From Archaeoglobus veneficus SNP6 (GTDB taxonomy: Archaea; Halobacteriota; Archaeoglobi; Archaeoglobales; Archaeoglobaceae), in contig NC_015320.1 in NCBI RefSeq assembly GCF_000194625.1, positions 682,001 to 746,000 of the forward strand: 64,000 bases of DNA, given 5' to 3'. The stretch's first letter is position 1. Each line of letters opens with the position of its first letter. Both the position numbers and the translations under genes were made by a program. Of the stretch, positions 1-64,000 are shown one piece after another. The notes under the pieces were generated by a model. The model searched no databases. It worked only from the letters and a program-made list of their open reading frames with translations, and was not told the origin of the DNA.

Positions 1-282
1 TCCGTCTCCCGCAAACACGACGACCTTTGTATCTTTACCCATCCTCTTAACGGCCCTCTCAATACCAGAAGCGACGGCAGCAGCATTCTCGAAAAGCATG
101 TGGATACACGGAATGCGCCAGGCAGAGCGGTTGTACAACCCCGTCGAGACCTCAAGGCATCCGGTTGCCATGCATGCGATGGCGTTTCGCCCTATGGCTT
201 TCAGGGCTATCCTCACTGCGAGAGTCTGTCCGCAGCCCGGGCATGCGGTATGGCCTGGAGCGAGCAGTTCTTCTGCGGGCAT
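1..282 (-). CDS. porB: 2-oxoacid:ferredoxin oxidoreductase beta subunit (5' part; runs off the left edge)
   Basis: This is the TPP-binding beta subunit of a pyruvate/2-oxoacid:ferredoxin oxidoreductase. Only the first 94 residues lie in the window. CPGCG (Cys14, Cys17) is the conserved start of the beta subunit, and FAGDG at the window edge is the Mg-TPP GDG motif. I chose the ATG at 282. The frame is open further upstream with a GTG, but the ATG gives the usual [11 protein letters not shown]-type beginning. It is the last visible gene of a coupled operon (porG, two porD/gltA chimeras, nfnA, porA). Whether the substrate is pyruvate or a branched-chain 2-oxoacid cannot be told from this fragment. 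Confidence 0.85.
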
Positions 283-299
283 CCCCGCTACGCTATTGG

Positions 300-1451
300 T
301 TAAGCCCTTAACTTGAACCACACGACTTCACCTCCTTCAAGCTTCTTTGCCTTCTCAACAATCTCTTCGACGTCTGCAATACGGGTATCCCTTCCTCCGA
401 GGCCCACGACGAAGTTGCAGACCTTTGGTCTGGAATCCATCGTGTATAATGCAGCTTTGACTTCGCTGAAAAGCGGGCCCTCAAATCCGTAACTGAATGC
501 TCTGTCTATCACCACCACAGTTTCAACGTCTTTCAGCGTATTTCTCAGCTCATCAAACGGAAACGGGCGGTACGTGCGGAGCCTTACGAGTCCAACACCA
601 TTCATGTGCTCTATCGCCTCCTTTATCGTACCACATATGGAGCCCATGGCAATCAGGGCTACTTCTGCGCCATCCATGTTGTAAGTTTCAATCAGACCGT
701 TGCCGTAGGTTCTTCCAAACATCTTTCTGTACTCTCTGTTGGCTCTGATAATCCGTCGCTTGGCGTTCTCCATTGCCTTCTGCTGTTCCCACTTGAACTC
801 CATGTAGTCACTCGGCAGAGCGTAGACTCCGAACGTCATGGGATTCTCAGGATCAAGCCTGTACTCGGGCTCGTACGGCGGCAGGAATTCATCCACGAGC
901 GCCCGATCTGGCAGGATGACCGGCTCATACGTATGCGTGAGGACATAACCATCCATGCAGATCATCGCCGGCAGCATGACGTCGCTGCTCTCCGCTATTC
1001 TATAAGCCTGTATCGTGAGATCCACGGCTTCCTGAACCGATTCTGCGTAGAACTGCATCCAGGATGTGTCCCGCTGGGACATGGAATCGGAGTGATCGTT
1101 CCAGATGTTCAGCGGGGCACTCAAAGCCCTGTTTGCAACGGTCATAACCACCGGCAGTCTCATTCCGGAGACGGCATGCAGAACCTCGTGCATCAAAGCC
1201 AGGCCTTGAGATGACGTGGCGGTATATGTTCTCATCCCGCACGCCTCTGCTCCGGCGATGAGGGATAGAGCAGAATGTTCGGACTCAACGTTAACGAACT
1301 CTGCATCGAGAGTCCCGTTCGCAACGAGTTCTGCCAGCCTCTCCACGATGTGAGTCTGAGGGGTTATGGGGAATGCAGCAATGACGTCAGGCCTGCAGAG
1401 CGCAACAGCCTCAGCAATGGAATGCGAGCCTTCCTGAACGACGTATTTCAT
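300..1451 (-). CDS. porA: 2-oxoacid:ferredoxin oxidoreductase alpha subunit
   Basis: This is the alpha subunit of the heterotetrameric (alpha, beta, gamma, delta) 2-oxoacid:ferredoxin oxidoreductase, which oxidatively decarboxylates 2-oxoacids to acyl-CoA and passes electrons to ferredoxin. The 383 residues match the family length. The N-terminal pyrimidine-binding domain carries [22 protein letters not shown] and [11 protein letters not shown], followed by a transketolase-C-like domain ([17 protein letters not shown]). Its ATG overlaps the stop of the upstream chimeric gene as ATGA (1448-1451), so translation is probably coupled. porB follows about 17 bp downstream of its stop. Confidence 0.92.
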
Positions 1452-1930
1452 TTAACCTCAACCTCCATGGTTATCGCTCCGAGGGGACATACCTCAGCGC
1501 AGATTCCGCATCCCTTGCAGTAGTCATAGTCTGGCTCGAAGAAACCCTCCTCGTTGAGAACCATGCATCCCTCCGGGCAATACATCCAGCAGATCCCGCA
1601 TTCGACGCACCTGATCTCGCACTGCGTTTCTTGAGGACAGACTCTACCGCATATCGCTGGCAGCGCGTTCTTCTCTCTGAGTATCTTTGCAGCCCTCTCT
1701 AAGTCTCCTTCAACTATGCACGCTATGAAGCCGGGGATGTCTATTTCCACCGGACAGCCTGAAATACAGCCCGGTTCGAGACAGCGCAGACAGCGCTTCG
1801 CTTCCTGCACAGCCTGCTCGTACGTGTAGCCGAGGGCAACCTCCTCGAAGTCTCTTATCCTTTCCTCCGGAGACCTTTCAGGCATTGGTGTCTTCTTTTT
1901 CTGATATTCCTTCAGGAGTGGCTTCTGCAT
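1448..1930 (-). CDS. Chimeric Fe-S protein: N-terminal half of GltA/NfnB joined to the C-terminal half of PorD
   Basis: Residues 1 to about 106 are the Fer4_20 domain that normally begins NfnB/GltA-type flavoproteins, with CLRC, CISGCPVEIDIPGFI and CGRVCPQETQCEIRC. The chain then continues directly as the C-terminal part of a PorD delta subunit, a two-[4Fe-4S] ferredoxin with CVECGICWMYC and CKGCGICAEVCP. The last cysteine of the GltA part supplies the first ligand of the PorD C-x2-C-x2-C-x3-C motif. The complementary halves sit in the gene at 2770-3933. I chose the ATG at 1930 (MQKPLLKEYQ) because GGTGTGGGGA precedes it. The gene overlaps nfnA by 19 bp and ends ATGA with porA. It probably carries four clusters and wires the oxidoreductase to NfnA/NfnB; that role is inferred. 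Confidence 0.85.
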   Translation of the reverse strand: MQKPLLKEYQKKKTPMPERSPEERIRDFEEVALGYTYEQAVQEAKRCLRCLEPGCISGCPVEIDIPGFIACIVEGDLERAAKILREKNALPAICGRVCPQETQCEIRCVECGICWMYCPEGCMVLNEEGFFEPDYDYCKGCGICAEVCPLGAITMEVEVK

Positions 1931-2769
1931 TCCCCACACCCTCCGATTTCCTCTAAAAACAGCCTTTTCGCGAGTTCTTCCTCCTCTCTGTACGTGCCGA
2001 GCCTTTTGATGAGCAGATCAAAATCAACCTGGTGAGCATCAAATTCCGGGCCGTCAACGCACGCAAACTTCGTCTCTCCCCCAACCTCAACCCTGCATGC
2101 ACCGCACATTCCCGAACCGTCAACCATTATTGGGTTCAGGCTCGCAATGGTCTTCACTCCGTAGGGCTTTGTCGTTAAAGCGACGAACTTCATCATAATT
2201 GCCGGGCCAACGGTAACGACCCTGTCCACCTTCCTGCCATTTTCGAGTATTTCCTTCAGCGGCTCGGTAACGACCCCTTTTCTACCGTAGGAACCATCAT
2301 CCGTCGTCACTATGAGTTCGTCGCTGACTGCACGCATCCTGTCCTCCCAGATGAGTAAGTTCTTGCTCCTTGCCCCTATTATGGATATGACTTCGTTTCC
2401 GGCCTGTTTTGCCTTTCTTGCAATCGGATAGACTGCAGCGATTCCAACACCTCCACCGACAAAGACAATCGTTTCGTTCTCGGGAATCTCTGACGGGTTT
2501 CCAAGAGGGCCGGCAATATGGGCCATCTCGTCGCCCACACCAAGCCTCCCGAGTTTCATTGTTGTTTTTCCGATTTCGAGGAAAACGATTGTAATCGTTC
2601 CGGCTTTTCTGTCGTAATCAGCTATCGTTAGCGGTATACGTTCACCCCTCTCGTCAACAACGACGATCACGAACTGGCCAGGCTCGGCCTTCTTTGCGAT
2701 AATGGGCGCGTCAACAACAATCTCCTTGATGTTTTCAGCAAGCTCAACCTTTTCGAGTATGACAGCCAT
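1912..2769 (-). CDS. nfnA: Ferredoxin-NADP reductase / Nfn alpha-like flavoprotein subunit
   Basis: This 285-residue FNR-family protein resembles the small subunit (NfnA, sulfide dehydrogenase alpha) of NADH-dependent reduced ferredoxin:NADP oxidoreductase. An FAD-binding barrel (residues about 1-95) is followed by an NAD-binding half (IVFVGGGVGIAAVYPIA) and a C-terminal cysteine cluster, GMCGACRVEVG, with a later FACVDGPEF, which is the [2Fe-2S] site of the family. Its ATG directly follows the TGA of the flavoprotein chimera, with GAGAGGTGATTG as ribosome binding site. The usual partner NfnB is here split between the two flanking chimeric genes. It presumably passes electrons between NAD(P)H and the ferredoxin pool. 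Confidence 0.87.
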   Translation of the reverse strand: MAVILEKVELAENIKEIVVDAPIIAKKAEPGQFVIVVVDERGERIPLTIADYDRKAGTITIVFLEIGKTTMKLGRLGVGDEMAHIAGPLGNPSEIPENETIVFVGGGVGIAAVYPIARKAKQAGNEVISIIGARSKNLLIWEDRMRAVSDELIVTTDDGSYGRKGVVTEPLKEILENGRKVDRVVTVGPAIMMKFVALTTKPYGVKTIASLNPIMVDGSGMCGACRVEVGGETKFACVDGPEFDAHQVDFDLLIKRLGTYREEEELAKRLFLEEIGGCGECRSHS

Positions 2770-4466
<1,697 letters not shown>

Positions 4467-4630
4467 GGTGAACCACCAAACTTAACTATTAATTATTGTA
4501 ATTCGATACATGACGACTCTTAAATTTTTCGATAGTAGTGTAGATTTTCACATCCTATTAATTAAAATATAACAATAAAGATTAAAAAGTAACGAATAAT
4601 AAAGATAATTATTTATAATTAACAAAGGGT

Positions 4631-5269
4631 TCAGGCAAAAACCTGCTCAATTCTGTAGTCACGTGCAAGTGCTCGTGCATTTTGTTCGACAGGCCACTTA
4701 TGGGCAAATTCTTCGTAAATTCTCCATGTTGCGGCGGCGACCCCTTCAGCAATATCATTGTACTTTTCGGTTATTGCATCCGTTATGGATTGTATGGAAA
4801 GAACACCAAGGGCAGCTACCGCGCCAAGCATAACCGTGTTGACAAAAGGTTTTGCAAGGAGTTTGAAGACAAATTCCATGTCTTCATACCTTCTAACGTG
4901 AAAGCAGTCTGGTATGTTGTGTGAATCGCTGAAAAGTAACTGGAGTGAGCTGAATATATGCCCTGTAGCATCTACAGTTTTAACAGGTACGTCAGCAAAC
5001 GAGAAATCCTCTGAGGGACTGGAGGAGTCAACGAAAATAATTCCAGCGTCTTCGACATCTGTGCTGTACATGTATGTCTCATCCTGGAGGATAGCAATAT
5101 CAGGTTTGCAATTTATGCTTCTTACTCTGATAGGTCTTCTGTCAATTCTACAGAAGGATAGGTTGTCAGATACAAAGCCTTGACAGAATTTTCCCTCTCT
5201 GAGAGCTGCGGCACTGAGGATTTCTATTGCACGTGGATCTCCACTTCCGTAAAAGCCTACTTCTATCAT
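4631..5269 (-). CDS. Diverged orphan PorG-like protein
   Basis: This 212-residue paralogue of the neighbouring PorG keeps the general plan (FCRIDRRPIRVRS, PDIAILQDETYMYSTDV, KPFVNTVMLGAVAALGVLSI). The glycine-rich HGRGGQG motif has become YGSGDPR, and there is an insertion around residues 105-130. It has no alpha, beta or delta genes of its own. I chose the ATG at 5269, which has GGGGGAT upstream, over an upstream in-frame start. It could be a regulatory or substitute gamma subunit, or a decaying duplicate. The flanks (4467-4630 and 5270-5529) are AT-rich with no recognisable gene. Confidence 0.72.
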   Translation of the reverse strand: MIEVGFYGSGDPRAIEILSAAALREGKFCQGFVSDNLSFCRIDRRPIRVRSINCKPDIAILQDETYMYSTDVEDAGIIFVDSSSPSEDFSFADVPVKTVDATGHIFSSLQLLFSDSHNIPDCFHVRRYEDMEFVFKLLAKPFVNTVMLGAVAALGVLSIQSITDAITEKYNDIAEGVAAATWRIYEEFAHKWPVEQNARALARDYRIEQVFA

Positions 5270-5529
5270 AGGTATCCCCCAAATTAAACTATTAATCATG
5301 GTAGTTTAAGTTAAAGTTTTTAAGCTTTTCGAAAAAATATTAGTTTTGTAAATTAACTAATTAAAATACTTTATTCAAATTTAAATATCATGATTAATAA
5401 GTATAATTATTAAATCTGATAAATTTATAGGAAGCTACCAGTATTGCTCTGCTCGGGTAAATCGTTGAAAAATAACAAAAAGTAATAACTCCGAAAACAT
5501 ATTTATACCGAATTGACCCTCCTGTATTC

Positions 5530-5724
5530 ATGTCCGAAGCTGAAAAGCTAAAGCACCTGCTCGAGCACTGGATAGAACACAGCAGGGAGCACACGGCAAA
5601 GTATGTGGAATGGGCAGAGCGGATAAAAGGAGAAAATCCGGAAGTTTCGGATATGCTGATGGAGGCAGTGAGGAAGTTTGAGGAGGGTGAGAAACTGCTC
5701 GAAAAAGCAATGGAACTGCTTTAG
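5530..5724 (+). CDS. Small helical protein, unknown function
   Basis: This 64-residue, highly charged protein is predicted to be helical throughout, with histidines spaced along the first helix (KHLLEHWIEHSREHTAKYVEWAERI). Small archaeal and bacterial proteins with this LxHLLxHWIEHNxxH pattern are known but I cannot name a function. The clustered histidines could bind metal; that is speculation. The ATG lies about 30 bp downstream of an A/T-rich box (catatttataccg), consistent with a near-leaderless transcript. It stands alone between the porG-like gene and thiC. Confidence 0.7.
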   Translation: MSEAEKLKHLLEHWIEHSREHTAKYVEWAERIKGENPEVSDMLMEAVRKFEEGEKLLEKAMELL

Positions 5725-5829
5725 TCGTCCCTTTTACTTTATCCGTTCGTCCCCGGTATTGCAAAAATTATTGATGTCCTCTTTAATCCGATACTCCCGT
5801 AAATCTTGAGATTTCCAACCACCATCGAA

Positions 5830-7116
5830 TTAAACACCTTTCCACTCCTCAAGCGCCTCCTTCACGAGCTTTATTGCACACAGATCCCCACACATGCTGC
5901 ACGCTTCGCTGTTCGATTTCCGGCTTTCCCATATCTTTCTGGCCTTCTCAGAATCGATAGCAAGTTTAAACTGCTTTTCCCAGTCGAGGTTCTTCCTTGC
6001 GAGGGACATCTCGTAATCTACTCTCCTTGCTCTCTCCCTCTGCCCCTCCTTGACAAGATCAGCTGCATGGGCGGCAATCTTTGCAGCTATAACGCCCTCT
6101 CTGACGTCTTCAACTGTAGGCAGTGCGAGGTGTTCGGAAGGAGTGACGTAGCAAATTAAGTCAGCCCCATACATCCCTGCAACGGCGGCACCTATAGCCG
6201 CTGCGATATGATCATAACCAGCGGCAATATCGGTAACAAGAGGGCCAAGGAGGTATAATGGAGCGTTATCGGTTACGTACTTCATGGCCTTAACCGACGT
6301 TTCGATCTCATCGATTGGCACATGTCCTGGCCCCTCAACCATCGCCTGCACGCCAGCATTTCTGCATTTCTCCACGAGTTCACCGAGGAGTATGAACTCG
6401 GTGAACTTAACGCGGTCGCTTGCGTCGTGGATGCATCCCGGTCTGAACGCATCACCAAGGCTAATGGTTACATCGTACTCCTTCAGAATCTCGAGGAGGT
6501 AGTCAAAGTTTTCGTAGTAGGGGTTCTCCTTCTCGTTGTGAAGCATCCAGCCAATTGTTATTGCCCCGCCTCTGCTAACAACACCCAGCAGCCTGTTACT
6601 CCTCTTGAGCCTCTCGACGCTCGTCCAGTTAACGCCTGCGTGTATGGTCATAAAATCGACGCCATCCTTTGCCTGCTTTTCCACAGCTTTAAAGAAATCA
6701 TCTTCATCCATATCAACAACAACGCCCGCACTTCGGGCGGCCTGATAGATGGGGACTGTGCCAAAGGGCACATCGATGGCTTTCATTATCTTCTTTCTTA
6801 TCTCGTCTATATTTCCCCCTGTTGAGAGATCCATGATAGCGTCTGCACCATGTTTCTGGGCAACAACAGCCTTTTCGACTTCTTCGTCAACGTTAACGTA
6901 GTCTATTGACGTGCCAACATTTGCATTAATCTTGGTGCGCATAAAGCGGCCTATGGCCTTTGGTATGCTATCACGGTTAACGTTCTTAGGAATTACTACC
7001 TCTCCTCGAGCAATGAGCCTGATAAGTAAATTCAGCTCAATACCTTCGAAACGTGCAACTTCATGCAACCATTCGGGAGCGTTGCCTCTCTTTGCAATCT
7101 CCATCAGGGTTTCCAT
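5830..7116 (-). CDS. thiC: Phosphomethylpyrimidine synthase ThiC
   Basis: ThiC is the radical-SAM enzyme that converts aminoimidazole ribotide to HMP phosphate for thiamine synthesis. The 428 residues fit the compact archaeal form. The C-terminal [4Fe-4S]/SAM site is visible as CSMCGDLC (Cys406, 409, 413). Conserved stretches include [45 protein letters not shown] and [14 protein letters not shown] see no TPP riboswitch in the roughly 110 bp upstream. The gene stands alone, with the small gene at 7228-7401 upstream on the same strand. Confidence 0.96.
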
Positions 7117-7227
7117 GAAACTGCATGTTTATGAATGATTGATAAATACTTTGCTGGTTCAAAGAATAGGTGTACAATACAAGGACTAAGGCGAGACACA
7201 CAAACTTCGAAGCTGCAATCCGAGGTC

Positions 7228-7401
7228 TTAGTACTCGAATATCACATGCCTGGTTTCAACATGGAAACCCTTGTCTTCAAGGGCTCTTACAAAAAGTTCG
7301 GCTTCTTTCTCGTTTCTGGCAAATATTCTTGCCTCGATGAGCCATACAATTTCTTCTTTTTCCTCCTCAAGTTCGTCCAGTCTTACTACCACCCGCTCCA
7401 T
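7228..7401 (-). CDS. Small acidic protein of 57 residues, unknown
   Basis: This is a short open frame with a coding-like composition: MERVVVRLDELEEEKEEIVW, then an alternating strand/helix pattern ending HVETRHVIFEY. It could form a small beta-alpha-beta fold, with strands at each end and a helix (NEKEAELFVRALEDKG) between. I do not recognise the family. The start is an ATG with weak upstream complementarity. It lies upstream of thiC on the same strand, separated by about 110 bp. The 267 bp between it and the next gene (7402-7668) is AT-rich with nothing else visible. Confidence 0.6.
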   Translation of the reverse strand: MERVVVRLDELEEEKEEIVWLIEARIFARNEKEAELFVRALEDKGFHVETRHVIFEY

Positions 7402-7668
7402 GAAAGATGTTACACTTCGACATATATAAATCTATGCTTCGACGTAAGACGAAATAAATTGAAATAGCGCCAAGTATCTTAATGATAAATCTTGTAAAAT
7501 TGACAGTCGTCGAACAATTCTAATTTTTAATCATTAAAAATTTTAGTGTATTGTTATATCGGTCAGTAGAGTACATAATATAAATTATAAAAAGTTACTT
7601 ATCCTTTCATTGAAACAAGCTGCGAAAAAGATTTAAAAAAAGACAATATATTTAATTCGGGATCAAAA

Positions 7669-8613
7669 ATGTACCAGATCGTTGAGGAAGCTGCCGAGAA
7701 AATCAGGACAATGGAAGTGAGAGGGGCTGCAAGAATTGCGAAGTTTGCCGCAGAAACTCTCAAAAAGTTTGCAGAAGCTGTGGAATCCAACTTTGACGAA
7801 AACATGAACAAAGCTGCGGAGATTCTTCTCAACACCCGTCCCACTGCAGTAAGCCTTTACAACGCCATTAACTACGTAATGCGCTACGAAGGTGAAAACG
7901 ATGCAGAAAAAAGAGAAAACGCGGTAAAGAGGGCAGAAGAATTTATCAGATGGGTTGAGACAGCCCATGAGCGCATTGGAAAAATTGGGGCAAGGAGGAT
8001 ACGAAAAAATTCCGTCGTGATGACTCACTGCAATTCGTCTGCAGCACTCGCGGTGATAAAAGAGGCGTTCAGAGAGGGCAGGGTTGCGGAAGTTTTTGCC
8101 ACCGAATCGAGACCGCGGCTTCAAGGGCATCTTACCGTGAGAGAGCTCAGCAACGCGGGCATTCCTGCTACGCTAATCGTCGATTCTGCCGTCCGGTATT
8201 TTATAGAGGATGTCGATTACGTGGTTGTTGGAGCCGACACCATTACAGCAAACGGAGCACTGATAAACAAGATAGGCACGTCGCAAATTGCTCTGGCGGC
8301 GAAGGAAGCAAGAGTTCCGTTCATGGTGGCTGCCGAGACCTATAAATTCAGCCCGAAGACGCTGTTCGGTGAGCTCGTTGTTATAGAAGAGAGGGATGCA
8401 AGCGAAGTAGCTCCGCCCGAAATTCTGAGCCTTAAGGGTGTTCGGGTTAGAAATCCTGCCTTCGACGCAACTCCGAGGGAGTACATCGACGTGATCATCA
8501 CCGAGATTGGTGCAATTCCCCCAGAAATGGCGTACCTCGTGATAAAGGAAAGGCTTGGATATGCCGTATTCGAGGAGGGCGAACTGAAGATATCTCCGAA
8601 GCACTTTGACTGA
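7669..8613 (+). CDS. Ribose-1,5-bisphosphate isomerase (eIF2B-like family)
   Basis: This enzyme converts ribose-1,5-bisphosphate to ribulose-1,5-bisphosphate in the archaeal AMP pathway that feeds type III RubisCO. The 314 residues match the family. The catalytic cysteine is in MTHCNSS (Cys121) and the aspartate in VVGADTI (Asp190). RGAARIAKFA, TRPTAVSLYNAINYVM, NKIGTSQIALAAKE and VRNPAFDATPREYIDVIITE are signatures of this subfamily rather than of eIF2B proper or methylthioribose-1-phosphate isomerase. It is monocistronic, with an AT-rich promoter region upstream. Confidence 0.92.
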   Translation: MYQIVEEAAEKIRTMEVRGAARIAKFAAETLKKFAEAVESNFDENMNKAAEILLNTRPTAVSLYNAINYVMRYEGENDAEKRENAVKRAEEFIRWVETAHERIGKIGARRIRKNSVVMTHCNSSAALAVIKEAFREGRVAEVFATESRPRLQGHLTVRELSNAGIPATLIVDSAVRYFIEDVDYVVVGADTITANGALINKIGTSQIALAAKEARVPFMVAAETYKFSPKTLFGELVVIEERDASEVAPPEILSLKGVRVRNPAFDATPREYIDVIITEIGAIPPEMAYLVIKERLGYAVFEEGELKISPKHFD

Positions 8614-8625
8614 TTCAGCGAGAAA

Positions 8626-9462
8626 TTACAGGAAGTAAGGGATCACGTATTTTGCAGCAAGGAAAAGTATCAGCACACCAAGCACAGATTTTATTATCTT
8701 TTCAGGCATGTGCTTCTGGAGCCGTGCTCCTGCATACATTCCTGCAAAACCTCCAATGCCAAGAAGTAGACCGATAATCCATTTCGGTGGATAGCCAAGG
8801 TAGCAGTAGAAGAGTACTCCAAAGATTGACGTCGATAACGTGCCGAGCAGTGTGGCTCCCGCTACCGTGTATACGGGGAGACCGAAGACTGTGACGAGGA
8901 AAGGAGCTATAATCGCTCCTCCACCAATTCCGTAGATCCCCCCGACTATGCCTATAGTGAATGAGAGGGCAAGCAGAGCAGGGATGGAAACTCTGAACTC
9001 TCTTCCCATGAATTCGTAAATGAGCTCTTTGGCGGAGATTTTCTTGTACTTAACCTCTGTTACTCCTGTAGCTCCTTCAGACCGTCCGGTTTTGTCTTTT
9101 CCTGCAGAAATAAGAAGTCTTAAAGCGAGGTAAAAGAGAACACATCCAACGAAGAGTTTGAACGTCTTTGGGTCGGGAAGGTATGTGATCCTGATTAAAG
9201 CTCCAAGGAACACGCCCGGCAGGGTCCCGGCTATTATAACGGCAGCGAGATATATATTCAGCCTACCCTCTCTCGCATACCTGTAAACCCCACCAGGAAT
9301 CGCTGCAATGTTGTAGAGCAGATTGGTGGCGCTGACAGCTGGAGACGTGAAATTGAGCACACTCATCTGGAATGGTAGAAGGAGAAACGCTCCCGAGACT
9401 CCTGCCTGAGACGTGAAGATAGATATTACGAATGAGACTACCGGCAGAGCGAGAAGCTCCAT
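8626..9462 (-). CDS. TauE/SafE family anion permease
   Basis: This 278-residue integral membrane protein belongs to the TauE/SafE (DUF81) family, whose members export sulfite, sulfoacetate or related anions. It shows two homologous membrane halves, each starting with a glycine-rich motif (SQAGVSGAFLLLPF near residue 18 and VGGIYGIGGGAIIAPFLV near residue 172), separated by a charged cytoplasmic loop. About eight membrane segments are likely. Sulfite or thiosulfate transport would suit a sulfur-metabolising host, but the substrate cannot be read from the sequence. It converges with the R15P isomerase gene. Confidence 0.85.
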   Translation of the reverse strand: MELLALPVVSFVISIFTSQAGVSGAFLLLPFQMSVLNFTSPAVSATNLLYNIAAIPGGVYRYAREGRLNIYLAAVIIAGTLPGVFLGALIRITYLPDPKTFKLFVGCVLFYLALRLLISAGKDKTGRSEGATGVTEVKYKKISAKELIYEFMGREFRVSIPALLALSFTIGIVGGIYGIGGGAIIAPFLVTVFGLPVYTVAGATLLGTLSTSIFGVLFYCYLGYPPKWIIGLLLGIGGFAGMYAGARLQKHMPEKIIKSVLGVLILFLAAKYVIPYFL

Positions 9463-9535
9463 TGGGGTGGATTGTAAAAAAAGTATAAAAATGTTTAGCA
9501 GAGTTTACTTTCTATTCTGAAGCTCTCAGTATCAC

Positions 9536-10531
9536 TCAGCCGTCGGGAAACCCCGGTATTATCTCCCTACCCATTATTTTGATTGCCTTTGCCTTGTTCG
9601 GGCCGAGGGGGCTTCCTGCAACGACCTGCGTAACACCGACCTTGCTAAGTTCCTCAATTCTTTCAATTACCTCGTCTGGTGTACCACTTATCGAGAAGAT
9701 ATCTACCATCTCCTCTGTAACAGCCTCGTGTACACTCTTCCAGTCACCCTTTGTAAACGCATTGTTTAACGCAGTCTTCACTCTCATTACATCCTCCTGG
9801 CTTATTCCGTGCCTCTCGAAAACGATGTCCGGACTCCCAGCCACTATGAAAGCCACGACTATCTTTGCTGCATCCTTTGCTTTTTCTCCGTTTTTATCAA
9901 CACTAAGGGATGCATAAGCAACGACGTCGAAGTCTTTGTTTTTGTCCTTCAGTCCTTCTTCTATGTTCTGTCTTGCAACCTCGAAGTCTTTAGGATGCGA
10001 TGCGTTTATGAGCACACCGTCTCCTATCTCTGCTGCAAGTTTCAACATCTTAGGCCCCTGCGCTCCCACGTAAATCGGGATTCTTCCGGCCTTGAAATCA
10101 AGCCTCGCACCCTGCATCCTGAAGAAATCTCCGTCGTAGTTAACGGGTTTACCTGTGTGAAGGGCTTTTATAACCTCTACAGCCTCCTTTATCTTGCTAA
10201 GGGGTTTTTCCCATTTTACGCCTATTCTCTCAAGGGTAACTCTGTCTCCAGCAGCTATGCCAAGAACGGCCCTTCCACCACTTATCTCATTGACTGTAGC
10301 TATTGCCGACGCGATGATTGCCGGGTGAGTGTGGTATGGGTTGGCCACACCTGCCCCTATACGCATGTTCTGTGTCTTCAGCGCAATTAGCGTGAGCATT
10401 GCGTAGACGTTTCTGTTGTTGTAGTGGTCGGTAATCCATACGTATCCGAAACCATTATCTTCTGCAAGCTTGGAGTAATATTCAAGCTCGTAGTACCTCA
10501 CATTTGGGACAAACTCAATTCCGAACCGCAT
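9536..10531 (-). CDS. mer: F420-dependent 5,10-methylenetetrahydromethanopterin reductase
   Basis: Mer reduces methylene-tetrahydromethanopterin to methyl-tetrahydromethanopterin with F420H2, or runs the reaction in reverse in the oxidative C1 branch used by Archaeoglobus. The bacterial-luciferase-like TIM barrel is full length (331 residues from the chosen start). Conserved segments include MRFGIEFVPN, VWITDHYNNRNVY, GAGVANPYHTHPA, RAVLGIAAGDRVTL and IPIYVGAQGPKML. The ATG at 10531 is preferred because GGTGA lies just upstream; a longer in-frame start at 10546 exists. This is one of the strongest lineage markers in the window. Confidence 0.95.
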   Translation of the reverse strand: MRFGIEFVPNVRYYELEYYSKLAEDNGFGYVWITDHYNNRNVYAMLTLIALKTQNMRIGAGVANPYHTHPAIIASAIATVNEISGGRAVLGIAAGDRVTLERIGVKWEKPLSKIKEAVEVIKALHTGKPVNYDGDFFRMQGARLDFKAGRIPIYVGAQGPKMLKLAAEIGDGVLINASHPKDFEVARQNIEEGLKDKNKDFDVVAYASLSVDKNGEKAKDAAKIVVAFIVAGSPDIVFERHGISQEDVMRVKTALNNAFTKGDWKSVHEAVTEEMVDIFSISGTPDEVIERIEELSKVGVTQVVAGSPLGPNKAKAIKIMGREIIPGFPDG

Positions 10532-10634
10532 GTGTTCACCTGCCACAGCGGACTTTTTGAGAAAGATAAATCTTTCGTTTTCTAATGTTTAAACATGAGG
10601 GTGATTATTAATACCATCCCGTCATAGTAATGCT

Positions 10635-11048
10635 ATGAAGTACAGGTTTATTGACCACACAGCAGACATAGCCTTTGAGGTCTTTGGTAGCAGCATCGAG
10701 GAGCTGATCGAGAACGCAACCCTTGCATTTTGTGAGGCTTTCGCTTATTCCGAGAAGATCGAGGGCGAGGTTGAGAGGGAGGTGGAGGTTGAGGGTGATG
10801 CAGAGGACATGCTACTCTACCACTGGCTCAACGAGCTGCTTTACCTCTTCGACACGGAGTTCTTTGCTGCAAAGCAGGCTAAAGCTATCGTTGAAGGGGA
10901 TGGGATGTTAAAGGCGAGGGGTGTGCTTAAGGGAGGAAAGCTGACACCAGAAGCCGTGAAAGTTGAACCCAAGGCGATAACACTCCACAACTACAGGGTT
11001 GAGAAAAGGAATGGCGGCTGGTATGCGTTCGTGGTTGTGGATATTTAG
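10635..11048 (+). CDS. Archease
   Basis: Archease is the small metal-binding activator of the tRNA ligase RtcB and helps its guanylylation. The 137 residues are full length and include the invariant N-terminal FIDHTADIAFEVFG with its His-x3-Asp metal ligands, LLYHWLNELLYLFDTE in the middle, and the C-terminal aspartate (VVVDI). rtcB itself is not in the window. The gene is monocistronic and divergent from mer, with TATA-like sequence between the two. Confidence 0.94.
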   Translation: MKYRFIDHTADIAFEVFGSSIEELIENATLAFCEAFAYSEKIEGEVEREVEVEGDAEDMLLYHWLNELLYLFDTEFFAAKQAKAIVEGDGMLKARGVLKGGKLTPEAVKVEPKAITLHNYRVEKRNGGWYAFVVVDI

Positions 11049-11067
11049 TTTTGGATTGGCCTACTGC

Positions 11068-11083
11068 AACCCGGAACCGGGTT
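11068..11083 (+). terminator. Perfect hairpin downstream of archease
   Basis: AACCCGG and CCGGGTT form a 7-bp perfect inverted repeat separated by AA, starting 20 bp after the archease stop and followed by a pyrimidine-rich run (ctatttt). It may end the archease transcript or stabilise its 3' end. Archaeal termination usually depends on T-runs alone, so the role is tentative. Confidence 0.45.
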
Positions 11084-11206
11084 CTATTTTCATCATTTAA
11101 ATCTGGACTGAGCAGAGGTGTGAGTGTCTTTCTTTATCCTTGGGTATCCGACTTTTTCAGCCCATCGCGTTATCCATTGGTTATCTTTTCCGCTCGCTTA
11201 TGTGAC

Positions 11207-11539
11207 CTATATCTTGTAAACTTCCACCTCTACATCGATGAGTTCTCTTATCTGTCTGAAGTGTTTCCCATTTCTCTTGACTGTCGCCTCGCATCCATTG
11301 TTAACGGCTATGGCTGCAACAACGGCATCCAGCCCAACGTTTTTACCTTTCTTCGCAAGCTTACCACTAATTTCGGCGGCCAGAACTGCATCTCTGTATG
11401 TGAAGTCCAGAACTTCCAGCTTGCTGAAGACTTTCACGAGCTTGTCTCTCATTTTTCCCCCTTTGTCTCCACCTACTGCAAACGCACCGAACAGTGCTTC
11501 GTATACGTTTACTACAGTCGTGGCGTGATTGATAGATGG
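11207..11539 (-). pseudogene. 5'-truncated PIN-domain (VapC-like) ribonuclease remnant
   Basis: The open frame encodes the middle and C-terminal part of a PIN domain: ATTVVNVYEALFGAF (the second PIN motif), a helical region, GLDAVVAAIAVNNGCEATVKRNGKHF (third acidic motif and C-terminal motif) and a final strand VEVYKI. The N-terminal strand with the first catalytic aspartate is missing. A TAA at 11540-11542 blocks further extension and no start codon precedes the second motif; the first ATG is at 11452, too far inside. No VapB-type antitoxin gene is next to it. It is most likely a dead toxin gene. The 123 bp between it and the hairpin holds nothing recognisable. Confidence 0.72.
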
Positions 11540-11591
11540 TTATATAAACTCAAACAAAAGTATTATAACCTCCATTGCCAAGTGGCGAGCA

Positions 11592-12158
11592 ATGAACTAC
11601 TACAGCGAGACAAGGTTCAACAACTGGGTGAACAAAATAAGGGAAGCGAATATAGACCTCGATAATGCGGAGTCCCTAGCCGTATTTGACCAGATGATGG
11701 AAGATCTTGTTGTAGCGTGCCTCAACGTCATCCGGGCCGTCAAGGAGAGGGAGCTGACCAAGAAAGAAGCAATCCAAGAACTTAATGCGATGGAACAGAT
11801 TCTCATGTCAGACGTTAGCTTTGACGACACCCTCAAGAGCGACTTCTTCGACTTTGTTAGGGAAGGACTTAGAGTTGTCGTAAACGCTGCGAAATACTGT
11901 GTTGAGGGCAAAATCAGCAAGAAGAACTTCAACACGCTCATAAAAGAGGCTGTGGAGAAGGAGAAAAAGGGCGATTTCGAGGGAGCGTTCGACACAATAG
12001 CAAGAATGGGTGCAAAGGTGTTCAAGGGAGAAAAGCTACCCGAAGACATCGATGTTCCCGAAGAGGGCATGGTTCTCAACTGGATTGACGGAGTGGATGC
12101 AATTAACACAGTTATGCTGCTCATAGAGATTGATGCCTCAACAGAGTCAGATGAATAA
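11592..12158 (+). CDS. DUF2150 family protein
   Basis: This 188-residue, mostly helical acidic protein resembles the archaeal DUF2150 family (YYSETRFNNWVNKI near the start, then ILMSDVSFDD and a VEKEKKGDFEGAFDTIARMG segment). The function is not known. I chose the ATG at 11592. A longer frame back to 11529 would cross the likely TATA box (ggttatataaactc). It overlaps the following SWIM gene by 8 bp and heads a three-gene operon with it and the TrmO-dUTPase gene. Confidence 0.72.
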   Translation: MNYYSETRFNNWVNKIREANIDLDNAESLAVFDQMMEDLVVACLNVIRAVKERELTKKEAIQELNAMEQILMSDVSFDDTLKSDFFDFVREGLRVVVNAAKYCVEGKISKKNFNTLIKEAVEKEKKGDFEGAFDTIARMGAKVFKGEKLPEDIDVPEEGMVLNWIDGVDAINTVMLLIEIDASTESDE

Positions 12159-12495
12159 CTTTGAGCTTCCAGATGAAGTAGTTAAAGCTGCACGAAAGGA
12201 ACTCGGTTACGAGCTTTACAAAGCCTTGCTGTTCGAGTACGGAAAAAGGGGAGAGAAAGCCTTTTTTTACCTCAGAGAGGGCAGGGTGAAGAAGTACAGG
12301 GACTTCTTTGTGGTCGTCGGAGAGTACGAATACCTGGTGGATGAGAACTTCTGCAGCTGCCGCGACTTCCAGTTCAACCTGAAAGCAAAGAAGCCATGTG
12401 CCCACATAATCGCCGCAAAAACGGCAAAGCTTATGGAATGTTATGACGAATACGATGAGTACTACATAGATTACATGGTGAAAGAATGGAAGTAA
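12151..12495 (+). CDS. SWIM zinc-finger protein
   Basis: This 114-residue protein carries a SWIM-type zinc finger, C-x-C-x(n)-C-x-H (FCSCRDFQ ... KPCAHI), in its C-terminal half. An N-terminal helix (ELPDEVVKAARKELGYELYKALLFEYGKRGE) precedes a short beta segment. SWIM domains bind DNA or mediate protein contacts, for example in Rad51-paralogue complexes. The ATG at 12151 lies within the end of the DUF2150 gene; an earlier in-frame ATG at 12130 is possible. Its end overlaps the next gene by 10 bp, so the three genes are probably co-translated. Confidence 0.8.
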   Translation: MNNFELPDEVVKAARKELGYELYKALLFEYGKRGEKAFFYLREGRVKKYRDFFVVVGEYEYLVDENFCSCRDFQFNLKAKKPCAHIIAAKTAKLMECYDEYDEYYIDYMVKEWK

Positions 12496-13340
12496 AGCCA
12501 GTTGGTTACGTTGTGGATGAGAGAACGATCAAGATTCTACCAGAATACCTCGATGGATTGAGGGGAATCGAAAGATACTCCCACCTCTGGATTCTTTACA
12601 TTATGCACCTTGCTGAAGAGAAGCTCCTCGTGCATCCGAAGGGGGACGAAAGCAGACCTCTGAGAGGTGTTTTCTCTACCCGCTCTCCGAGCAGACCAAA
12701 CAGGATAGGTCTTACGGCCGTAAAACTTCTAACTGTTGAGGAAAATGTGCTTAAAGTCGAAGGTCTCGACGCGCTTCCCGGTTCGCCTGTAATTGACATA
12801 AAACCATATGCGGGGGTGTATGATTTGCCTTTCGGGAGTGTTTTGAGTAGAAAGGAAATTGAGCGCAGGATTCGCGAAGAAGACCTCATTACTAACTACA
12901 TAGACCTCGAAACACAGTTGCAGCCCAACGGCTTTGACTGCACACTTCAAAGCGTTGCAAGGATCAAGGGCACGGGCAGAATAGACTTTGACAACAGCGA
13001 AAGGCAACTGCCAGAGGTAGAAGAAATCCCATTTGAGGACGAGTGGGTTTTTCTGCCCAGGGGCGTTTACAGGGTCAGGATAAACGAGGTCGTAAACCTC
13101 GGAAACGACATCATGGCCTTTGGAAGGCCGAGGAGCACGCTAATCCGCTGTGGGGCAAACCTGCTTACTGCTGTGTGGGATGCTGGCTACAGGGGTAGAA
13201 GTGAAGCTGGGCTCGTTGTTTACGGCGATGGCCTCTGGCTGAAAAGGAACGCGAGAATTCTCCAGCTCGTCTTTGTAAAGCTCACCGATGAAACGACACC
13301 TTACAGCGGGGCCTACCAGATGGAGAATTTAGAGGGTTGA
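12486..13340 (+). CDS. TrmO-like tRNA methyltransferase fused to a dUTPase/dCTP deaminase-like domain
   Basis: Residues 1 to about 117 form a TrmO/TsaA (UPF0066) domain: MEVKPVGYVVD, GIERYSHLWILYIMHLAEE, GVFSTRSPSRPNRIGLTAV and IDIKPYAGVYD. These proteins methylate t6A at position 37 of tRNA using SAM. Residues about 120-284 are a trimeric dUTPase/dCTP-deaminase fold, with LQPNGFDCTLQ, RSTLIRCG, AVWDAGYRGRSEAGLVV and a closing PYSGAYQ. The frame is continuous with no linker. A TTG codon at the exact domain boundary, preceded by GGGAGTG, could allow separate production of the second domain. I know of no logical pathway link between the two activities. Confidence 0.82.
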   Translation: MEVKPVGYVVDERTIKILPEYLDGLRGIERYSHLWILYIMHLAEEKLLVHPKGDESRPLRGVFSTRSPSRPNRIGLTAVKLLTVEENVLKVEGLDALPGSPVIDIKPYAGVYDLPFGSVLSRKEIERRIREEDLITNYIDLETQLQPNGFDCTLQSVARIKGTGRIDFDNSERQLPEVEEIPFEDEWVFLPRGVYRVRINEVVNLGNDIMAFGRPRSTLIRCGANLLTAVWDAGYRGRSEAGLVVYGDGLWLKRNARILQLVFVKLTDETTPYSGAYQMENLEG

Positions 13341-13458
13341 AAGTTTAAGTTTTAAATTAATAATGAAAAATTCGCATTGCTTATTACTGCAAGTAATACT
13401 CTAATAATGGTGATTGAGATTAGCAAAAATTTATTAGCGAGAAGTACTCCATTAACAT

Positions 13459-14892
13459 ATGCGTGAAAAGATTCCCAGCGGAGTACCGGGCTTTGATGAA
13501 ATTCTAAGAGGGGGGCTCGAAAGAGGCTGGGCTTACTTACTGAAAGGCGGCCCGGGTAGTGGGAAAACTATTTTTGGTCTGCAGTTTCTTCTTGAGGGCG
13601 CAAAAAGGGGTGAGAAAGTAGTTTACGTTTCGTTTGACGAGCCAAAGGAGGAGGTTCAGCTACAAGCTGAGTCATTTGGCTGGAGTCTTGACCATCCAAA
13701 TCTTTACTTTATAGATAAAGTTTCGGAGATGGATATTCTCACGTCTGATTTGATGTTCATAGATTTTGACTCGGTTAGCGAGATTCACAGTCTTATAGAC
13801 TCTATAATCAGACTCGAAGAGCTGAAAGGTGCGAGCAGGGTTTTTATAGATGGGATGAGCATTCTAAGAGATGCATCGAAAGACCCGTCGATTTACAGAC
13901 GTATTGTTTCGTCGGTTATACGCTTTCTCAACAGCAAAAATATTACCTCTCTGATAGCAGAGGAGCTCGTAACCGAAGTGGGTCGGGAGATTATAAGCTA
14001 CCTGACGAGCGGCGAGTTCGTTCTCGAAAAGGTTGTCAGAGATGATGGAGAGGTTTTCAGGATTGTCAACGTGCTGAAGTATCGCGGTGGAAATGCCTGG
14101 CTTGGAAAACACTACTTCGACATAACACCGGAGGGTATAGTCGTTTATCCGATAATCCCGGTTAATGCGGAGAAAAAGGTGGAGAAAAAAGTTGTCTCGA
14201 CCGGCAACAAAAGGCTTGACTCGATGCTTGGTGGCGGAATATACGAAGGTTCGGATGTTTTGATAGCCGGAAAGAGTGGCGTGGGTAAGACGAACACGTG
14301 TCTCCAGGTACTCATCGAGAACGACAGAAGAGGAAGGGCAGGGATACTCTACTCATTTGAGGAGAGTGAAGAGGTTATTGCCCACAGACTCGAAACTCTG
14401 TTCAACTACAGGCCGTCAAAGCTCGTGGTGAAACATCTGTCGCCATATGGTATGAACCTCGGAAGGTTCTACCGCATGGTCGTGGAGGATGTTGAGACGC
14501 TGAATCCGGGAGTCGTGGCCATCGACCCTATCAACAGTCTGCAGCGCATGACTTTATCAGCGGAGGAGCTTACGAGGGCAATTGAGTTGCTGGCTTCATA
14601 CCTATCAGCTAAAGGTATAATTATACTGCAGACTTTTGAGGTCAGCCAGGCGGCGGATGTTTTCCACTTTACCGGAGGTGGAATAAGCTATCTCTGCGAC
14701 TATCTAATTTTGGGGAGGTACATGGAACTGAATGGAGAGCTCCTGAAGGTTATTGCAGTTATGAAGAACAGGTTCGGCGACCACGAGCGCACGCTGAGAA
14801 TCCTCGAGATTAAGAGCGGTGAAGGTTTGCGGATAGGTGAACCCCTCAAAAATTACACGGGGCTGATGAGTGGTGTGCTGGAGAAAGTTTAG
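13459..14892 (+). CDS. Double KaiC-like RecA-family ATPase
   Basis: This 477-residue protein has two tandem KaiC domains. The first begins IPSGVPGFDEILRGGLERG with Walker A GGPGSGKT (residues 30-37) and SFDEPKEE. The second begins STGNKRLDSMLGGGIYEG with Walker A GKSGVGKT near residue 270 and SFEESEE. Such archaeal proteins are thought to act in signalling or motility-related regulation, and no clock function is implied. The first domain lacks a clear Walker B aspartate cluster in the usual place (VFIDGMSILRD may serve). It has its own AT-rich promoter region (13341-13458). Confidence 0.85.
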   Translation: MREKIPSGVPGFDEILRGGLERGWAYLLKGGPGSGKTIFGLQFLLEGAKRGEKVVYVSFDEPKEEVQLQAESFGWSLDHPNLYFIDKVSEMDILTSDLMFIDFDSVSEIHSLIDSIIRLEELKGASRVFIDGMSILRDASKDPSIYRRIVSSVIRFLNSKNITSLIAEELVTEVGREIISYLTSGEFVLEKVVRDDGEVFRIVNVLKYRGGNAWLGKHYFDITPEGIVVYPIIPVNAEKKVEKKVVSTGNKRLDSMLGGGIYEGSDVLIAGKSGVGKTNTCLQVLIENDRRGRAGILYSFEESEEVIAHRLETLFNYRPSKLVVKHLSPYGMNLGRFYRMVVEDVETLNPGVVAIDPINSLQRMTLSAEELTRAIELLASYLSAKGIIILQTFEVSQAADVFHFTGGGISYLCDYLILGRYMELNGELLKVIAVMKNRFGDHERTLRILEIKSGEGLRIGEPLKNYTGLMSGVLEKV

Positions 14893-14933
14893 CAAAACTT
14901 TTTTATATTACTAATTTGCTAAATAATATTAGG

Positions 14934-15320
14934 ATGACAAAAATAGTCTTCAGCCATCCGACTGCAAGACTTCAGAGTGTAGCTTTTGTTGAGGGCTATG
15001 ACGAGCCTGTAGGCTTTACTCTTGATATACGACCGACAGGGATGATTGTGAGAATAGAACTCTGTATGGATGCGGTAAATTACGCAAAGGAACTGTACCT
15101 GTTTTTCAAGGATCTTTTCAGGGAATGTTGCGAAGAAGAAGGCATGGTCAAAACGGCAGGCGAGCTAAGGGCTGCATGGTATATCGTCGATAGAGAAAAG
15201 ACTTCCGAATTGCTTGAAAAAATACGGGATACCATGGGTTCCGAATGGGAGGAATCGTTTAAGCAGAGTCTCCTTCGCATACTCGAACTTGTATCGAGAA
15301 TAAGAAATCCATTTATTTAA
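14934..15320 (+). CDS. Hypothetical protein, unknown
   Basis: This 128-residue protein starts with a beta-rich segment (TKIVFSHPTARLQSVAFVEG, GFTLDIRPTGMIVRIEL) followed by helices (YAKELYLFFKDLFRECCEEEG, a long C-terminal helix). I recognise no family. The ATG at 14934 fits a TATA-like ttttatatta about 30 bp upstream, suggesting a leaderless mRNA; an in-frame TTG at 14916 is less likely. It follows the KaiC gene on the same strand and could act with it, but nothing in the sequence proves this. Confidence 0.65.
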   Translation: MTKIVFSHPTARLQSVAFVEGYDEPVGFTLDIRPTGMIVRIELCMDAVNYAKELYLFFKDLFRECCEEEGMVKTAGELRAAWYIVDREKTSELLEKIRDTMGSEWEESFKQSLLRILELVSRIRNPFI

Positions 15321-15321
15321 A

Positions 15322-16368
15322 TTACTTCTGCCCCTTCTTTTCGGCGAGCTTCTTTATAGGTTCGGTCATTATCGGCTTTTCCTTAATGAGTCCGTCGGGT
15401 CTGTAGTACAGAATCAGGAGCATCATAACACCAAAGAGGATGTACTGAAGCCAGTTTACGTCGAATGGCAGGGCGAAAAATCTCGTTATCTCGTGCTTGT
15501 ACACTTCAAGCAGTTTTCTGATGGTTACGAACGTCAGAACGCCCACTGCAACACCCCTGTTATTTCCAAGCCCGCCAAGCAAAACCATAAGGAAGGGGAA
15601 GAACGTCCACTCAACCCTGCTGAACAGGTTTACTATGCCACTGACGTTTCCGGTGTAGAACGAGTACAGGGCTCCAGACATCGAAGCTATTCCCGAGCCT
15701 ACTGCGACAGTCTTTATCCTGATTTTCATAACGTCCTTTCCGAATGCCCTGACAACGTTCTCGTTCTCTCTTGTAGCTCTCAGCAACCTGCCGTAAGGGG
15801 TGTTCAGCAACCTTTCGGCGAAGAAGTATACAACCAGAGCTACGAGCAGTATAAGGCACATGAAAACGAGGTCTTTCCACTCTCCAGGTATAAACGCCAG
15901 TACGTTTGGCGTGGGGACTCCGTAGTAGCCACCCATGATGTCTGTGTTATAGTAGCAAACCATGTATGCAACTTCGCTTATGGCGAGAAGTGTTATGGCA
16001 AGATAATCACTCTCAAGCTTGGCACTTGGCAGAATGAAAAGTGCTCCAACCACTATGCCAAGGATTCCCGAAATGAGCAGCGTGAAGAGCAGCAGACCGA
16101 TTCCAACTGCTGGATTCTGGGCAATAATCTCGTTAATGGTGCTCTTTGCAATCCCGCTTGCAGTCGTTATGCTGCCTGTTATACCAAACATCAGTATGAG
16201 AATTCTGTTTACAACTGCTCCGACTGCTATAGCTCCCATCAGTGCTGCCAGAGCTCTGCCGAAGTTTGGAATTCCTCCGTAACCGTACTCCAAGTTCAGG
16301 CTTATTGCTATGATTAGATACAGTCCGAACCAGATCAGAATACTTATGACCGTGTGCTCGAGAGCCAT
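15322..16368 (-). CDS. livM: Branched-chain amino-acid ABC transporter permease LivM
   Basis: This is the second permease of a Liv-type (hydrophobic amino-acid) ABC importer. The 348 residues hold about nine to ten membrane segments and the LivM cytoplasmic loop that contacts the ATPase (LLNTPYGRLLRATRENENVVRAFGKDV). A short basic tail ends the protein. It overlaps livH by 25 bp, so the two permeases are coupled. They are transcribed away from livK-livG-livF, an unusual split of the transporter into two divergent units. Confidence 0.93.
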   Translation of the reverse strand: MALEHTVISILIWFGLYLIIAISLNLEYGYGGIPNFGRALAALMGAIAVGAVVNRILILMFGITGSITTASGIAKSTINEIIAQNPAVGIGLLLFTLLISGILGIVVGALFILPSAKLESDYLAITLLAISEVAYMVCYYNTDIMGGYYGVPTPNVLAFIPGEWKDLVFMCLILLVALVVYFFAERLLNTPYGRLLRATRENENVVRAFGKDVMKIRIKTVAVGSGIASMSGALYSFYTGNVSGIVNLFSRVEWTFFPFLMVLLGGLGNNRGVAVGVLTFVTIRKLLEVYKHEITRFFALPFDVNWLQYILFGVMMLLILYYRPDGLIKEKPIMTEPIKKLAEKKGQK

Positions 16369-17267
16369 TTCATCACCTTCTTCCAGTTTATACCGACAAT
16401 TCCTCTTGGAGCTACAAGCAGCGTTATTATCAGGATCACCAGCGATACAACCTTGCTGTAAACGAGTACTCCCGTTCCAAGGACTACCGAGAGCTCATAG
16501 GTGATAAGAGACTCCGACAGCCCGATTATATACCCGCCGAGCAGCGCCCCGTATATGCTGCTAAGCCCGCCGACGATACTCGCTGCGAATATTGAAACGA
16601 TTATCAGCGCTCCGGTTGCAGGAACTATCTCCTGCTTGAAGGGCAGTAAACATCCGGCCATTGCTGCAAGCGCACCGGACAAAAACCACGAGAACATTCT
16701 CGTGTATTCGACATTTACACCCATTATTTCAGCCAGGGAGGGGTTCTCCATGGAAGCCCTCAACGCTATGCCGAATTTTGTTTTGTAAAGGAGTAAGAAA
16801 AGTCCTGCAAGTGTGACTGCGATTACAACAGTTGACACAAGAAATATGGCCGAAATACCGGCTATTTCGTAGTCCAGATAAGTAAATATGAACTTAACTC
16901 CGGCTTTCCTTGTTATTTTCCCGAGAAATTCTGAATAGGCGCCTATAATACCGAGGAGGATTAAGTCCCATGCAAGCGTCGCTATCATCAGGGTTACTAT
17001 GGTTGAATCTTTTTTTATCAGAGGTCTGAGGACAAGAATGTAAGTCGCTAATCCGAGCATCCCGCCGAGAATAAATGCAATGGGAAGTGCTGTATAAGGA
17101 TGTATGCCAGAGAGTCGCAAAAGCGTTAGAGCTATATATGAACCAAATATAGCAAAAGAACCCTGAGCAAAATTTGGGACTGCGGTAGTTATATAAGTTA
17201 GTGTTAGACCTATAGCAAGCAAAACGAGTAGATTTGCATAGATTATCGCTCCTTCGACTACACCCAT
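16344..17267 (-). CDS. livH: Branched-chain amino-acid ABC transporter permease LivH
   Basis: This is the first permease of the Liv importer, 307 residues, with about eight membrane segments. The family loop GLFLLLYKTKFGIALRASMENPSLAEIMGVNV is clear. The ATG at 17267 is 50 bp from the divergent livK start at 17318, so both promoters must share that short AT-rich spacer (17268-17317) and could be controlled together. Confidence 0.94.
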   Translation of the reverse strand: MGVVEGAIIYANLLVLLAIGLTLTYITTAVPNFAQGSFAIFGSYIALTLLRLSGIHPYTALPIAFILGGMLGLATYILVLRPLIKKDSTIVTLMIATLAWDLILLGIIGAYSEFLGKITRKAGVKFIFTYLDYEIAGISAIFLVSTVVIAVTLAGLFLLLYKTKFGIALRASMENPSLAEIMGVNVEYTRMFSWFLSGALAAMAGCLLPFKQEIVPATGALIIVSIFAASIVGGLSSIYGALLGGYIIGLSESLITYELSVVLGTGVLVYSKVVSLVILIITLLVAPRGIVGINWKKVMKWLSSTRS

Positions 17268-17317
17268 GCCCAGAAGGCATCAGAAAAGTTTTAAAACTTT
17301 AATGGTCGTGTTCTGTT

Positions 17318-18709
17318 ATGGCATGGAAAAGGCTACTGGTACTTTTAATAATTGCTCTGACGTTGCTTCCAGTGGCTTCTGCCGAGGAAGAGATTTCTAT
17401 TGGTGTACTCGTTGACCTCTCGGGAGGGCTATCGACATACGGAAACGACATAAAGAATACGCTCGAAATAGCAAAGGAGGACATAAACAGCTACTTTGAG
17501 GAGAAGGGTCTGCCGTACAAGGTTGAGTTCTACCCGGAGGACACGAAAGTCGATCCGAACACCTGCCTGCAGAAAGTTCAGACCCTCTACGGTAGAGGCA
17601 TCAAACTGATGATAGGCCCCATGGGCAGCGGTGAGGTTGCGAACATAAAGGACTACGTCACATCCAACAAGATCATAATAATATCGCCGTCCTCAACGGC
17701 TTTGCCAGAGATTATTGGATTCACCAAGCCAGAGGAGAAGAAATACATATTCAGATTCGTTGGAATTGACAACCTGCAGAGCAAGGCCATAGCCGGAGAG
17801 CTGAAGGATCTCGGAATCAAGGGTGTCGTTATCACCTACATCGGTAACGCATGGGGTAAGGGGTTGTATGAGTGCATAAAGCCCCATCTCGAGGAAGCGG
17901 GAATCGAGATTGGAGATGTCGTTGAGTATCCAGACCAGACGCCTGCAGACTTCACGCCGTACATATCGCAGCTTGAGAACGGTGTGAGTGGCCTTATCCA
18001 GAAGTACGGGGCAGACAAGGTGGCAGTTATAGCGTTTACGTACGAGGAAATTTACACAATGATTGCCCAGACCAAGGACGACTCGGTTCTGTTCAAGGTG
18101 CTGTGGTTCGGCTGCGATGGCTGTGCGAAGAGCAGCAGAATTGACGAGGTTTGCAGCAAGGTCAGCGAGGTTGGAATGTACAGCACACTCTTCGAATCGA
18201 AGGGCAAGGCATTCGATGAACTGAAGGCGAAGTACCAGGAGAATGGATTTGGCGAGACACCCTACCAGTATGCACTGAACGCATACGATGCGGCATGGGT
18301 TCTCGCTCTTGCATACGCTGAAGTCGTTGAGGAGAAGGGAAGCTACGACGCCGATGCAATGGCTGAAAAGATACCTGAAGTTACCGAGAAGTACAGCAAG
18401 GGTGAGTACGGCGTCGAGCCAGTGAGCGGATACATCAAGCTCGACGAGTGGAATGATAGAGCGAGCGGTGACTATGCGATATACTACGTCACAGACGATT
18501 GCAAGTGGGACACTGCAGGAATCTGGAAGTTCGAGACTGACAGCATTGAGTGGTACCACAAGCCAGAGCCACCTGTGGTAGAGACACCGGCTGAAGAGGC
18601 TCCTGCAAAGGAAGAAACCACCGTTGCAGAGAAGAAGACACCCGGCTTCGAACTGGTGCTTGCAGTTACCGGCCTCGCAACTGTGGCGTATGCTCTGAGA
18701 AGGAGATAA
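17318..18709 (+). CDS. livK: Liv-type substrate-binding protein with PGF-CTERM anchor
   Basis: This is the periplasmic-type binding protein of the Liv importer (Leu/Ile/Val-binding family). An N-terminal signal peptide (WKRLLVLLIIALTLLPVASA) is followed by the binding domain, starting EISIGVLVDLSGGLSTYG. A Pro/Glu/Thr-rich linker (residues about 418-440) leads to a C-terminal TPGFELVLAVTGLATVAYAL plus basic end. That tail is a PGF-CTERM signal, predicted to be cut by archaeosortase A and replaced with a lipid, so the protein would be tethered outside the cell. The ligand could be branched-chain amino acids, amides or other small polar molecules. Confidence 0.92.
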   Translation: MAWKRLLVLLIIALTLLPVASAEEEISIGVLVDLSGGLSTYGNDIKNTLEIAKEDINSYFEEKGLPYKVEFYPEDTKVDPNTCLQKVQTLYGRGIKLMIGPMGSGEVANIKDYVTSNKIIIISPSSTALPEIIGFTKPEEKKYIFRFVGIDNLQSKAIAGELKDLGIKGVVITYIGNAWGKGLYECIKPHLEEAGIEIGDVVEYPDQTPADFTPYISQLENGVSGLIQKYGADKVAVIAFTYEEIYTMIAQTKDDSVLFKVLWFGCDGCAKSSRIDEVCSKVSEVGMYSTLFESKGKAFDELKAKYQENGFGETPYQYALNAYDAAWVLALAYAEVVEEKGSYDADAMAEKIPEVTEKYSKGEYGVEPVSGYIKLDEWNDRASGDYAIYYVTDDCKWDTAGIWKFETDSIEWYHKPEPPVVETPAEEAPAKEETTVAEKKTPGFELVLAVTGLATVAYALRRR

Positions 18710-18733
18710 AAATAAAATAATTTTTGATTTTTT

Positions 18734-19507
18734 ATGAACATCCTCGAAACACACAACCTTTCCAAATTTTTTGATGGTCTCAAAGCACTCGATGGAGTCA
18801 GCATAGAGGTACCGAGGCAGAACATAGTGCTTGTCATAGGGCCCAACGGAAGTGGCAAATCAACGCTGATAAACGTCATAACCGGATTCCACCAGGCTGA
18901 CGAGGGAAAGGTAATATTCGAGGGAGAGGACATAACCAACAAACCTCCGCACGAAATCTACAGACACGGAATTGTCAGAACGTTCCAGACGCCGCAGCCC
19001 CTCAAGAAGCTGACAGTCCTCGAAAATCTACTTGTTGCGGTTCCACACCCCGGTGAGTCAATCCTGCGAAGCCTCGGGAGAGGATGGGTTAGCTACGAGG
19101 AAGAGTATGTCGAAAAAGCCTACGAAATTCTCGAGTTCCTTGGCATCGACCACCTCTGGCATCAGGAATCTTACAAGCTGAGTGGTGGACAGCTCAAACT
19201 CGTTGAGATTGGCAGAGCATTAATGGGTGAGGCGAAGCTGATAGTCATGGACGAGCCAATAGCAGGCGTGGCTCCAGCTCTTTCCCACAGCATACTGGAC
19301 AAGCTCACAAAACTCAAGGAAATGGGCGTTACATTCCTCATAGTAGAACACAGGCTTGACATCATACTCAAATACGTCGATTACATATATGTTATGGCAA
19401 ACGGAAAGATTATAGCCGAGGGTAGGGAAGAGGAAATACTTAAAAATCCAGAAGTCATCGAGGTGTATCTTGGTGCTGCGCACGGAGAAGCTGAATGCGG
19501 GGTATAG
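18734..19507 (+). CDS. livG: Liv transporter ATP-binding protein LivG
   Basis: This is the first ATPase of the Liv importer (257 residues). Walker A is GPNGSGKST, the signature is [16 protein letters not shown], and Walker B is [11 protein letters not shown]. The loop segment [24 protein letters not shown] is typical of LivG. It starts 24 bp after livK and overlaps livF by 38 bp. Confidence 0.95.
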
Positions 19508-20189
19508 GGAACTGCATATCCTTTTCGACGTAGATGCCACCATCGAGGACAACAAAATTACCACCGTCGTGGGGCCCAATGGTAGTGGTAAGTCAACGTT
19601 CCTCAAGTCAGTCTTCGGCCTCACAACTGTTTATTCCGGGAAGGTTCTATTCAGGAGTGAAGACATAACGAAGGTTCCACCGCATCAGAGGACGAAGAAG
19701 GGTATAGCATACCTCCCGCAGATTGACAACGTTTTCGCAAATCTAACTGTCGAAGAAAACCTGAAGATAGCTGGATACACGCTGGAGAAGAACGAACTGA
19801 AGGACAGGATAGATCTCGCCCTCGATGTCTTTCCGGAATTAAACAAGTACCTAAAGAAGCGTGCAGGGGCTTTAAGCGGTGGAGAGAGACAGTTCCTTGC
19901 TATAGCAACAGCTCTCGTAAGGAAGGCCGAGCTTCTCATGCTCGACGAGCCAACAGCCCAGCTATCTCCAAAGATGGCTGGAATAATCTTCGATAAAATT
20001 GTTGAATTGAGAGACAGGCTTGGACTGACGATACTGCTGGTTGAGCAGAACGTAACCGGAGCGCTCGAAATCAGTGACAACGCCTACCTGCTGGCGAGTG
20101 GCAGAGTTATCTTCAGTGGAAAGGCAGAGGAACTGCTCGAGCACGAGAAGTTCGAGGAACTCTGCATGGGTGTGGGCATCGAGGCGTGA
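19470..20189 (+). CDS. livF: Liv transporter ATP-binding protein LivF
   Basis: This is the second ATPase of the Liv importer (239 residues). It has Walker [10 protein letters not shown], signature [15 protein letters not shown] and Walker [14 protein letters not shown], with a LivF-type C-terminus ending in [10 protein letters not shown]. The start is taken as TTG at 19470, because GAGGTG lies four bases upstream and no ATG is available; GTG at 19473 is the alternative. It closes the livK-G-F unit and is followed by an A/T run. Confidence 0.94.
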
Positions 20190-20228
20190 TTTTCCAAAAA
20201 ATTATAAAAATTATAAAAAATAGATTAT

Positions 20229-20417
20229 TCAGGTTTTTACTCTCCACCTTCCCGCCATCACAAATTCAAGCTCTTTAAGAATTCTTACGCACTCGTCGTA
20301 TGCGTTTTCCGGGACAAGAATAGTAGTTTTCGATTTGTCAACGTAATGTATTCTTCTGAGAATTAGTCTATTTCTGAACATATATGCGACATCTCTTCTG
20401 ACCCTAACTTCTTTCAC
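20229..20417 (-). CDS. Small basic protein, unknown
   Basis: This 62-residue, Arg-rich protein (VRRDVAYMFRNRLILRRI) ends with a helix and WRVKT. I recognise no family. A TATA-like tataataatatataaac lies immediately upstream of the ATG, consistent with leaderless transcription of a real gene. It lies between livF and the leuC-type gene and converges with livF. Confidence 0.5.
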   Translation of the reverse strand: MKEVRVRRDVAYMFRNRLILRRIHYVDKSKTTILVPENAYDECVRILKELEFVMAGRWRVKT

Positions 20418-20492
20418 AACTTAATACTCATTATAATAATATATAAACCTTTCCTTCCATGTGAAATAAAGGAAACTGTAGAAACAGGTGTT

Positions 20493-21749
20493 CTACCTGA
20501 CCTCCCTTGGGTCTGTAATCTCGCCATAGAGGGCTGTTGCTGCTGCTGTGGCGGGTGAAACAAGGTAAATTTTCCCTTCTGGGCTCCCCTGCCTGCCTAT
20601 GAAGTTTCTGTTGGACGTTGAGACGCTAACCTCTCCACTGGCTATCAGCCCAAAGCTTCCACCCATGCACGGCCCGCAGCACGGGAATTCAACAATTCCA
20701 CCTGCTTCAACAAAAATATCTATCAGCCCGTCTTTGAGAGCTTTTCTGTATTCTGCTCTTGACGCGGGGATAACTATGAGCCTCACGTTTTTGGCGATTT
20801 TCTCCCCCTTAAGGAATTCGGCGGCAATTTTCAGGTCTTCATACCTGCCGTTGGTACATGAACCTATGAAAACCTGGTCAACCTTCGTTCCTTTCACTTC
20901 TGAAACACCAACGACGTTGTCAACGCGGTGTGGCTTTGCAACCTGCGGCTCCATGCCCGTGACATCGAGCTCAACAGTTTTAGCCTCCGCATCCTCATCG
21001 CCGTGAATTTCTTCGAAATCTTCAACGCCTATTGCCCTGAGGTACTTTCTCGTTTCATCGTCAGGCTCTATTATGCCGGCTTTCCCACCCATTTCGATGG
21101 CCATGTTGCTCATAGTCAGGCGTTGAGCCATGCTCATCTTTCTGACGACGTCTCCTGCATACTCGCACGCCTTGTAGTTTGCTCCATCGCTGCCAACCAT
21201 GCCTATGAGCTTCAGAATGATGTCCTTGCTGTAAACGTGCTTCTCAAGTTTTCCGTTAACTTCAAACCTTATCGTTTCAGGAACCCTGAACCATAGCTTG
21301 CCGGTTGCGAAGACGAAACCCATGTCTGTAGAGCCTATACCGGTTGCGAAGCATCCGAGGGCTCCGTACATGCACGTGTGACTGTCCGCTCCGACTATCA
21401 GTTCTCCCGGCTTAGCGTGACCTTTTTCTACCATTATCTGGTGAGCAATGCCTTCATGCACATCGTAGTTCAGGATGTTCTGCTCTTCGGCAAATTTGCG
21501 GAGCATTTTGTGTGTCTCAGCTGCAGTAACGCTATCTGCCGGCACCTGATGGTCAAAGGCCATGATTATGCGCGACGGATCCCACACCTTTGCGCTTTCG
21601 CCAGCAATCTCCCTGAAGGCCTTTATGGCAAGAGGAGCGGTAATATCGTGAACCATTGCCCTGTCTATGTCCGCAAGAACGTAATCTCCTGCTTTAACGT
21701 CCTTTCCAGCAGCTCTTGAGAGTATCTTCTCCGCAATGGTTTTGCCCAT
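20493..21749 (-). CDS. leuC: 3-isopropylmalate/homoaconitase-type dehydratase large subunit
   Basis: This is the large subunit of an aconitase-family isomerase, most likely 3-isopropylmalate dehydratase of leucine synthesis. The 418 residues match the short archaeal form. Three cysteines for the [4Fe-4S] cluster are visible: FIGSCTNGR and [13 protein letters not shown]. Other landmarks are [37 protein letters not shown] and [30 protein letters not shown]. The small subunit (leuD) is not adjacent. Archaeal LeuC, homoaconitase and citramalate-pathway enzymes are hard to separate by sequence alone. Confidence 0.9.
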
Positions 21750-21791
21750 AGTTGCCCGGCGTTTGAGGCAACTTATTTAACTTTCGATTGT

Positions 21792-22571
21792 TCAGCGTTT
21801 CAGCGTTTTCAGGCACACAAGGCATGCACCCTTCGCAACTGCAAGCTCGTCCTTCAGGGCGAGAACTTCTGGTGTGAAGCCGGGCATGAGGTGGCGGTAA
21901 ATGCCCTCTTTGACCTTCTCAGCCATCAAATTCATACCTATACGTCCACCAAGCACGACTGCAGAAGAGTCGAGGAGCGTGACTGCGTTAGCTACAGCGG
22001 TGCAGAAGAGCTCAAACTCTTTCAACGAGTAAACCTTCCCACTTGACACGAGTTCTTTAACGTCTCCGTACTTATTTTTCAAGGCTCTTCCGCCGAAGTA
22101 GGCTTCGAGGTGTCCCTTCCCTCCACAACTGCATTCCTCGCTTCCACCAACGAACCAGTGCCCCAATTCGCCTGCGAGGCCGTCCCCTCTGTAGAGTTCT
22201 TCGTTGGTTATTATCCCGCTACCTATACCCGTTCCAACGGTTATCGCAAGGATGTTCGGAAGCTTGAAGACGTGATGGGCGTAGACAGCAAAACAGTTTG
22301 CATCGTTTTCTATGACTGCCGGGATTTTCAGATCAAGCTGCGGTATCGACGGGAGGTTTGGAGCGAGGATGGGTTTATCGCCCTTAATCCAGACTGCTGC
22401 ACCTATCCCGACAGCTACTGCACCGACTTCTTCAGCGATTTTTTCAATAAAACTGTCGATTCCAGCGGAAAAAACCTCACTGGTTGAATAACTCCCAACA
22501 TGGTGGAAATCCCCGTCGTAGATGACGATGTCGATGTTTGTCCCGCCTATGTCAACACCAAGAATTCGCAT
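21792..22571 (-). CDS. ROK-family sugar kinase (glucokinase-like)
   Basis: This 259-residue ROK-family protein starts with the ATP phosphate-binding loop LGVDIGGTNIDIVIYDG. It has GIGAAVWIKG, the catalytic VIENDANCFAVYAH, AITVGTGIGSGIITNEELYRGDGLAGELGHW and the zinc motif CSCGGKGHLEAYFGG. Such proteins phosphorylate glucose, N-acetyl sugars or related hexoses. The ATG at 22571 is chosen; a longer frame back to 22667 runs into the cbiE-X 3' end and lacks similarity. The substrate is undetermined. Confidence 0.87.
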   Translation of the reverse strand: MRILGVDIGGTNIDIVIYDGDFHHVGSYSTSEVFSAGIDSFIEKIAEEVGAVAVGIGAAVWIKGDKPILAPNLPSIPQLDLKIPAVIENDANCFAVYAHHVFKLPNILAITVGTGIGSGIITNEELYRGDGLAGELGHWFVGGSEECSCGGKGHLEAYFGGRALKNKYGDVKELVSSGKVYSLKEFELFCTAVANAVTLLDSSAVVLGGRIGMNLMAEKVKEGIYRHLMPGFTPEVLALKDELAVAKGACLVCLKTLKR

Positions 22572-22650
22572 GGATTTCGTAGTCCATCCGGATTTATATT
22601 TTTGGCAGCCCTGCTTACTTTGCTTTCTTTGTTTGATAGAGGGTGAAAGA

Positions 22651-23610
22651 TTATTTACATCCATCACTGCCCGATTTAGCAGAAAAAACTCTGTTGAGGA
22701 TCGCGTACGTTATGAAGTCATCTTTTCCAACGGGTTCACAGAGTATAACCTTCTTTCCTTCGAACTCTCCCTCTATGACTCCTTCCTTGAACTCAAGCCC
22801 AAGTTTTTCTGGCAACTCTTCTGTTGTGTGAACGCCGTAAGCCATGAAGAGGGGAACGAGGTAGATAACACTGGACTCCATCTTCTTGACGACCTCGTCA
22901 ACAGTAGGCTTTCTTCTGTGGGCAGCAAAGGCTATTTCGACCTCGTCGAAAATTCCCATCTGCCTGATTCTCTCTTTGTGATAGTCCATAACCTCTCTGT
23001 AGTAGGGGAGCTTGCTCCCGTGTCCGACTATTATCAAACCCTTCAAACGACCACCTCCTTCAGCATAAACTATCACGTTATCCGATCTTATCTCGAGTTT
23101 TTCGTCAATTCTCTCGTTCTTCATACCGAGATTCTCCATGACAACAATCTTACGTGCGATTCGAGAAAGTCTAACAATATCAAACTTTGAATCGGCGAGA
23201 ATAATTACTTTTCCTCTACATCGGAGCAGGGCTTTTATTTCTTCCATCGCCTCTCTTGCGTGGGCACTTACAATAGCAACCTCGCACAAATCGACTCCAA
23301 GCCTTGCAAGAGCGAGCTGGACGCTGCTGATCCCCGGCTCAACCACGCCTTTTATTTTTGTTCCCAATCCTGAAACCATGGGGTCGCCGGTGGAGAGCAC
23401 AACCACATTCTTTTCTTTTCCCACATTCTCTATTTCTCTGTAGGTTTCCCCATCGAATTTCTTTATAACGATGGATTTGCCCTTTATGTGCTTCTTGGCG
23501 AGTTCTATTGCTTTTTTGCTTCCGTAAACAACTTCTGCTTCCTCTATAAGCCTTGCAGCCCTTTCCGTTATCTGCCCTTCAGCAATTCCCACACCAACGA
23601 TGTATATCAT
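22651..23610 (-). CDS. cbiE: CbiE methyltransferase fused to CbiX(S) cobaltochelatase
   Basis: Residues 1 to about 190 are CbiE, the cobalt-precorrin-7 C5-methyltransferase (IYIVGVGIAEGQITERAARLIEEA, LSTGDPMVSGLG, VEPGISSVQLALARLG). Residues about 194-319 are a short CbiX sirohydrochlorin cobaltochelatase (GLIIVGHGSKLPYYREVM, AFAAHRRKPTVDEV, LVPLFMAYGVHTTEELP), keeping both metal-binding histidines. The join is seamless. At the boundary GGAGGTGGTCG precedes an in-frame TTG-AAG, exactly where stand-alone CbiX begins, so free CbiX may also be made by internal initiation. It is the last gene of the cobalamin operon, and its ATG overlaps the cbiD stop (ATGA). Confidence 0.9.
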   Translation of the reverse strand: MIYIVGVGIAEGQITERAARLIEEAEVVYGSKKAIELAKKHIKGKSIVIKKFDGETYREIENVGKEKNVVVLSTGDPMVSGLGTKIKGVVEPGISSVQLALARLGVDLCEVAIVSAHAREAMEEIKALLRCRGKVIILADSKFDIVRLSRIARKIVVMENLGMKNERIDEKLEIRSDNVIVYAEGGGRLKGLIIVGHGSKLPYYREVMDYHKERIRQMGIFDEVEIAFAAHRRKPTVDEVVKKMESSVIYLVPLFMAYGVHTTEELPEKLGLEFKEGVIEGEFEGKKVILCEPVGKDDFITYAILNRVFSAKSGSDGCK

Positions 23611-24542
23611 ATTCTTCCACCCAACAGGATTACGTCCTCAACCCCCTCGTTTATGCTTCTTGCCCTTTCAAGGATTGCTTTTCTGTAGAACTCTTCTTTC
23701 CTTGCAACGTCCACTTTCTTTCCTCGCAGTTCCGGAATCGCCCACTTGACGAGGAGTGACGGCTTTCCCACGATGATCACTTTTCCCCTTGCGGCTCTGA
23801 GCCCTTCTGTTATGTGAACTCCAAATACGATGGGTTGATAGCCGGGCAGGTTCTCCTTTGCCCAGCGCCACCCTCCTCGTCCCGTTGTTATTACGAGCCT
23901 GTCGTACATTGACGCAATTTCAGCCTTGACATCGATGAGCTTCCTGCACCACGGTTCGACGAAGCCAGTGGTGCCGAGGATGGATATGCCACCTTTTATT
24001 CCGAGCTTCTCGTTGTCCGTTTTCTTTGCAATTTTCTCTCCTGAAGGAACTTCAACAGTGATTTTTCCTTTGAAGTCAAACTCATCAGCGTACTTCCTGA
24101 AATTTTCGAGAATCTGCCTCATCGCCGCTCTGCTGACTGCCTTTTCTCCTTTCTTCTCTCCGATTCCCCTTCCAAATTCAATTTCGGCCTCTCCGCTGCT
24201 GGACACCCTCGCGACGAACTCCATGCCGTCGGTCACATCAAAAGCATGATCTCCGGCGAACTTCCTTGCTATGCAGACACCTTTCTGCTGAACTCTCACG
24301 TTTACATCGATACCTGACGGTGTTGAAACTGTAACGCTTTCCTCGCCAGAAATTGCCCCGCATATCGCCGCGCTTGTGGTTGTTGCTGTCGTTATCCCTC
24401 TGCGAAGATAGCCATCGGGTGTCAGGATGTACAGTCCGCTTTCAACCTTTCTTCTCACTTCTGCACTTCCCTCTTCCTCTGCACGTTGTTTTACCCAGTC
24501 CTCCGGGTATTTGTAGAGTTCAAGTGGATCAACAAGTCTCAT
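23607..24542 (-). CDS. cbiD: Cobalt-precorrin-5B C1-methyltransferase
   Basis: CbiD methylates C1 in the anaerobic (early cobalt insertion) pathway. The core starts YLRRGITTATTTSAAICGA and continues through VSTPSGIDVNV, GEAEIEFGRGIG, ILGTTGFVEPWC, ITTGRGGWRWAKE and VGKPSLLVKWAIPELRG. An N-terminal extension of about 50 residues precedes the core. I chose the ATG at 24542 (MRLVDPLELYK), which has AAAGGA just upstream; a TTG at 24554 is possible. It overlaps the cbiH-C gene by 14 bp and is coupled to cbiE-X. Confidence 0.93.
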   Translation of the reverse strand: MRLVDPLELYKYPEDWVKQRAEEEGSAEVRRKVESGLYILTPDGYLRRGITTATTTSAAICGAISGEESVTVSTPSGIDVNVRVQQKGVCIARKFAGDHAFDVTDGMEFVARVSSSGEAEIEFGRGIGEKKGEKAVSRAAMRQILENFRKYADEFDFKGKITVEVPSGEKIAKKTDNEKLGIKGGISILGTTGFVEPWCRKLIDVKAEIASMYDRLVITTGRGGWRWAKENLPGYQPIVFGVHITEGLRAARGKVIIVGKPSLLVKWAIPELRGKKVDVARKEEFYRKAILERARSINEGVEDVILLGGRI

Positions 24543-25893
24543 CTTCCTTTGCAAGGCTCATCATTCCATTTAGAATCGCAACGCAAATGGTCGAACCTCC
24601 TCTCGGGCCAGCAGTGGTTATGGACGGCACATCGAGCTGCCTTATCATCTCTTTGGATTCTGCTGCATTTACGAATCCAACAGGGGTTGCAACGATGAGG
24701 GCTGGCTTTATTCCCTCCTTCACTATATCATAGAGCGCCAATGCTGCCGAAGGTGCATTTCCCACGGCAACTATGTTACCTTCGAGTTTATTCCTCAACT
24801 TCCTGAAGCCGGAAGCTGTTCTTGTATCATCCCCATTGCTCTCTCCATAATCCACCGCAACTGTAACGTTTTTCGCCCTGAGTCCAGCCTTAACCATGTG
24901 TACATCAACGATAATGTCTCTTCCTTCTTTAATGGCTTCAATTCCCGTCTTCACAGCATTTTTATGGAATCTCAAAATTCCGGCAACACTCAAATCACCA
25001 GTCGCAATTACACACCTCTTTATTATGAAATCCTCGGGTGTGTCGCCAAAGTATCTGTTCACAACTTCGTAGCTCTGCCTTGTTATCTCGATGGCTTTGC
25101 TTGTCGCAGCACCGCTTGCTTCCATCTCCTTTCTTCCTGCTTCCCTCAGACGGTACTTCCTGCTATATCCCCTTGGAGTGATGAACCTGCCACCCATCAG
25201 CTTGCTCTCCGAATTCGAGACGAAGAGAATGGTATGCATATCTACGGCGTCAGGATTCTCCATTATTTCATCCGGGGTAGTAATATACACCTCTTCTTCA
25301 TCCCTTGTAGCGTTTTTGACGATTCCCACTGGCACATTTCCTCTAAATTTCTTCACGAGTTCCATCGCCTTTACGAGGTTGCCTCTCCTTTTCCTGCTTG
25401 AGGGGTTGTAGATGGCAATTACGTAATCACCGAGGAGTGCAGCAACGAGTCTGCGCTCTATAGCCTCCCACGGCGTTAACAAATCGCTCAGGCTTACAAC
25501 TGCGTGATCTCCGCTCACTGCGGAGCCGAGCAGAGGGGATGCTGCGGAAAGGGCTGTAACTCCAGGAATAACCTCGTATTCGATATCAACCCCATTTTCG
25601 GCAACATACTCTGCCACGAGGGAAGCCATGCCGTAGATACTTGGATCGCCACCGCTAACAAGGCTTACCACATTGCTTTCTGCAAGTTTGACTGCCCTTC
25701 TTACTCTCTCTACCTCTTCACCCATTCTGCTTTCGATAATTTCTCCTTTCACGATTTCTCTTATCCTGTCTACGTAGGTTCTGTGGCCTATAACATAGTC
25801 TGAAGATTGGAGAGCCTTTACGGCTTTAATCGTGAGAAAATCCGCGTCGCCTGGGCCGATTCCGACAACGTAGAGTTTACCTTGCGATCGCAA
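24529..25893 (-). CDS. cbiHC: CbiH methyltransferase fused to CbiC methylmutase
   Basis: Residues 1 to about 245 are CbiH, the cobalt-precorrin-3B C17-methyltransferase that contracts the ring (KLYVVGIGPGDADFLTIKA, LVSGGDPSIYGMASL, EVIPGVTALSAASPLLGSAVSGDHAVVSLSD). Residues about 255-454 are CbiC, the cobalt-precorrin-8 methylmutase (ATSKAIEITRQSYEVV, CVIATGDLSVAGILRFH, VGNAPSAALALYD, ATPVGFVNAAESKE). An ATG (MEASGAATSK) at the second domain's natural start, next to AAAGGAG, could give free CbiC. The gene starts with TTG at 25893, supported by a perfect GGAGGTG six bases upstream within the end of cbiG. Confidence 0.92.
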   Translation of the reverse strand: MRSQGKLYVVGIGPGDADFLTIKAVKALQSSDYVIGHRTYVDRIREIVKGEIIESRMGEEVERVRRAVKLAESNVVSLVSGGDPSIYGMASLVAEYVAENGVDIEYEVIPGVTALSAASPLLGSAVSGDHAVVSLSDLLTPWEAIERRLVAALLGDYVIAIYNPSSRKRRGNLVKAMELVKKFRGNVPVGIVKNATRDEEEVYITTPDEIMENPDAVDMHTILFVSNSESKLMGGRFITPRGYSRKYRLREAGRKEMEASGAATSKAIEITRQSYEVVNRYFGDTPEDFIIKRCVIATGDLSVAGILRFHKNAVKTGIEAIKEGRDIIVDVHMVKAGLRAKNVTVAVDYGESNGDDTRTASGFRKLRNKLEGNIVAVGNAPSAALALYDIVKEGIKPALIVATPVGFVNAAESKEMIRQLDVPSITTAGPRGGSTICVAILNGMMSLAKEDETC

Positions 25894-26572
25894 TTGTTAC
25901 ACCTCCATAGACTCTCTTCGGGAAGATTAGCTGTTTCTCTTTCGAGCAGTAGAGGGCACACGCCTCAGCAACGCTCCTCAGACCAATGTCTTCAGCCCTC
26001 GAGGGACTGACGACTTCTATTTCATTGACGTCTTCAGCGGGAACGAAGACGAGGGGTTTCTTTATTATATCTACTGCCTCTATTAGTCCCTCCTCGTCCT
26101 TCTTCAGCTCAACTGTTGCTATAACTCTCACATCGTCAAGCGTCGCTCCCAGCTCCGCAAGAGCAGCCTTTATGGCATACAGCACATCTTCAGCGCTTAT
26201 TCCTCTCCTGCATCCAATTCCAACGCTTAGACCTTCGCTGTATTCCATGGCTGTCGTTATGACTGCAGTAAGGCCATAGTTTTCCAGCATCTTCGCAACT
26301 TCATTTCCACCATGATGACCGCCAAGCAGCGGAATTGCAAATCTCATTGCCTTGTCAACCACAACAACAGCCGGATCAACCCACTTGCTTCGCAACCAGG
26401 GACACATACCTCTTATGACGATGCCCGTGGGCATATAGGCAACAATACAATCGTAATCGAGCAGGCTACCCCATATTCCCGGCTTGTAGAGTATTATGTC
26501 TGCCCTCAGCCAGTCCGCAAGTCTTCTAAGGGCTCTAATATCTTTCCCAAATCCTATAACGGCTATCCGTAT
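25877..26572 (-). CDS. cbiG: Cobalt-precorrin-5A hydrolase CbiG, with no standard start codon
   Basis: CbiG opens the lactone of cobalt-precorrin-5A. Landmarks are CPWLRSKWVDPAVVVVD, RFAIPLLGGHHGGNEVA, GIGCRRGISAEDVLYAI and FPKRVYGGVTIAIAR. An ATG occurs at 26434, but the conserved N-terminal strand lies upstream of it: the frame reads IRIAVIGFGKDIRALRRLADWL. No ATG, GTG or TTG exists between that region and the upstream stop. A perfect GGAGGT lies seven bases before the ATA at 26570-26572, so an ATA start (231 residues, overlapping cbiF by 10 bp) is the best reading. A sequencing error is the alternative. Confidence 0.82.
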   Translation of the reverse strand: MRIAVIGFGKDIRALRRLADWLRADIILYKPGIWGSLLDYDCIVAYMPTGIVIRGMCPWLRSKWVDPAVVVVDKAMRFAIPLLGGHHGGNEVAKMLENYGLTAVITTAMEYSEGLSVGIGCRRGISAEDVLYAIKAALAELGATLDDVRVIATVELKKDEEGLIEAVDIIKKPLVFVPAEDVNEIEVVSPSRAEDIGLRSVAEACALYCSKEKQLIFPKRVYGGVTIAIAR

Positions 26573-27270
26573 AGCACAGACCTCCTTCCTTCCTTTTTTA
26601 GGGCTTTACCGATTATGATTACAGCCGTTCGCTTTATACCTTCTGCTTCGACCTTGTCTGCTATATCTGCGAGCGTCCCGGTTATTACCTTCTCATCTTC
26701 TCTTGATGCGTGGTAAACGACGGCTGCCGGCTCATCTTTCCCTCTTACTTCCGCAACCTTCTCAGCCACGTACCTTATCTTATCAACGCCGAGCAGAATT
26801 ACGATGGTGCAGGGAAGTGGGGCTACGACGTCGAGATAATCCTCATCGAGAGTCCTGCCTTTTGGTCTGCCAACAAACACGAATTCTGCTACTCCCGGCA
26901 TGGTTAGCTCAGCTTTGAGAGATGCTGCGGATGCGAAAATACTGCTGACTCCCGGGATTATTTCGTACTCAATGCCCCTCTTTTCAAGCTCCCTCGTCTG
27001 TTCAGCTATCGCCCCGTATATGCTCGGGTCTCCACTCTGCAGCCTCACGACCTTTTTACCGCTCTTTACCGCGTTCTCTATCAGGTCGATGATCTCTTCG
27101 AGCTTCATGCCGTGGCTGTTTACCTTCTCAGCTTCGAACTCAGAAAGCGCATCCTCGCTGATGAGGGAGCCGGGATAGATTATGAGGTCTGCTTCTTTGA
27201 GCAGCCCGTAGGCCTTGAGAGTGAGCAACTCAGGATCTCCGGGACCAAAACCTGCAAAGTACACCTTCAT
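26563..27270 (-). CDS. cbiF: Cobalt-precorrin-4 C11-methyltransferase
   Basis: CbiF is a SAM-dependent tetrapyrrole methylase acting at C11. The 235 residues show VYFAGFGPGDPELLTLKAYGLL, IIYPGSLISEDAL, RLQSGDPSIYGAIAEQT, IIPGVSSIFASAASLKAELTMPGV and CTIVILLGVDKI. Its ATG overlaps the cbiL stop (ATGA at 27267-27270). Its 3' end contains the GGAGGT that appears to serve cbiG. Confidence 0.95.
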   Translation of the reverse strand: MKVYFAGFGPGDPELLTLKAYGLLKEADLIIYPGSLISEDALSEFEAEKVNSHGMKLEEIIDLIENAVKSGKKVVRLQSGDPSIYGAIAEQTRELEKRGIEYEIIPGVSSIFASAASLKAELTMPGVAEFVFVGRPKGRTLDEDYLDVVAPLPCTIVILLGVDKIRYVAEKVAEVRGKDEPAAVVYHASREDEKVITGTLADIADKVEAEGIKRTAVIIIGKALKKEGRRSVLYG

Positions 27271-27872
27271 TCTTTACTCCCCACAATCAGCGTGAAGTAG
27301 TCGGATTTTTCCGGGATTGCATCATCGAGCTCCTCTATCTTCTCACCTTCCATGAAAATCCTCGTGGCAAGCAGGATTTTACTGAAACCCTGCTGACTTA
27401 GCTTTTTGTGTATATCTGCCGGCTTGGAAGCTTTCAGAACAACGACATGTTTTACTTCAGGCATCTTCGCCGTCGTGACAATCAGCGGAGCATCAACAAA
27501 CTTCTTCATCTTTGCAAAGACGGCCGTGAAGCTTGCTATTCCGGGAATTATCTCCACTTCGATGGATGGATTGATTCTGACAACTTCTTCGGCAACGTGC
27601 TGGAACGTGGAATAGAATGCAGGATCGCCGAGGGATGCAAAGGCGATGTTTTCATCGACACATCTCTCTGCAAGTTCTGCAGCGAGTTTCTTCGTTACCT
27701 CTTCACTTTTCCCCATGGGGAATTCAACGAGCCTCGGCTCTCTAAACTCAGAAACTATCGAATAAGCCAGCTTTCCCGGGACTATCACTTCGTCTGCTTC
27801 CTTTATTACTCTAACAGCTTTGAGTGTTAGCAGTTCCCTGTCTCCTGGCCCCAAGCCAACGCCATACAGCAT
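27267..27872 (-). CDS. cbiL: Cobalt-precorrin-2 C20-methyltransferase
   Basis: CbiL methylates C20 early in corrin synthesis. From the chosen start it has 201 residues, with MLYGVGLGPGDRELLTLKAVRVI, ADEVIVPGKLAYSIV, FASLGDPAFYSTFQHV and IEIIPGI-like EIIPGIASFTAVFAK. The ATG at 27872 is fixed by GGAGG seven bases upstream; a longer frame to 27896 runs into cbiO-T. It starts immediately after the cbiO-T stop. Confidence 0.94.
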   Translation of the reverse strand: MLYGVGLGPGDRELLTLKAVRVIKEADEVIVPGKLAYSIVSEFREPRLVEFPMGKSEEVTKKLAAELAERCVDENIAFASLGDPAFYSTFQHVAEEVVRINPSIEVEIIPGIASFTAVFAKMKKFVDAPLIVTTAKMPEVKHVVVLKASKPADIHKKLSQQGFSKILLATRIFMEGEKIEELDDAIPEKSDYFTLIVGSKE

Positions 27873-27873
27873 T

Positions 27874-29139
27874 TTAATCCTCCTTGCCGCCAACAATCAT
27901 GAAAACTGGATTTAGCCCCCTGAACGCAGTTTTGCCTGCAAGTTCGTAGCTTTTTGAAATGTTTACTATGAGGGCCTCTCTGAACACCCCGAGTTCTTTC
28001 ATCTTTTCTATAACCATGCTTGCAACTTCTATGCGGGCAGCGTTTACGACAATCCTTTTCGCCTTTCTGCATGCTATTTCCAGCATTTCATCTATTTCTT
28101 TTGTACCGCCAAAGAAAACTATATCGTAATCATAATTTCTGAGGAACTCTTTTCCATCCATGTTGAGCACTTCAACGTTTTCAAAGCCCGCAAGATTTTT
28201 CTTTGATTCTTCAAAAGCTTCTGGATCGCTTTCTACAGCAAAAACCTTTCTGACGTAGGGGGAAAAGATAATAGAGATTTTTCCACTCCCGCTTCCGATG
28301 TCTGCAAAAACGTGGTGATTTTCTGGCTTAATCTTCATGAAGAGGATACCTGCAACTTCATCCTTCGTTTGCTTGTGCATGCTGTCTTTATTTCTCGATG
28401 GATTATAAGATGTTGCGTTGTACACTCTCAGCCCGTACAATTCCGCAATTTCCGGCTCGAGACAGTCACCTTCGAATACTATTTTGCCCTGATCCATGAC
28501 CACAAAATGATCACCCACCTGCATCGCAAAATCAGCATCGTGGGTGGATATTACAAGGGTTTTACCTTCATCTCTCAATCTGAGTACTGTCTTGACGACA
28601 TCCCTGACACCTATCCCGTCAAGGCCGGCAGTGGGCTCGTCCATGATTATGCAATCGGGATTCATGGCTACAACGCCTGCTATCGCCACTTTCCTCTTTT
28701 CTCCACCGCTAAGCGTGTTGCAAAGTCTGTTTTCAAACCCCTCAAGGCTGACCCATTTCAGAGCCATTGAAACTCTCTCTGCCACATCTTCTTTGCTTAA
28801 ACCGAGATTTTCACAGCCAAAGGCAACATCCTGCCACACTGTCGGAGCCACGATCTGATCATCGGGATTCTGAAAGACGAAGCCCACCTTCTTTCTAACT
28901 TCCATCAACCCTTTTCTGTCGTATTTTATGGGCTTTCCATCTACTCTCACTTCTCCTTTTCTGGGTCTGAGCAGACCGTTGAAATGCATGAGTAATGTGG
29001 TCTTTCCGGCTCCGTTTCTTCCCATCAGGACTGTTATTCTGCCCTTTTCTGCCCTGAAGTTTACACCCCTCAAAGCCTGTATGCTACCGTATTCGTACCA
29101 CAGGTCGATGGTTTCTATCATTGACTTGGCCTCTGTCAT
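27874..29139 (-). CDS. Cobalt ECF transporter ATPase CbiO fused to CbiT decarboxylating methyltransferase
   Basis: Residues about 7-240 are CbiO, the ATPase of the cobalt energy-coupling transporter: ETIDLWYEYGSIQALRGVNF, Walker A GRNGAGKTT, VFQNPDDQI, LSGGEKRKVAIAGVVAM, IIMDEPTAGLDG and STHDADFA. Residues about 245-421 are CbiT, the cobalt-precorrin-6B C15-methyltransferase/decarboxylase: TKDEVAGILFMKIKP, then the SAM loop FADIGSGSGKISIIFS and VFAVESDPEAFE. The ATG at 29139 overlaps the cbiQ stop (ATGA). One chain thus joins metal uptake and corrin synthesis. No clear ribosome binding site is visible at the domain junction. Confidence 0.9.
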   Translation of the reverse strand: MTEAKSMIETIDLWYEYGSIQALRGVNFRAEKGRITVLMGRNGAGKTTLLMHFNGLLRPRKGEVRVDGKPIKYDRKGLMEVRKKVGFVFQNPDDQIVAPTVWQDVAFGCENLGLSKEDVAERVSMALKWVSLEGFENRLCNTLSGGEKRKVAIAGVVAMNPDCIIMDEPTAGLDGIGVRDVVKTVLRLRDEGKTLVISTHDADFAMQVGDHFVVMDQGKIVFEGDCLEPEIAELYGLRVYNATSYNPSRNKDSMHKQTKDEVAGILFMKIKPENHHVFADIGSGSGKISIIFSPYVRKVFAVESDPEAFEESKKNLAGFENVEVLNMDGKEFLRNYDYDIVFFGGTKEIDEMLEIACRKAKRIVVNAARIEVASMVIEKMKELGVFREALIVNISKSYELAGKTAFRGLNPVFMIVGGKED

Positions 29140-29810
29140 AAAAACCACCACGCAATGGCCAGGATAGATAAACAGGCGATGGCTATGATCCATCCACGTG
29201 ATTTCTGGCAGTGAACAGGCATTTTTCCTGAATAACACCTCGATTCCATGGCAAACTCCACTATCTCGGCTCTTTTCATTGCCCTTATGAAGAGAGAATA
29301 CGAAAGCAGCGAGACTGTTCTCAGAAAAGCCTTCCTGCTTGCAAACCCGTGCTTTGATGATGCAGCAACCTCCATTCTACTGGCCTCATCCATGAGAATT
29401 TGAATAACTCTGTAAATCAGCGTAGCAGTCTCGGCAACGAAGTACGGTAGTCTTAAACGCTTTAGCGAAGCAAAGAATTCGGGAATTGTGGTGGTGGAGA
29501 TAAGGTAGGTGAGAACGCTTACCGATGCAAGGCACCTCAGTCCGGTTGCCATGGCTGCGCTGATACCGGCAGTCAAACAGACCGCGAACATTCCCGGCAG
29601 GATAAAGAAGAGTGACGGCCTGATTATTCGAAAGTAGTTCATTCTGGCAGCGTGAAATGACAGGAGAGAGAAAATAGCCAGTCCGGTAAGATGTACCGTT
29701 AGCTTTGGGGACGATGCAATAAGGATGAGTGAAACGAGGGAAAAGAAAACCTTCAGATCTCCATCCACGAGTTTCTTCGATGTGAGCTGGACTTCCTCAA
29801 TCCCGTGCAT
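29136..29810 (-). CDS. cbiQ: Cobalt ECF transporter membrane protein CbiQ
   Basis: CbiQ is the T-component linking the ATPase to the substrate-binding CbiM/N. The 224 residues contain about five membrane segments and the coupling-helix motifs with conserved Ala-Arg-Gly-like positions (SRMEVAASSKHGFASRKAF, RAMKRAEIVEFAMESRCYSG). Its start overlaps cbiN by 14 bp and its stop overlaps cbiO-T. Confidence 0.92.
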   Translation of the reverse strand: MHGIEEVQLTSKKLVDGDLKVFFSLVSLILIASSPKLTVHLTGLAIFSLLSFHAARMNYFRIIRPSLFFILPGMFAVCLTAGISAAMATGLRCLASVSVLTYLISTTTIPEFFASLKRLRLPYFVAETATLIYRVIQILMDEASRMEVAASSKHGFASRKAFLRTVSLLSYSLFIRAMKRAEIVEFAMESRCYSGKMPVHCQKSRGWIIAIACLSILAIAWWFL

Positions 29811-30075
29811 GAGCTTTTCCTCTATTGTAGCCGAGGAAATACCCGATTATGCCAGCCCCTATCGCTGCCTGGAGGCTGAAGAGCAGGCTTTCAATTTCAC
29901 CGCTTGGTGGTTCCCACAGGGGAGAGAACCACGGCTCGTAATTCGGATTTATCTCGGTTATTGCCTCTTCTGCCTTATCGTCTGCACCACTCCACTCATC
30001 TGCGAGAGCTGGAGATGTAAGAAGGACTGTAAATAACAGGAACACAAGTGTGGCTGAGAGATACGCAGCCCTCAC
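29797..30075 (-). CDS. cbiN: Cobalt transporter auxiliary protein CbiN
   Basis: CbiN is the small two-span accessory subunit that activates CbiM-dependent cobalt transport. It has 92 residues: an N-terminal membrane segment (LSATLVFLLFTVLLTSPALA), an extracytoplasmic loop with WSGADDKAEEAI and PNYEPWFSPLWEPPSGEIESLLFSLQAA, and a second membrane segment (GAGIIGYFLGY). It overlaps cbiM by 4 bp and cbiQ by 14 bp. Confidence 0.93.
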   Translation of the reverse strand: MRAAYLSATLVFLLFTVLLTSPALADEWSGADDKAEEAITEINPNYEPWFSPLWEPPSGEIESLLFSLQAAIGAGIIGYFLGYNRGKAHARD

Positions 30076-30728
30076 GCGAGCACCCCCTCAACGGCTGGCC
30101 TCGTCTGAGCCAGGTGCTTCATGAGCAGGGCGGCAACAATTCCCTCTATAATGGCTATCGGTACCTGAGTGACTGCGAAAATCCCCATGAAAACGGCTGC
30201 CGAGGAAACTACGCCTGAAATCCCGTATCCCGAAGGGAACGCAAGGGCAAGCTGTAGCGATGTGACAACGTACGTCGTCCAGTCTGCAATGACTGCTGCG
30301 AGGAACGTTGAAGGAGCGATGTCCAGCCCAACTTTTCTGGCGAATTTGTAGACAATCCAGCCTGCAAACGGCCCTATTATTCCCATTGATGCAGTGTTCG
30401 CTCCAAGCGTTGTTATCCCGCCATGGGCAAGAAGCAGTGCCTGATACAGCAGGACTATGGCGGAAAGGAATGCCGTTATTGCGGGGCCGAAAAGCACGAC
30501 TGCTATGCCTGTTCCAGTTGGGTGGGAACAGCTTCCCGTGACAGATGGAATTTTAAGAGCTGAGAGGGCGAATATGAACGCTCCAGCCACTGCTATCATC
30601 GCCCTGCTTGATGCATCCTTTTCAACGATTTTCTTTACCTTCCACGCTCCGTAGGCAATGATGGGGATGGAGAACGCGTACCACAGAGCACACCATTCGA
30701 CTGGCAAAAATCCCTCCATTATGTGCAA
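30072..30728 (-). CDS. cbiM: Cobalt ECF transporter substrate-binding membrane protein CbiM
   Basis: CbiM binds the metal ion in the membrane. The TTG at 30728 is the right start: GGAGGTGG lies five bases upstream and it yields MHIMEGFLPVEW, the required N-terminus of the family, in which the amino group and His2 coordinate the metal. An upstream ATG at 30755 would bury that terminus. The 218 residues contain about six to seven spans, with SVTGSCSHPTGTG (another metal ligand region), LLLAHGGITTLGANTASMGI and YVVTSLQLALAFP. It heads the ten-gene operon; a TATA-like atttaaataat lies about 40 bp upstream. Confidence 0.94.
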   Translation of the reverse strand: MHIMEGFLPVEWCALWYAFSIPIIAYGAWKVKKIVEKDASSRAMIAVAGAFIFALSALKIPSVTGSCSHPTGTGIAVVLFGPAITAFLSAIVLLYQALLLAHGGITTLGANTASMGIIGPFAGWIVYKFARKVGLDIAPSTFLAAVIADWTTYVVTSLQLALAFPSGYGISGVVSSAAVFMGIFAVTQVPIAIIEGIVAALLMKHLAQTRPAVEGVLA

Positions 30729-30823
30729 TGTTCCACCTCCTTGATGTAGTGTCAAATAAATTTGATTATTTAAATGTGTCGGAAGAGAGCACAGTATTAT
30801 TTAGAATTTTTTTAATAATATTG

Positions 30824-30837
30824 GTTAGTGAACTAAC
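30824..30837. promoter_or_regulatory. Inverted repeat between cbiM and the subtilase fragment
   Basis: GTTAGT-GA-ACTAAC is a 6-bp perfect inverted repeat with a 2-bp spacer in the AT-rich divergent region (30729-30906). It lies about 95 bp upstream of the cbiM start and about 70 bp upstream of the truncated subtilase gene. It could be an operator for a metal- or corrin-responsive repressor of the cobalamin operon. I see no cobalamin riboswitch in the leader. Confidence 0.4.
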
Positions 30838-30906
30838 ATTATTTTCGACATTATTTTTAGAAACCCTTATATCTGAACATAGCAGAATCCACGCGGTGGT
30901 AGAATA

Positions 30907-31456
30907 ATGAGGAAAATGTCAATTGGCTGTCTGCTGGTTATTCTCGTCTTCTTGGCACCACTAGCTGCAGCCAAGACAACGGAAGACACGAGCAGAGTAA
31001 TTGTCGTTTTTAAAGACGGGATGAAGGCGGAGGATGTCGATTTTATCAAGAAATGCGGAGGCAAGGTAAAGAGACATCTGAAGCTGGTAAACGGAGGAGT
31101 AGTAGAGATTCCGGCAAAGGCAATCGAGAAGCTGAAAAAGAATCCACGAATTAAGTATGTGGAGCCAGATCTAAGAATTCACGCTTTTCAGGAGATTGTT
31201 CCCTGGGGTGTTGATAGAATCGATGCCGATGTTGTCTGGACGTTCGGAAATAAGGGCATGGGGGTTAACGTCTGTGTCATAGATACTGGCATTGACTACA
31301 CACATCCCGATTTGGATGATAATTATAAAGGAGGTTACGACTTCGTTAACGATGATGACGATCCTCTTGACGACAATGGCCATGGAACACACTGTGCTGG
31401 CATAATTGCTGCGGAGAACAACACCGAGGGCGTGATTGGCGTAGCTCCTGAAGTTA
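30907..31456 (+). pseudogene. Secreted subtilisin-like protease, truncated by an IS630-family insertion
   Basis: The fragment encodes a signal peptide (MSIGCLLVILVFLAPLAAA), an I9 inhibitor-type propeptide (SRVIVVFKDGMKAEDVDF ... VEIPAKAIEKLKKNPRIKYVEPD) and the first half of an S8 catalytic domain. Catalytic Asp126 (VIDTGID) and His159 (GHGTHCAG) are present. The gene stops being subtilase at GVAPEV where the insertion sequence begins. The region beyond the insertion does not contain the missing serine half, so a deletion must have accompanied or followed the insertion. A TATA-like aacccttatatctg precedes the gene. Confidence 0.88.
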
Positions 31457-32527
31457 TGGTCTTGAGCAAAACTATTTATACTAAAAATAACAACCAAAAC
31501 CATGGGTAGAAAACGCGTCTACGAAGTAGTGAAGCATCTGCCAGCAGAAGAACTCGATAGAAGAATCAAAAGGCTTGAAAAAGACACGAGAGTTCTTAAG
31601 AGACTTTACTTCATAAGATACCTCTATAAAGGAATGAACGTTGAAGAAGCCGCCGAACTCGTAGGAATTACCAAAGCAACAGGCTACGCATGGCTAAAAA
31701 GGTGGAACTCAAAAGGCTACGAAGGCTTAATTCCGGAATTTGGAGGGGGAAGGCCAGCAAAACTCACGAAGGAGCAGAAAGAGAAACTCAGAGAGATGCT
31801 AAAAGAAGGGGATTCGTGGACGACGAAAGAAGTTCAGGAGCTAATTGAAGCTGAGTTTGGAGTTAAGTATTCTTCGTGGCAGGTCAGGAGAATTCTCAGA
31901 TCTTTTGGCATGAAATACGCTAAACCTTATCAGAAGGATTACAGAAAGCCCGATAACGCTGAGGACACTTTAAAAAACCTGGATGAAGCTGAGATTGATC
32001 AAGACATCCTAGGATTCATTGATGAGATGGCAGTCGAAGCGAATGCAAATACTGCAAGGCTGTGGAGTTTCGGAAAGCCGGTTAAAAGAGTTGCCACGTA
32101 CGTCAAAGCTAAGGTTTCAGGATTCTATAGCTTGAACGGAGAGAGCGTAATAGAGTTTCCAGAAAGAAACAGGACTGAAGAATTCATAGCATTTCTAAAA
32201 AAGATTAGAGAAGCAAATCCTGGGAAAAGAATCGTGATCGTTCTCGATAATTTCAGGACGCATCATGCAAAGAAAGTGAGAGAGGAAGCTGAAAAGCTTG
32301 ATATTGCACTGGTTTATCTCCCTCCCTACTCTCCCGACTTGAATCCGATTGAGAACGTTTGGAAGAGCGTTAAAAGGTTTGTTTCTGAAGTATCTCCGCT
32401 GAATATAGAGGAGCTGAAGGAAACGATTTCCAAGGCTTTCAGAAAGTTAACTGAATCAATCTCCTTTGCAACGGCTTGGATTGAGAAGTTCTTGGGAGAT
32501 AAGTTTAAGATGTTTTGCACCTAACCA
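31457..32527 (+). mobile_element. IS630-family insertion sequence
   Basis: The element is 1071 bp long. Its ends match as imperfect inverted repeats: the left end reads TGGTCTTGAGCAAAAC and the reverse complement of the right end reads TGGTTAGGTGCAAAAC. It is flanked by TA dinucleotides at 31455-31456 and 32528-32529, as expected for the TA target duplication of IS630/Tc1-mariner elements. It carries one transposase gene. The intact ends and gene suggest it is recent and possibly active. Confidence 0.88.
31502..32524 (+). CDS. IS630-family DDE transposase
   Basis: This full-length transposase of 340 residues has an N-terminal helix-turn-helix (MNVEEAAELVGITKATGYAWLKRWNSKGYEGL), a second winged HTH (WTTKEVQELIEAEFGVKYSSWQVRRIL), and a DDE domain. 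The catalytic residues are Asp174 (GFIDEMA), Asp249 (IVLDNFRTHHA) and Glu284 (YSPDLNPIENVWKSVKRF). It starts at an ATG 46 bp inside the left end and its stop lies at the right inverted repeat. Confidence 0.94.
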   Translation: MGRKRVYEVVKHLPAEELDRRIKRLEKDTRVLKRLYFIRYLYKGMNVEEAAELVGITKATGYAWLKRWNSKGYEGLIPEFGGGRPAKLTKEQKEKLREMLKEGDSWTTKEVQELIEAEFGVKYSSWQVRRILRSFGMKYAKPYQKDYRKPDNAEDTLKNLDEAEIDQDILGFIDEMAVEANANTARLWSFGKPVKRVATYVKAKVSGFYSLNGESVIEFPERNRTEEFIAFLKKIREANPGKRIVIVLDNFRTHHAKKVREEAEKLDIALVYLPPYSPDLNPIENVWKSVKRFVSEVSPLNIEELKETISKAFRKLTESISFATAWIEKFLGDKFKMFCT

Positions 32528-32568
32528 TAATTGAGGTTTGAGAAGAGATGGCACAGGAAGTGATACCT

Positions 32569-32867
32569 TGCTCGCTCCCGTTAGGATCAAGGGTCAGCGA
32601 TACTGGATAGAATTCTCGATAAGGGGCGAGCTCTGGACACCCATTCCCGACATAACCGAGCTGCGAAAGCTCGTTCTGAAGGAGATCTGCATTAACGATG
32701 TTTACGAAGACTGGGAGATCGCCTACGACGTGAAGAGAACTGCTGCTATGCTCCTTAAGCGTGGCTTATCTCCGAAGCAGGTCGTACAGGAGATGGTGGA
32801 GCTCTACGGGATTCCCGAACCTCACGTTTTCGAAGTTCTTGAGGGTCTGGTGTTGCAAATTCAGTAG
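32569..32867 (+). CDS. Hypothetical protein, possibly 5'-truncated
   Basis: About 98 residues: a beta-rich start (VRIKGQRYWIEFSIRGELWTP) followed by helices (RTAAMLLKRGLSPKQVVQEMVELYGIPEPHVFEVLEGL). I recognise no family. The TTG at 32569 has AGGAAGTG upstream; the frame also extends back to a TTG at 32538, next to the insertion sequence. An ATG at 32548 is in another frame. The gene lies where the rest of the subtilase should be, so its 5' end may have been changed by the rearrangement. Confidence 0.55.
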
Positions 32868-32938
32868 TTTTTACTGTAATCACCAAATCAAATTGCGAAA
32901 ACTATATCTAATATTATGTTTGCTTCCATCGTAAGAAA

Positions 32939-33934
32939 ATGCCAGATAAAGGAATTTGGATCATATTTGAGGGAAGGGCAGTTAGGGCAGGAAGAATAGA
33001 AGTACTAAGGCTTGCAGAGGTCCTATCAAATTTTCAGAGATTCGTTTTTGATTATGGGCGAGCTCGTGGCGTCCAAAGAAGGGAATATCTCAAAGTGTAT
33101 TTCTCAGAGGTTGAGAAAGGAAGCATCAAAATTAAGCTAATGCCTAAACCATCACTATACCCAATACCAGTTCAAGCGGTCGAGTTCATAGATAGGTTGA
33201 AGGACAATATCGACGACATAGAGGAAGCAAAAGAGATTGTTAAATCGGAATTTAAAGATAAAACAGATTTGATAATAAGGGGGCTAACAAAAGTTGAGGC
33301 TTTTTGGTCGAGGGAAGACATTACAGTAGCGTTGGGTGTGGGGGACGGAAAACCAGAGCGAATTGTAAAGTTAGATCCAGAAAATAGGGAGGAAATAAAC
33401 ACACTTCTTAAAGAATTCATGAAGCAGTATGCCCGCACTATTACGGGGGCAATAGTTGAATGGAAGTTCTACGGTAACAACAGGCATTTTGAAATAATCA
33501 CACCGTATGGTGAAAGAGTTAGATGTTACTACAACTACATGGAGAGACCAGAGTTTGAGGACTTAATCTACGAGAATACAAAAAAACCAGTAGAGGTAGT
33601 AGGATTTATTAAAGAAAGAGGAAAGAGAAAAAAGGTCGAAGACGTTCTGGAGATAAGACCATGGAAAAAGATGCTTACAGGGCAGTTTGCAGGATATAAG
33701 CTCAAAAAGCCAATACCTCTTAAAGTGGAATACGATAACTTTGATAATATATGGTGTCTTTATAATGATGAGTTAGAGCTGTATGGTTGCGGAGAGAACA
33801 TTGAGAGAGCTGAGAGAGACTTAGAAGTCGTTTTTAGTTGTTTAATCGAAGAATATGCAAAGGAGGTAGATGAAGTTCTTTCTGATAAGGCCCTTGAACT
33901 TAAAAGAAAGCTTCTCGAATATGTGGAGGTTTAA
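32939..33934 (+). CDS. Large partner of a HicA-like protein, possible antitoxin
   Basis: This 331-residue charged protein is of no family I can name. Its N-terminal half has repeated strand/helix units (FEGRAVRAGRIEVLRLAEVLSNFQRF, YFSEVEKGSIKIKLMPKPS). The C-terminal 65 residues (VEYDNFDNIWCLYNDELELYGCGENIERAERDLEVVFSCLIEEYAKEV) have the layout of a HicB-like RNase H fold: strand, then 'GxGxNIEEAExDL' helix. It ends three bases before the HicA-like gene, so the two are probably one unit. It is richer in A/T than the core genes nearby, which fits horizontal transfer. Confidence 0.68.
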   Translation: MPDKGIWIIFEGRAVRAGRIEVLRLAEVLSNFQRFVFDYGRARGVQRREYLKVYFSEVEKGSIKIKLMPKPSLYPIPVQAVEFIDRLKDNIDDIEEAKEIVKSEFKDKTDLIIRGLTKVEAFWSREDITVALGVGDGKPERIVKLDPENREEINTLLKEFMKQYARTITGAIVEWKFYGNNRHFEIITPYGERVRCYYNYMERPEFEDLIYENTKKPVEVVGFIKERGKRKKVEDVLEIRPWKKMLTGQFAGYKLKKPIPLKVEYDNFDNIWCLYNDELELYGCGENIERAERDLEVVFSCLIEEYAKEVDEVLSDKALELKRKLLEYVEV

Positions 33935-33937
33935 GGG

Positions 33938-34222
33938 ATGTCAAAGACGTTAAAGGCTAATAAAGTGAGAAAGGCACTTGTGAAAAAGGGATTCAAGGAG
34001 AAAAAATCAAGACACTTGAAATTTACACTACATATCAATGGTAAAAAACAAAGGATCTGGACTGTAATGAGTCACTCTAGAAAAGATATACCCATATGGC
34101 TACAAAAGAGGATGATGAAACAGTTAAAATTTGAAGCTGAAGAAGATTTTTACAACTTTGTTGAGTGTCCAATGAGTTATGAAGATTATGTAAGTTACTT
34201 GGAAAAAAGAGGTTATCTTTGA
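33938..34222 (+). CDS. HicA-like mRNA interferase toxin
   Basis: This 94-residue protein fits the HicA double-stranded-RNA-binding-like fold: an N-terminal helix (KANKVRKALVKKGF), then the HicA pattern in which the catalytic histidine follows a small residue and Arg (KKSRHLKFTLHINGKKQRIWTVMSHS, His26), then RKDIPIWLQKRMMKQL. A C-terminal extension of about 30 residues (YNFVECPMSYEDYVSYLEKRG) is longer than in typical HicA. It lies directly downstream of the large gene at 32939-33934, the reverse of the usual hicA-hicB order. Confidence 0.7.
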   Translation: MSKTLKANKVRKALVKKGFKEKKSRHLKFTLHINGKKQRIWTVMSHSRKDIPIWLQKRMMKQLKFEAEEDFYNFVECPMSYEDYVSYLEKRGYL

Positions 34223-34296
34223 CTACGAAAGCAGGATGTGTTCTATCCTATATATTTTAGAAAACTTTATTTATGTAACAACCCTAAATCCAATCC

Positions 34297-36306
34297 ATGC
34301 TGAAAAATCTGGCTACATGCTGGATTTTACTGACGGCAATGCTCTTTCTGCTGACTCCCGCCTCTGCCCAAGGTGCGTTGAAGATCTCAGCCCCATCAGA
34401 AGCCTACGTTGGCGATCCCGTTGAGATCACTGTTACTGACCTCTTCGGCAATCCTGTTGAGGATGTTACTGTTTACGTTAACGCTCAGGAGATAGGAAAA
34501 ACGGACTCCAACGGGAAAATAACCTACACGTTCGACAGCGAGGGTATTTACATCCTCACGGCGACGAAGCTCGGCTATTTGCCTGCCGCGAGCGTCAGCA
34601 TCAGCGTCGAAGCTCAGAGTACGACTCCCGAAGAAACGCAGACGGAGACTCCCGTTACCACACCAGAACAAGAGATAGAAGTGCTGGAAGGAGCCGTAAT
34701 TCCAGTTTCGATCGTGAGTGACAGCGTCGTATTTCAGTTCGAGAGTGCTACAAGGCAGAAGTTCAGTGTTAGCCCCACGGCGTTCTTCACCGACGGCAGA
34801 ACGAACGCCGTCCTTATCGGTGACATTTCAGACAGTGGATGCTACAGGATTGAGGGCGTGGTCAAGGGGGAGGTCAACGTAAACGGCAAGAACTGGAAAG
34901 TTATCTCGGTTGAAGATTACGAGAAGCTGAGTACTCAAAGCGTAAGTCTTGAGACTCTAAAGGAGAGAGCGAGCGATTACGTTGCCAAAGAGGTTATCGT
35001 CAACGCGTATCTGAGGGAGACACCGTTTGAGGTTGGATATGCATACGTGCCTGGGGTGGACGTCTACCCCGGTAGCCTGAGCGATGACGAAGAAACACCC
35101 CTCCTCGACGACGTCAAGGATCTCCTCAGTGATAGGGAGGTCGAGTACTCCGACTTCCCGACCCTCAGGATCTCCGGACCTGTCGATGCGTACGGGAACA
35201 ACTACCAGGCCTACTGGAAGAATGCGTACGGCAGTGTTAAGGGATTAGTTCTGCCCGTGGACTTCGTGAGCGGGATTCTCGATGAGGATGTGTTAAAATA
35301 TCTCCCGGATGAGAGATACCTGCTCTTCGTCGAGAACTTGGATATCAAGGCCGAAAAGACAACGATAAAAGAGATTAGAGAGAACCCAGAAAGGTATTAC
35401 GGGAAGGTTGTCGAGCTTGACGTCACCGGGATTGGTGTGACAAAGAGTGCGAAGGAGATGCTCTCCACGGTCTTCCCGGCGGCTGCCGCATCACCCGTTG
35501 ACGTGTACCTCGTCCTCTACGGATTCTTCCAGGATGTACCGACCAAGGAGACGTCGATTCCCGCGTTTGGAGTCTCTTCAAACCCCAACGCCATAAGCAT
35601 GGAGGATCATCCGGACGGCCACTACAGGGTCAAGTGTAGGGTGCTCATCCTCAAGGAGTTGGACGACAACATGCCCAAGGAGCCTGTGCTGATAATCTTC
35701 GAGGCTATGAGGATTGATCGGGACGAAACGCCAATCGATGAAACTGGGAAGAACTTGCTTCTTGGCTATGTTGACATGCTGAAGAGTTATGTGCTCGGGG
35801 AAGAGCATAAAGAAGGGGAACATGAAGAAAAGCCCACACCGACTGAAACTCCCGAATCGACGATAGTGCCAACCCCGACACCTACACCCAAGTCCGAAGG
35901 AGGACAGACAAACCTCAGCTCGCTGACCGTGGACATCACTCCCGATAAAATAACCGCAAGTCCCGGAGATAGCATAAACCTGAGACTTAAGGTCGATTGG
36001 GAGCCAGAGGACTGGAAAGGACAGGCAAACGTTATAATCGTGCTCTCTGCCGCTGGTTTCGAAAAGAAGTACGAGTTGCCAGGCGTTTACCTTGAGAATC
36101 CGCCGATTGAGAACGAGTTCAGCTACACACTGCCGGACAACCTGCCGCCGCTGACGTACAAGGCAAAGATCATCGTCGAGGCTGGAGGGAAGGAGGCCGA
36201 AGACAGCGTTGATATAACAATCCCCGCTGGAAAGACTCCGGGATTCGAGGTGCTGACAGCGATTGCCGCGGTGGGTGCTGCGTGCTTGCGGAGGTTTAGG
36301 AGTTAA
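34297..36306 (+). CDS. Large secreted surface protein with PGF-CTERM anchor
   Basis: This 669-residue extracellular protein has a signal peptide (CWILLTAMLFLLTPASA), then an Ig/CARDB-like domain (ISAPSEAYVGDPVEITVTDLFGNPVEDVTVYVNAQEIG). A Thr/Pro/Glu linker (STTPEETQTETPVTTPE) leads to a large central region (residues about 128-500) of unknown type. A second Pro/Thr linker (IVPTPTPTPKSEGG) and a CARDB-like domain (DITPDKITASPGDSINLRLKV) follow. The end is PAGKTPGFEVLTAIAAVGAACLRR, a PGF-CTERM sorting signal for archaeosortase. It is an S-layer-associated or cell-surface protein. The TATA-like atatattttag lies about 50 bp upstream. Confidence 0.82.
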   Translation: MLKNLATCWILLTAMLFLLTPASAQGALKISAPSEAYVGDPVEITVTDLFGNPVEDVTVYVNAQEIGKTDSNGKITYTFDSEGIYILTATKLGYLPAASVSISVEAQSTTPEETQTETPVTTPEQEIEVLEGAVIPVSIVSDSVVFQFESATRQKFSVSPTAFFTDGRTNAVLIGDISDSGCYRIEGVVKGEVNVNGKNWKVISVEDYEKLSTQSVSLETLKERASDYVAKEVIVNAYLRETPFEVGYAYVPGVDVYPGSLSDDEETPLLDDVKDLLSDREVEYSDFPTLRISGPVDAYGNNYQAYWKNAYGSVKGLVLPVDFVSGILDEDVLKYLPDERYLLFVENLDIKAEKTTIKEIRENPERYYGKVVELDVTGIGVTKSAKEMLSTVFPAAAASPVDVYLVLYGFFQDVPTKETSIPAFGVSSNPNAISMEDHPDGHYRVKCRVLILKELDDNMPKEPVLIIFEAMRIDRDETPIDETGKNLLLGYVDMLKSYVLGEEHKEGEHEEKPTPTETPESTIVPTPTPTPKSEGGQTNLSSLTVDITPDKITASPGDSINLRLKVDWEPEDWKGQANVIIVLSAAGFEKKYELPGVYLENPPIENEFSYTLPDNLPPLTYKAKIIVEAGGKEAEDSVDITIPAGKTPGFEVLTAIAAVGAACLRRFRS

Positions 36307-36385
36307 TCCTGCATTTTTTATTCCCGTTATGCTTTATTCGATGAGGTGAATAGAAAGATATAAGTGCTTATTCGACACATCAAAT

Positions 36386-36491
36386 GCGAGGTTGGGGCCT
36401 GCAGGCCTTAGCCTCGTTATAACACCTCCGCGGGCGTCGGGGCGTCCCCCTCACGCACAAGCGTGCCTTCGGTCACCGGAGGGGCGCCCGC
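36386..36491 (+). ncRNA. Candidate structured, GC-rich non-coding RNA
   Basis: This stretch is far richer in G/C than its surroundings, the usual sign of a structured RNA in a hyperthermophile. A first hairpin has stem CGAGG/CCTCG (36387-36391 with 36412-36416) capped by GGCCTGCAGGCC. A second domain is closed by a perfect 7-bp stem GCGGGCG/CGCCCGC (36430-36436 with 36485-36491). It contains CCCCT/AGGGG (36447-36451 with 36480-36484) and a tetraloop hairpin CACGC-ACAA-GCGTG (36452-36465). A TATA-like agatataag lies about 26 bp before the start. No known family is recognised. The strand is inferred from the promoter position. Confidence 0.62.
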
Positions 36492-36521
36492 AATAAAAAC
36501 TATTTCTCAAAAATGTAAAAA

Positions 36522-36767
36522 TTAAGAAGAGTAGTTGTCATTTCCGCCCCTCAGCCACTTCAGGTACATCTCCGCAACCTCGATTACTTTGCTCGCGGTA
36601 ACAACAGGATCCTTGATGGCCGTTGCCGTTGCCAGAGCGACAGTCTCCCTCGCCACTCTCAGAGCGATCTGCCTTGCGATGCGCTCCTGCTTCTCCCTGT
36701 ACATCTTCTCTATCCTTGCTTCCCTGTCGTTTTCCGGAATAGTATTTACCTGCTGCACGGGCTCCAC
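36522..36767 (-). CDS. Small helical protein of the accessory region, unknown
   Basis: This 81-residue protein has a charged N-terminal helix (NDREARIEKMYREKQERIARQIALRVARETVA) and a C-terminal helix ending VIEVAEMYLKWLRGGNDN. Small proteins with this kind of C-terminus are common on archaeal plasmids and viruses, but I cannot assign a function. It lies next to iteron-like repeats, so it may act in replication or partition of an integrated element; that is inference. Confidence 0.6.
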   Translation of the reverse strand: MEPVQQVNTIPENDREARIEKMYREKQERIARQIALRVARETVALATATAIKDPVVTASKVIEVAEMYLKWLRGGNDNYSS

Positions 36768-36832
36768 CCCGTAACCAGATCCGTCGTTCTGACTAATAGC
36801 GGTTGGGAGCGATGCGAAAGTGTTGAAATCGC

Positions 36833-37118
36833 AATGATTTTATAATGATTTTATAAAACCAAAAATAAGTAGGTTTAAGTAGGTGGTTGATTTTTCGAGT
36901 GTTATGAAAGTGAGAGGGGAACTGAACAAAAAGTCTGTCTCCGGCTCCGGGCACTCTTCTTTTGGTTCAAATCCGTTTTACGACACTCTTTTTGAGTTAT
37001 GATGCTGGTTCAAGGGTTTTGATGCCTGTTGTGGATTTATACAGCAAAAAAGTTGCTGCTGGATGCTAAGTAACTACGATGTAAACAAGTTAAGCAGTTC
37101 TAGCAGTTCTGTAGCAGG
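36833..37118. repeat. Iteron-like cluster of short direct repeats in a 450-bp gene-free stretch
   Basis: The gap 36768-37221 has no gene but several short direct repeats: AATGATTTTAT twice in tandem (36833-36843, 36844-36854), TAAGTAGGT twice at 10-bp spacing (36866-36874, 36876-36884), and AGCAGTTCT twice in tandem (37093-37101, 37102-37110) followed by AGCAGGTT. The helical spacing and A/T-rich context resemble iterons or operators at a replication origin. No initiator gene of a known type is adjacent, but an AEP primase-like gene lies 1.5 kb away. Confidence 0.5.
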
Positions 37119-37221
37119 TTAGTATTTAAACGTTGAAAAAGTGGGGTGGGGTTAGTGCAGCTCTTTGTCCTCCGAAGTATCCAACGGCAAAGTAGAGCTT
37201 TGAAATAATGGTAGCATGTCC

Positions 37222-37687
37222 TTAAATTACTGTCTTTTCCACAAGGATCATCTGCTTTGATGGATCATGCTTTCTAAAAGAAATTATCAAAGTCGAGGTT
37301 TCGTAACCCTCTATGGCTTCACAGGGTTTTTTATACACCAATAATCGGACGACCTGAGAATCGTCCACAAACAGATATGGACTGCTAGGATCTTGTTTAT
37401 CTTTCTTAAGAGTGTCTAAAACAATTTTGGAGATATTGTCTACATCCTGGTTCTTGACTCTTGACTTTGGAACAAAAGCGACAATCGCAACATCTAACTG
37501 TGCTTTTCTTATCTCTTCAAACAAGGGGTTCTCCATCCAACTTTTTAAATTGGTCTTTATCTCTTTGATTATCTCTTTTTTAGTCTTGTTTGAGGTTTTA
37601 ATAACAATTAGATCACTGAATGATCCTTGAGCCCCCCTCTAGGACCAAAACATTATGTGGATTCCACTTCAATTTTGAATTAGACAT
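37222..37687 (-). pseudogene. RusA-like Holliday-junction resolvase, frameshifted
   Basis: The 3' part encodes the RusA core: NQDVDNISKIVLDTLKK with the catalytic aspartates and FVDDSQVVRLLVYKKP. The reading frame is open upstream (KTKKEIIKEIKTNLKSW) but has no start and ends at a TAG. In another frame an ATG at 37687 gives MSNSKLKWNPHNVLVLEG and runs into the same region. The two frames meet at a run of six G (37632-37637 on the + strand as C6). Removing one base would give one intact protein of about 154 residues. It is either a frameshift mutation, a recoding site or a sequence error. Confidence 0.68.
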
Positions 37688-37704
37688 ATAATGCTTGTCT
37701 CAAA

Positions 37705-37763
37705 AACCCTTTATGAGGGTTGTGGTGATTTATACTCCTGAGGAACCTCAGAATCAAAGATTC
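37705..37763. repeat. Array of three perfect short hairpins
   Basis: Three inverted repeats follow one another: AACCCT-ttatg-AGGGTT (37705-37721), CTGAGG-aa-CCTCAG (37738-37751) and GAATC-aaa-GATTC (37751-37763). They lie in the gene-free stretch upstream of the RusA-like gene. Possible roles are a transcription terminator, a protein-binding array, or a single-strand origin of an integrated replicon. The remaining part of the 37688-38034 gap is A/T-rich. It contains a short open frame without a start (about 37905-38037, ENKTKKANPIKKAIDQVLDG-like) that overlaps the next gene as ATGA. Confidence 0.45.
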
Positions 37764-38034
37764 TTTCTCTGTTACTTTTGTAGCAAAAGAGCGAGCATTT
37801 GATTATATTTATAAAATAATAAAGAAAAGATTTAACAAACGTTATTATTACGGCCGACAGGCAGTAATATTTCATCTTTCTCTGTTCTATCTCCTTTGGA
37901 GACGAGAAAAACAAAACAAAGAAGGCTAATCCAATAAAAAAGGCAATCGATCAAGTTTTGGATGGGCTAATTGAGACCTTCTCATCGGAAGAGAAACTAA
38001 TAGAAAAGGCAAATATAGTGGCAGGACATTGCCT

Positions 38035-38187
38035 ATGACTCAGGTAATCGAAAAAACTCCCGCACAGAAAGTGAACAAAGAAGATCCCATTGAAAAATTA
38101 AAGAAATTAAAAGAATTGTATGACTTGGGCATACTTAGTGAGGAGGAATATCAGAGAAAGAGAAAAGAGCTGTTAGAGATGCTTTAA
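38035..38187 (+). CDS. SHOCT-domain small protein
   Basis: This 50-residue protein ends with a SHOCT domain: DPIEKLKKLKELYDLGILSE then EEYQRKRKELLEML. SHOCT domains are short oligomerisation modules found at the ends of many membrane or phage-related proteins. The ATG overlaps the TGA of an upstream open frame (KAIDQVLDGLIETFSSEEKL) that lacks a visible start, so this may be the tail of a broken longer gene. Confidence 0.65.
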   Translation: MTQVIEKTPAQKVNKEDPIEKLKKLKELYDLGILSEEEYQRKRKELLEML

Positions 38188-38223
38188 TATCTGGCGAAAT
38201 TACTCTCTTCTGATTTTTGCGAG

Positions 38224-38493
38224 TTATTCTATCTTTTCACTCTCAACAACTCTTAGACCTATATTTTCCTGAATCATCAGGCAGTTCTCACAGAATATGG
38301 CCTGCATCTGCTTCCCGTTATCCATAACAGAAGATATCAGGAAGATGTCTTCCTCATCCCCACAAATCCAGCAAACTTTATGAGAACCAGCTTTAGAAAA
38401 TACTATTTCGCTTAGAATACGTTGATGCGCTGGAAGATCCTGTTTTGTATTATCCCACATCGATTTTGCATCGATCTCGGATATTTTGACCAT
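38224..38493 (-). CDS. Small zinc-binding protein, unknown
   Basis: About 89 residues with two CxxC pairs (KVCWICGDEED and IFCENCLMIQ) that should hold one zinc ion. A polar N-terminal segment and a VVESEKIE tail flank it. I chose the ATG at 38493 (MVKISEIDAKSMW); an in-frame start at 38538 is also possible. The role is unknown; it lies in the accessory region beside the primase-like gene. The 245 bp upstream (38539-38783) shows only a 29-codon frame and nothing convincing. Confidence 0.55.
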   Translation of the reverse strand: MVKISEIDAKSMWDNTKQDLPAHQRILSEIVFSKAGSHKVCWICGDEEDIFLISSVMDNGKQMQAIFCENCLMIQENIGLRVVESEKIE

Positions 38494-38783
38494 TGTTTTT
38501 CTATGTTTTGTACCCCTATATACTTTTCCTACTGTCAAAATGCGAAAGTAAGCATGTCATCTTAGAAATGGTGGGTAGGTTTCAGTTTTGCAGTAAAAAT
38601 TAGACCTCTCTATTTTCTAGCAATTATCAAGGAACCAAATTTCAAAAACTCCTCCTCTTGAATTGCCAAGCTGTCTATTGATTTAAAAAATACACCCATG
38701 ATTTAGACCAATAATGAAGGAGTAGAATAGTTTTCAAGAGAGATGGACTTCCGTCTACACACTCCCAACAAGAATTATCTCTA

Positions 38784-39680
38784 TCACAACCCCCAAAGAT
38801 ATCCAGCAAAACTCTCAGCATGCTTTACCACGTACTCAGGCGTCAAACTCCTCAACCACTCAACAATTCCATCATCGTAGAGCATGCTTTCACTCAAAGG
38901 CACGCTCACACCATCTGGCTCAAAGTCCTTCATGTGCAGACAGCCTAAAGGAACCCTTGCGAGCTTTCCGCTCGGTGTCTGGGAGGGGTCGATAATTATG
39001 TGGTCTTCTTTCTTCTCGTGCCCTCCTGCAACCTTAAAGCTGACCTTCTGCTTTATCTGTCTCACCCAGACGTCCGTCCAGGATTTAAACAAAGCTCCTT
39101 TGCTGTGGTACTGGACTTTCTCCTCGTAAAACTCCGGTGGTTGCGGCCTGGAGAGGAAACAGTAAACATGGAAGCTTGAACCTGTCCAGTAGACCGCTAT
39201 CGACTCAACGAGCTCGTTGAACTCATTATCGGTTCTCCTTTGTTCTTCCATAATTTCGATTAGGAGTCTCGTAACCTCCAGCGACTTCTCCGCAGGCATA
39301 TTGGTGCGGTCTATGTCGATAAAAATCCTTTCAATTGGCTTGCCCTCTCCCTCTCCATTCGTTGCATAGAAGAACTCTGAATATTTTCTCGGTACAAAGT
39401 ACCGCCAGAGCAAAACCTGTCTCTCGTTTAATCTGTTCTTAACCTCGCTCAGGTGGTACCTCGCTCTGAGCTTCAGGAATTCTTCATCGATGTAATCGAA
39501 GTCTTCAATCCATAGCTCTCCGAGTTTACCTGCTCGATTCAGGAAATAGGGAACTTTGGCCTTTGGAACATAGGTTTTGCTTGCAATCTCTTTTCCTTTT
39601 AGGAAATCTCGTAGATATGGGGCAATTCTACCGTAAAGGCTGAGAACGTCGATTTCGCCAAAGGGTTTGAGCAAGTCCAT
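38784..39680 (-). CDS. AEP-superfamily primase-like protein
   Basis: This 298-residue protein has the three motifs of archaeo-eukaryotic primases: motif I hhDhD as FIDID (Asp122, Asp124), motif II sxH as SFH (169-171) after YWTGS, and motif III with Asp231 (IIIDPSQTPSGKLARVPLGCLHMK), including the Arg242/Leu-Gly-His pattern of PrimPol-type enzymes. It is not the chromosomal PriS, lacking the usual PriS zinc loop. Enzymes of this kind start DNA synthesis on plasmids and viruses. It supports reading 31-39.7 kb as an integrated replicon. Confidence 0.75.
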   Translation of the reverse strand: MDLLKPFGEIDVLSLYGRIAPYLRDFLKGKEIASKTYVPKAKVPYFLNRAGKLGELWIEDFDYIDEEFLKLRARYHLSEVKNRLNERQVLLWRYFVPRKYSEFFYATNGEGEGKPIERIFIDIDRTNMPAEKSLEVTRLLIEIMEEQRRTDNEFNELVESIAVYWTGSSFHVYCFLSRPQPPEFYEEKVQYHSKGALFKSWTDVWVRQIKQKVSFKVAGGHEKKEDHIIIDPSQTPSGKLARVPLGCLHMKDFEPDGVSVPLSESMLYDDGIVEWLRSLTPEYVVKHAESFAGYLWGL

Positions 39681-39775
39681 ATTCTACTCTTGACTGGCAC
39701 TTATTTAAATGTAAACTGCAGGCATCTCTCTGCTATCTCGCGAATACTTGCAGGCCAGTGCAAGGCCAAACAGGG

Positions 39776-39844
39776 TAAAATACATATATTGGCTTGTGTT
39801 TGTTTGAGAAGGGTTTAAGGAAAGTTCTGGATAAAATACATATA
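39776..39844 (+). promoter_or_regulatory. Duplicated TATA-type promoter upstream of egsA
   Basis: TAAAATACATATA occurs twice as an exact 13-bp direct repeat (39776-39788 and 39832-39844), each followed by a Ttgg(c/t)ttgtg-like tract. The second copy ends about 75 bp before the egsA ATG at 39920. They are probably tandem promoters formed by a small duplication. The gap 39681-39919 contains no gene. Confidence 0.55.
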
Positions 39845-39919
39845 CGTTTCCAGATAGACAGTATTTGGTTTGTGCTGCTCTCCCTCTGTGGCTAACCAGA
39901 TCTGAGTAAGGTGGTTAAG

Positions 39920-40990
39920 ATGAGGAAGCTTGTGAGTTATTTCAAAAGCGCAGAATTTCCCCGTATCGTAGAAGTTTCTGAAAATGCCCGAAAAAAAGTC
40001 AGGAACACTCTCGAAGCGATGGATTGCTCCTCGGCTCTACTTATTACGGGCAAGAACGTGTACGATGCTGTAGCGAGAAAGATAGAGGAGAGACTCGAAG
40101 GCCTTGTTTTGAGAACGGTTTTTGTTACCACGCTGCGGCTTGAAGACGTAAGAAGGACCGAGGTCGAAATGGGGCTTGAAGAGGTTGACAGCGTCGTCGG
40201 CGTTGGAGGTGGACGCGTCCTTGACTTTGGTAAGGTCATCTCCTCTGAGCTTAACGCTCCCTTCATAAGCATACCTTCCACAGCGTCCCACGATGGAATT
40301 GCATCTCCTGTAGCGAGTTTTAAGGAGAACGGGAAACCTGTTTCGATATCAACCAATCCTCCCGCTGCCGTTCTTGCGGACATTACGGTCATAAGGAATA
40401 GCCCCATTCGTTTGGTTAGGAGCGGTTATGGTGATCTGATTTCAAACGTTACGGCTGTTAAGGACTGGAAACTCGGAAAAGAAATCAAAGACGAGGAATA
40501 CAGCGAAGTAGCGGCATCCATGGCGCTTATGCCGGCAAACCTGCTGCTCGCCGAAGCTGATAGACTCGACCTCAAGACACCATCGCATCTCGAACTTCTC
40601 GTCAAGGGACTCATTCTGAGCGGGATGACAATATCGATAGTTGGCAGCAGCAGACCTGTAAGTGGAGCGGAGCACAAGTTCAGTCACGCCCTGGACTACC
40701 TGGGATATGGAAATGGGACGCACGGTGAGCAGGTAGGAATCGGAACAATCATTATGGAGTACTTCCACGAGAAGGCCTACGGCGTGGGAGACTGGGAACT
40801 CATAAAGAGCTCGCTCGAAAAAATTCAGGCACCAACGATGGCGAGGGAAATCGGGCTTACGAAGGAGCAGGTTATTGAGGCGTTGCAGTATGCGAAGAGG
40901 GTAAGGAAGAAGAGGTACACGATACTCGAAGATTTGGATCCAAGTAAGGAGGATTTTGAGATAGCCCTTGAGAAGACGGGGGTCGTATGA
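39920..40990 (+). CDS. egsA: sn-glycerol-1-phosphate dehydrogenase
   Basis: This enzyme reduces dihydroxyacetone phosphate to sn-glycerol-1-phosphate, which sets the stereochemistry of archaeal membrane lipids. It is full length (356 residues), with GVGGGRVLDFGKVIS (nucleotide binding), ISIPSTASHDGIASPVAS, SGYGDLISNVTAVKDW and the zinc ligands in GAEHKFSHALDYL and NGTHGEQVGIGT. The ATG at 39920 has AGGTGGTTA upstream; a GTG at 39911 is in frame. It is the archaeal signature gene of the window. Confidence 0.96.
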   Translation: MRKLVSYFKSAEFPRIVEVSENARKKVRNTLEAMDCSSALLITGKNVYDAVARKIEERLEGLVLRTVFVTTLRLEDVRRTEVEMGLEEVDSVVGVGGGRVLDFGKVISSELNAPFISIPSTASHDGIASPVASFKENGKPVSISTNPPAAVLADITVIRNSPIRLVRSGYGDLISNVTAVKDWKLGKEIKDEEYSEVAASMALMPANLLLAEADRLDLKTPSHLELLVKGLILSGMTISIVGSSRPVSGAEHKFSHALDYLGYGNGTHGEQVGIGTIIMEYFHEKAYGVGDWELIKSSLEKIQAPTMAREIGLTKEQVIEALQYAKRVRKKRYTILEDLDPSKEDFEIALEKTGVV

Positions 40991-41026
40991 GTTTGTGGAA
41001 GAGAATGGGTAAAAAAAACCTGAAAT

Positions 41027-42673
41027 CTACAAAAGCTCACCGACATCAAACAGCTCCGATAGGTCGAGTTCGAAAGCAACCACTGGCGTTGCAAGCTTGA
41101 AGTTCTCCAGGACTTCGGGGTGTATTTCTCCAAACACTCCAACCTTCTTGCCGTCCACCACGATGTCTGCTCTCCTTCCTTCTATGAATGCATCATCGCT
41201 GCTCTCTGCCACACTCCACTCAAGATCAAGCTCTCTCATGACTGCCTGAACAACGCTCCTGATTTCTGCAAAGTTCGCCCTTGCATGGGTTGAGCATGCT
41301 GCGAGCCTCAGTCTGTTTTTCGTTCCAACAACGACATCTCCAACTTCGAATATGCGCTGGGGCATCGCGTGGTGGGTGTTGTACGACAGTAACTCGAGCA
41401 GCTTTGGCAGTATGTCCGTCCTCACGATGGTGTGGTCTTCGGTCAGAGGATGCATGAGAGGCGTGTAGTCTTTCCATGCCTCGCCACTTCTGCGCATGTA
41501 CTCGTACTGCACCCTCTCATTCGTTAAAGTGAAAGTAATGACCTCTAAGTAGCCGAGACCAATCATTACCTCTCTTGCAATCTCCCTCATCTCGTTCCAG
41601 TTGTGAGTCGTGCCTATAGCGTTCGTTGGTGGATACTCCGGTTCAATTCTGTCGTATCCGTAGCCTATCGCGATATCTTCTATTATGTCCCACTCGTGCA
41701 TGATGTCAGCCCTGTACGGTGGTACCAGTACTTCAACACTCTCGTCAATCCTGCCCACTCCAAACCTCATCCTTTCCAGAGCGAGCTTAATGTCATCATC
41801 GCTCATCTCGAAGCCAAGAAGGGCATATATCTCGTCCTTGCTTACAACCATTCTTTTCGGGCTAAGATCCGGCGTGAGCTCAGTTCTTCCATCAGGATAC
41901 GTTATCTCAACGCTTTCTATTATCCCTCCCCTATCGGCAAGCATCGTTGCGAGGATGCTTAAAGCTTTGTCAACGTTCTCGTCGAAGCCCGTCACGTCTA
42001 TGAACAGATCGGTAGTCCTCTCAGTGACTCTTGTCTTCTCCGCGTTGATTACCGGTGGGAACGAAATGACCTCGTTCTTTGAGTCCAGGATCATTGGATA
42101 TCTGTCCTTTCCTTCGAGGATGAACCTGTACTCCTTACCCTTTGGGTGCTTTTCGAGGATTTCGGCAACGCTCATCTCCTCGCTGAAGTCGAGGGGGACG
42201 AATGAGAACGATGAATCCACGGCAGTATAGCGGAGAGGGAAGTAAACCTTGCTCAAATCGTGGACACCTATCGCCATCTTTCTCCTGTTTCTGCCTATAG
42301 TCCAGTGTAAGTCTTCCTGGACTTCCATAAGCGAGCGTATAACTTCATCGGTAATCTTGAGGTTTCTAACAACACATCCCACGATTCTGGGCCTTACTTC
42401 AAGAACGGCGGGCTCAACGACTATTTTCCAGTCTGCGGATTTTGCCTGATACTCTTTGTAGCCATGCTCTATGTCGAGGAAGCCCCGCAACGCCCTCGCA
42501 ACGCCCTCAACACTGTACAGATCTGGCCTATTCGGGAAGAACTCAACATCAACGTGATCCTCCTCAACCCTCTCAATGTCACAGCCAAGCATCGGCAGCC
42601 TTTCGAGGATTTCTTCTCTGCTCTTTCCAACGAGCCTTTCAAGCTCGTCCCAGTAAAGCGTGACAACTGGCAT
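41027..42673 (-). CDS. pheT: Phenylalanyl-tRNA synthetase beta subunit
   Basis: This is the beta subunit of the (alpha-beta)2 enzyme, 548 residues, the archaeal/eukaryotic length. It shows the N-terminal YWDELERLVGKSREEI, GCDIERVEEDHVDVEFFPNRPDLYSVEGVARALRGF (B1-like), the B3/B4 editing region, the B5 domain (LSPKRMVVSKDEIYALLGFEMSDDDI) and the catalytic-like core (VFGEIHPEVLENFKL). It lies 14 bp downstream of pheS, with GAGAGGTGATTGA as ribosome binding site. Confidence 0.95.
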   Translation of the reverse strand: MPVVTLYWDELERLVGKSREEILERLPMLGCDIERVEEDHVDVEFFPNRPDLYSVEGVARALRGFLDIEHGYKEYQAKSADWKIVVEPAVLEVRPRIVGCVVRNLKITDEVIRSLMEVQEDLHWTIGRNRRKMAIGVHDLSKVYFPLRYTAVDSSFSFVPLDFSEEMSVAEILEKHPKGKEYRFILEGKDRYPMILDSKNEVISFPPVINAEKTRVTERTTDLFIDVTGFDENVDKALSILATMLADRGGIIESVEITYPDGRTELTPDLSPKRMVVSKDEIYALLGFEMSDDDIKLALERMRFGVGRIDESVEVLVPPYRADIMHEWDIIEDIAIGYGYDRIEPEYPPTNAIGTTHNWNEMREIAREVMIGLGYLEVITFTLTNERVQYEYMRRSGEAWKDYTPLMHPLTEDHTIVRTDILPKLLELLSYNTHHAMPQRIFEVGDVVVGTKNRLRLAACSTHARANFAEIRSVVQAVMRELDLEWSVAESSDDAFIEGRRADIVVDGKKVGVFGEIHPEVLENFKLATPVVAFELDLSELFDVGELL

Positions 42674-42687
42674 TCAATCACCTCTCG

Positions 42688-44130
42688 CTATCGCTTTATT
42701 GCCGGCACGCTTCTCAACCAGCCTATGTCTGGCAGGTAGAGTCTTCTCAGATCCTTCATTCCAAGCCTGAGCATCGCGAGTCTGCCAATGCCCAGCCCCC
42801 AGGCGAGAACCCTGCCTTTTATGCCAAGAGGCTGCGTTACCTCCTTCCTGAAAACGCCCGCCCCGCCAAGCTCTATCCAGCCCAGACCCTCGGCGTAGAC
42901 CTCTGGCTCGACGCTCGGCTCTGTGTAGGGGAAATAACCCGGCCTGAAGCGGACATCTTCAAAGCCCATTTTGAGGAAGAATTCCTTAAGCAGGCCGAGG
43001 AGGTCTTTGAAGCCAACATTTTCATCGAGAACGACTCCCTCGAGCTGATCGAATTCTGGAAGATGTGTGGCGTCGATTGTTTCGCGGCGATAAACTCTAT
43101 CAATGCAGAAGGCCTTAACCGGCGGCTCCGGATTTTCTGCGAGGTAATGAATGGTTATCGCCGTTGTGTGTGTTCTCAGCACGAGCTGTCTCGCTCTATC
43201 AATGCTCCATACGCCTCCCCAGCCCGTTGAGCCAGTCTCCCACCCATTCTCATGTGTCAGCCTAACTCTCTCGACCACATCTCCCTCAAGCTCAACGTAG
43301 CTGTCGAGGTAGAACGTGTCCTGCATATCCCTTGCAGGATGGTCTTGCGGCTGGAATAAAGCGTCGAAGTTCCAGAAAGCGGGCTGGACGTAGTGACCCT
43401 TTATCTCCGTAAATCCCATCTCGAGGAAGATTTTGCGGCACTCTCTTATTATTCTCTCGTATGGGTGGAGCTTTGCGGTGAAGATATCCCTCGAAGGGAT
43501 TGTAATGTCGTATTTGAGAAACTCCTTGCCCTTCCACGAGCCTGAGGTTAAAATTTCCGGCGTCAGGTCTGTTACGTAATCCTTAAGCTCAGCCTCTGGC
43601 TTCTCCAGCACTGTGACGTATATCTCCTTTTCTTCGTCAAAATCGATGAGTTTTCTTCTGAGGAGGCTTTTTACGTCATCCTCACTGACGGCATCAGCGT
43701 TGCAGGCAGAAATAGCCCTCAGCGCCCCCTTTTCCCTAAACTCCGGAACGCGTACCAGCCTTACAACGCCATCCTGTATCTCAACAGCTTTCTTTCTCCT
43801 CAACCAGCCGAGGGCTATACCAAACTCCTGCTTTCCAAGTTCTTTCTCGAGATCCTTTATGTGCTTCGGTTCATGGAGAAGTTTGACCAGTCTCTCCTCA
43901 GGCAGTCCCTCTTTCAGATACCTTTCGCCTTCCCCTGTCAGCCTGTATATTCTCTTCTTTATCGTCTCGACTTTTGCCAGCCCCTTTTCCTGCAGCAGGT
44001 GGGCTGCCTTGAGAACGGCATCCTTCTTCATTCCTGAGGCTTCGGCTGCCTCATCCAGCCTGTATCTCCTGCCTTCTTCGAGGGCTTTAAGCAGTTGGAT
44101 CTCTATAGGCGATAGCACCATTTCAACCAC
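42688..44130 (-). CDS. pheS: Phenylalanyl-tRNA synthetase alpha subunit
   Basis: This is the catalytic alpha subunit, 480 residues. An archaeal-type N-terminal winged-helix region (LSPIEIQLLKALEEGRRYRLDEAA) binds tRNA. The class II core has motif 2 (KAFCIDRVYRRETIDATHLPEFDQLEGVV) and motif 3 (RVLAWGLGIGRLAMLRLGMKDLR). It heads the pheS-pheT operon, divergent from rpo7. Confidence 0.95.
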   Translation of the reverse strand: MVEMVLSPIEIQLLKALEEGRRYRLDEAAEASGMKKDAVLKAAHLLQEKGLAKVETIKKRIYRLTGEGERYLKEGLPEERLVKLLHEPKHIKDLEKELGKQEFGIALGWLRRKKAVEIQDGVVRLVRVPEFREKGALRAISACNADAVSEDDVKSLLRRKLIDFDEEKEIYVTVLEKPEAELKDYVTDLTPEILTSGSWKGKEFLKYDITIPSRDIFTAKLHPYERIIRECRKIFLEMGFTEIKGHYVQPAFWNFDALFQPQDHPARDMQDTFYLDSYVELEGDVVERVRLTHENGWETGSTGWGGVWSIDRARQLVLRTHTTAITIHYLAENPEPPVKAFCIDRVYRRETIDATHLPEFDQLEGVVLDENVGFKDLLGLLKEFFLKMGFEDVRFRPGYFPYTEPSVEPEVYAEGLGWIELGGAGVFRKEVTQPLGIKGRVLAWGLGIGRLAMLRLGMKDLRRLYLPDIGWLRSVPAIKR

Positions 44131-44309
44131 CGCTTCTCTAAGATATAAGTATCAGCGTGACGCTGCGACACCATCTGCCAGCAGTAAAGGCTTGCAAGGC
44201 AGAAGGATTAAAAAACTTTGGTATTTCTGTGGCGGATGTACGGCGGGCATACGTTAAATTTATATTGCCTCCTCGTCGCTTTTTCATGCTACAACCTTCT
44301 GGTGATATT

Positions 44310-44879
44310 ATGTACGCAAGGATAAGAGTTCGTGATACTGTCAGAGTCCCTCCCACGAGGCTCGGAGAAGACATAGAGGAGGTAATCAGGGATCTGCTCT
44401 GGGAGCAGTTTGAGGGCAGACTTGATAGAGAGTACGGTATGCTCATCGGGATAGAGAACATAGAGGACATCGGTGAGGGGCGTATAATCGAAGGGGACGG
44501 GGCGGTATACTTCGATGTAGAGTTTACGGCCATCGTGTTCAAGCCTCTCCTTCAGGAGGTTATAGAGGGTGAGGTTGTCGAGGTTGTGGAATTTGGTGCC
44601 TTTGTTTCTATTGGCCCGCTTGACGCGCTTCTCCATATGAGTCAGATAACCGACGATTTTATGGTGTATGACGAGAAAAACAAGAAGCTGATCGGGAGAG
44701 AGACCAAGAAGAGCTTGGGTGAGGGCGACCTGGTTAGGGCGAGAATAGTTGCCCTCAGCCTGAAAGAGAGAGAGCCGGAAAGGAGCAAGATTGGTTTAAC
44801 CATGCGCCAGCCCTGGCTCGGCAACCTGAAGTGGATTGAAGAGGAAATCAAGAAGCTCGAGAAAGAGGGAGCAGCATGA
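44310..44879 (+). CDS. rpo7: RNA polymerase subunit Rpo7 (E')
   Basis: Rpo7 forms the stalk of archaeal RNA polymerase with Rpo4. The 189 residues show an N-terminal RNP-like domain (MYARIRVRDTVRVPPTRLGEDIEEVI) and a C-terminal S1 domain (GEVVEVVEFGAFVSIGPLDALLHMSQI). The ATG at 44310 is supported by GGTGAT four bases upstream; the frame is open further upstream but that extension is unlike the family. It heads an information-processing operon through kae1, with the next gene overlapping as ATGA. Confidence 0.95.
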   Translation: MYARIRVRDTVRVPPTRLGEDIEEVIRDLLWEQFEGRLDREYGMLIGIENIEDIGEGRIIEGDGAVYFDVEFTAIVFKPLLQEVIEGEVVEVVEFGAFVSIGPLDALLHMSQITDDFMVYDEKNKKLIGRETKKSLGEGDLVRARIVALSLKEREPERSKIGLTMRQPWLGNLKWIEEEIKKLEKEGAA

Positions 44880-45064
44880 CCGAGCTTGCCTGCAGGAAGT
44901 GCAAGTTCATAAGTCTCAATTCGACAGTCTGCAAAAACTGCGGAAGTACTGAACTCACGAAGGAATGGTACGGTTACTTAATCATCATAGATCCGGAGAA
45001 GAGCGAAGTAGCAAAAAAGCTCGGGGTAAAGATTCCCGGTAAATATGCGCTCAAGGTAGGCTGA
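44876..45064 (+). CDS. spt4: Transcription elongation factor Spt4 (Rpo E'')
   Basis: Spt4 pairs with Spt5/NusG to keep RNA polymerase processive. The 62 residues hold two CxxC zinc pairs (ACRKCKF and VCKNCGST), then WYGYLIIIDPEKSEVAKKLG and GKYALKV, all typical. It overlaps rpo7 by 4 bp and is followed directly by the dephospho-CoA kinase gene. Confidence 0.95.
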   Translation: MTELACRKCKFISLNSTVCKNCGSTELTKEWYGYLIIIDPEKSEVAKKLGVKIPGKYALKVG

Positions 45065-45065
45065 T

Positions 45066-45623
45066 ATGCTGAGGCTGCCCGAAGAGCTGAGGAAAGAGTG
45101 CAGGAAGCCACAGGGGAGGCTGTGCAGTCTGGATTCGGTGAATCCGGTAGCTGCCGTTGGGGATGTCGTAAGTTACTCCCTGCTCTCAATGGGCCGCAAG
45201 CCAGTAATCATAGTTTTTGACGGCAGAACAGAGAGGAGAAAATTCGAGCAGCTCGAAGAGCTCGAAAGGATGACTGCAGAGTACGAACGCATTGAAGTTG
45301 AGAATCCTCCCTCAACGATAACCTATGAGCTCGTCGTAGCTTTGAAGAGGGCTGTGGAAGTGGCAGCAGAAGGTGTAAGGACAAAGGTCTTCGTTAAGGG
45401 TGAAGAGGACCTGGCTCTAATGCCGCTGGTGTGTCTGCTCCCCTCAGGCAGCGTCGTTTACGGGCAGCCGGGTGAGGGGGTTGTGGAGGTAAATGTGACC
45501 CCCGAGAAAAAACTACTAATACTCCAGCTCATGGAGCAGATGGAGAGGCTTAAAAGAGATGGTAAAAATGGTGAAGACGTCATTAGTTTGTGCAGGGGGT
45601 GGAGCAATGGAGATCTTCGTTGA
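45066..45623 (+). CDS. GTP-dependent dephospho-CoA kinase (DUF359)
   Basis: This family makes CoA from dephospho-CoA with GTP in archaea. The 185 residues show the DUF359 pattern: LRKECRKPQGRLCSLDSV, AAVGDVVSYSLLSMGRKPVIIVFDGRTER, ENPPSTITYELVVALKRAV, VFVKGEEDLALMPLVCLLPSGSVVYGQPGEGVV. It starts one base after spt4 and overlaps rps24e by 17 bp, a conserved archaeal gene order. Confidence 0.9.
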   Translation: MLRLPEELRKECRKPQGRLCSLDSVNPVAAVGDVVSYSLLSMGRKPVIIVFDGRTERRKFEQLEELERMTAEYERIEVENPPSTITYELVVALKRAVEVAAEGVRTKVFVKGEEDLALMPLVCLLPSGSVVYGQPGEGVVEVNVTPEKKLLILQLMEQMERLKRDGKNGEDVISLCRGWSNGDLR

Positions 45624-45930
45624 AAAGGACAGGCAGAACCCGCTTCTCAAGAGGAGGGAAATCTACTTCAGGCTGAAGTATGAGGAAGAAGGGGCGACAC
45701 CTTCGAGGAAAGACGTGAGGCAGAAAATCGCAGGGTTATTCAACGCGAACCTTGATACGGTCATCATAGACTACATCAAGCCGGAATTCGGTAAGTGTGA
45801 GGCGTTCTGCTACGCCAAGATCTACGATAGCGTCGAAGACTTGCACGCAATCGAAGAAGACCACATAATAAAGAGAAACTTTGGAAAGTCTGAGGGAGAA
45901 GGCGAGGAAGGAGAGGGAGAGGAAGAGTGA
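45607..45930 (+). CDS. rps24e: Ribosomal protein S24e
   Basis: This is a small-subunit ribosomal protein of 107 residues, with MEIFVEKDRQNPLLKRREIYFRL, a central TPSRKDVRQKIAGLFNANLDTVIIDYIKPEFGKCEAFCYAKIY and an acidic Glu/Gly-rich tail. The ATG at 45607 follows GGGGGTGGAGC. The tail consists of short GEGEEG repeats. Confidence 0.95.
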   Translation: MEIFVEKDRQNPLLKRREIYFRLKYEEEGATPSRKDVRQKIAGLFNANLDTVIIDYIKPEFGKCEAFCYAKIYDSVEDLHAIEEDHIIKRNFGKSEGEGEEGEGEEE

Positions 45931-45946
45931 TTGAAGAGGTGATCCT

Positions 45947-47079
<1,133 letters not shown>

Positions 47080-47169
47080 ACTTTTTGTGTGGTCTGTATA
47101 GACTCAGTAGTCTCTCCATAGCTTGATGACAAAACTTTTTAGATTGCTGAAACAGTATGGGGCAGAACC

Positions 47170-47769
47170 ATGGCAAGCGAACCAATAGTCTATTTGGGTG
47201 GAGAAGCCGAAGTGAGAATTTACGAGGACATTGTGGAAAAGATAAGGAGACCAAAGAGATATCGCATTCCGCAGCTCGACGAGATTTTAAGGCGGCGAAG
47301 AACCAAAATGGAAGCGAAGATAATTTCGATGGCAAGGCGAAACGGCGTTGCTACACCGATAATCCTCGACGTAGAAGGTGACAGAATTGTAATGGAAAGA
47401 ATAAAAGGCGAACCTGTTAAGAGCGTAATGACTCCAGAGATAAGCAGAGAGATAGGAAAAGCTGTAGCAAAGCTGCATAAAGCTGGGATAATTCACGGAG
47501 ACATTACGCCAATGAATATGATTTACAGCAACGGTAAGATTTACTTCGTCGATTTCGGGCTTGCGTTCATCGAGGACAGGATTGAACCCAAGGGCGTCGA
47601 TGTTCACGTTTACTTTGAGTCCCTCAAAGCCTCTTTCGACAACTGGAGGGAGCTAAAGCAGGCATTTATTGAGGGCTACATGGCGTACGAAAAAGCTAAG
47701 GATGTTCTTAAGAGGGCTGAAGAAATTGCCGAAAGGGGGAGGTACGTGGAAAGGGTGAGTCAGGCTTAG
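47170..47769 (+). CDS. bud32: KEOPS-associated kinase/ATPase Bud32
   Basis: Bud32 is a small protein-kinase-like ATPase that activates Kae1. The 199 residues show the nucleotide loop YLGGEAEVRIY, VVEKIRRPKRYRIPQLDEILRRRRTKMEAK, the catalytic loop IIHGDITPMNMIY and the DFG motif VDFGLAFIEDRIEPKGVDVHVYFESLKA. The short kinase length is typical of Bud32 rather than a general protein kinase. Confidence 0.95.
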   Translation: MASEPIVYLGGEAEVRIYEDIVEKIRRPKRYRIPQLDEILRRRRTKMEAKIISMARRNGVATPIILDVEGDRIVMERIKGEPVKSVMTPEISREIGKAVAKLHKAGIIHGDITPMNMIYSNGKIYFVDFGLAFIEDRIEPKGVDVHVYFESLKASFDNWRELKQAFIEGYMAYEKAKDVLKRAEEIAERGRYVERVSQA

Positions 47770-47774
47770 TAGCT

Positions 47775-48056
47775 TCATATCTCTCCGGGAGCAATCTCAA
47801 TCTCCACGTAGTCCCATCCTGCTTCTATCCTTTTCACCTTCCTTCCGAGTTCGAATCTCACCCTGTCAACAACCCTCTCTGACGGAAGGCCGAGATTCGT
47901 GTAAATGCAGCTCATAAGCAGCGCACTGTTGGCGAAAAACAGGCCGGCAAGCCCAATATTAAGGTATATTCTGAGGTTCTCTTCACCAAGCCTTTTGTCG
48001 TACCCCCTTTCCCTCAACCAGTCCTCGAATTCATCTATCGTAATTCGAATCTTCAT
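47775..48056 (-). CDS. Hypothetical protein of 93 residues
   Basis: The protein starts MKIRITIDEFEDWLRERGYD, then has a hydrophobic helix (YLNIGLAGLFFANSALLMSCIYT) and a C-terminal strand region (WDYVEIEIAPGEI). I recognise no family. The ATG at 48056 is preferred over an upstream frame to 48245 that overlaps the divergent zinc-ribbon gene. It converges with bud32, five bases apart. Confidence 0.6.
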   Translation of the reverse strand: MKIRITIDEFEDWLRERGYDKRLGEENLRIYLNIGLAGLFFANSALLMSCIYTNLGLPSERVVDRVRFELGRKVKRIEAGWDYVEIEIAPGEI

Positions 48057-48105
48057 GACTTTACAACAGCCAAAAGGGTTAAAATAGTTGTACACTATTT
48101 CTGTT

Positions 48106-48357
48106 ATGAAGCGAATTCTCGTTTGCCCTGTTTGCAAATCAACGGATGTGGAATACGATACTGCTGGCGTCACGGGGAAGTATCGCTGCAAGAACTGCGG
48201 TTTCGTTGGTTCAGCAGTCCTTGAGATGACTGAGGGAGAATACAAGGAGATGATCGAAGGAGAGGAAATAGAGAAAAAGGCTGAGCAGGAGATTCGTGGT
48301 AAGAAGCGGAAACAAGATCAGGAAGAGAAGGGTGAGAAGCGGGACTTCCACTTCTGA
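48106..48357 (+). CDS. Zinc-ribbon protein, unknown
   Basis: This 83-residue protein has one zinc ribbon (ILVCPVCKSTDVEYDTAGVTGKYRCKNCGF) and a long charged, probably helical tail (EIEKKAEQEIRGKKRKQDQEE). Similar small archaeal ribbons are common and mostly uncharacterised. The ATG at 48106 follows a TATA-like box (gggttaaaatag) at close distance. Confidence 0.7.
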   Translation: MKRILVCPVCKSTDVEYDTAGVTGKYRCKNCGFVGSAVLEMTEGEYKEMIEGEEIEKKAEQEIRGKKRKQDQEEKGEKRDFHF

Positions 48358-48402
48358 GATACATCTCAAAAATTATATATACTTTCCCGCAGGCCGGAGG
48401 CT

Positions 48403-49545
48403 ATGCAAGAAATCATCGAAGCCGTAAGGGCGGGAAAGCCCTTTATCATTTTTGATGATAAAAAATCCGTCCTCGGCGTTCCTGCAGACGTCGTTTCCGG
48501 GCGTGTAATCGCTCTTATTATGAAGAACTGCGACGAGTACCGCCTTGCAATGCCGTGGAAACACATAACTGCTCTTGGCTTGAACAGATTCCTCCTATAC
48601 GGTGGAACCGTAATTCCTCTCGACTGCAGCAAAAATGGTATTTCGGCTGAAGAAAGGGCTGATTTCATAAGGCGACTTGTTAAGGGTAATGTAAAGCCTG
48701 AGGAGATAGTGTTCCCGGGCAGAATCTTTGTTGAAGAAGCGAAGGAAGGCGGTGTCCTTGAGAGGCCAGCTTTCGGCGAGGCGTGTATAGATATCGCAAG
48801 AATGGCCGGATTCAGCAGTTCTGCTCTCTATTCCACGTTAATAACGCCCTCTGGAGATGTTGCAGATGAAAGCTATGCTGCCGAATTTGCGAAGGAGAAC
48901 GGGCTACCAGTAATTAGCATAAAAGAGCTCATAATGCACAGGCTCAAAAACGAGAAGCTCGTCAAGAGGGTCGTTGAAGCAACTCTGCCAACGAAGTTCT
49001 ACGGCACGTTTAAAGCTGTGGGTTACGAGACTCCTATCGGCGAGATAGTCGCCCTCGTAAGAGGAGATGTCTCGGAGGGCGATGTCCTCGTCCGCATACA
49101 TTCAGAGTGCCTTACTGGAGACGTTTTCCACTCACTTCGCTGCGACTGTGGAGATCAGCTTGAGAAAGCTTTGAAGATGATAGACAAGGAAGACAAAGGC
49201 GTGGCAATATACATGAGAGGACATGAGGGGCGAGGAATCGGTCTCATCAACAAGCTGATGGCCTATAAGCTGCAGGAGGAAGGGAAGGATACCGTTGAGG
49301 CGAACATAGAACTCGGCTTCCCACCTGACATGAGGAGCTACGGAATCGCAGCCCAGATTCTGATAGACTTGGGTGTTAAAAGCGTAAGGCTCATGACCAA
49401 CAACCCGCTGAAGATAGAGGAGCTGAAGAAGTACGGCTTCAAGGTTAGAAGGGAAGCGATAGAGGTTGAGCCATCGGAGGAGAACCTGAACTATCTCAAG
49501 GCGAAAAAGGAAAAGATGGGGCACATGCTGTGTATTAATGATTGA
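48403..49545 (+). CDS. RibBA-like protein: degenerate DHBP-synthase domain fused to GTP cyclohydrolase II
   Basis: Residues about 1-195 have a RibB (3,4-dihydroxy-2-butanone 4-phosphate synthase) fold by pattern (GGVLERPAFGEACIDIARMAG, VISIKELIMHRL). The metal/substrate motif D-x-E-D-R-E-N-E-G-D is replaced by FDDKKSVLGV, and the second-motif histidine of ERxGHTEA is Phe. Residues about 200-380 are a GTP cyclohydrolase II with intact zinc ligands (ECLTGDVFHSLRCDCG), RGHEGRGIGLINKLMAYKLQ and VRLMTNNPLKIEELKKYG. So the cyclohydrolase may work while the RibB half is probably not catalytic or has a new role. It is monocistronic with a TATA-like tatatatac upstream. Confidence 0.8.
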   Translation: MQEIIEAVRAGKPFIIFDDKKSVLGVPADVVSGRVIALIMKNCDEYRLAMPWKHITALGLNRFLLYGGTVIPLDCSKNGISAEERADFIRRLVKGNVKPEEIVFPGRIFVEEAKEGGVLERPAFGEACIDIARMAGFSSSALYSTLITPSGDVADESYAAEFAKENGLPVISIKELIMHRLKNEKLVKRVVEATLPTKFYGTFKAVGYETPIGEIVALVRGDVSEGDVLVRIHSECLTGDVFHSLRCDCGDQLEKALKMIDKEDKGVAIYMRGHEGRGIGLINKLMAYKLQEEGKDTVEANIELGFPPDMRSYGIAAQILIDLGVKSVRLMTNNPLKIEELKKYGFKVRREAIEVEPSEENLNYLKAKKEKMGHMLCIND

Positions 49546-49699
49546 TGGTGCAAAAATACTATTTTACGCCCCCCCCTCAAGTAAAACCATGACTTAGCCG
49601 AACTCGGTAATTACTGCTGTGTGTCTACCAACTTTTACTCTCTCCACACACCTACGAGAAGCGAGCTTATTAAGAACTCTCCTATTAGCAGATCATCTT

Positions 49700-50491
49700 T
49701 TAAAACGTACCTCTCTCAAGCAGCGCAATAATTTTTCCCTCGTCAGTTAAATCTATTCTGTTATATCTTCCCGCTTTTATTCTCTCTATGTATTTCTTGG
49801 ATTCCAGCTTGTCAAGTATACGCCTGTTCAACTTGTTAATGACCTTCTGATATTCTCTACGGTATTCACTACGATCTTTACATTCAATCTTGAATTCCTG
49901 GAATTTCTTCTCCAGCGCTTTTAAAATTTCGTCCGTCTTGGCTTGTCCTCCTTTATTGATTAGGAATGACAGAGTAAATCGTTCCTCTTCGGACAACTTT
50001 GCTATTTCTATTTTCGGAAGCTCTATTATCTCAGGGTCAATGCAGACACTTCTCCCATATTTGAAAAACTCCTCCTCATTTTCATAGTATCTGTCAGGTT
50101 CCACATAGTAAACTGTGCAGTCATGATACCAACCAGCAAGCGAAGCTACTACTGCGATTAACCTACCGAACGCAGAGATATTGATGTAAACCCTTGCTCC
50201 CCTCGTTTTTTCCTGAACTATCAGTTCGGAAATTTTACTAAGTGCAGATTCAAAATTGAAAAGGTCTACATCATGAAACTCCACTTCATAGCCCATTTTT
50301 CTTAAGTCATTTATCACGGCATATGTAAAATATTGCTGCTTTTTGTAAAGATCTGGATCTCGAAGGCGTGCGTTTTCGGGACCTATCGAGAGTATGTGTA
50401 CTTTCTCACCACCAATTTTCCTGATAGCTCTGGTTACAATTGATCTTTCGAATCCAAGCGGTATGATGTGGACTACTCTTAATATTTTCAT
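49700..50491 (-). CDS. CARF-like/DUF6293 winged-helix regulator
   Basis: This 263-residue protein has an N-terminal Rossmann-like domain of the DUF6293/HFX_2341 type (RVVHIIPLGFERSIVTRAI, HILSIGPENARLRDPDLYKKQQYFTYAV, VYINISAFGRLIAVVASLAG). That domain is related to CARF ligand-sensing domains. The C-terminal part is a winged helix (FLINKGGQAKTDEILKALEKK ... KKYIERIKAGRYNRIDLTDEGKIIALL). It probably senses a nucleotide ligand and regulates transcription. The ATG at 50491 lies next to a tandem repeat that may be its own operator. No CRISPR array or cas gene is in the window. Confidence 0.75.
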   Translation of the reverse strand: MKILRVVHIIPLGFERSIVTRAIRKIGGEKVHILSIGPENARLRDPDLYKKQQYFTYAVINDLRKMGYEVEFHDVDLFNFESALSKISELIVQEKTRGARVYINISAFGRLIAVVASLAGWYHDCTVYYVEPDRYYENEEEFFKYGRSVCIDPEIIELPKIEIAKLSEEERFTLSFLINKGGQAKTDEILKALEKKFQEFKIECKDRSEYRREYQKVINKLNRRILDKLESKKYIERIKAGRYNRIDLTDEGKIIALLERGTF

Positions 50492-50509
50492 TGTTATCGA
50501 TGTTATCGT
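50492..50509. promoter_or_regulatory. Tandem 9-bp repeat between the CARF-like regulator and the lipoprotein gene
   Basis: TGTTATCGA and TGTTATCGT lie head to tail immediately upstream of the regulator's ATG, in the short divergent region (50492-50547). Their position over the likely transcription start of the regulator suggests an operator for autoregulation that could also affect the rightward gene set. Confidence 0.45.
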
Positions 50510-50547
50510 AAACATGGTTAAGTATTTTACGGTACATCAAAAAAACC

Positions 50548-51177
50548 ATGATGCCGCTGGCGAAGTGCATTCTTGAACCAAGCGGGCAGAAAATACCGGA
50601 ATTTATAGATGTGGGCAAAACTCTGGCTTTGGCTGTTGTGTGCATTTTAATCGGAATTGTACTGGCGGGATGCGTATCTGAGATCTCTACAAAACCTGCT
50701 GAAACTCCAGAGTTGCTACCAATCAAAACGCAGACACAGGAACCAAGGGGCAGCTATACAAACCCGGCATCCATAGGAGAAACGGTTGTGGTTAAGACGT
50801 TTTCCGGAACATTCGAAGTTGCAGTCCTGGATTATATAAAAGGCGAAAAAGCATACCAAATCATCAAGACAGCCAATATGTTCAATCCAGATCCGGATCA
50901 GGGATTCGAGTATTTGCTGGTTAAAGTTAGATTCAAGTACGCATCGGGCAAAACATCGCAGTACGTTTCTGCTTACAGCTTTGAAGCTTACTGTAATGGA
51001 ACTGGTTATTCACCTGCCTTCGTCGTCTTGCCTAAGGATATGCCAGAATTCAAGAACGTCAATATAATGCCGGGAGGAATGACTGAGGGCTGGATTGCGT
51101 TTATTGTGCCGCAGGGAAAAGATATTTTGATAGCATATGAACATATGTTTGAACCTGTTTGCTTCATTAAAGTTTAA
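50548..51177 (+). CDS. Lipoprotein with DUF4352-like domain
   Basis: This 209-residue protein has a hydrophobic segment followed by a lipobox (IVLAGC, Cys about residue 42), a low-complexity linker (TKPAETPELLPIKTQTQEPRG) and a beta-sandwich domain. That domain resembles DUF4352/Telomere-repeat-factor-like lipoprotein modules (GETVVVKTFSGTFEVAVLDYIKG, FEYLLVKVRFKYASG, MPGGMTEGWIAFIVPQG). The N-terminal PLAKCILEPSGQKIPEF looks like a decayed zinc-ribbon start (one Cys left). It may belong to the rightward island or be independent. Confidence 0.65.
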   Translation: MMPLAKCILEPSGQKIPEFIDVGKTLALAVVCILIGIVLAGCVSEISTKPAETPELLPIKTQTQEPRGSYTNPASIGETVVVKTFSGTFEVAVLDYIKGEKAYQIIKTANMFNPDPDQGFEYLLVKVRFKYASGKTSQYVSAYSFEAYCNGTGYSPAFVVLPKDMPEFKNVNIMPGGMTEGWIAFIVPQGKDILIAYEHMFEPVCFIKV

Positions 51178-51206
51178 GTGATTTTTCAGGTTTGGCAGGT
51201 GGTAGC

Positions 51207-52856
51207 ATGCCAAGCAAGTACGACAGGTACTGGCTGGAAAAGTTAGATGACATTGCAAAGCTTATCGAAGAAGCGTACATCCGTGGCACAAGCAGCAAGC
51301 TTGATGTATCTGACGTCAGGGAGTACGGAAATAGGCAGAACTGGTATGGTGTTGTGGAGGTATCTGACAAGATTAGCAAAGGTGAAATGGCCCATGCCAG
51401 ATCACTTGGAAGGATTGCACTCGAAAGAGGGCTTGTGAGTTCATATAACTGTGCTTTTCGATTTGTAATTTCATCGAATTTAAAGTTGAGAGTAGTGAGG
51501 CTTGGGGGTACTGAAAATAGATCCATTCCAAGGATCGCGGAATGCGTTAAGCGCACATCAATGGCTTCAAAGGTAATAGAAAGCATAGAGGACCGAAAAA
51601 AGAATTTAGCCAAAATCCTTTCAGAAATCTCACTTGAAGCATGGAATCGCATAGTCAAAGAGGAGCCTGAATGGCATTATATGAAACCTTTCCTTAGCCG
51701 CTATGGATTCGGACCTTTTGCGACGCTTATGGTTGTCACAGGGTTGAACGATTTCAAGCTGAAAGGAAGAGCCGAAGTGGCATACTGGCCAAAAATCAGC
51801 AATATTCTCGAGTCATCTCCAGTGCCCGAATCTCCGAGAGGGCTCTATACGATTCTGGAGCAATTTTACAGAAACGAATTATACAACGATTTAAAGGTCA
51901 ATCGCCTTAGTAGATTTCTCTTCAGTCCGCTTGCGGAAAAACTCTGGAACAGCACTCCGAAAACAGTGTCAAGAGAATTTCCGAAAATCTGGAAAGAGCT
52001 AGCGTACACTATGCGACAGAATCCAGAAGCAAAAACAATCAGCTTTGCAATGAAGTGTTTGGCTATAAGCTTGCTCATGGTCGGAGAATATGATTTCGAC
52101 TTCAGCAAGATTCCGATACCCGTCGATTACAGAGTAAGAACCTTCTCAAAAAAGGCAGGGCTCGTTACTACTGAAGATGACAACGAGATTAGGCAAACTT
52201 GGCAGAATGTTCTCGAGCTGATAAAAGGCAGAGAGCCAAAGGTGACGATGATTCACCTTGATAGCCTGGTATGGCAGATTGCCCGTATGAGCAAAAAAGA
52301 AATGCTTGAATATCTCAGCAAAATGGGTTGTCAGAGTGTAGGAGAAAAGATTGTTTCATTTCTTATCGATCCATGTTCCATTGGAACGCATTTCGGGGGT
52401 GAAAACCTGAAGCTGTGTGTTGTACCATGCGGAAGCAGGAAGATATGGGACGTGAATCCCAACGCCGGACCCACTAAAGCGAGAGACGTGTACATCGGCG
52501 CATTTGCGAAGGCCTGCAGGGAATATGCAGAGAAATTCTATCCTAACTCCTACGTCATACTCTCAGCCAAGTACGGCTTCCTCTTTCCCGATGACATCGT
52601 TCCCGAGCCTTATAACGTTACCTTCAACGATCCGTCAACAAATCCAATAAGTGTTGAAGAGCTGAGAAAGCAAGCTGAGGAGAAAGGATTGATGAAGTAC
52701 GATGAAATCGTGGTTATTGCCGGAAGTAATTACGCAAACATTGTCAGAAAAGTTTTCAAGGGCAAAAGGGTCACCACACCGCTAAGTGGGCTTGGAGGTA
52801 TAGGACATATGATTTCTACATTGAAAAGGGCCATAAGTGAAGGGAGGGAGTTGTGA
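51207..52856 (+). CDS. AGOG-type DNA glycosylase fused to a DUF6884 domain and an unknown N-terminal domain
   Basis: This 549-residue, three-part protein begins with residues 1 to about 110, which are unrecognised (YWLEKLDDIAKLIEEAYIRG, ISKGEMAHARSLGRIALERG). Residues about 130-385 match the archaeal 8-oxoguanine glycosylase (AGOG) family. The presumed catalytic Lys is in SFAMKC (near 283) and the Asp in IPIPVDYRV (near 306), followed by MIHLDSLVWQIAR. Residues about 400-549 are a DUF6884 domain (LKLCVVPCGSRKIWD, TKARDVYIGAFAKACREYA, VILSAKYGFLFPDDIVPEPYNVTF). The ATG follows AGGTGGTAGC. It opens a set with the phosphoribosyltransferase and DprA-like genes. Confidence 0.75.
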   Translation: MPSKYDRYWLEKLDDIAKLIEEAYIRGTSSKLDVSDVREYGNRQNWYGVVEVSDKISKGEMAHARSLGRIALERGLVSSYNCAFRFVISSNLKLRVVRLGGTENRSIPRIAECVKRTSMASKVIESIEDRKKNLAKILSEISLEAWNRIVKEEPEWHYMKPFLSRYGFGPFATLMVVTGLNDFKLKGRAEVAYWPKISNILESSPVPESPRGLYTILEQFYRNELYNDLKVNRLSRFLFSPLAEKLWNSTPKTVSREFPKIWKELAYTMRQNPEAKTISFAMKCLAISLLMVGEYDFDFSKIPIPVDYRVRTFSKKAGLVTTEDDNEIRQTWQNVLELIKGREPKVTMIHLDSLVWQIARMSKKEMLEYLSKMGCQSVGEKIVSFLIDPCSIGTHFGGENLKLCVVPCGSRKIWDVNPNAGPTKARDVYIGAFAKACREYAEKFYPNSYVILSAKYGFLFPDDIVPEPYNVTFNDPSTNPISVEELRKQAEEKGLMKYDEIVVIAGSNYANIVRKVFKGKRVTTPLSGLGGIGHMISTLKRAISEGREL

Positions 52857-52891
52857 AGTACGCTAAATTCAGGAAAAGCGAAGAGTAAACT

Positions 52892-53614
52892 ATGTTGGAG
52901 ATTATTTTCATTATAGGTATCGCACTAATATTTTTAATAGCCATTTTTGCCATTAGACATTGGAAAAAATCAAGGGCGAGACTCACTCAGCTTTACGAGC
53001 AAAAAACGATTGAAACTATTGAAGAAAAAGTTGCTTCAGCACCGCACTACTATCTTGGCGAATATATCCCAAAGAAAACCGGTTTGCAAGATGATTTTTC
53101 TTCGTTGATCTTCATGTTCAAGAATTACGGGTCTTTGGGATATAAAGCAAAGCAAGATCTTGTAGATGAATTTACAGTGCAAATTCTGACGATTATTGCA
53201 AAGCATAAAATTAATGCGGACATTGTAATCCCTATTCCGTCAAGCCGTGCTTACACTATAAACGAAGGACTTTTAAGGCTGTGTGAGCAGCTATCTCTTA
53301 TATTGGGCATAGAATGTGGTTTTGCAGCCCTTGAGAGAATTAGAAGCGTTAAAAAGTCTGCGTTTGCAAGCAATCTCATTGATCGTCCATCTTTTGAAGA
53401 CCACTACAGCTCTATGAAGGTCAACCCCATTTATGATTTGAGAGGAAAGAAAGTTATATTACTTGACGATGTTTACACTACGGGCAACACAGCCAGAGCT
53501 GCAGTTCAGAGAATATACGAGGCGGGAGCTGATAAAGTCTGGATCATAACTCTCGCAAAAACAAAAGAGGTGTACTTATTTGGATCTCAACAAAAAACTG
53601 ACAGATTATTTTGA
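52892..53614 (+). CDS. Membrane-anchored ComF-like phosphoribosyltransferase
   Basis: This 240-residue protein has one N-terminal membrane segment (LEIIFIIGIALIFLIAIFAI) and a type I phosphoribosyltransferase domain with a PRPP loop VILLDDVYTTGNTARAA and an upstream ADIVIPIPSSRAYT segment, as in ComF proteins. The usual ComF zinc finger is absent. It starts 35 bp after the glycosylase fusion and overlaps the DprA-like gene by 35 bp. It may make or modify a nucleotide at the membrane; the substrate is unknown. Confidence 0.82.
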   Translation: MLEIIFIIGIALIFLIAIFAIRHWKKSRARLTQLYEQKTIETIEEKVASAPHYYLGEYIPKKTGLQDDFSSLIFMFKNYGSLGYKAKQDLVDEFTVQILTIIAKHKINADIVIPIPSSRAYTINEGLLRLCEQLSLILGIECGFAALERIRSVKKSAFASNLIDRPSFEDHYSSMKVNPIYDLRGKKVILLDDVYTTGNTARAAVQRIYEAGADKVWIITLAKTKEVYLFGSQQKTDRLF

Positions 53615-54254
53615 ATCAAATGTTGTTGAAACTAATAATATGGACGATACGGTTATTCTTGAAATTAAAAAAGACGATGAAGATTACCCGTATCTCCTGA
53701 AGCAGATTACGAAATCGCCCAAGATCCTGTATGCTATCGGAAATACAGACATACTCAATAAACCGGCGATAGGTATTGTTGGTACAAGAAACCCCAGCGA
53801 GATGGGGAAATTTTATGCAAGAAAAGTAGCAGAGTTCTTCTCTGAAAAAGGGTTTGTGATTGTTTCGGGGTTAGCAAAAGGCGTTGATGCCATTGCAACA
53901 GAGACTGCTCTGAACTGCAGTGCGAACGTAATTGCTGTTTTACCCTCGATTGAGAACATAACTCCAAAAGAAAATAAAGATTTGGCCGAAAGAATACTGA
54001 AGAAGGACGGGTTAATAATTTCAGAATTCAGAAATCAGAGAATAAAGAAATACCAGTTTGTTGAAAGAAACAGGGTAATTTCTGGAATTTCATTAGGTAT
54101 TGTTGTTGTAGAATCCGATATAAAGGGGGGAACGATGCACACAGTTAGGTTCGCAAAAGAGCAAAAGAGGCTAATCATAGTTGCCGATGTAGATGCCGAG
54201 GGAAACAAAAGGTTAATAGGAGAGGGTTTCCCCGTTTTCAGATTAGACGTCTAA
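53580..54254 (+). CDS. DprA/Smf-like Rossmann-fold protein
   Basis: This 224-residue protein has the DprA/SLOG core: YPYLLKQITKSPKILYAIGN, GIVGTRNPSEMGKFYARKVAEFFSEKGFVIVSGLAKGVDAIATETAL, VIAVLPS, ISGISLGIVVVESDIKGGTMHTVRFAKEQKRLIIVAD. It lacks the SAM-like and winged-helix domains of bacterial DprA. A TTG start at 53580 is supported by GAGGTG seven bases upstream; an ATG at 53640 is the alternative. It is translationally coupled to the phosphoribosyltransferase. In this setting it may bind a nucleotide rather than load RecA. Confidence 0.8.
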   Translation: MDLNKKLTDYFESNVVETNNMDDTVILEIKKDDEDYPYLLKQITKSPKILYAIGNTDILNKPAIGIVGTRNPSEMGKFYARKVAEFFSEKGFVIVSGLAKGVDAIATETALNCSANVIAVLPSIENITPKENKDLAERILKKDGLIISEFRNQRIKKYQFVERNRVISGISLGIVVVESDIKGGTMHTVRFAKEQKRLIIVADVDAEGNKRLIGEGFPVFRLDV

Positions 54255-54376
54255 CGAATCTCTGAGAATATTGGCAAACTCACTCAAAATTGCATTGTCA
54301 ATAGATTATAGGTTTACATGGACTAACAAGAACAATAATTCAAAATTTTTAAGTCCGTAGTAGTGAATACCCAAAC

Positions 54377-54868
54377 ATGAAACCTGAAAGACCTCACGTG
54401 GAAATCTTAGGTTTTAAAACCCTCGAACCAACAAAGCCGTACCCAGAAATGGAGGAATATGGAGATACTCTGAAATTAAAGATATACGCTGAAATTAATG
54501 GTTCTCGTAGGAACTTTACACTATACGAGATGCTGGAGGAAAATGAAGACAATTTATGTTACGTACTTCTTGGAAACTCCAAAAGACTGGACGGCCAGAG
54601 ATCAAAGGATTTCTGCTATGACGATGAAGGTGTCTTCTTTTCTGCATGGGGCATATCGTGGAAGCGAGATAGAAGGCACAAATTCGATGAAGACGAGGTT
54701 GAAAAAATTTCAAAGATAACAGGTTTCAGATACACGTACAAGCCTGAAAAAAGAGGATTTGTTGTGTATGTCTATCCAAAACGAGCCCCACTATTAACGG
54801 ACAAGCTAAACACTGATTTAATAAAAAGACTTCTCGTTGGCTGGCTTGTATGCTGGGAAATTTTGTGA
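54377..54868 (+). CDS. Hypothetical protein of the island
   Basis: This 163-residue charged protein of no recognised family has beta segments (DTLKLKIYAEINGSRRNFTLYEM, VFFSAWGISWKRD) and a C-terminal helix ending LLVGWLVCWEIL. It starts about 120 bp after the DprA-like gene, with a TATA-like box (tttttaagtcc) upstream, so it may have its own promoter. It ends 10 bp before the next gene, to which it is probably coupled. Confidence 0.6.
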   Translation: MKPERPHVEILGFKTLEPTKPYPEMEEYGDTLKLKIYAEINGSRRNFTLYEMLEENEDNLCYVLLGNSKRLDGQRSKDFCYDDEGVFFSAWGISWKRDRRHKFDEDEVEKISKITGFRYTYKPEKRGFVVYVYPKRAPLLTDKLNTDLIKRLLVGWLVCWEIL

Positions 54869-54878
54869 GGTAAGTATC

Positions 54879-55724
54879 ATGAAGTCATCGAAGTCTAAGA
54901 TAACGAAAATTAAAAGAGTGGCTATTTCAAACGTCGCAGAGGTTACTTTAAGCATAACGAGAGATCTCAGCCAATCTAAGATCGGCAGAATCATCATCGC
55001 GGGCAACTACAGCAGGAAGTTTGAGGATGCAAGGAAGATCCTCGAAAAGGTCACTAAATGCAACTTTGAGGCTGAATACCTCATAACTTGCGGCGGTTTT
55101 GTGAAGTTTCCGTGGGTAAATGGAGACTTTAGCCGGTTGGTTGAGGAGGCTCAGGCGTGGTGTGAAAGACTTCTGAATGGAATTGAAGTTGAAGATATTA
55201 CAGATTACTTGACAATAGGGATCGACTCTTACAGTAATAGAGCAAGCCTTAGAAAGCCACACGTGGAGCTGGTTGGCCTTTACGATGTAGAAAACGACAG
55301 ATGGCACTGGACTGGGAAGAGCTATCCCACACAGGATCAGAAAAAAGGATTGTTGAGGGCAGACTTGGACACACACTTCGTAAGATTGCGAGACAGGGTT
55401 ATGATTCTTGGCTGTCACGATCTGACCATGTTCAATCCGAGAGCCATTGCAAATGCTGGTGGATGGAGAAAAGAGACTATCGAACGCTTTTTGAGCAAAG
55501 CAAGAGAGTTCAAACCCGAAGTGGTTTTGCAGCACCCACACTTCACGGACTCAGTGCGTACTTGGCTTGTATCATGGAGAACTTTGGAAAGGATTCTTAG
55601 TTCCGTCAAACATTATGCCTCGGCTGGGGTTTACTACAGGGAAGGAGGCGAGAGGTCAAAACTCGAAGAGGTCTTGAATGTAACGAAGAAAGGCGAAGTC
55701 ATTGATCTGATTTGTAGGCTATAG
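54879..55724 (+). CDS. Unrecognised protein with enzyme-like HD/HPH motifs
   Basis: This 281-residue protein matches no family I can name. It has patterned alpha/beta segments with polar clusters typical of metal enzymes: IGIDSYSN, DTHFVRLRDRVMILGCHDLTMFNPRA and VVLQHPHFTDSVRTW. The histidines and aspartates after hydrophobic strands suggest a hydrolase- or nuclease-like site; this is inference only. GTGAGGTAAG precedes the ATG at 54879 (an earlier start at 54837 is in frame but inside the previous gene). Confidence 0.6.
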   Translation: MKSSKSKITKIKRVAISNVAEVTLSITRDLSQSKIGRIIIAGNYSRKFEDARKILEKVTKCNFEAEYLITCGGFVKFPWVNGDFSRLVEEAQAWCERLLNGIEVEDITDYLTIGIDSYSNRASLRKPHVELVGLYDVENDRWHWTGKSYPTQDQKKGLLRADLDTHFVRLRDRVMILGCHDLTMFNPRAIANAGGWRKETIERFLSKAREFKPEVVLQHPHFTDSVRTWLVSWRTLERILSSVKHYASAGVYYREGGERSKLEEVLNVTKKGEVIDLICRL

Positions 55725-55784
55725 TTTCTCAGTGTGTACTCTTGCTTCGAAATTCTTATATCCCCCTCAAAAATAATACATATA

Positions 55785-55850
55785 CCCGCCGTTACGGCTG
55801 GAGGGGGCACTTGCCTGCGATGAAGTGCCGTCGGCAAGCCGCCAATTACA
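55785..55850 (+). ncRNA. Candidate small structured RNA, H/ACA-like
   Basis: A G/C-rich island in A/T-rich DNA folds as one hairpin with an internal loop. The lower stem is CGGCT/AGCCG (55795-55799 with 55837-55841). The internal loop is GGAGGG opposite GTCGGCA. The upper stem is GGCACTT/AAGTGCC (55806-55812 with 55823-55829), with a GATG-containing apical loop and ACA at 55848-55850. This layout resembles an archaeal H/ACA guide with a pseudouridylation pocket, though the distance from upper stem to ACA (18 nt) is slightly long. A TATA-like cttatat lies about 26 bp upstream. GCCG-TTA-CGGC at the 5' end is a competing hairpin. Confidence 0.55.
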
Positions 55851-55860
55851 TTATTTAAAT

Positions 55861-56610
55861 TTAAAGCCTTGTTGGCGCGTCTATAAACTCCGTTTTCAGC
55901 CCAAGCCCATCAACGACGTCCATGAGTGCCTTTATACCGAGGGTCTCGGTTGCGTAGTGCCCAGCAAAGATGACGTTAACACCAAGCTCCTTAGCTGTGT
56001 GGTATGCCGAGTGTTCTGCCTCTCCAGTTATGAGCACGTCAAGGCCCTTTTCCGCAGCTTCGGCTACTGCAAATCCTCCTCTGCCGGAAACTGCCCCTAT
56101 TCTCTTAACTCTGTTGCATCCAAAATTCAGAACTCTGACTTCAGTCTGAAGCTTTTCCTCGAGAATGGCAGCAAGTTCTTCGAGTTCGACTCCGTTGCTC
56201 AGCCTGCCTGCAAAGCCTATTGCCTTTCCGTGGTAAAATCCGAAAGGTTCTTCAACTTCTGCTCCAACGATTTCGAGAAGTTTTACGTTGTTTCCAATCT
56301 CTGGATGAGCGTCAAGGGGTAAATGAGCTGCGTACAGCGAAATTCCATTTTCGAGCAAAAATCGAAGCCTTTTTGCAACGATGCCCGTGACATACTCGAT
56401 ACCTCCCCAGACGAGGCCGTGGTGAACAACGAGCATGTCCGCGTTGGTGTCCCTTGCTTTCTCGAAAGTTTCCATGCACGCATCGACGGCAAATGCTACT
56501 TTTTCCACCTCTTCTTTCCCCTCGACCTGAAGACCGTTTTTCGATGTCTCACTCCACTCTCCAGTTTTGAGGAACTCATCTAAAAAGAAGGTAAGTTCTC
56601 TGAGTCTCAT
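55861..56610 (-). CDS. Nif3-like (DUF34) dinuclear-metal protein
   Basis: Members of the NIF3/DUF34 family bind two metal ions; roles proposed include GTP cyclohydrolase-like and metal-insertion functions. The 249 residues show VAFAVDACMETFEKA, MLVVHHGLVWGG (metal ligands), YAAHLPLDAHPEIGNNVKLLEIVG, GEAEHSAYHTAKELGVNVIFAGHYATETLGIKAL. I chose the ATG at 56610; a GTG at 56622 overlaps the phoU stop. It is probably co-transcribed at the end of the pst-phoU operon. Confidence 0.9.
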   Translation of the reverse strand: MRLRELTFFLDEFLKTGEWSETSKNGLQVEGKEEVEKVAFAVDACMETFEKARDTNADMLVVHHGLVWGGIEYVTGIVAKRLRFLLENGISLYAAHLPLDAHPEIGNNVKLLEIVGAEVEEPFGFYHGKAIGFAGRLSNGVELEELAAILEEKLQTEVRVLNFGCNRVKRIGAVSGRGGFAVAEAAEKGLDVLITGEAEHSAYHTAKELGVNVIFAGHYATETLGIKALMDVVDGLGLKTEFIDAPTRL

Positions 56611-56618
56611 ACCTGCCC

Positions 56619-57257
56619 TCACTTAATCCAGACTCTCCTGCCTTCCTCTATGAAGATAAGCCTCGATCCAACCTTGCTCAGCAGGTCGGCAACTCTTTCG
56701 AGGTGCCTCGCAACCAGAACCATGTCAACCATGTCTTCTATAAGGTCGGGATTCTGCTTGGCTGTTTTGACGATGCTCTCGATGGACTCCACATAGTAGC
56801 GATCAACGAGGTCATCGAGGCTAATCAGCTCTCCTCTGAGGTTTGCAGTGTTTCCAGTCTCTATTGCGTGGCCTACCAGGTCGAACATCCTCAGGATCGC
56901 TTCTTTCATTTTTTCGAAGATGGTCATGGTCTCGTCAAAACCACTCTTGATAGTGTACATTGCTATTTCCTGTGTTAAGTCGGTTATTCTCTCGTAGTGC
57001 CCGGAGATTCTCATCATGCTGACGACGAAACGCAGATCCCACGCAACGGGCTGAAAGAGTGCAACGATGGAAACACACTCGCAGTCAACATCTGTATTCA
57101 TCACGTCGATTATGTGCTCTATCTGGATGACTTTCTTCCTCTTCTCTTCATCTCCCCTGAGCCCGTCGAGGCACAGCTCAACGGCCTTCCTCGACAGGCT
57201 GTGGGCTTCGAGAATTTCGTGCTTGATATCCTTAAGCCTTTCTTCCAGAGCTCTCAT
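56619..57257 (-). CDS. phoU: Phosphate-transport regulator PhoU
   Basis: PhoU is a helical regulator of the Pst transporter. The 212 residues contain two PhoU repeats, with the metal-binding consensus VDCECVSIVALFQPVAWDLRFVVSMMRISGHYERITDLTQEIA and DMVDMVLVARHLERVADLLSKVG. It follows pstB by about 20 bp. Confidence 0.93.
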   Translation of the reverse strand: MRALEERLKDIKHEILEAHSLSRKAVELCLDGLRGDEEKRKKVIQIEHIIDVMNTDVDCECVSIVALFQPVAWDLRFVVSMMRISGHYERITDLTQEIAMYTIKSGFDETMTIFEKMKEAILRMFDLVGHAIETGNTANLRGELISLDDLVDRYYVESIESIVKTAKQNPDLIEDMVDMVLVARHLERVADLLSKVGSRLIFIEEGRRVWIK

Positions 57258-57276
57258 TCATCTCCCCCTGTGAATA

Positions 57277-58065
57277 TTAACCAACTCTACCTGTCAGGTA
57301 ATCCTCAGTAAGCTTTTCAAGCGGCTTCTCGAACATCTCTGCTGTACTTCCAAATTCCACAAGTTCACCCATCCAGAAGAAGGCAGTGTAGTCGCTGACT
57401 CTTCCTGCCTGCTGAATATTATGGGTTACTATCACTACAGTATAATTACTTTTAAGCTCATTTATTAAATCTTCGATCTTCAGCGTTGAAATTGGGTCGA
57501 GGGCCGAAGCTGGCTCATCCATAAGGAGGATTTCCGGCTTTACTGCAAGAGCCCTCGCTATGCACAATCGCTGCTGTTGTCCACCACTCAACGCAAATGC
57601 TGATTCGTGAAGCCTGTCTTTGACCTCATCCCACAGTGCTGCTTTCTTCAGGCTATCCTCCACTATTTTATCGAGGGTCTTCTTGTCTTTTATCCCCTGT
57701 ATTCTTGGCCCGTAGGCAACGTTGTCATATATTGACTTGGGAAACGGGTTTGGTCTCTGGAACACCATACCTATCTTTCTCCTGAGCCAGGGAAGGTCCA
57801 CATTTTTGTCATATATATTTTTTCCTTCAAATATTACTTCTCCCGTCGTCCTGACTTCAGGAGCCATAACCTCGTTCATACGATTTAAGGCCCTTAAAAC
57901 CGTGCTTTTTCCGCAGCCAGACGGACCTATAATTGCCGTAACCCTGTTCTTCTCAATGTTGAACGTTACATCCTTAATAGCATGGTTTTTGCCGTACCAC
58001 ACGTTCAGGTTTTTAACTATCAGGGCAGCCCGTGATTCGGGAATCTGAACACCGTAGGCTGTAAT
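57277..58065 (-). CDS. pstB: Phosphate ABC transporter ATPase PstB, apparently starting at ATT
   Basis: PstB drives phosphate import. It carries Walker [29 protein letters not shown], signature [15 protein letters not shown] and Walker [14 protein letters not shown]. The first standard start codon (GTG at 58002) would remove the conserved first strand [12 protein letters not shown]. The frame is open upstream without ATG, GTG or TTG. A perfect GGAGGTG (the end of pstA) lies five bases before an ATT at 58063-58065, giving 262 residues. An internal CTG is a weaker option. This is the second gene in the window that seems to use an unusual start. Confidence 0.9.
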
Positions 58066-58066
58066 A

Positions 58067-58909
58067 CTACCACCTCCTTGCCTTTCTGTAGCGGTACCTT
58101 ATAATTGTGGCGGAAGCAATCATAATGAAAACTATGGCGATAAGAACTGTGGCCGTCGCAGCCGCATATGTTTTCGCGTAGGGCGACGCATGCTGGGTTG
58201 CGAGAACGTAGGTGTGGTAAGGTAGGCTCATAAAGCGATCGAAAGGCGAGTTTGGCAGCCTTCTTATGTAGAACACCGCTCCAGTAAAAAGAAGCGGAGC
58301 AGTTTCGCCCATAGCCCTTGCGAGGCCTATTATTGCTCCTGTGAGAACACCGGGCAGAGCATAGGGCAGAATGGCATTCTTTATAGTCTGCCACTTCGTC
58401 GCGCCCAGTGCATAGCTTGCAAGCCTAAAATCGTTAGGAACACCCTTCAGAGCTTCTTCGCTGCTAGTTATCACCCACGGCAGCGTCATAACTGCAAGGG
58501 TCAGCGATGCAGCGATTATACTCTCTCCAAAGCCAAAGAAGTACACGAAGGCTGCAAGGCCGAAGAGACCGTAAACGACTGAAGGCACACCAGCGAGGTT
58601 TCTTATGGCCATCTTAATGAGTCTGACAGTTCTGCCCGCCCTCGCGTACTCGTTCAGGAATATTGCAGCCCCAACTCCGAGAGGAATTGAAAAAACAGCA
58701 GTCATTACCGTAACATAGATGGTTCCGAGGATTGCGGGGAATATACCACCCTTTGTTATGTCTCTGTGTTCCCAATTAGCTGTGAGAAACTTCAGGTTGA
58801 TTACACCTATCCCCTCCTTCACGATGTACAGTATGACGAAGAGGAGAAATGCTATTGTCAGGGATGCAACGAGTCTGAATATCGCAAAGACTATTTTATC
58901 GGTCTTCAT
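58067..58909 (-). CDS. pstA: Phosphate ABC transporter permease PstA
   Basis: This is one of two phosphate permeases, 280 residues with six membrane segments. The EAA loop reads [45 protein letters not shown], and [15 protein letters not shown] follows. Its start overlaps the pstC stop by 4 bp. Its end carries the ribosome binding site for pstB. Confidence 0.95.
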
Positions 58910-59778
58910 TGGCCGAACCTCCTTCTGTACCTCTCGAGAACCTGATCCGCTGCGAGGTTTATGACGAAGGTTATCAGCAGGAGGAGCAACCCCTGGGCGA
59001 AAAGTGCCTGATAGTGGAGGTCGCCAACTACGGTTTCTGGGAGCTCGATGGCTATGTTGGCTGTTACCGGCCTTACGGGGTCGAATATACTGTGAGGCAT
59101 CGCTTTTGCGTTTCCAGCAACCATAAGCACAACCATTGTTTCTCCGATGACTCTTCCGAGGGCGAGCATTATTGCAGCAACGATTCCACCTATCCCGGCG
59201 GGTAGAACGACTCTGCTAATAGTCTGCCACTTTGTCGCACCGAGAGCTTCGCTTGCAAACCTGAAATCTCTCGGAATAGCAGCAAGAACATCCTCGCTTA
59301 TACTCGCGATTGTAGGAATTGCAAGAAATCCCACGAGAATTCCAGCGTTCAGGGCGTTGAGAGCGAGAGGGACATTGAAAATCTCGGAGATAAAAGGTGC
59401 GAGAAAGATTATTCCAAAGAGACCGAGCACGACGGTTGGTATGCCCGCGATGGACTCGATGGCCGGTTTCAGATATTCTCTTACAGCAGATGACGCAACC
59501 TCAGACATGTATATGGCGAGCATGAGGCCTGCGGGAATGGATATGGTCATGGCTATGGCGGCAATGTAGAGGGTTCCGGCAAAGAGTACAAGCATTCCCC
59601 AGCCTGGTGGAGATGCTGTTGGATCCCAATCAGTGGAGAATATTTCCGTGATGCTGACATGCTGGAAGAACTGAACGCCGGTTGCAGCGATAAAGGCTGT
59701 GATAGCGAGAAGGATAACTATTGCAGAAATTCCAGATATAAAAAATAAACTCTGGAGCAATTTTTCTTTCAGCTCCAT
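58906..59778 (-). CDS. pstC: Phosphate ABC transporter permease PstC
   Basis: This is the other phosphate permease, 290 residues, with six membrane segments and the EAA loop [41 protein letters not shown], then GRVIGETMVVLMVAGN. It lies 28 bp downstream of pstS and overlaps pstA. Confidence 0.95.
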   Translation of the reverse strand: MELKEKLLQSLFFISGISAIVILLAITAFIAATGVQFFQHVSITEIFSTDWDPTASPPGWGMLVLFAGTLYIAAIAMTISIPAGLMLAIYMSEVASSAVREYLKPAIESIAGIPTVVLGLFGIIFLAPFISEIFNVPLALNALNAGILVGFLAIPTIASISEDVLAAIPRDFRFASEALGATKWQTISRVVLPAGIGGIVAAIMLALGRVIGETMVVLMVAGNAKAMPHSIFDPVRPVTANIAIELPETVVGDLHYQALFAQGLLLLLITFVINLAADQVLERYRRRFGQ

Positions 59779-59806
59779 AGTACCACGTGGAGTTGGCGGT
59801 TATAAA

Positions 59807-60724
59807 CTATTCGATTTTAGCCCAGAAGTTCTGCTGGTTCCATTCCCTGTCGGTTTTGAGTATCGGGTAGAACCCCGACTCCTTCACTATCTGCTGGCCC
59901 TCCTCGCTCACTTCGAACCTGAAGAAGTCCTTCAGAACTTCGCCCTTCTTGCCCTGGAAGTACTGCGGTAGCGTATACTGCTGCAGAGGTCTCGATATCG
60001 GGTACTTGCCCTCCTCGACTGCCTTTTCGTCCAGAGGTGAGTAGTAGTTCTTTCCATCCATGGAGACTTTAACGACCTTTATTGCATCGCTGAGATATCC
60101 TACTCCAATATAGCCGATTCCGTTGGGGTCGCTCGCAACAGCATCGCGTATCTGGATATTGCCTGCAAGATTCCTCATTGTCCCGCTGTACCCCTTGCCT
60201 GTGTAGGGCCTAACGACATGCTCGAGGAAGAACTCGTAGGTTCCCGATGTGCTCTGTCTTCCATAGAGGGTTATCGGCGCATCGTTACCTCCAACTTCCT
60301 TCCAGTTCGTTATCTCGCCTGCGAATATCTTTGCTACCTGCTCGACCGTTAGCTTATCCACTGGGTTAGAGGGGTTTACAACCACTGCCAGCATGTCTCT
60401 TGCAATAATCAGCCTGAGTGGTTCTGTGCCATACTTCTGCTTTATCTGCTCGATTTCGCTGTCCTTCATCTCTCTCGACGCGTCAGCCACATCGATTTCT
60501 CCGTTAATCAGTGCCTTTATTCCCGTTCCACTACCTCCTCCACTTACCACGATGCTCGTGTCAGGATTTTTTTCCATATATGCCTCCGCAAGATTAGAAA
60601 CGAGCTGAACGAGGGTGTCGGAGCCTTTGATGTATATTTCCAAGCTTTCCTCATCTTTTGGGCCCTGCTGGACACAACCGCATATCAGGAGTGCAACCAG
60701 AATGAGGAACACGAGCCATCTCAT
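59807..60724 (-). CDS. pstS: Phosphate-binding lipoprotein PstS
   Basis: This is the high-affinity phosphate-binding protein, 305 residues. A lipoprotein signal (FLILVALLICGC, Cys about residue 17) anchors it to the membrane. Phosphate ligands lie in IYIKGSDTLVQL, VVSGGGSGTGIKALINGEIDVADASREM, GRQSTSGTYEFF and DPNGIGYIGVGYL. It is the first gene of the pst operon and is divergent from the AbrB-PhoU regulator; the 115-bp spacer has several TATA-like boxes. Confidence 0.96.
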   Translation of the reverse strand: MRWLVFLILVALLICGCVQQGPKDEESLEIYIKGSDTLVQLVSNLAEAYMEKNPDTSIVVSGGGSGTGIKALINGEIDVADASREMKDSEIEQIKQKYGTEPLRLIIARDMLAVVVNPSNPVDKLTVEQVAKIFAGEITNWKEVGGNDAPITLYGRQSTSGTYEFFLEHVVRPYTGKGYSGTMRNLAGNIQIRDAVASDPNGIGYIGVGYLSDAIKVVKVSMDGKNYYSPLDEKAVEEGKYPISRPLQQYTLPQYFQGKKGEVLKDFFRFEVSEEGQQIVKESGFYPILKTDREWNQQNFWAKIE

Positions 60725-60839
60725 ACCTCAACGTTTTTCGGGGGCAGTATATCTACTTTCTCTTCGTATTTTAGGTAAAATATATAGGATACATAGACCC
60801 ATGGATAAAGATATATATTCGTTAGAGTTATGTATACTT

Positions 60840-61805
60840 ATGCGGGTGGAAGCGCGTAAAATATATTTCAGCGGCGGCAGCAGCTACATAATAACGCTGC
60901 CAAAAAAATGGGTAGAAGATAACGGTTTGAAGGCTGGAGACTCGGTTGTCATGCACATCGGCAGGAATACCGTCTGCATATCTCCTCAGATTCCTAAGAG
61001 CGTCAGGAAAGAGGTTGTAATCGATGCTAAGGGTCTTGGCAGGGCGTGTCTTGTCAGGCGGATAATTTCATGCTACCTTGCCGGCTACGACTCTCTTCGA
61101 ATTAAGGTTTACAACGAGGAACACAGGAAGGCTGCGGATCTGGCTGCAGACACGCTTATTGGGGCTGAGATAATGGAAGACCTTGGAAAGGTTATCAGCA
61201 TGGAGGTGTTTCTCGACGATCGCTTTAGAACGGACGATGTCCTCGAAAGGATGGGTAACATGTGCATAGCCATGCTGTCCGACTTCTGTTCGGCTCTGAA
61301 GAACTTCAACGAGTACATGTGCAATTCCATCATTCTGAGGGAGAACGAAATTGATAGACTTCACTTCCTCGTTCTGAGGCAGGTGAATCTTGCAGTGCAG
61401 TACAGAGAAGCAGACACGGGTGCGCACTCCAGAGAACTCTTCGGATACTGGACGTTTGCGAGGCGATTTGAGCGTATTGCTGACCATGCTGCGAACATGG
61501 CAAGAAACCTGCTCAGACTCGGAAGGAGTATACCGGAACTCTGTGATATTGTTGAACCCTGCCTGGATATGCTCAAAATGGCGAGTATTGCCTTTTTCAG
61601 GAAAGATACAGAGATTGCAGATGCAGTTCTTACAGAGTTCGAAGACTTGAAGTATCTCGAGGAGAGGTTTTACAGGAAAATAATCGAGCATGGGGTTGAG
61701 GAAGCAATTCAGCTCAAGTCGATAATAGACAGCCTGACGAGAATTGCAGCGTATTCCGCAGACATGGCAGAGATAGCCCTCGACATTGCTGTCGAGCACG
61801 AATAA
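60840..61805 (+). CDS. AbrB-PhoU fusion regulator of phosphate transport
   Basis: This 321-residue protein starts with a SpoVT/AbrB-type DNA-binding domain (EARKIYFSGGSSYIITLPKKWVEDNGLKAGDSVVMHIGRNTVCISPQ) followed by two PhoU repeats (FARRFERIADHAANMARNL, SLTRIAAYSADMAEIALDI). Such archaeal fusions are thought to repress the pst genes in response to phosphate status. The ATG at 60840 matches the start of the AbrB domain; the frame is open upstream through the pstS promoter but that part is not protein-like. It is divergent from pstS and probably binds the spacer 60725-60839. Confidence 0.88.
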   Translation: MRVEARKIYFSGGSSYIITLPKKWVEDNGLKAGDSVVMHIGRNTVCISPQIPKSVRKEVVIDAKGLGRACLVRRIISCYLAGYDSLRIKVYNEEHRKAADLAADTLIGAEIMEDLGKVISMEVFLDDRFRTDDVLERMGNMCIAMLSDFCSALKNFNEYMCNSIILRENEIDRLHFLVLRQVNLAVQYREADTGAHSRELFGYWTFARRFERIADHAANMARNLLRLGRSIPELCDIVEPCLDMLKMASIAFFRKDTEIADAVLTEFEDLKYLEERFYRKIIEHGVEEAIQLKSIIDSLTRIAAYSADMAEIALDIAVEHE

Positions 61806-61982
61806 AATTTGAAGAACTAATTCACACCTTTTCTGTCTATCACCCCCCACAGGCTCTGATTAATTTTAAATAATTTATCATTAATAAACCTTTCGATTTA
61901 CCACATGATGTTTAGTGATGCAATAGCTGGCGGTAGCTAGCCAAACGTTAAACAGTTATACCTTCGAGGATGTAATTTACTC

Positions 61983-62516
61983 ATGCCTCCCACGGCGCTG
62001 CTGGTTATAGATATGCAGAAGGATTTCTGCTACAGCGATGGCAGTCTCTTTATCGGAGAACATGTTAAGAACATCTTTGAGCCCCTCAGAAGAGTTGTTG
62101 AAGTCGCCAAGGGAAAAATTCCCGTCATCTACACTCAGGACTGGCACCGCAGCGACGATGCGGAGTTTGCTGTCTGGCCAGCACACTGTATTGAGGGGAG
62201 TAGAGGAGCTGAGGTAATTGACGAGTTACCCAAGGCGGATTACTACGTCAAAAAAAGAAGATATTCTGCCTTCTTTGCAACAGACCTCGATTTGCTGCTG
62301 AGAGAGCTTGGCGTGGAGATGATTTACCTTGCGGGAGTTGCAACGAACATATGTGTCATGCACACGGCCATAGATGCTGTTCAGATGGGCTATAAAGTTG
62401 CAGTTCTGAAGGACTGCACCGCATCCCTCGATAACTATAGCCACGAGTACGGTCTGTATCACATGGAAAACGTCTTGAAGGCGGAGATTATCACGTCTGG
62501 GGAATTTCTATCTTAA
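61983..62516 (+). CDS. Nicotinamidase-like isochorismatase-family hydrolase
   Basis: This cysteine hydrolase of 177 residues has the triad Asp10 (LLVIDMQKDF), a lysine in YYVKKRRYSAF and Cys124 (AGVATNICVMHTA). The metal-binding DWHRSDDAEF and WPAHCIEGSRGAEV match nicotinamidase (PncA), which converts nicotinamide to nicotinate for NAD salvage. The cis-peptide GVATN is typical. It is monocistronic. The 177 bp before it is A/T-rich with a small inverted repeat (TGGC-GCCA around 61930). Confidence 0.88.
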   Translation: MPPTALLVIDMQKDFCYSDGSLFIGEHVKNIFEPLRRVVEVAKGKIPVIYTQDWHRSDDAEFAVWPAHCIEGSRGAEVIDELPKADYYVKKRRYSAFFATDLDLLLRELGVEMIYLAGVATNICVMHTAIDAVQMGYKVAVLKDCTASLDNYSHEYGLYHMENVLKAEIITSGEFLS

Positions 62517-62695
62517 CTCTCTGTCTTCAGTCTGAAGATTGCATGCAGCGAGGCGAGAAGCAGCGCAAAACCAGCGGAAGTATAGGTATTAAAGCCAGCA
62601 AGCCTGAGAGCGAGGAAGACCACAAAAAGAAGGCTGATGAAACCGGCAGAGATTGAAATGTTTTTGGCCATTTTTCTGATTTCTTCGGAAGGCAT
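62513..62695 (-). CDS. Small two-span membrane protein
   Basis: This 60-residue protein has a charged N-terminus (PSEEIRKMAKN) and two hydrophobic helices (ISAGFISLLFVVFLALRLAGF and YTSAGFALLLASLHAIF) joined by a short loop. No family is recognised. It converges with the nicotinamidase-like gene, sharing the last 4 bp. The composition and clean topology suggest that it is real. Confidence 0.55.
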   Translation of the reverse strand: MPSEEIRKMAKNISISAGFISLLFVVFLALRLAGFNTYTSAGFALLLASLHAIFRLKTES

Positions 62696-62800
62696 GCCTC
62701 AGACTCTCCCTTCTCCTCACTGCTCAGATCGCCCATCAGTCATCATCGGCATCGATAATCTGAGGAGGAGATACTAAAAACTTCCGCCGTACCGGCTGCA

Positions 62801-63724
62801 ATGGCAAAAGTAATAAATATTTTTGAAATTTTAAAATACGGTATGCGCTGGTTACCGTTGATTGTAGTCATAGTGATTGCAACACTTTCTGCTGGCTGTG
62901 CCCAGCCGAAGGTTCAATCGGTTGAGATGAGCTGGGGGGAAGTCAACGATGAGTATACAGAAATAGTCTCAAGTATCGAGGTAAATAATCCGTATCCCAT
63001 ATCCATCCCTCTCAGCGATGTTGAAGTTGAAATATTCATGAACGGTGTTCTGATGGGGCATGGAAATGCCGTTGGTGACACCACAATCTCACCGCCGAGC
63101 GACACGCTGAAACTTTCGATAAAGCTCCTGAACGACCGCCTCGTGGACTGGTGGGTCAGCCACATAGAGAATGGAGAAGAAACCGTGATGAAAATCAAAA
63201 CAAGCCTGATTTTCAGCATCTTTGGCTACAAACTCAGCATACCCATCGAGAACTCCAACACGTTCCAGACGACTTTCCTGTCATCCATATCGCCAGAGGG
63301 CATGTCATTGAGTATTGGAGGGATAAAGGCCATTGAGGTGAAGGACGCGAAGCTCAGGTGGGGTGACGTTGACAGGAGCAGAACACAGATAATTGTGAGC
63401 GCGGTTGTTAAGAACAACCTGCCTGTTCCGATTCCTGTCAAGTTCATGGAGTACGAAATCACGATGAACGGCATAAGGATGGGCGAGGGCAGAGTTGTCA
63501 GCGACACGGTAATCAAGCCAATGAAACAGGACACCGTTGAATTCGTAATGGAGATTGACAACACAAAGATACCCGACTGGTGGGTCAGCCACGTCAAAAA
63601 CGGTGAGAAGACCACCGTGAGCATAAAGGCGAAGGTAGGCCTCGACGTACAGGGGAAGGAATACTCTGTGGACCTCTACACCTACAGCTACGACTTCACC
63701 ACTGATCTTCTGACATCGATGTAG
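62801..63724 (+). CDS. Lipoprotein with two WHy/LEA14-like domains
   Basis: This 307-residue protein has a hydrophobic N-terminal segment and a lipobox-like LSAGC (Cys about residue 33). Two copies of a LEA14/WHy beta-sandwich follow: one begins VQSVEMSWGEVNDEYTEIVSSIEVNNPYPISIPLSDVEVEIFMNG and the other VKDAKLRWGDVDRSRTQIIVSAVVKNNLPVPIPVKFMEYEITMNG. Each ends with the near-identical DWWVSH(I/V)xNGExT. The tandem arose by internal duplication. Such proteins are linked to desiccation or surface stress. Confidence 0.82.
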   Translation: MAKVINIFEILKYGMRWLPLIVVIVIATLSAGCAQPKVQSVEMSWGEVNDEYTEIVSSIEVNNPYPISIPLSDVEVEIFMNGVLMGHGNAVGDTTISPPSDTLKLSIKLLNDRLVDWWVSHIENGEETVMKIKTSLIFSIFGYKLSIPIENSNTFQTTFLSSISPEGMSLSIGGIKAIEVKDAKLRWGDVDRSRTQIIVSAVVKNNLPVPIPVKFMEYEITMNGIRMGEGRVVSDTVIKPMKQDTVEFVMEIDNTKIPDWWVSHVKNGEKTTVSIKAKVGLDVQGKEYSVDLYTYSYDFTTDLLTSM

Positions 63725-63766
63725 CTCCGAAAGTCTTATTTCCCAGCTCAGTCAACAGATCAAAAA

Positions 63767-63839
63767 AGTCCCGTGGGGTAGTGGTCAATCCTGCCGGCCT
63801 TTGGAGCCGGAGACGGGGGTTCGAATCCCCCCGGGACTA
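63767..63839 (+). tRNA. tRNA-Gln (anticodon TTG)
   Basis: A 73-nt cloverleaf: 7-bp acceptor stem AGTCCCG/CGGGACT with discriminator A. The anticodon arm is CCGGC-CTTTGGA-GCCGG, with anticodon TTG at positions 34-36. The T arm is GGGGG-TTCGAAT-CCCCC. The 3' CCA is not encoded. TTG reads CAA, so this is tRNA-Gln; in euryarchaea lacking GlnRS it would be charged through Glu-tRNA(Gln) amidation. Confidence 0.95.
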
Positions 63840-64000
63840 CTTGTTTTTGGTGGGTTAGGTGTATTATCCTCTCCACGGCAAATAATGGCATTTCTTAGTT
63901 CCTCAACAACCATTTCAAGTCTCCTAAGTCTCCCTTCCACATCACTGCCTACAATTTGCTGCATACCAAAGTATGCACTCGGTATCCCCTCAACTTCTTT
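63785..64000 (-). CDS. Partial open frame entering from the right edge, ending antisense within tRNA-Gln
   Basis: From the right edge the frame reads KEVEGIPSAYFGMQQIVGSD then a probable helix (VEGRLRRLEMVVEELRNAI), followed by low-complexity residues and the familiar antisense-tRNA peptide SSPGGIRTPVSGSKGRQ, with TGA at 63785-63787. The first part looks like coding sequence and the tail is imposed by the tRNA. It could be the 3' end of a real gene overlapping the tRNA, such as one on an element inserted there, or an artefact of an open antisense frame. Confidence 0.4.
   Translation of the reverse strand, partial: KEVEGIPSAYFGMQQIVGSDVEGRLRRLEMVVEELRNAIICRGEDNTPNPPKTSSPGGIRTPVSGSKGRQD

Follow-up and report, generated by a model that had tools for sequence, protein, structure and literature searches.

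The window, that is the whole 64,000-nucleotide stretch of DNA analysed here, belongs to the genome of a heat-loving archaeon, 1.90 Mb in one contig, and carries a genomic island between ribAB and NIF3 (49546-55860). The GC content of the island is 0.416 against a mean of 0.467, the lowest among 231 stretches of equal length sampled along the window. In a congener (genome G224, locus L103), where synteny with the window is kept on both flanks of ribAB and NIF3, these two genes are separated by about 50 nt instead of 6.3 kb; the island is therefore a clean presence/absence polymorphism between the two. Its genes are all open and encode, in order, a CARF-HTH regulator on the minus strand, a DUF4352 lipoprotein, a DUF7664-AGOG-DUF6884 fusion, a membrane phosphoribosyltransferase (PRTase), a short DprA and two proteins without family match. 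The features are the following:

49546-55860, no strand: whole genomic island, absent in congener G224, lowest GC in the window
49700-50491, minus strand: CARF-winged-HTH regulator of the HFX_2341/DUF6293 family (profile matches, corrected start)
50492-50508, minus strand: tandem 9-bp repeat CGATAACATCGATAACA, candidate operator directly before the CARF start codon, present in 8/8 CARF loci
50516-50530, minus strand: AT-rich, TATA-like stretch AAATACTTAA with a conserved AT-rich core, located about 25 nt upstream of the regulator's ATG
about 50611-51177, plus strand: lipoprotein with a DUF4352 domain and lipobox LAGC, start uncertain; a neighbour in L023, L025, L026, L027 and L102
51207-52856, plus strand: fusion of DUF7664, AGOG glycosylase and DUF6884, 549 aa (profile matches, alignments)
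52892-53614, plus strand: membrane-anchored PRTase, putative ShosT-like toxin (PADLOC, relatives, helix and PRPP loop)
53580-54254, plus strand: DprA Rossmann domain only, putative ShosA-like antitoxin (PADLOC, Pfam), overlapping the PRTase gene
54377-54868, plus strand: 163-aa protein without family match; its relatives have an N-terminal AF2212-like (DUF104) antitoxin domain or a DUF6884 fusion
54879-55724, plus strand: conserved last protein, likely an enzyme, with invariant C-H-D (CHDLTxFNPR) and HxHxTD motifs

An earlier note on this DNA had named a CARF-like regulator, AGOG-DUF6884, a membrane PRTase, a DprA-like protein and two more genes, and family matches and coordinates agree with these names and with their close spacing (35 nt from the AGOG-DUF6884 gene to the PRTase gene, and a 35-nt overlap of the PRTase and DprA genes). 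The genes are real; the DUF4352 lipoprotein and the N-terminal DUF7664 were left unnamed there, and the CARF start given as 50515 had to be corrected. Its description of the region as defence-like holds for what is now seen as a defence-like mobile island, consisting of two superimposed modules: a ShosTA-type pair and an Archaeoglobaceae cassette that is interrupted by this pair.

The PRTase and DprA genes (52892-54254) are assigned from their sequences to a toxin-antitoxin pair of the ShosTA type, a known kind of defence system, and the PRTase is predicted to be toxic. PADLOC models matched the PRTase as ShosT (2.4e-25) and the DprA as ShosA (3.2e-65), in line with the earlier view of PRTase and DprA/SLOG domains as parts of conflict systems, and the short DprA also matched Pfam (6.5e-59). 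The ShosT model yields weak PRTase matches in nearly every genome, and a threshold of E<=1e-10 was used as a specificity control; at this level 8/8 matches in the 290 genomes adjoin a DprA gene. Ordinary competence genes, a possibility that had been raised before, are not indicated by the curated models: the two miss the cut-offs of comF (37.7 vs 233.6 bits) and dprA (176 vs 191 bits). A PRTase-DprA pair protected Escherichia coli from T7 and lambda (PMC9122126). The PRTase RqlH is genotoxic, which requires an Asp of the PRPP pocket, and is neutralised by DprA-like RqlI (PMC4670107), while ShosT was described as disturbing purine metabolism and ShosA as binding DNA (PMC12593503); a ShosA structure is on record (9vzo). 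The earlier statement that no system with such a set had been described thus overlooked ShosTA, PsyrTA and RqlHI.

The pair shares with ShosTA the adjacency of a PRTase toxin gene and a DprA-family antitoxin gene, the PADLOC matches and an intact PRPP loop (LLDDVYTTGNT, with its acidic residues, aligned with ten archaeal relatives). It differs in being archaeal, in the hydrophobic N-terminal helix of the PRTase (mean Kyte-Doolittle value 3.05 for residues 3-21), in the reduction of DprA to its Rossmann domain and in its embedding within another operon. With PsyrTA and RqlHI it has in common a PRTase domain and a DprA-like partner, but the PRTase of the window, a protein of 240 aa, comprises the membrane helix and the PRTase domain only and lacks the RecQ-type helicase domain. 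Another genome of the same family (G249, L082) has this overlapping arrangement too (identities of 52% and 60%), including the membrane helix of the PRTase, and its contig showed neither an AGOG nor a DUF6884 gene nearby. In other archaea ShosT- or PsyrT-like partners adjoin DprA genes, and the pair also occurs alone; archaeal PsyrTA-like pairs, in which a helicase-PRTase or a PRTase lies beside DprA, were found at L097:376-3700 (G190, a full PsyrT-DprA pair), L098 and L090. In phage records a single weak PRTase match was present. Of the rare DprA genes in this archaeal phylum, many are members of such PRTase or helicase-PRTase pairs, and the ShosTA assignment would account for several of them as toxin-antitoxin partners rather than competence genes.

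The second module was delimited by BLAST of the window proteins against the neighbourhoods of relatives, the genome searches covering 290 genomes sampled from one archaeal phylum, with two further loci from a general genome scan. It consists of a divergent CARF-HTH gene, the DUF4352 lipoprotein, AGOG with or without DUF7664, DUF6884, a variable gene (a relative of the 163-aa protein or a 240-aa Cys-rich protein) and the conserved last protein, and it was found in at least seven genomes of five genera, at different chromosomal sites, its loci varying in position relative to ribAB. This gene set is previously undescribed and has been repeatedly gained and lost. The regulator does belong with the glycosylase-DUF6884 gene, as proposed before, their adjacency being kept in seven genomes: 7/8 of the close CARF genes (E<1e-40, the one of the window included) lie beside an AGOG gene, and the remaining one, in G249, precedes a lipoprotein gene, a helicase gene and the contig end.

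The glycosylase-PRTase-DprA trio, which the earlier note had treated as a unit and proposed to look for in other genomes, did not recur: the PRTase and DprA genes were not found in any other fetched AGOG-DUF6884 neighbourhood, and among the genomes with this AGOG subfamily only G000 and G180 have DprA at all, on different contigs in G180. In G254 (L024) one ORF, uninterrupted by the pair, comprises the AGOG, DUF6884 and AF2212-like domains together with the 163-aa protein. Given that the flanking modules are joined there, the sequences are most simply read as an insertion of the ShosTA-type pair, in the window, behind DUF6884 and ahead of the gene that follows. Both CARF and DprA/SLOG folds are able to bind nucleotides, and the closeness of the genes speaks for the circuit suggested earlier, in which the glycosylase and the PRTase jointly make a nucleotide signal, starting from the released base, that is bound by the DprA-like and CARF-like proteins. 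Nevertheless, no other copy of the cassette contains the pair, which occurs alone elsewhere and is a toxin and antitoxin in known relatives; with the trio not being a unit and no support found for a signal from the released base, such a circuit is highly improbable.

Several features indicate the mobility and turnover of the cassette. The copy of G150 (L025) contains an IS630-like transposase insertion, and that of L026 an rve integrase and an SF1 helicase. SF1 helicase genes follow the lipoprotein gene at L026:11768-13475 and L102:9910-10734, their products being 59% identical to each other. Other copies are split, decayed, interrupted by internal stops or present as fragments only; in G112 and G184 the last gene is found in fragments. 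The CARF proteins of the window and G150 are 81% identical, the ribAB products 70% and the AGOGs 53%; the excess of CARF over ribAB suggests transfer, and the values are consistent with transfer and mosaic exchange. The AGOG subfamily is patchy, occurring in 15/290 genomes. The plasmid matches, among those listed, were to DUF6884 or to one distant AGOG, the latter on a haloarchaeal plasmid (CP095396.1, Natribaculum longum, 187496-188230). The stops and fragments in copies of several genomes might also indicate a passive, decaying island without coordinated host function, in which the ShosTA pair is only a selfish addiction module. This seems improbable to us, as the copy in the window is open throughout, the motifs do not vary from genus to genus and the element at the CARF start is conserved at the nucleotide level.

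The regulator matched HFX_2341_N (2e-27), DUF6293_C (5e-19) and PADLOC CARF3 (7e-151), which agrees with the CARF-like ligand domain reported earlier. Its start is most likely the ATG at 50491, as the conserved element that precedes this codon led us to correct the start from 50515. The element, a tandem 9-bp repeat (50492-50508) that is unique in the window, takes the form ATAACA-NNN-ATAACA and lies directly before the CARF ATG in 8/8 close CARF loci. The eight segments were extracted with the repeat as the pattern, so that the identity of degenerate third positions within the repeats is given by construction and the finding is the presence of the repeat at this position; downstream of the ATG, the mean identity at third positions is 62%. 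The AT-rich stretch at 50516-50530 may play a TATA-like role, and the tandem repeat is likely, by analogy, to be an autoregulatory site of the CARF protein: the CARF-HTH protein MM_0565, whose transcript is leaderless, binds to the promoter of its own gene (PMC7465815), and cas genes are repressed by HFX_2341 (PMC11434293). The regulator resembles the HFX_2341 and Csa3-like CARF-HTH proteins in its CARF Rossmann domain, DUF6293 winged helix and PADLOC CARF3 match, but represents a subfamily tied to the cassette, with a conserved tandem element at the start site. Should the cassette be defensive, this CARF regulator would gain a concrete, testable operator and a target operon outside CRISPR.

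The fusion protein (51207-52856) matched AGOG (1e-24), DUF6884 (1e-16) and, at its N-terminus, DUF7664 (1e-48), the last of which occurs in four genomes only, always within this cassette, and adds nothing independent. The match to the solved AGOGs is weak at the sequence level. In an alignment with them the catalytic K276 and D307 (K140 and D172 of Pae-AGOG) are invariant, and F280, K283, D352 and W356 of the pocket are also kept throughout. AGOG reads the N7-H of 8-oxoguanine through a strictly conserved Gln (PMC9638937). This Gln is present in the solved AGOGs and in the canonical AGOG of G132, while the Gln24/31 column is occupied in the window by E155 and by Glu in 14/14 readable members of the subfamily; three MAFFT strategies and a pairwise alignment with Pae-AGOG agree on this placement, and two pairwise phmmer alignments with Thermococcales AGOGs set W156, not E155, opposite the Gln. 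Since the N7-reading Gln is replaced by Glu, the target may differ from plain 8-oxoguanine, although Glu could still accept the N7-H bond. The change offers a single-residue, directly testable prediction on base specificity and sets the whole subfamily apart from the AGOG 8-oxoguanine glycosylases, from which the protein of the window differs also in its fusion to DUF7664 and DUF6884. In the 290 genomes 16 AGOGs scored above the cut-off, 15 of them in this subfamily.

The DUF6884 motifs CxxxK (CGSRK, 408-412) and LSAxxG (LSAKYG, at 452) are kept in cassette members. DUF6884 is YaaA-like, and abasic and ribonucleotide lesions were reported as binding targets of its member YfjM (PMC11701544); the domain of the window scored as the PADLOC candidate PDC-M57A. 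In other archaea, as at L040:8097-9836 (G223), DUF6884 is N-terminal to an AAA_15/AAA_21 ATPase, which scores as AriA/PtuA-like, and similar DUF6884-ATPase ORFs are found in G091, G101, G121 and G203, the AriA/PtuA score being taken from G223 only. This fusion is possibly a PARIS- or Septu-like variant.

Given the repair-enzyme chemistry of the glycosylase, with all catalytic and most base-pocket residues kept, and the location of several loci among housekeeping genes, the main rival to a defence function is a horizontally spread DNA-repair or stress cassette. In it AGOG would remove 8-oxoguanine or a similar lesion, abasic sites would be the target of DUF6884, CARF would sense stress and ShosTA would have hitchhiked. 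The lesion binding of YfjM and the oxidative-stress role of YaaA (PMC11701544) fit this, as does the position of subfamily AGOGs without DUF6884 beside a tRNA methyltransferase gene (G180) and ordinary genes (G149); the AGOG of the window is also the only one in its genome, and therefore a repair role is possible. On the other side are the replacement of the Gln24 equivalent and a patchiness (15/290), empty congener site, decayed copies and transposon insertions that are unusual for core repair, so that we regard a repair cassette as unlikely, with an appreciable chance nonetheless.

The cassette's mobility and turnover, its control by CARF and the defence genes beside some copies favour a defence function, and we find it on balance probable that the island is a CARF-controlled, mobile Archaeoglobaceae base-excision cassette of defensive function with an inserted ShosTA-type pair. 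The G150 copy (L025) lies near a PsyrT/DpdF-like helicase and a type II methylase; the neighbours at L021, L027, L032 and L034 include housekeeping genes, and defence context is not enriched in most loci. In a Brockarchaeota MAG (L022) the AGOG gene, split into two ORFs, and the DUF6884 gene adjoin an HmaA-HmaB defence system.

For a defensive cassette, the CARF-HTH protein, bound to the GATAACA tandem repeat where its own gene starts, would keep the divergent genes low until a ligand of infection or stress reached the CARF Rossmann domain and released them. AGOG would then flip out and excise a target base, possibly other than that of its canonical relatives, via a Lys Schiff base and nick the strand; DUF6884, with its YaaA-like fold, might handle lesion or abasic DNA as its family suggests, and the product of the last gene might modify or hydrolyse a substrate. 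If infection proceeded, the DprA antitoxin would be diverted, and the membrane PRTase, by analogy with its relatives, would disturb PRPP and purine pools and cause cell death. The idea of a mobile glycosylase cassette is shared with Brig1 and Brig3, the latter with an auxiliary hydrolase gene (BapA); the present one is archaeal, CARF-associated and putatively defensive, and the likeness is one of concept. A more speculative and rather doubtful proposal is that the Glu-type AGOGs serve as antiviral glycosylases, excising from the DNA of viruses a modified guanine such as a 7-deazaguanine derivative with a positive charge, as part of a CARF-controlled archaeal defence (AGOG, DUF6884 and accessory enzymes) with an origin separate from Brig1/Brig3. 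If the cassette is defensive, glycosylase-based immunity would be extended to archaea with an AGOG-type enzyme.

The last gene starts most likely at the ATG at 54879. A nitrilase fold was considered for its product on account of the Cys motif and some Foldseek amidase matches, and was rejected, as the HHalign probability was 0.1%, no better than that of controls. Fold searches with single-sequence AlphaFold models of this and the 163-aa protein (pLDDT 43-46) gave only noise (TM-scores about 0.3), and no viral relatives of the last protein were confirmed. Relatives of the 163-aa protein are fused to an AF2212-like (DUF104) domain at L024:3-1502 and L025:7665-8150, the copy in the window being without it. 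The 240-aa Cys-rich protein has a copy with no AGOG nearby at L104:8177-8686, and occupies the slot of the 163-aa protein by DUF6884 at L027:10095-10847, L023:2655-3374 and L029:3804-4370.
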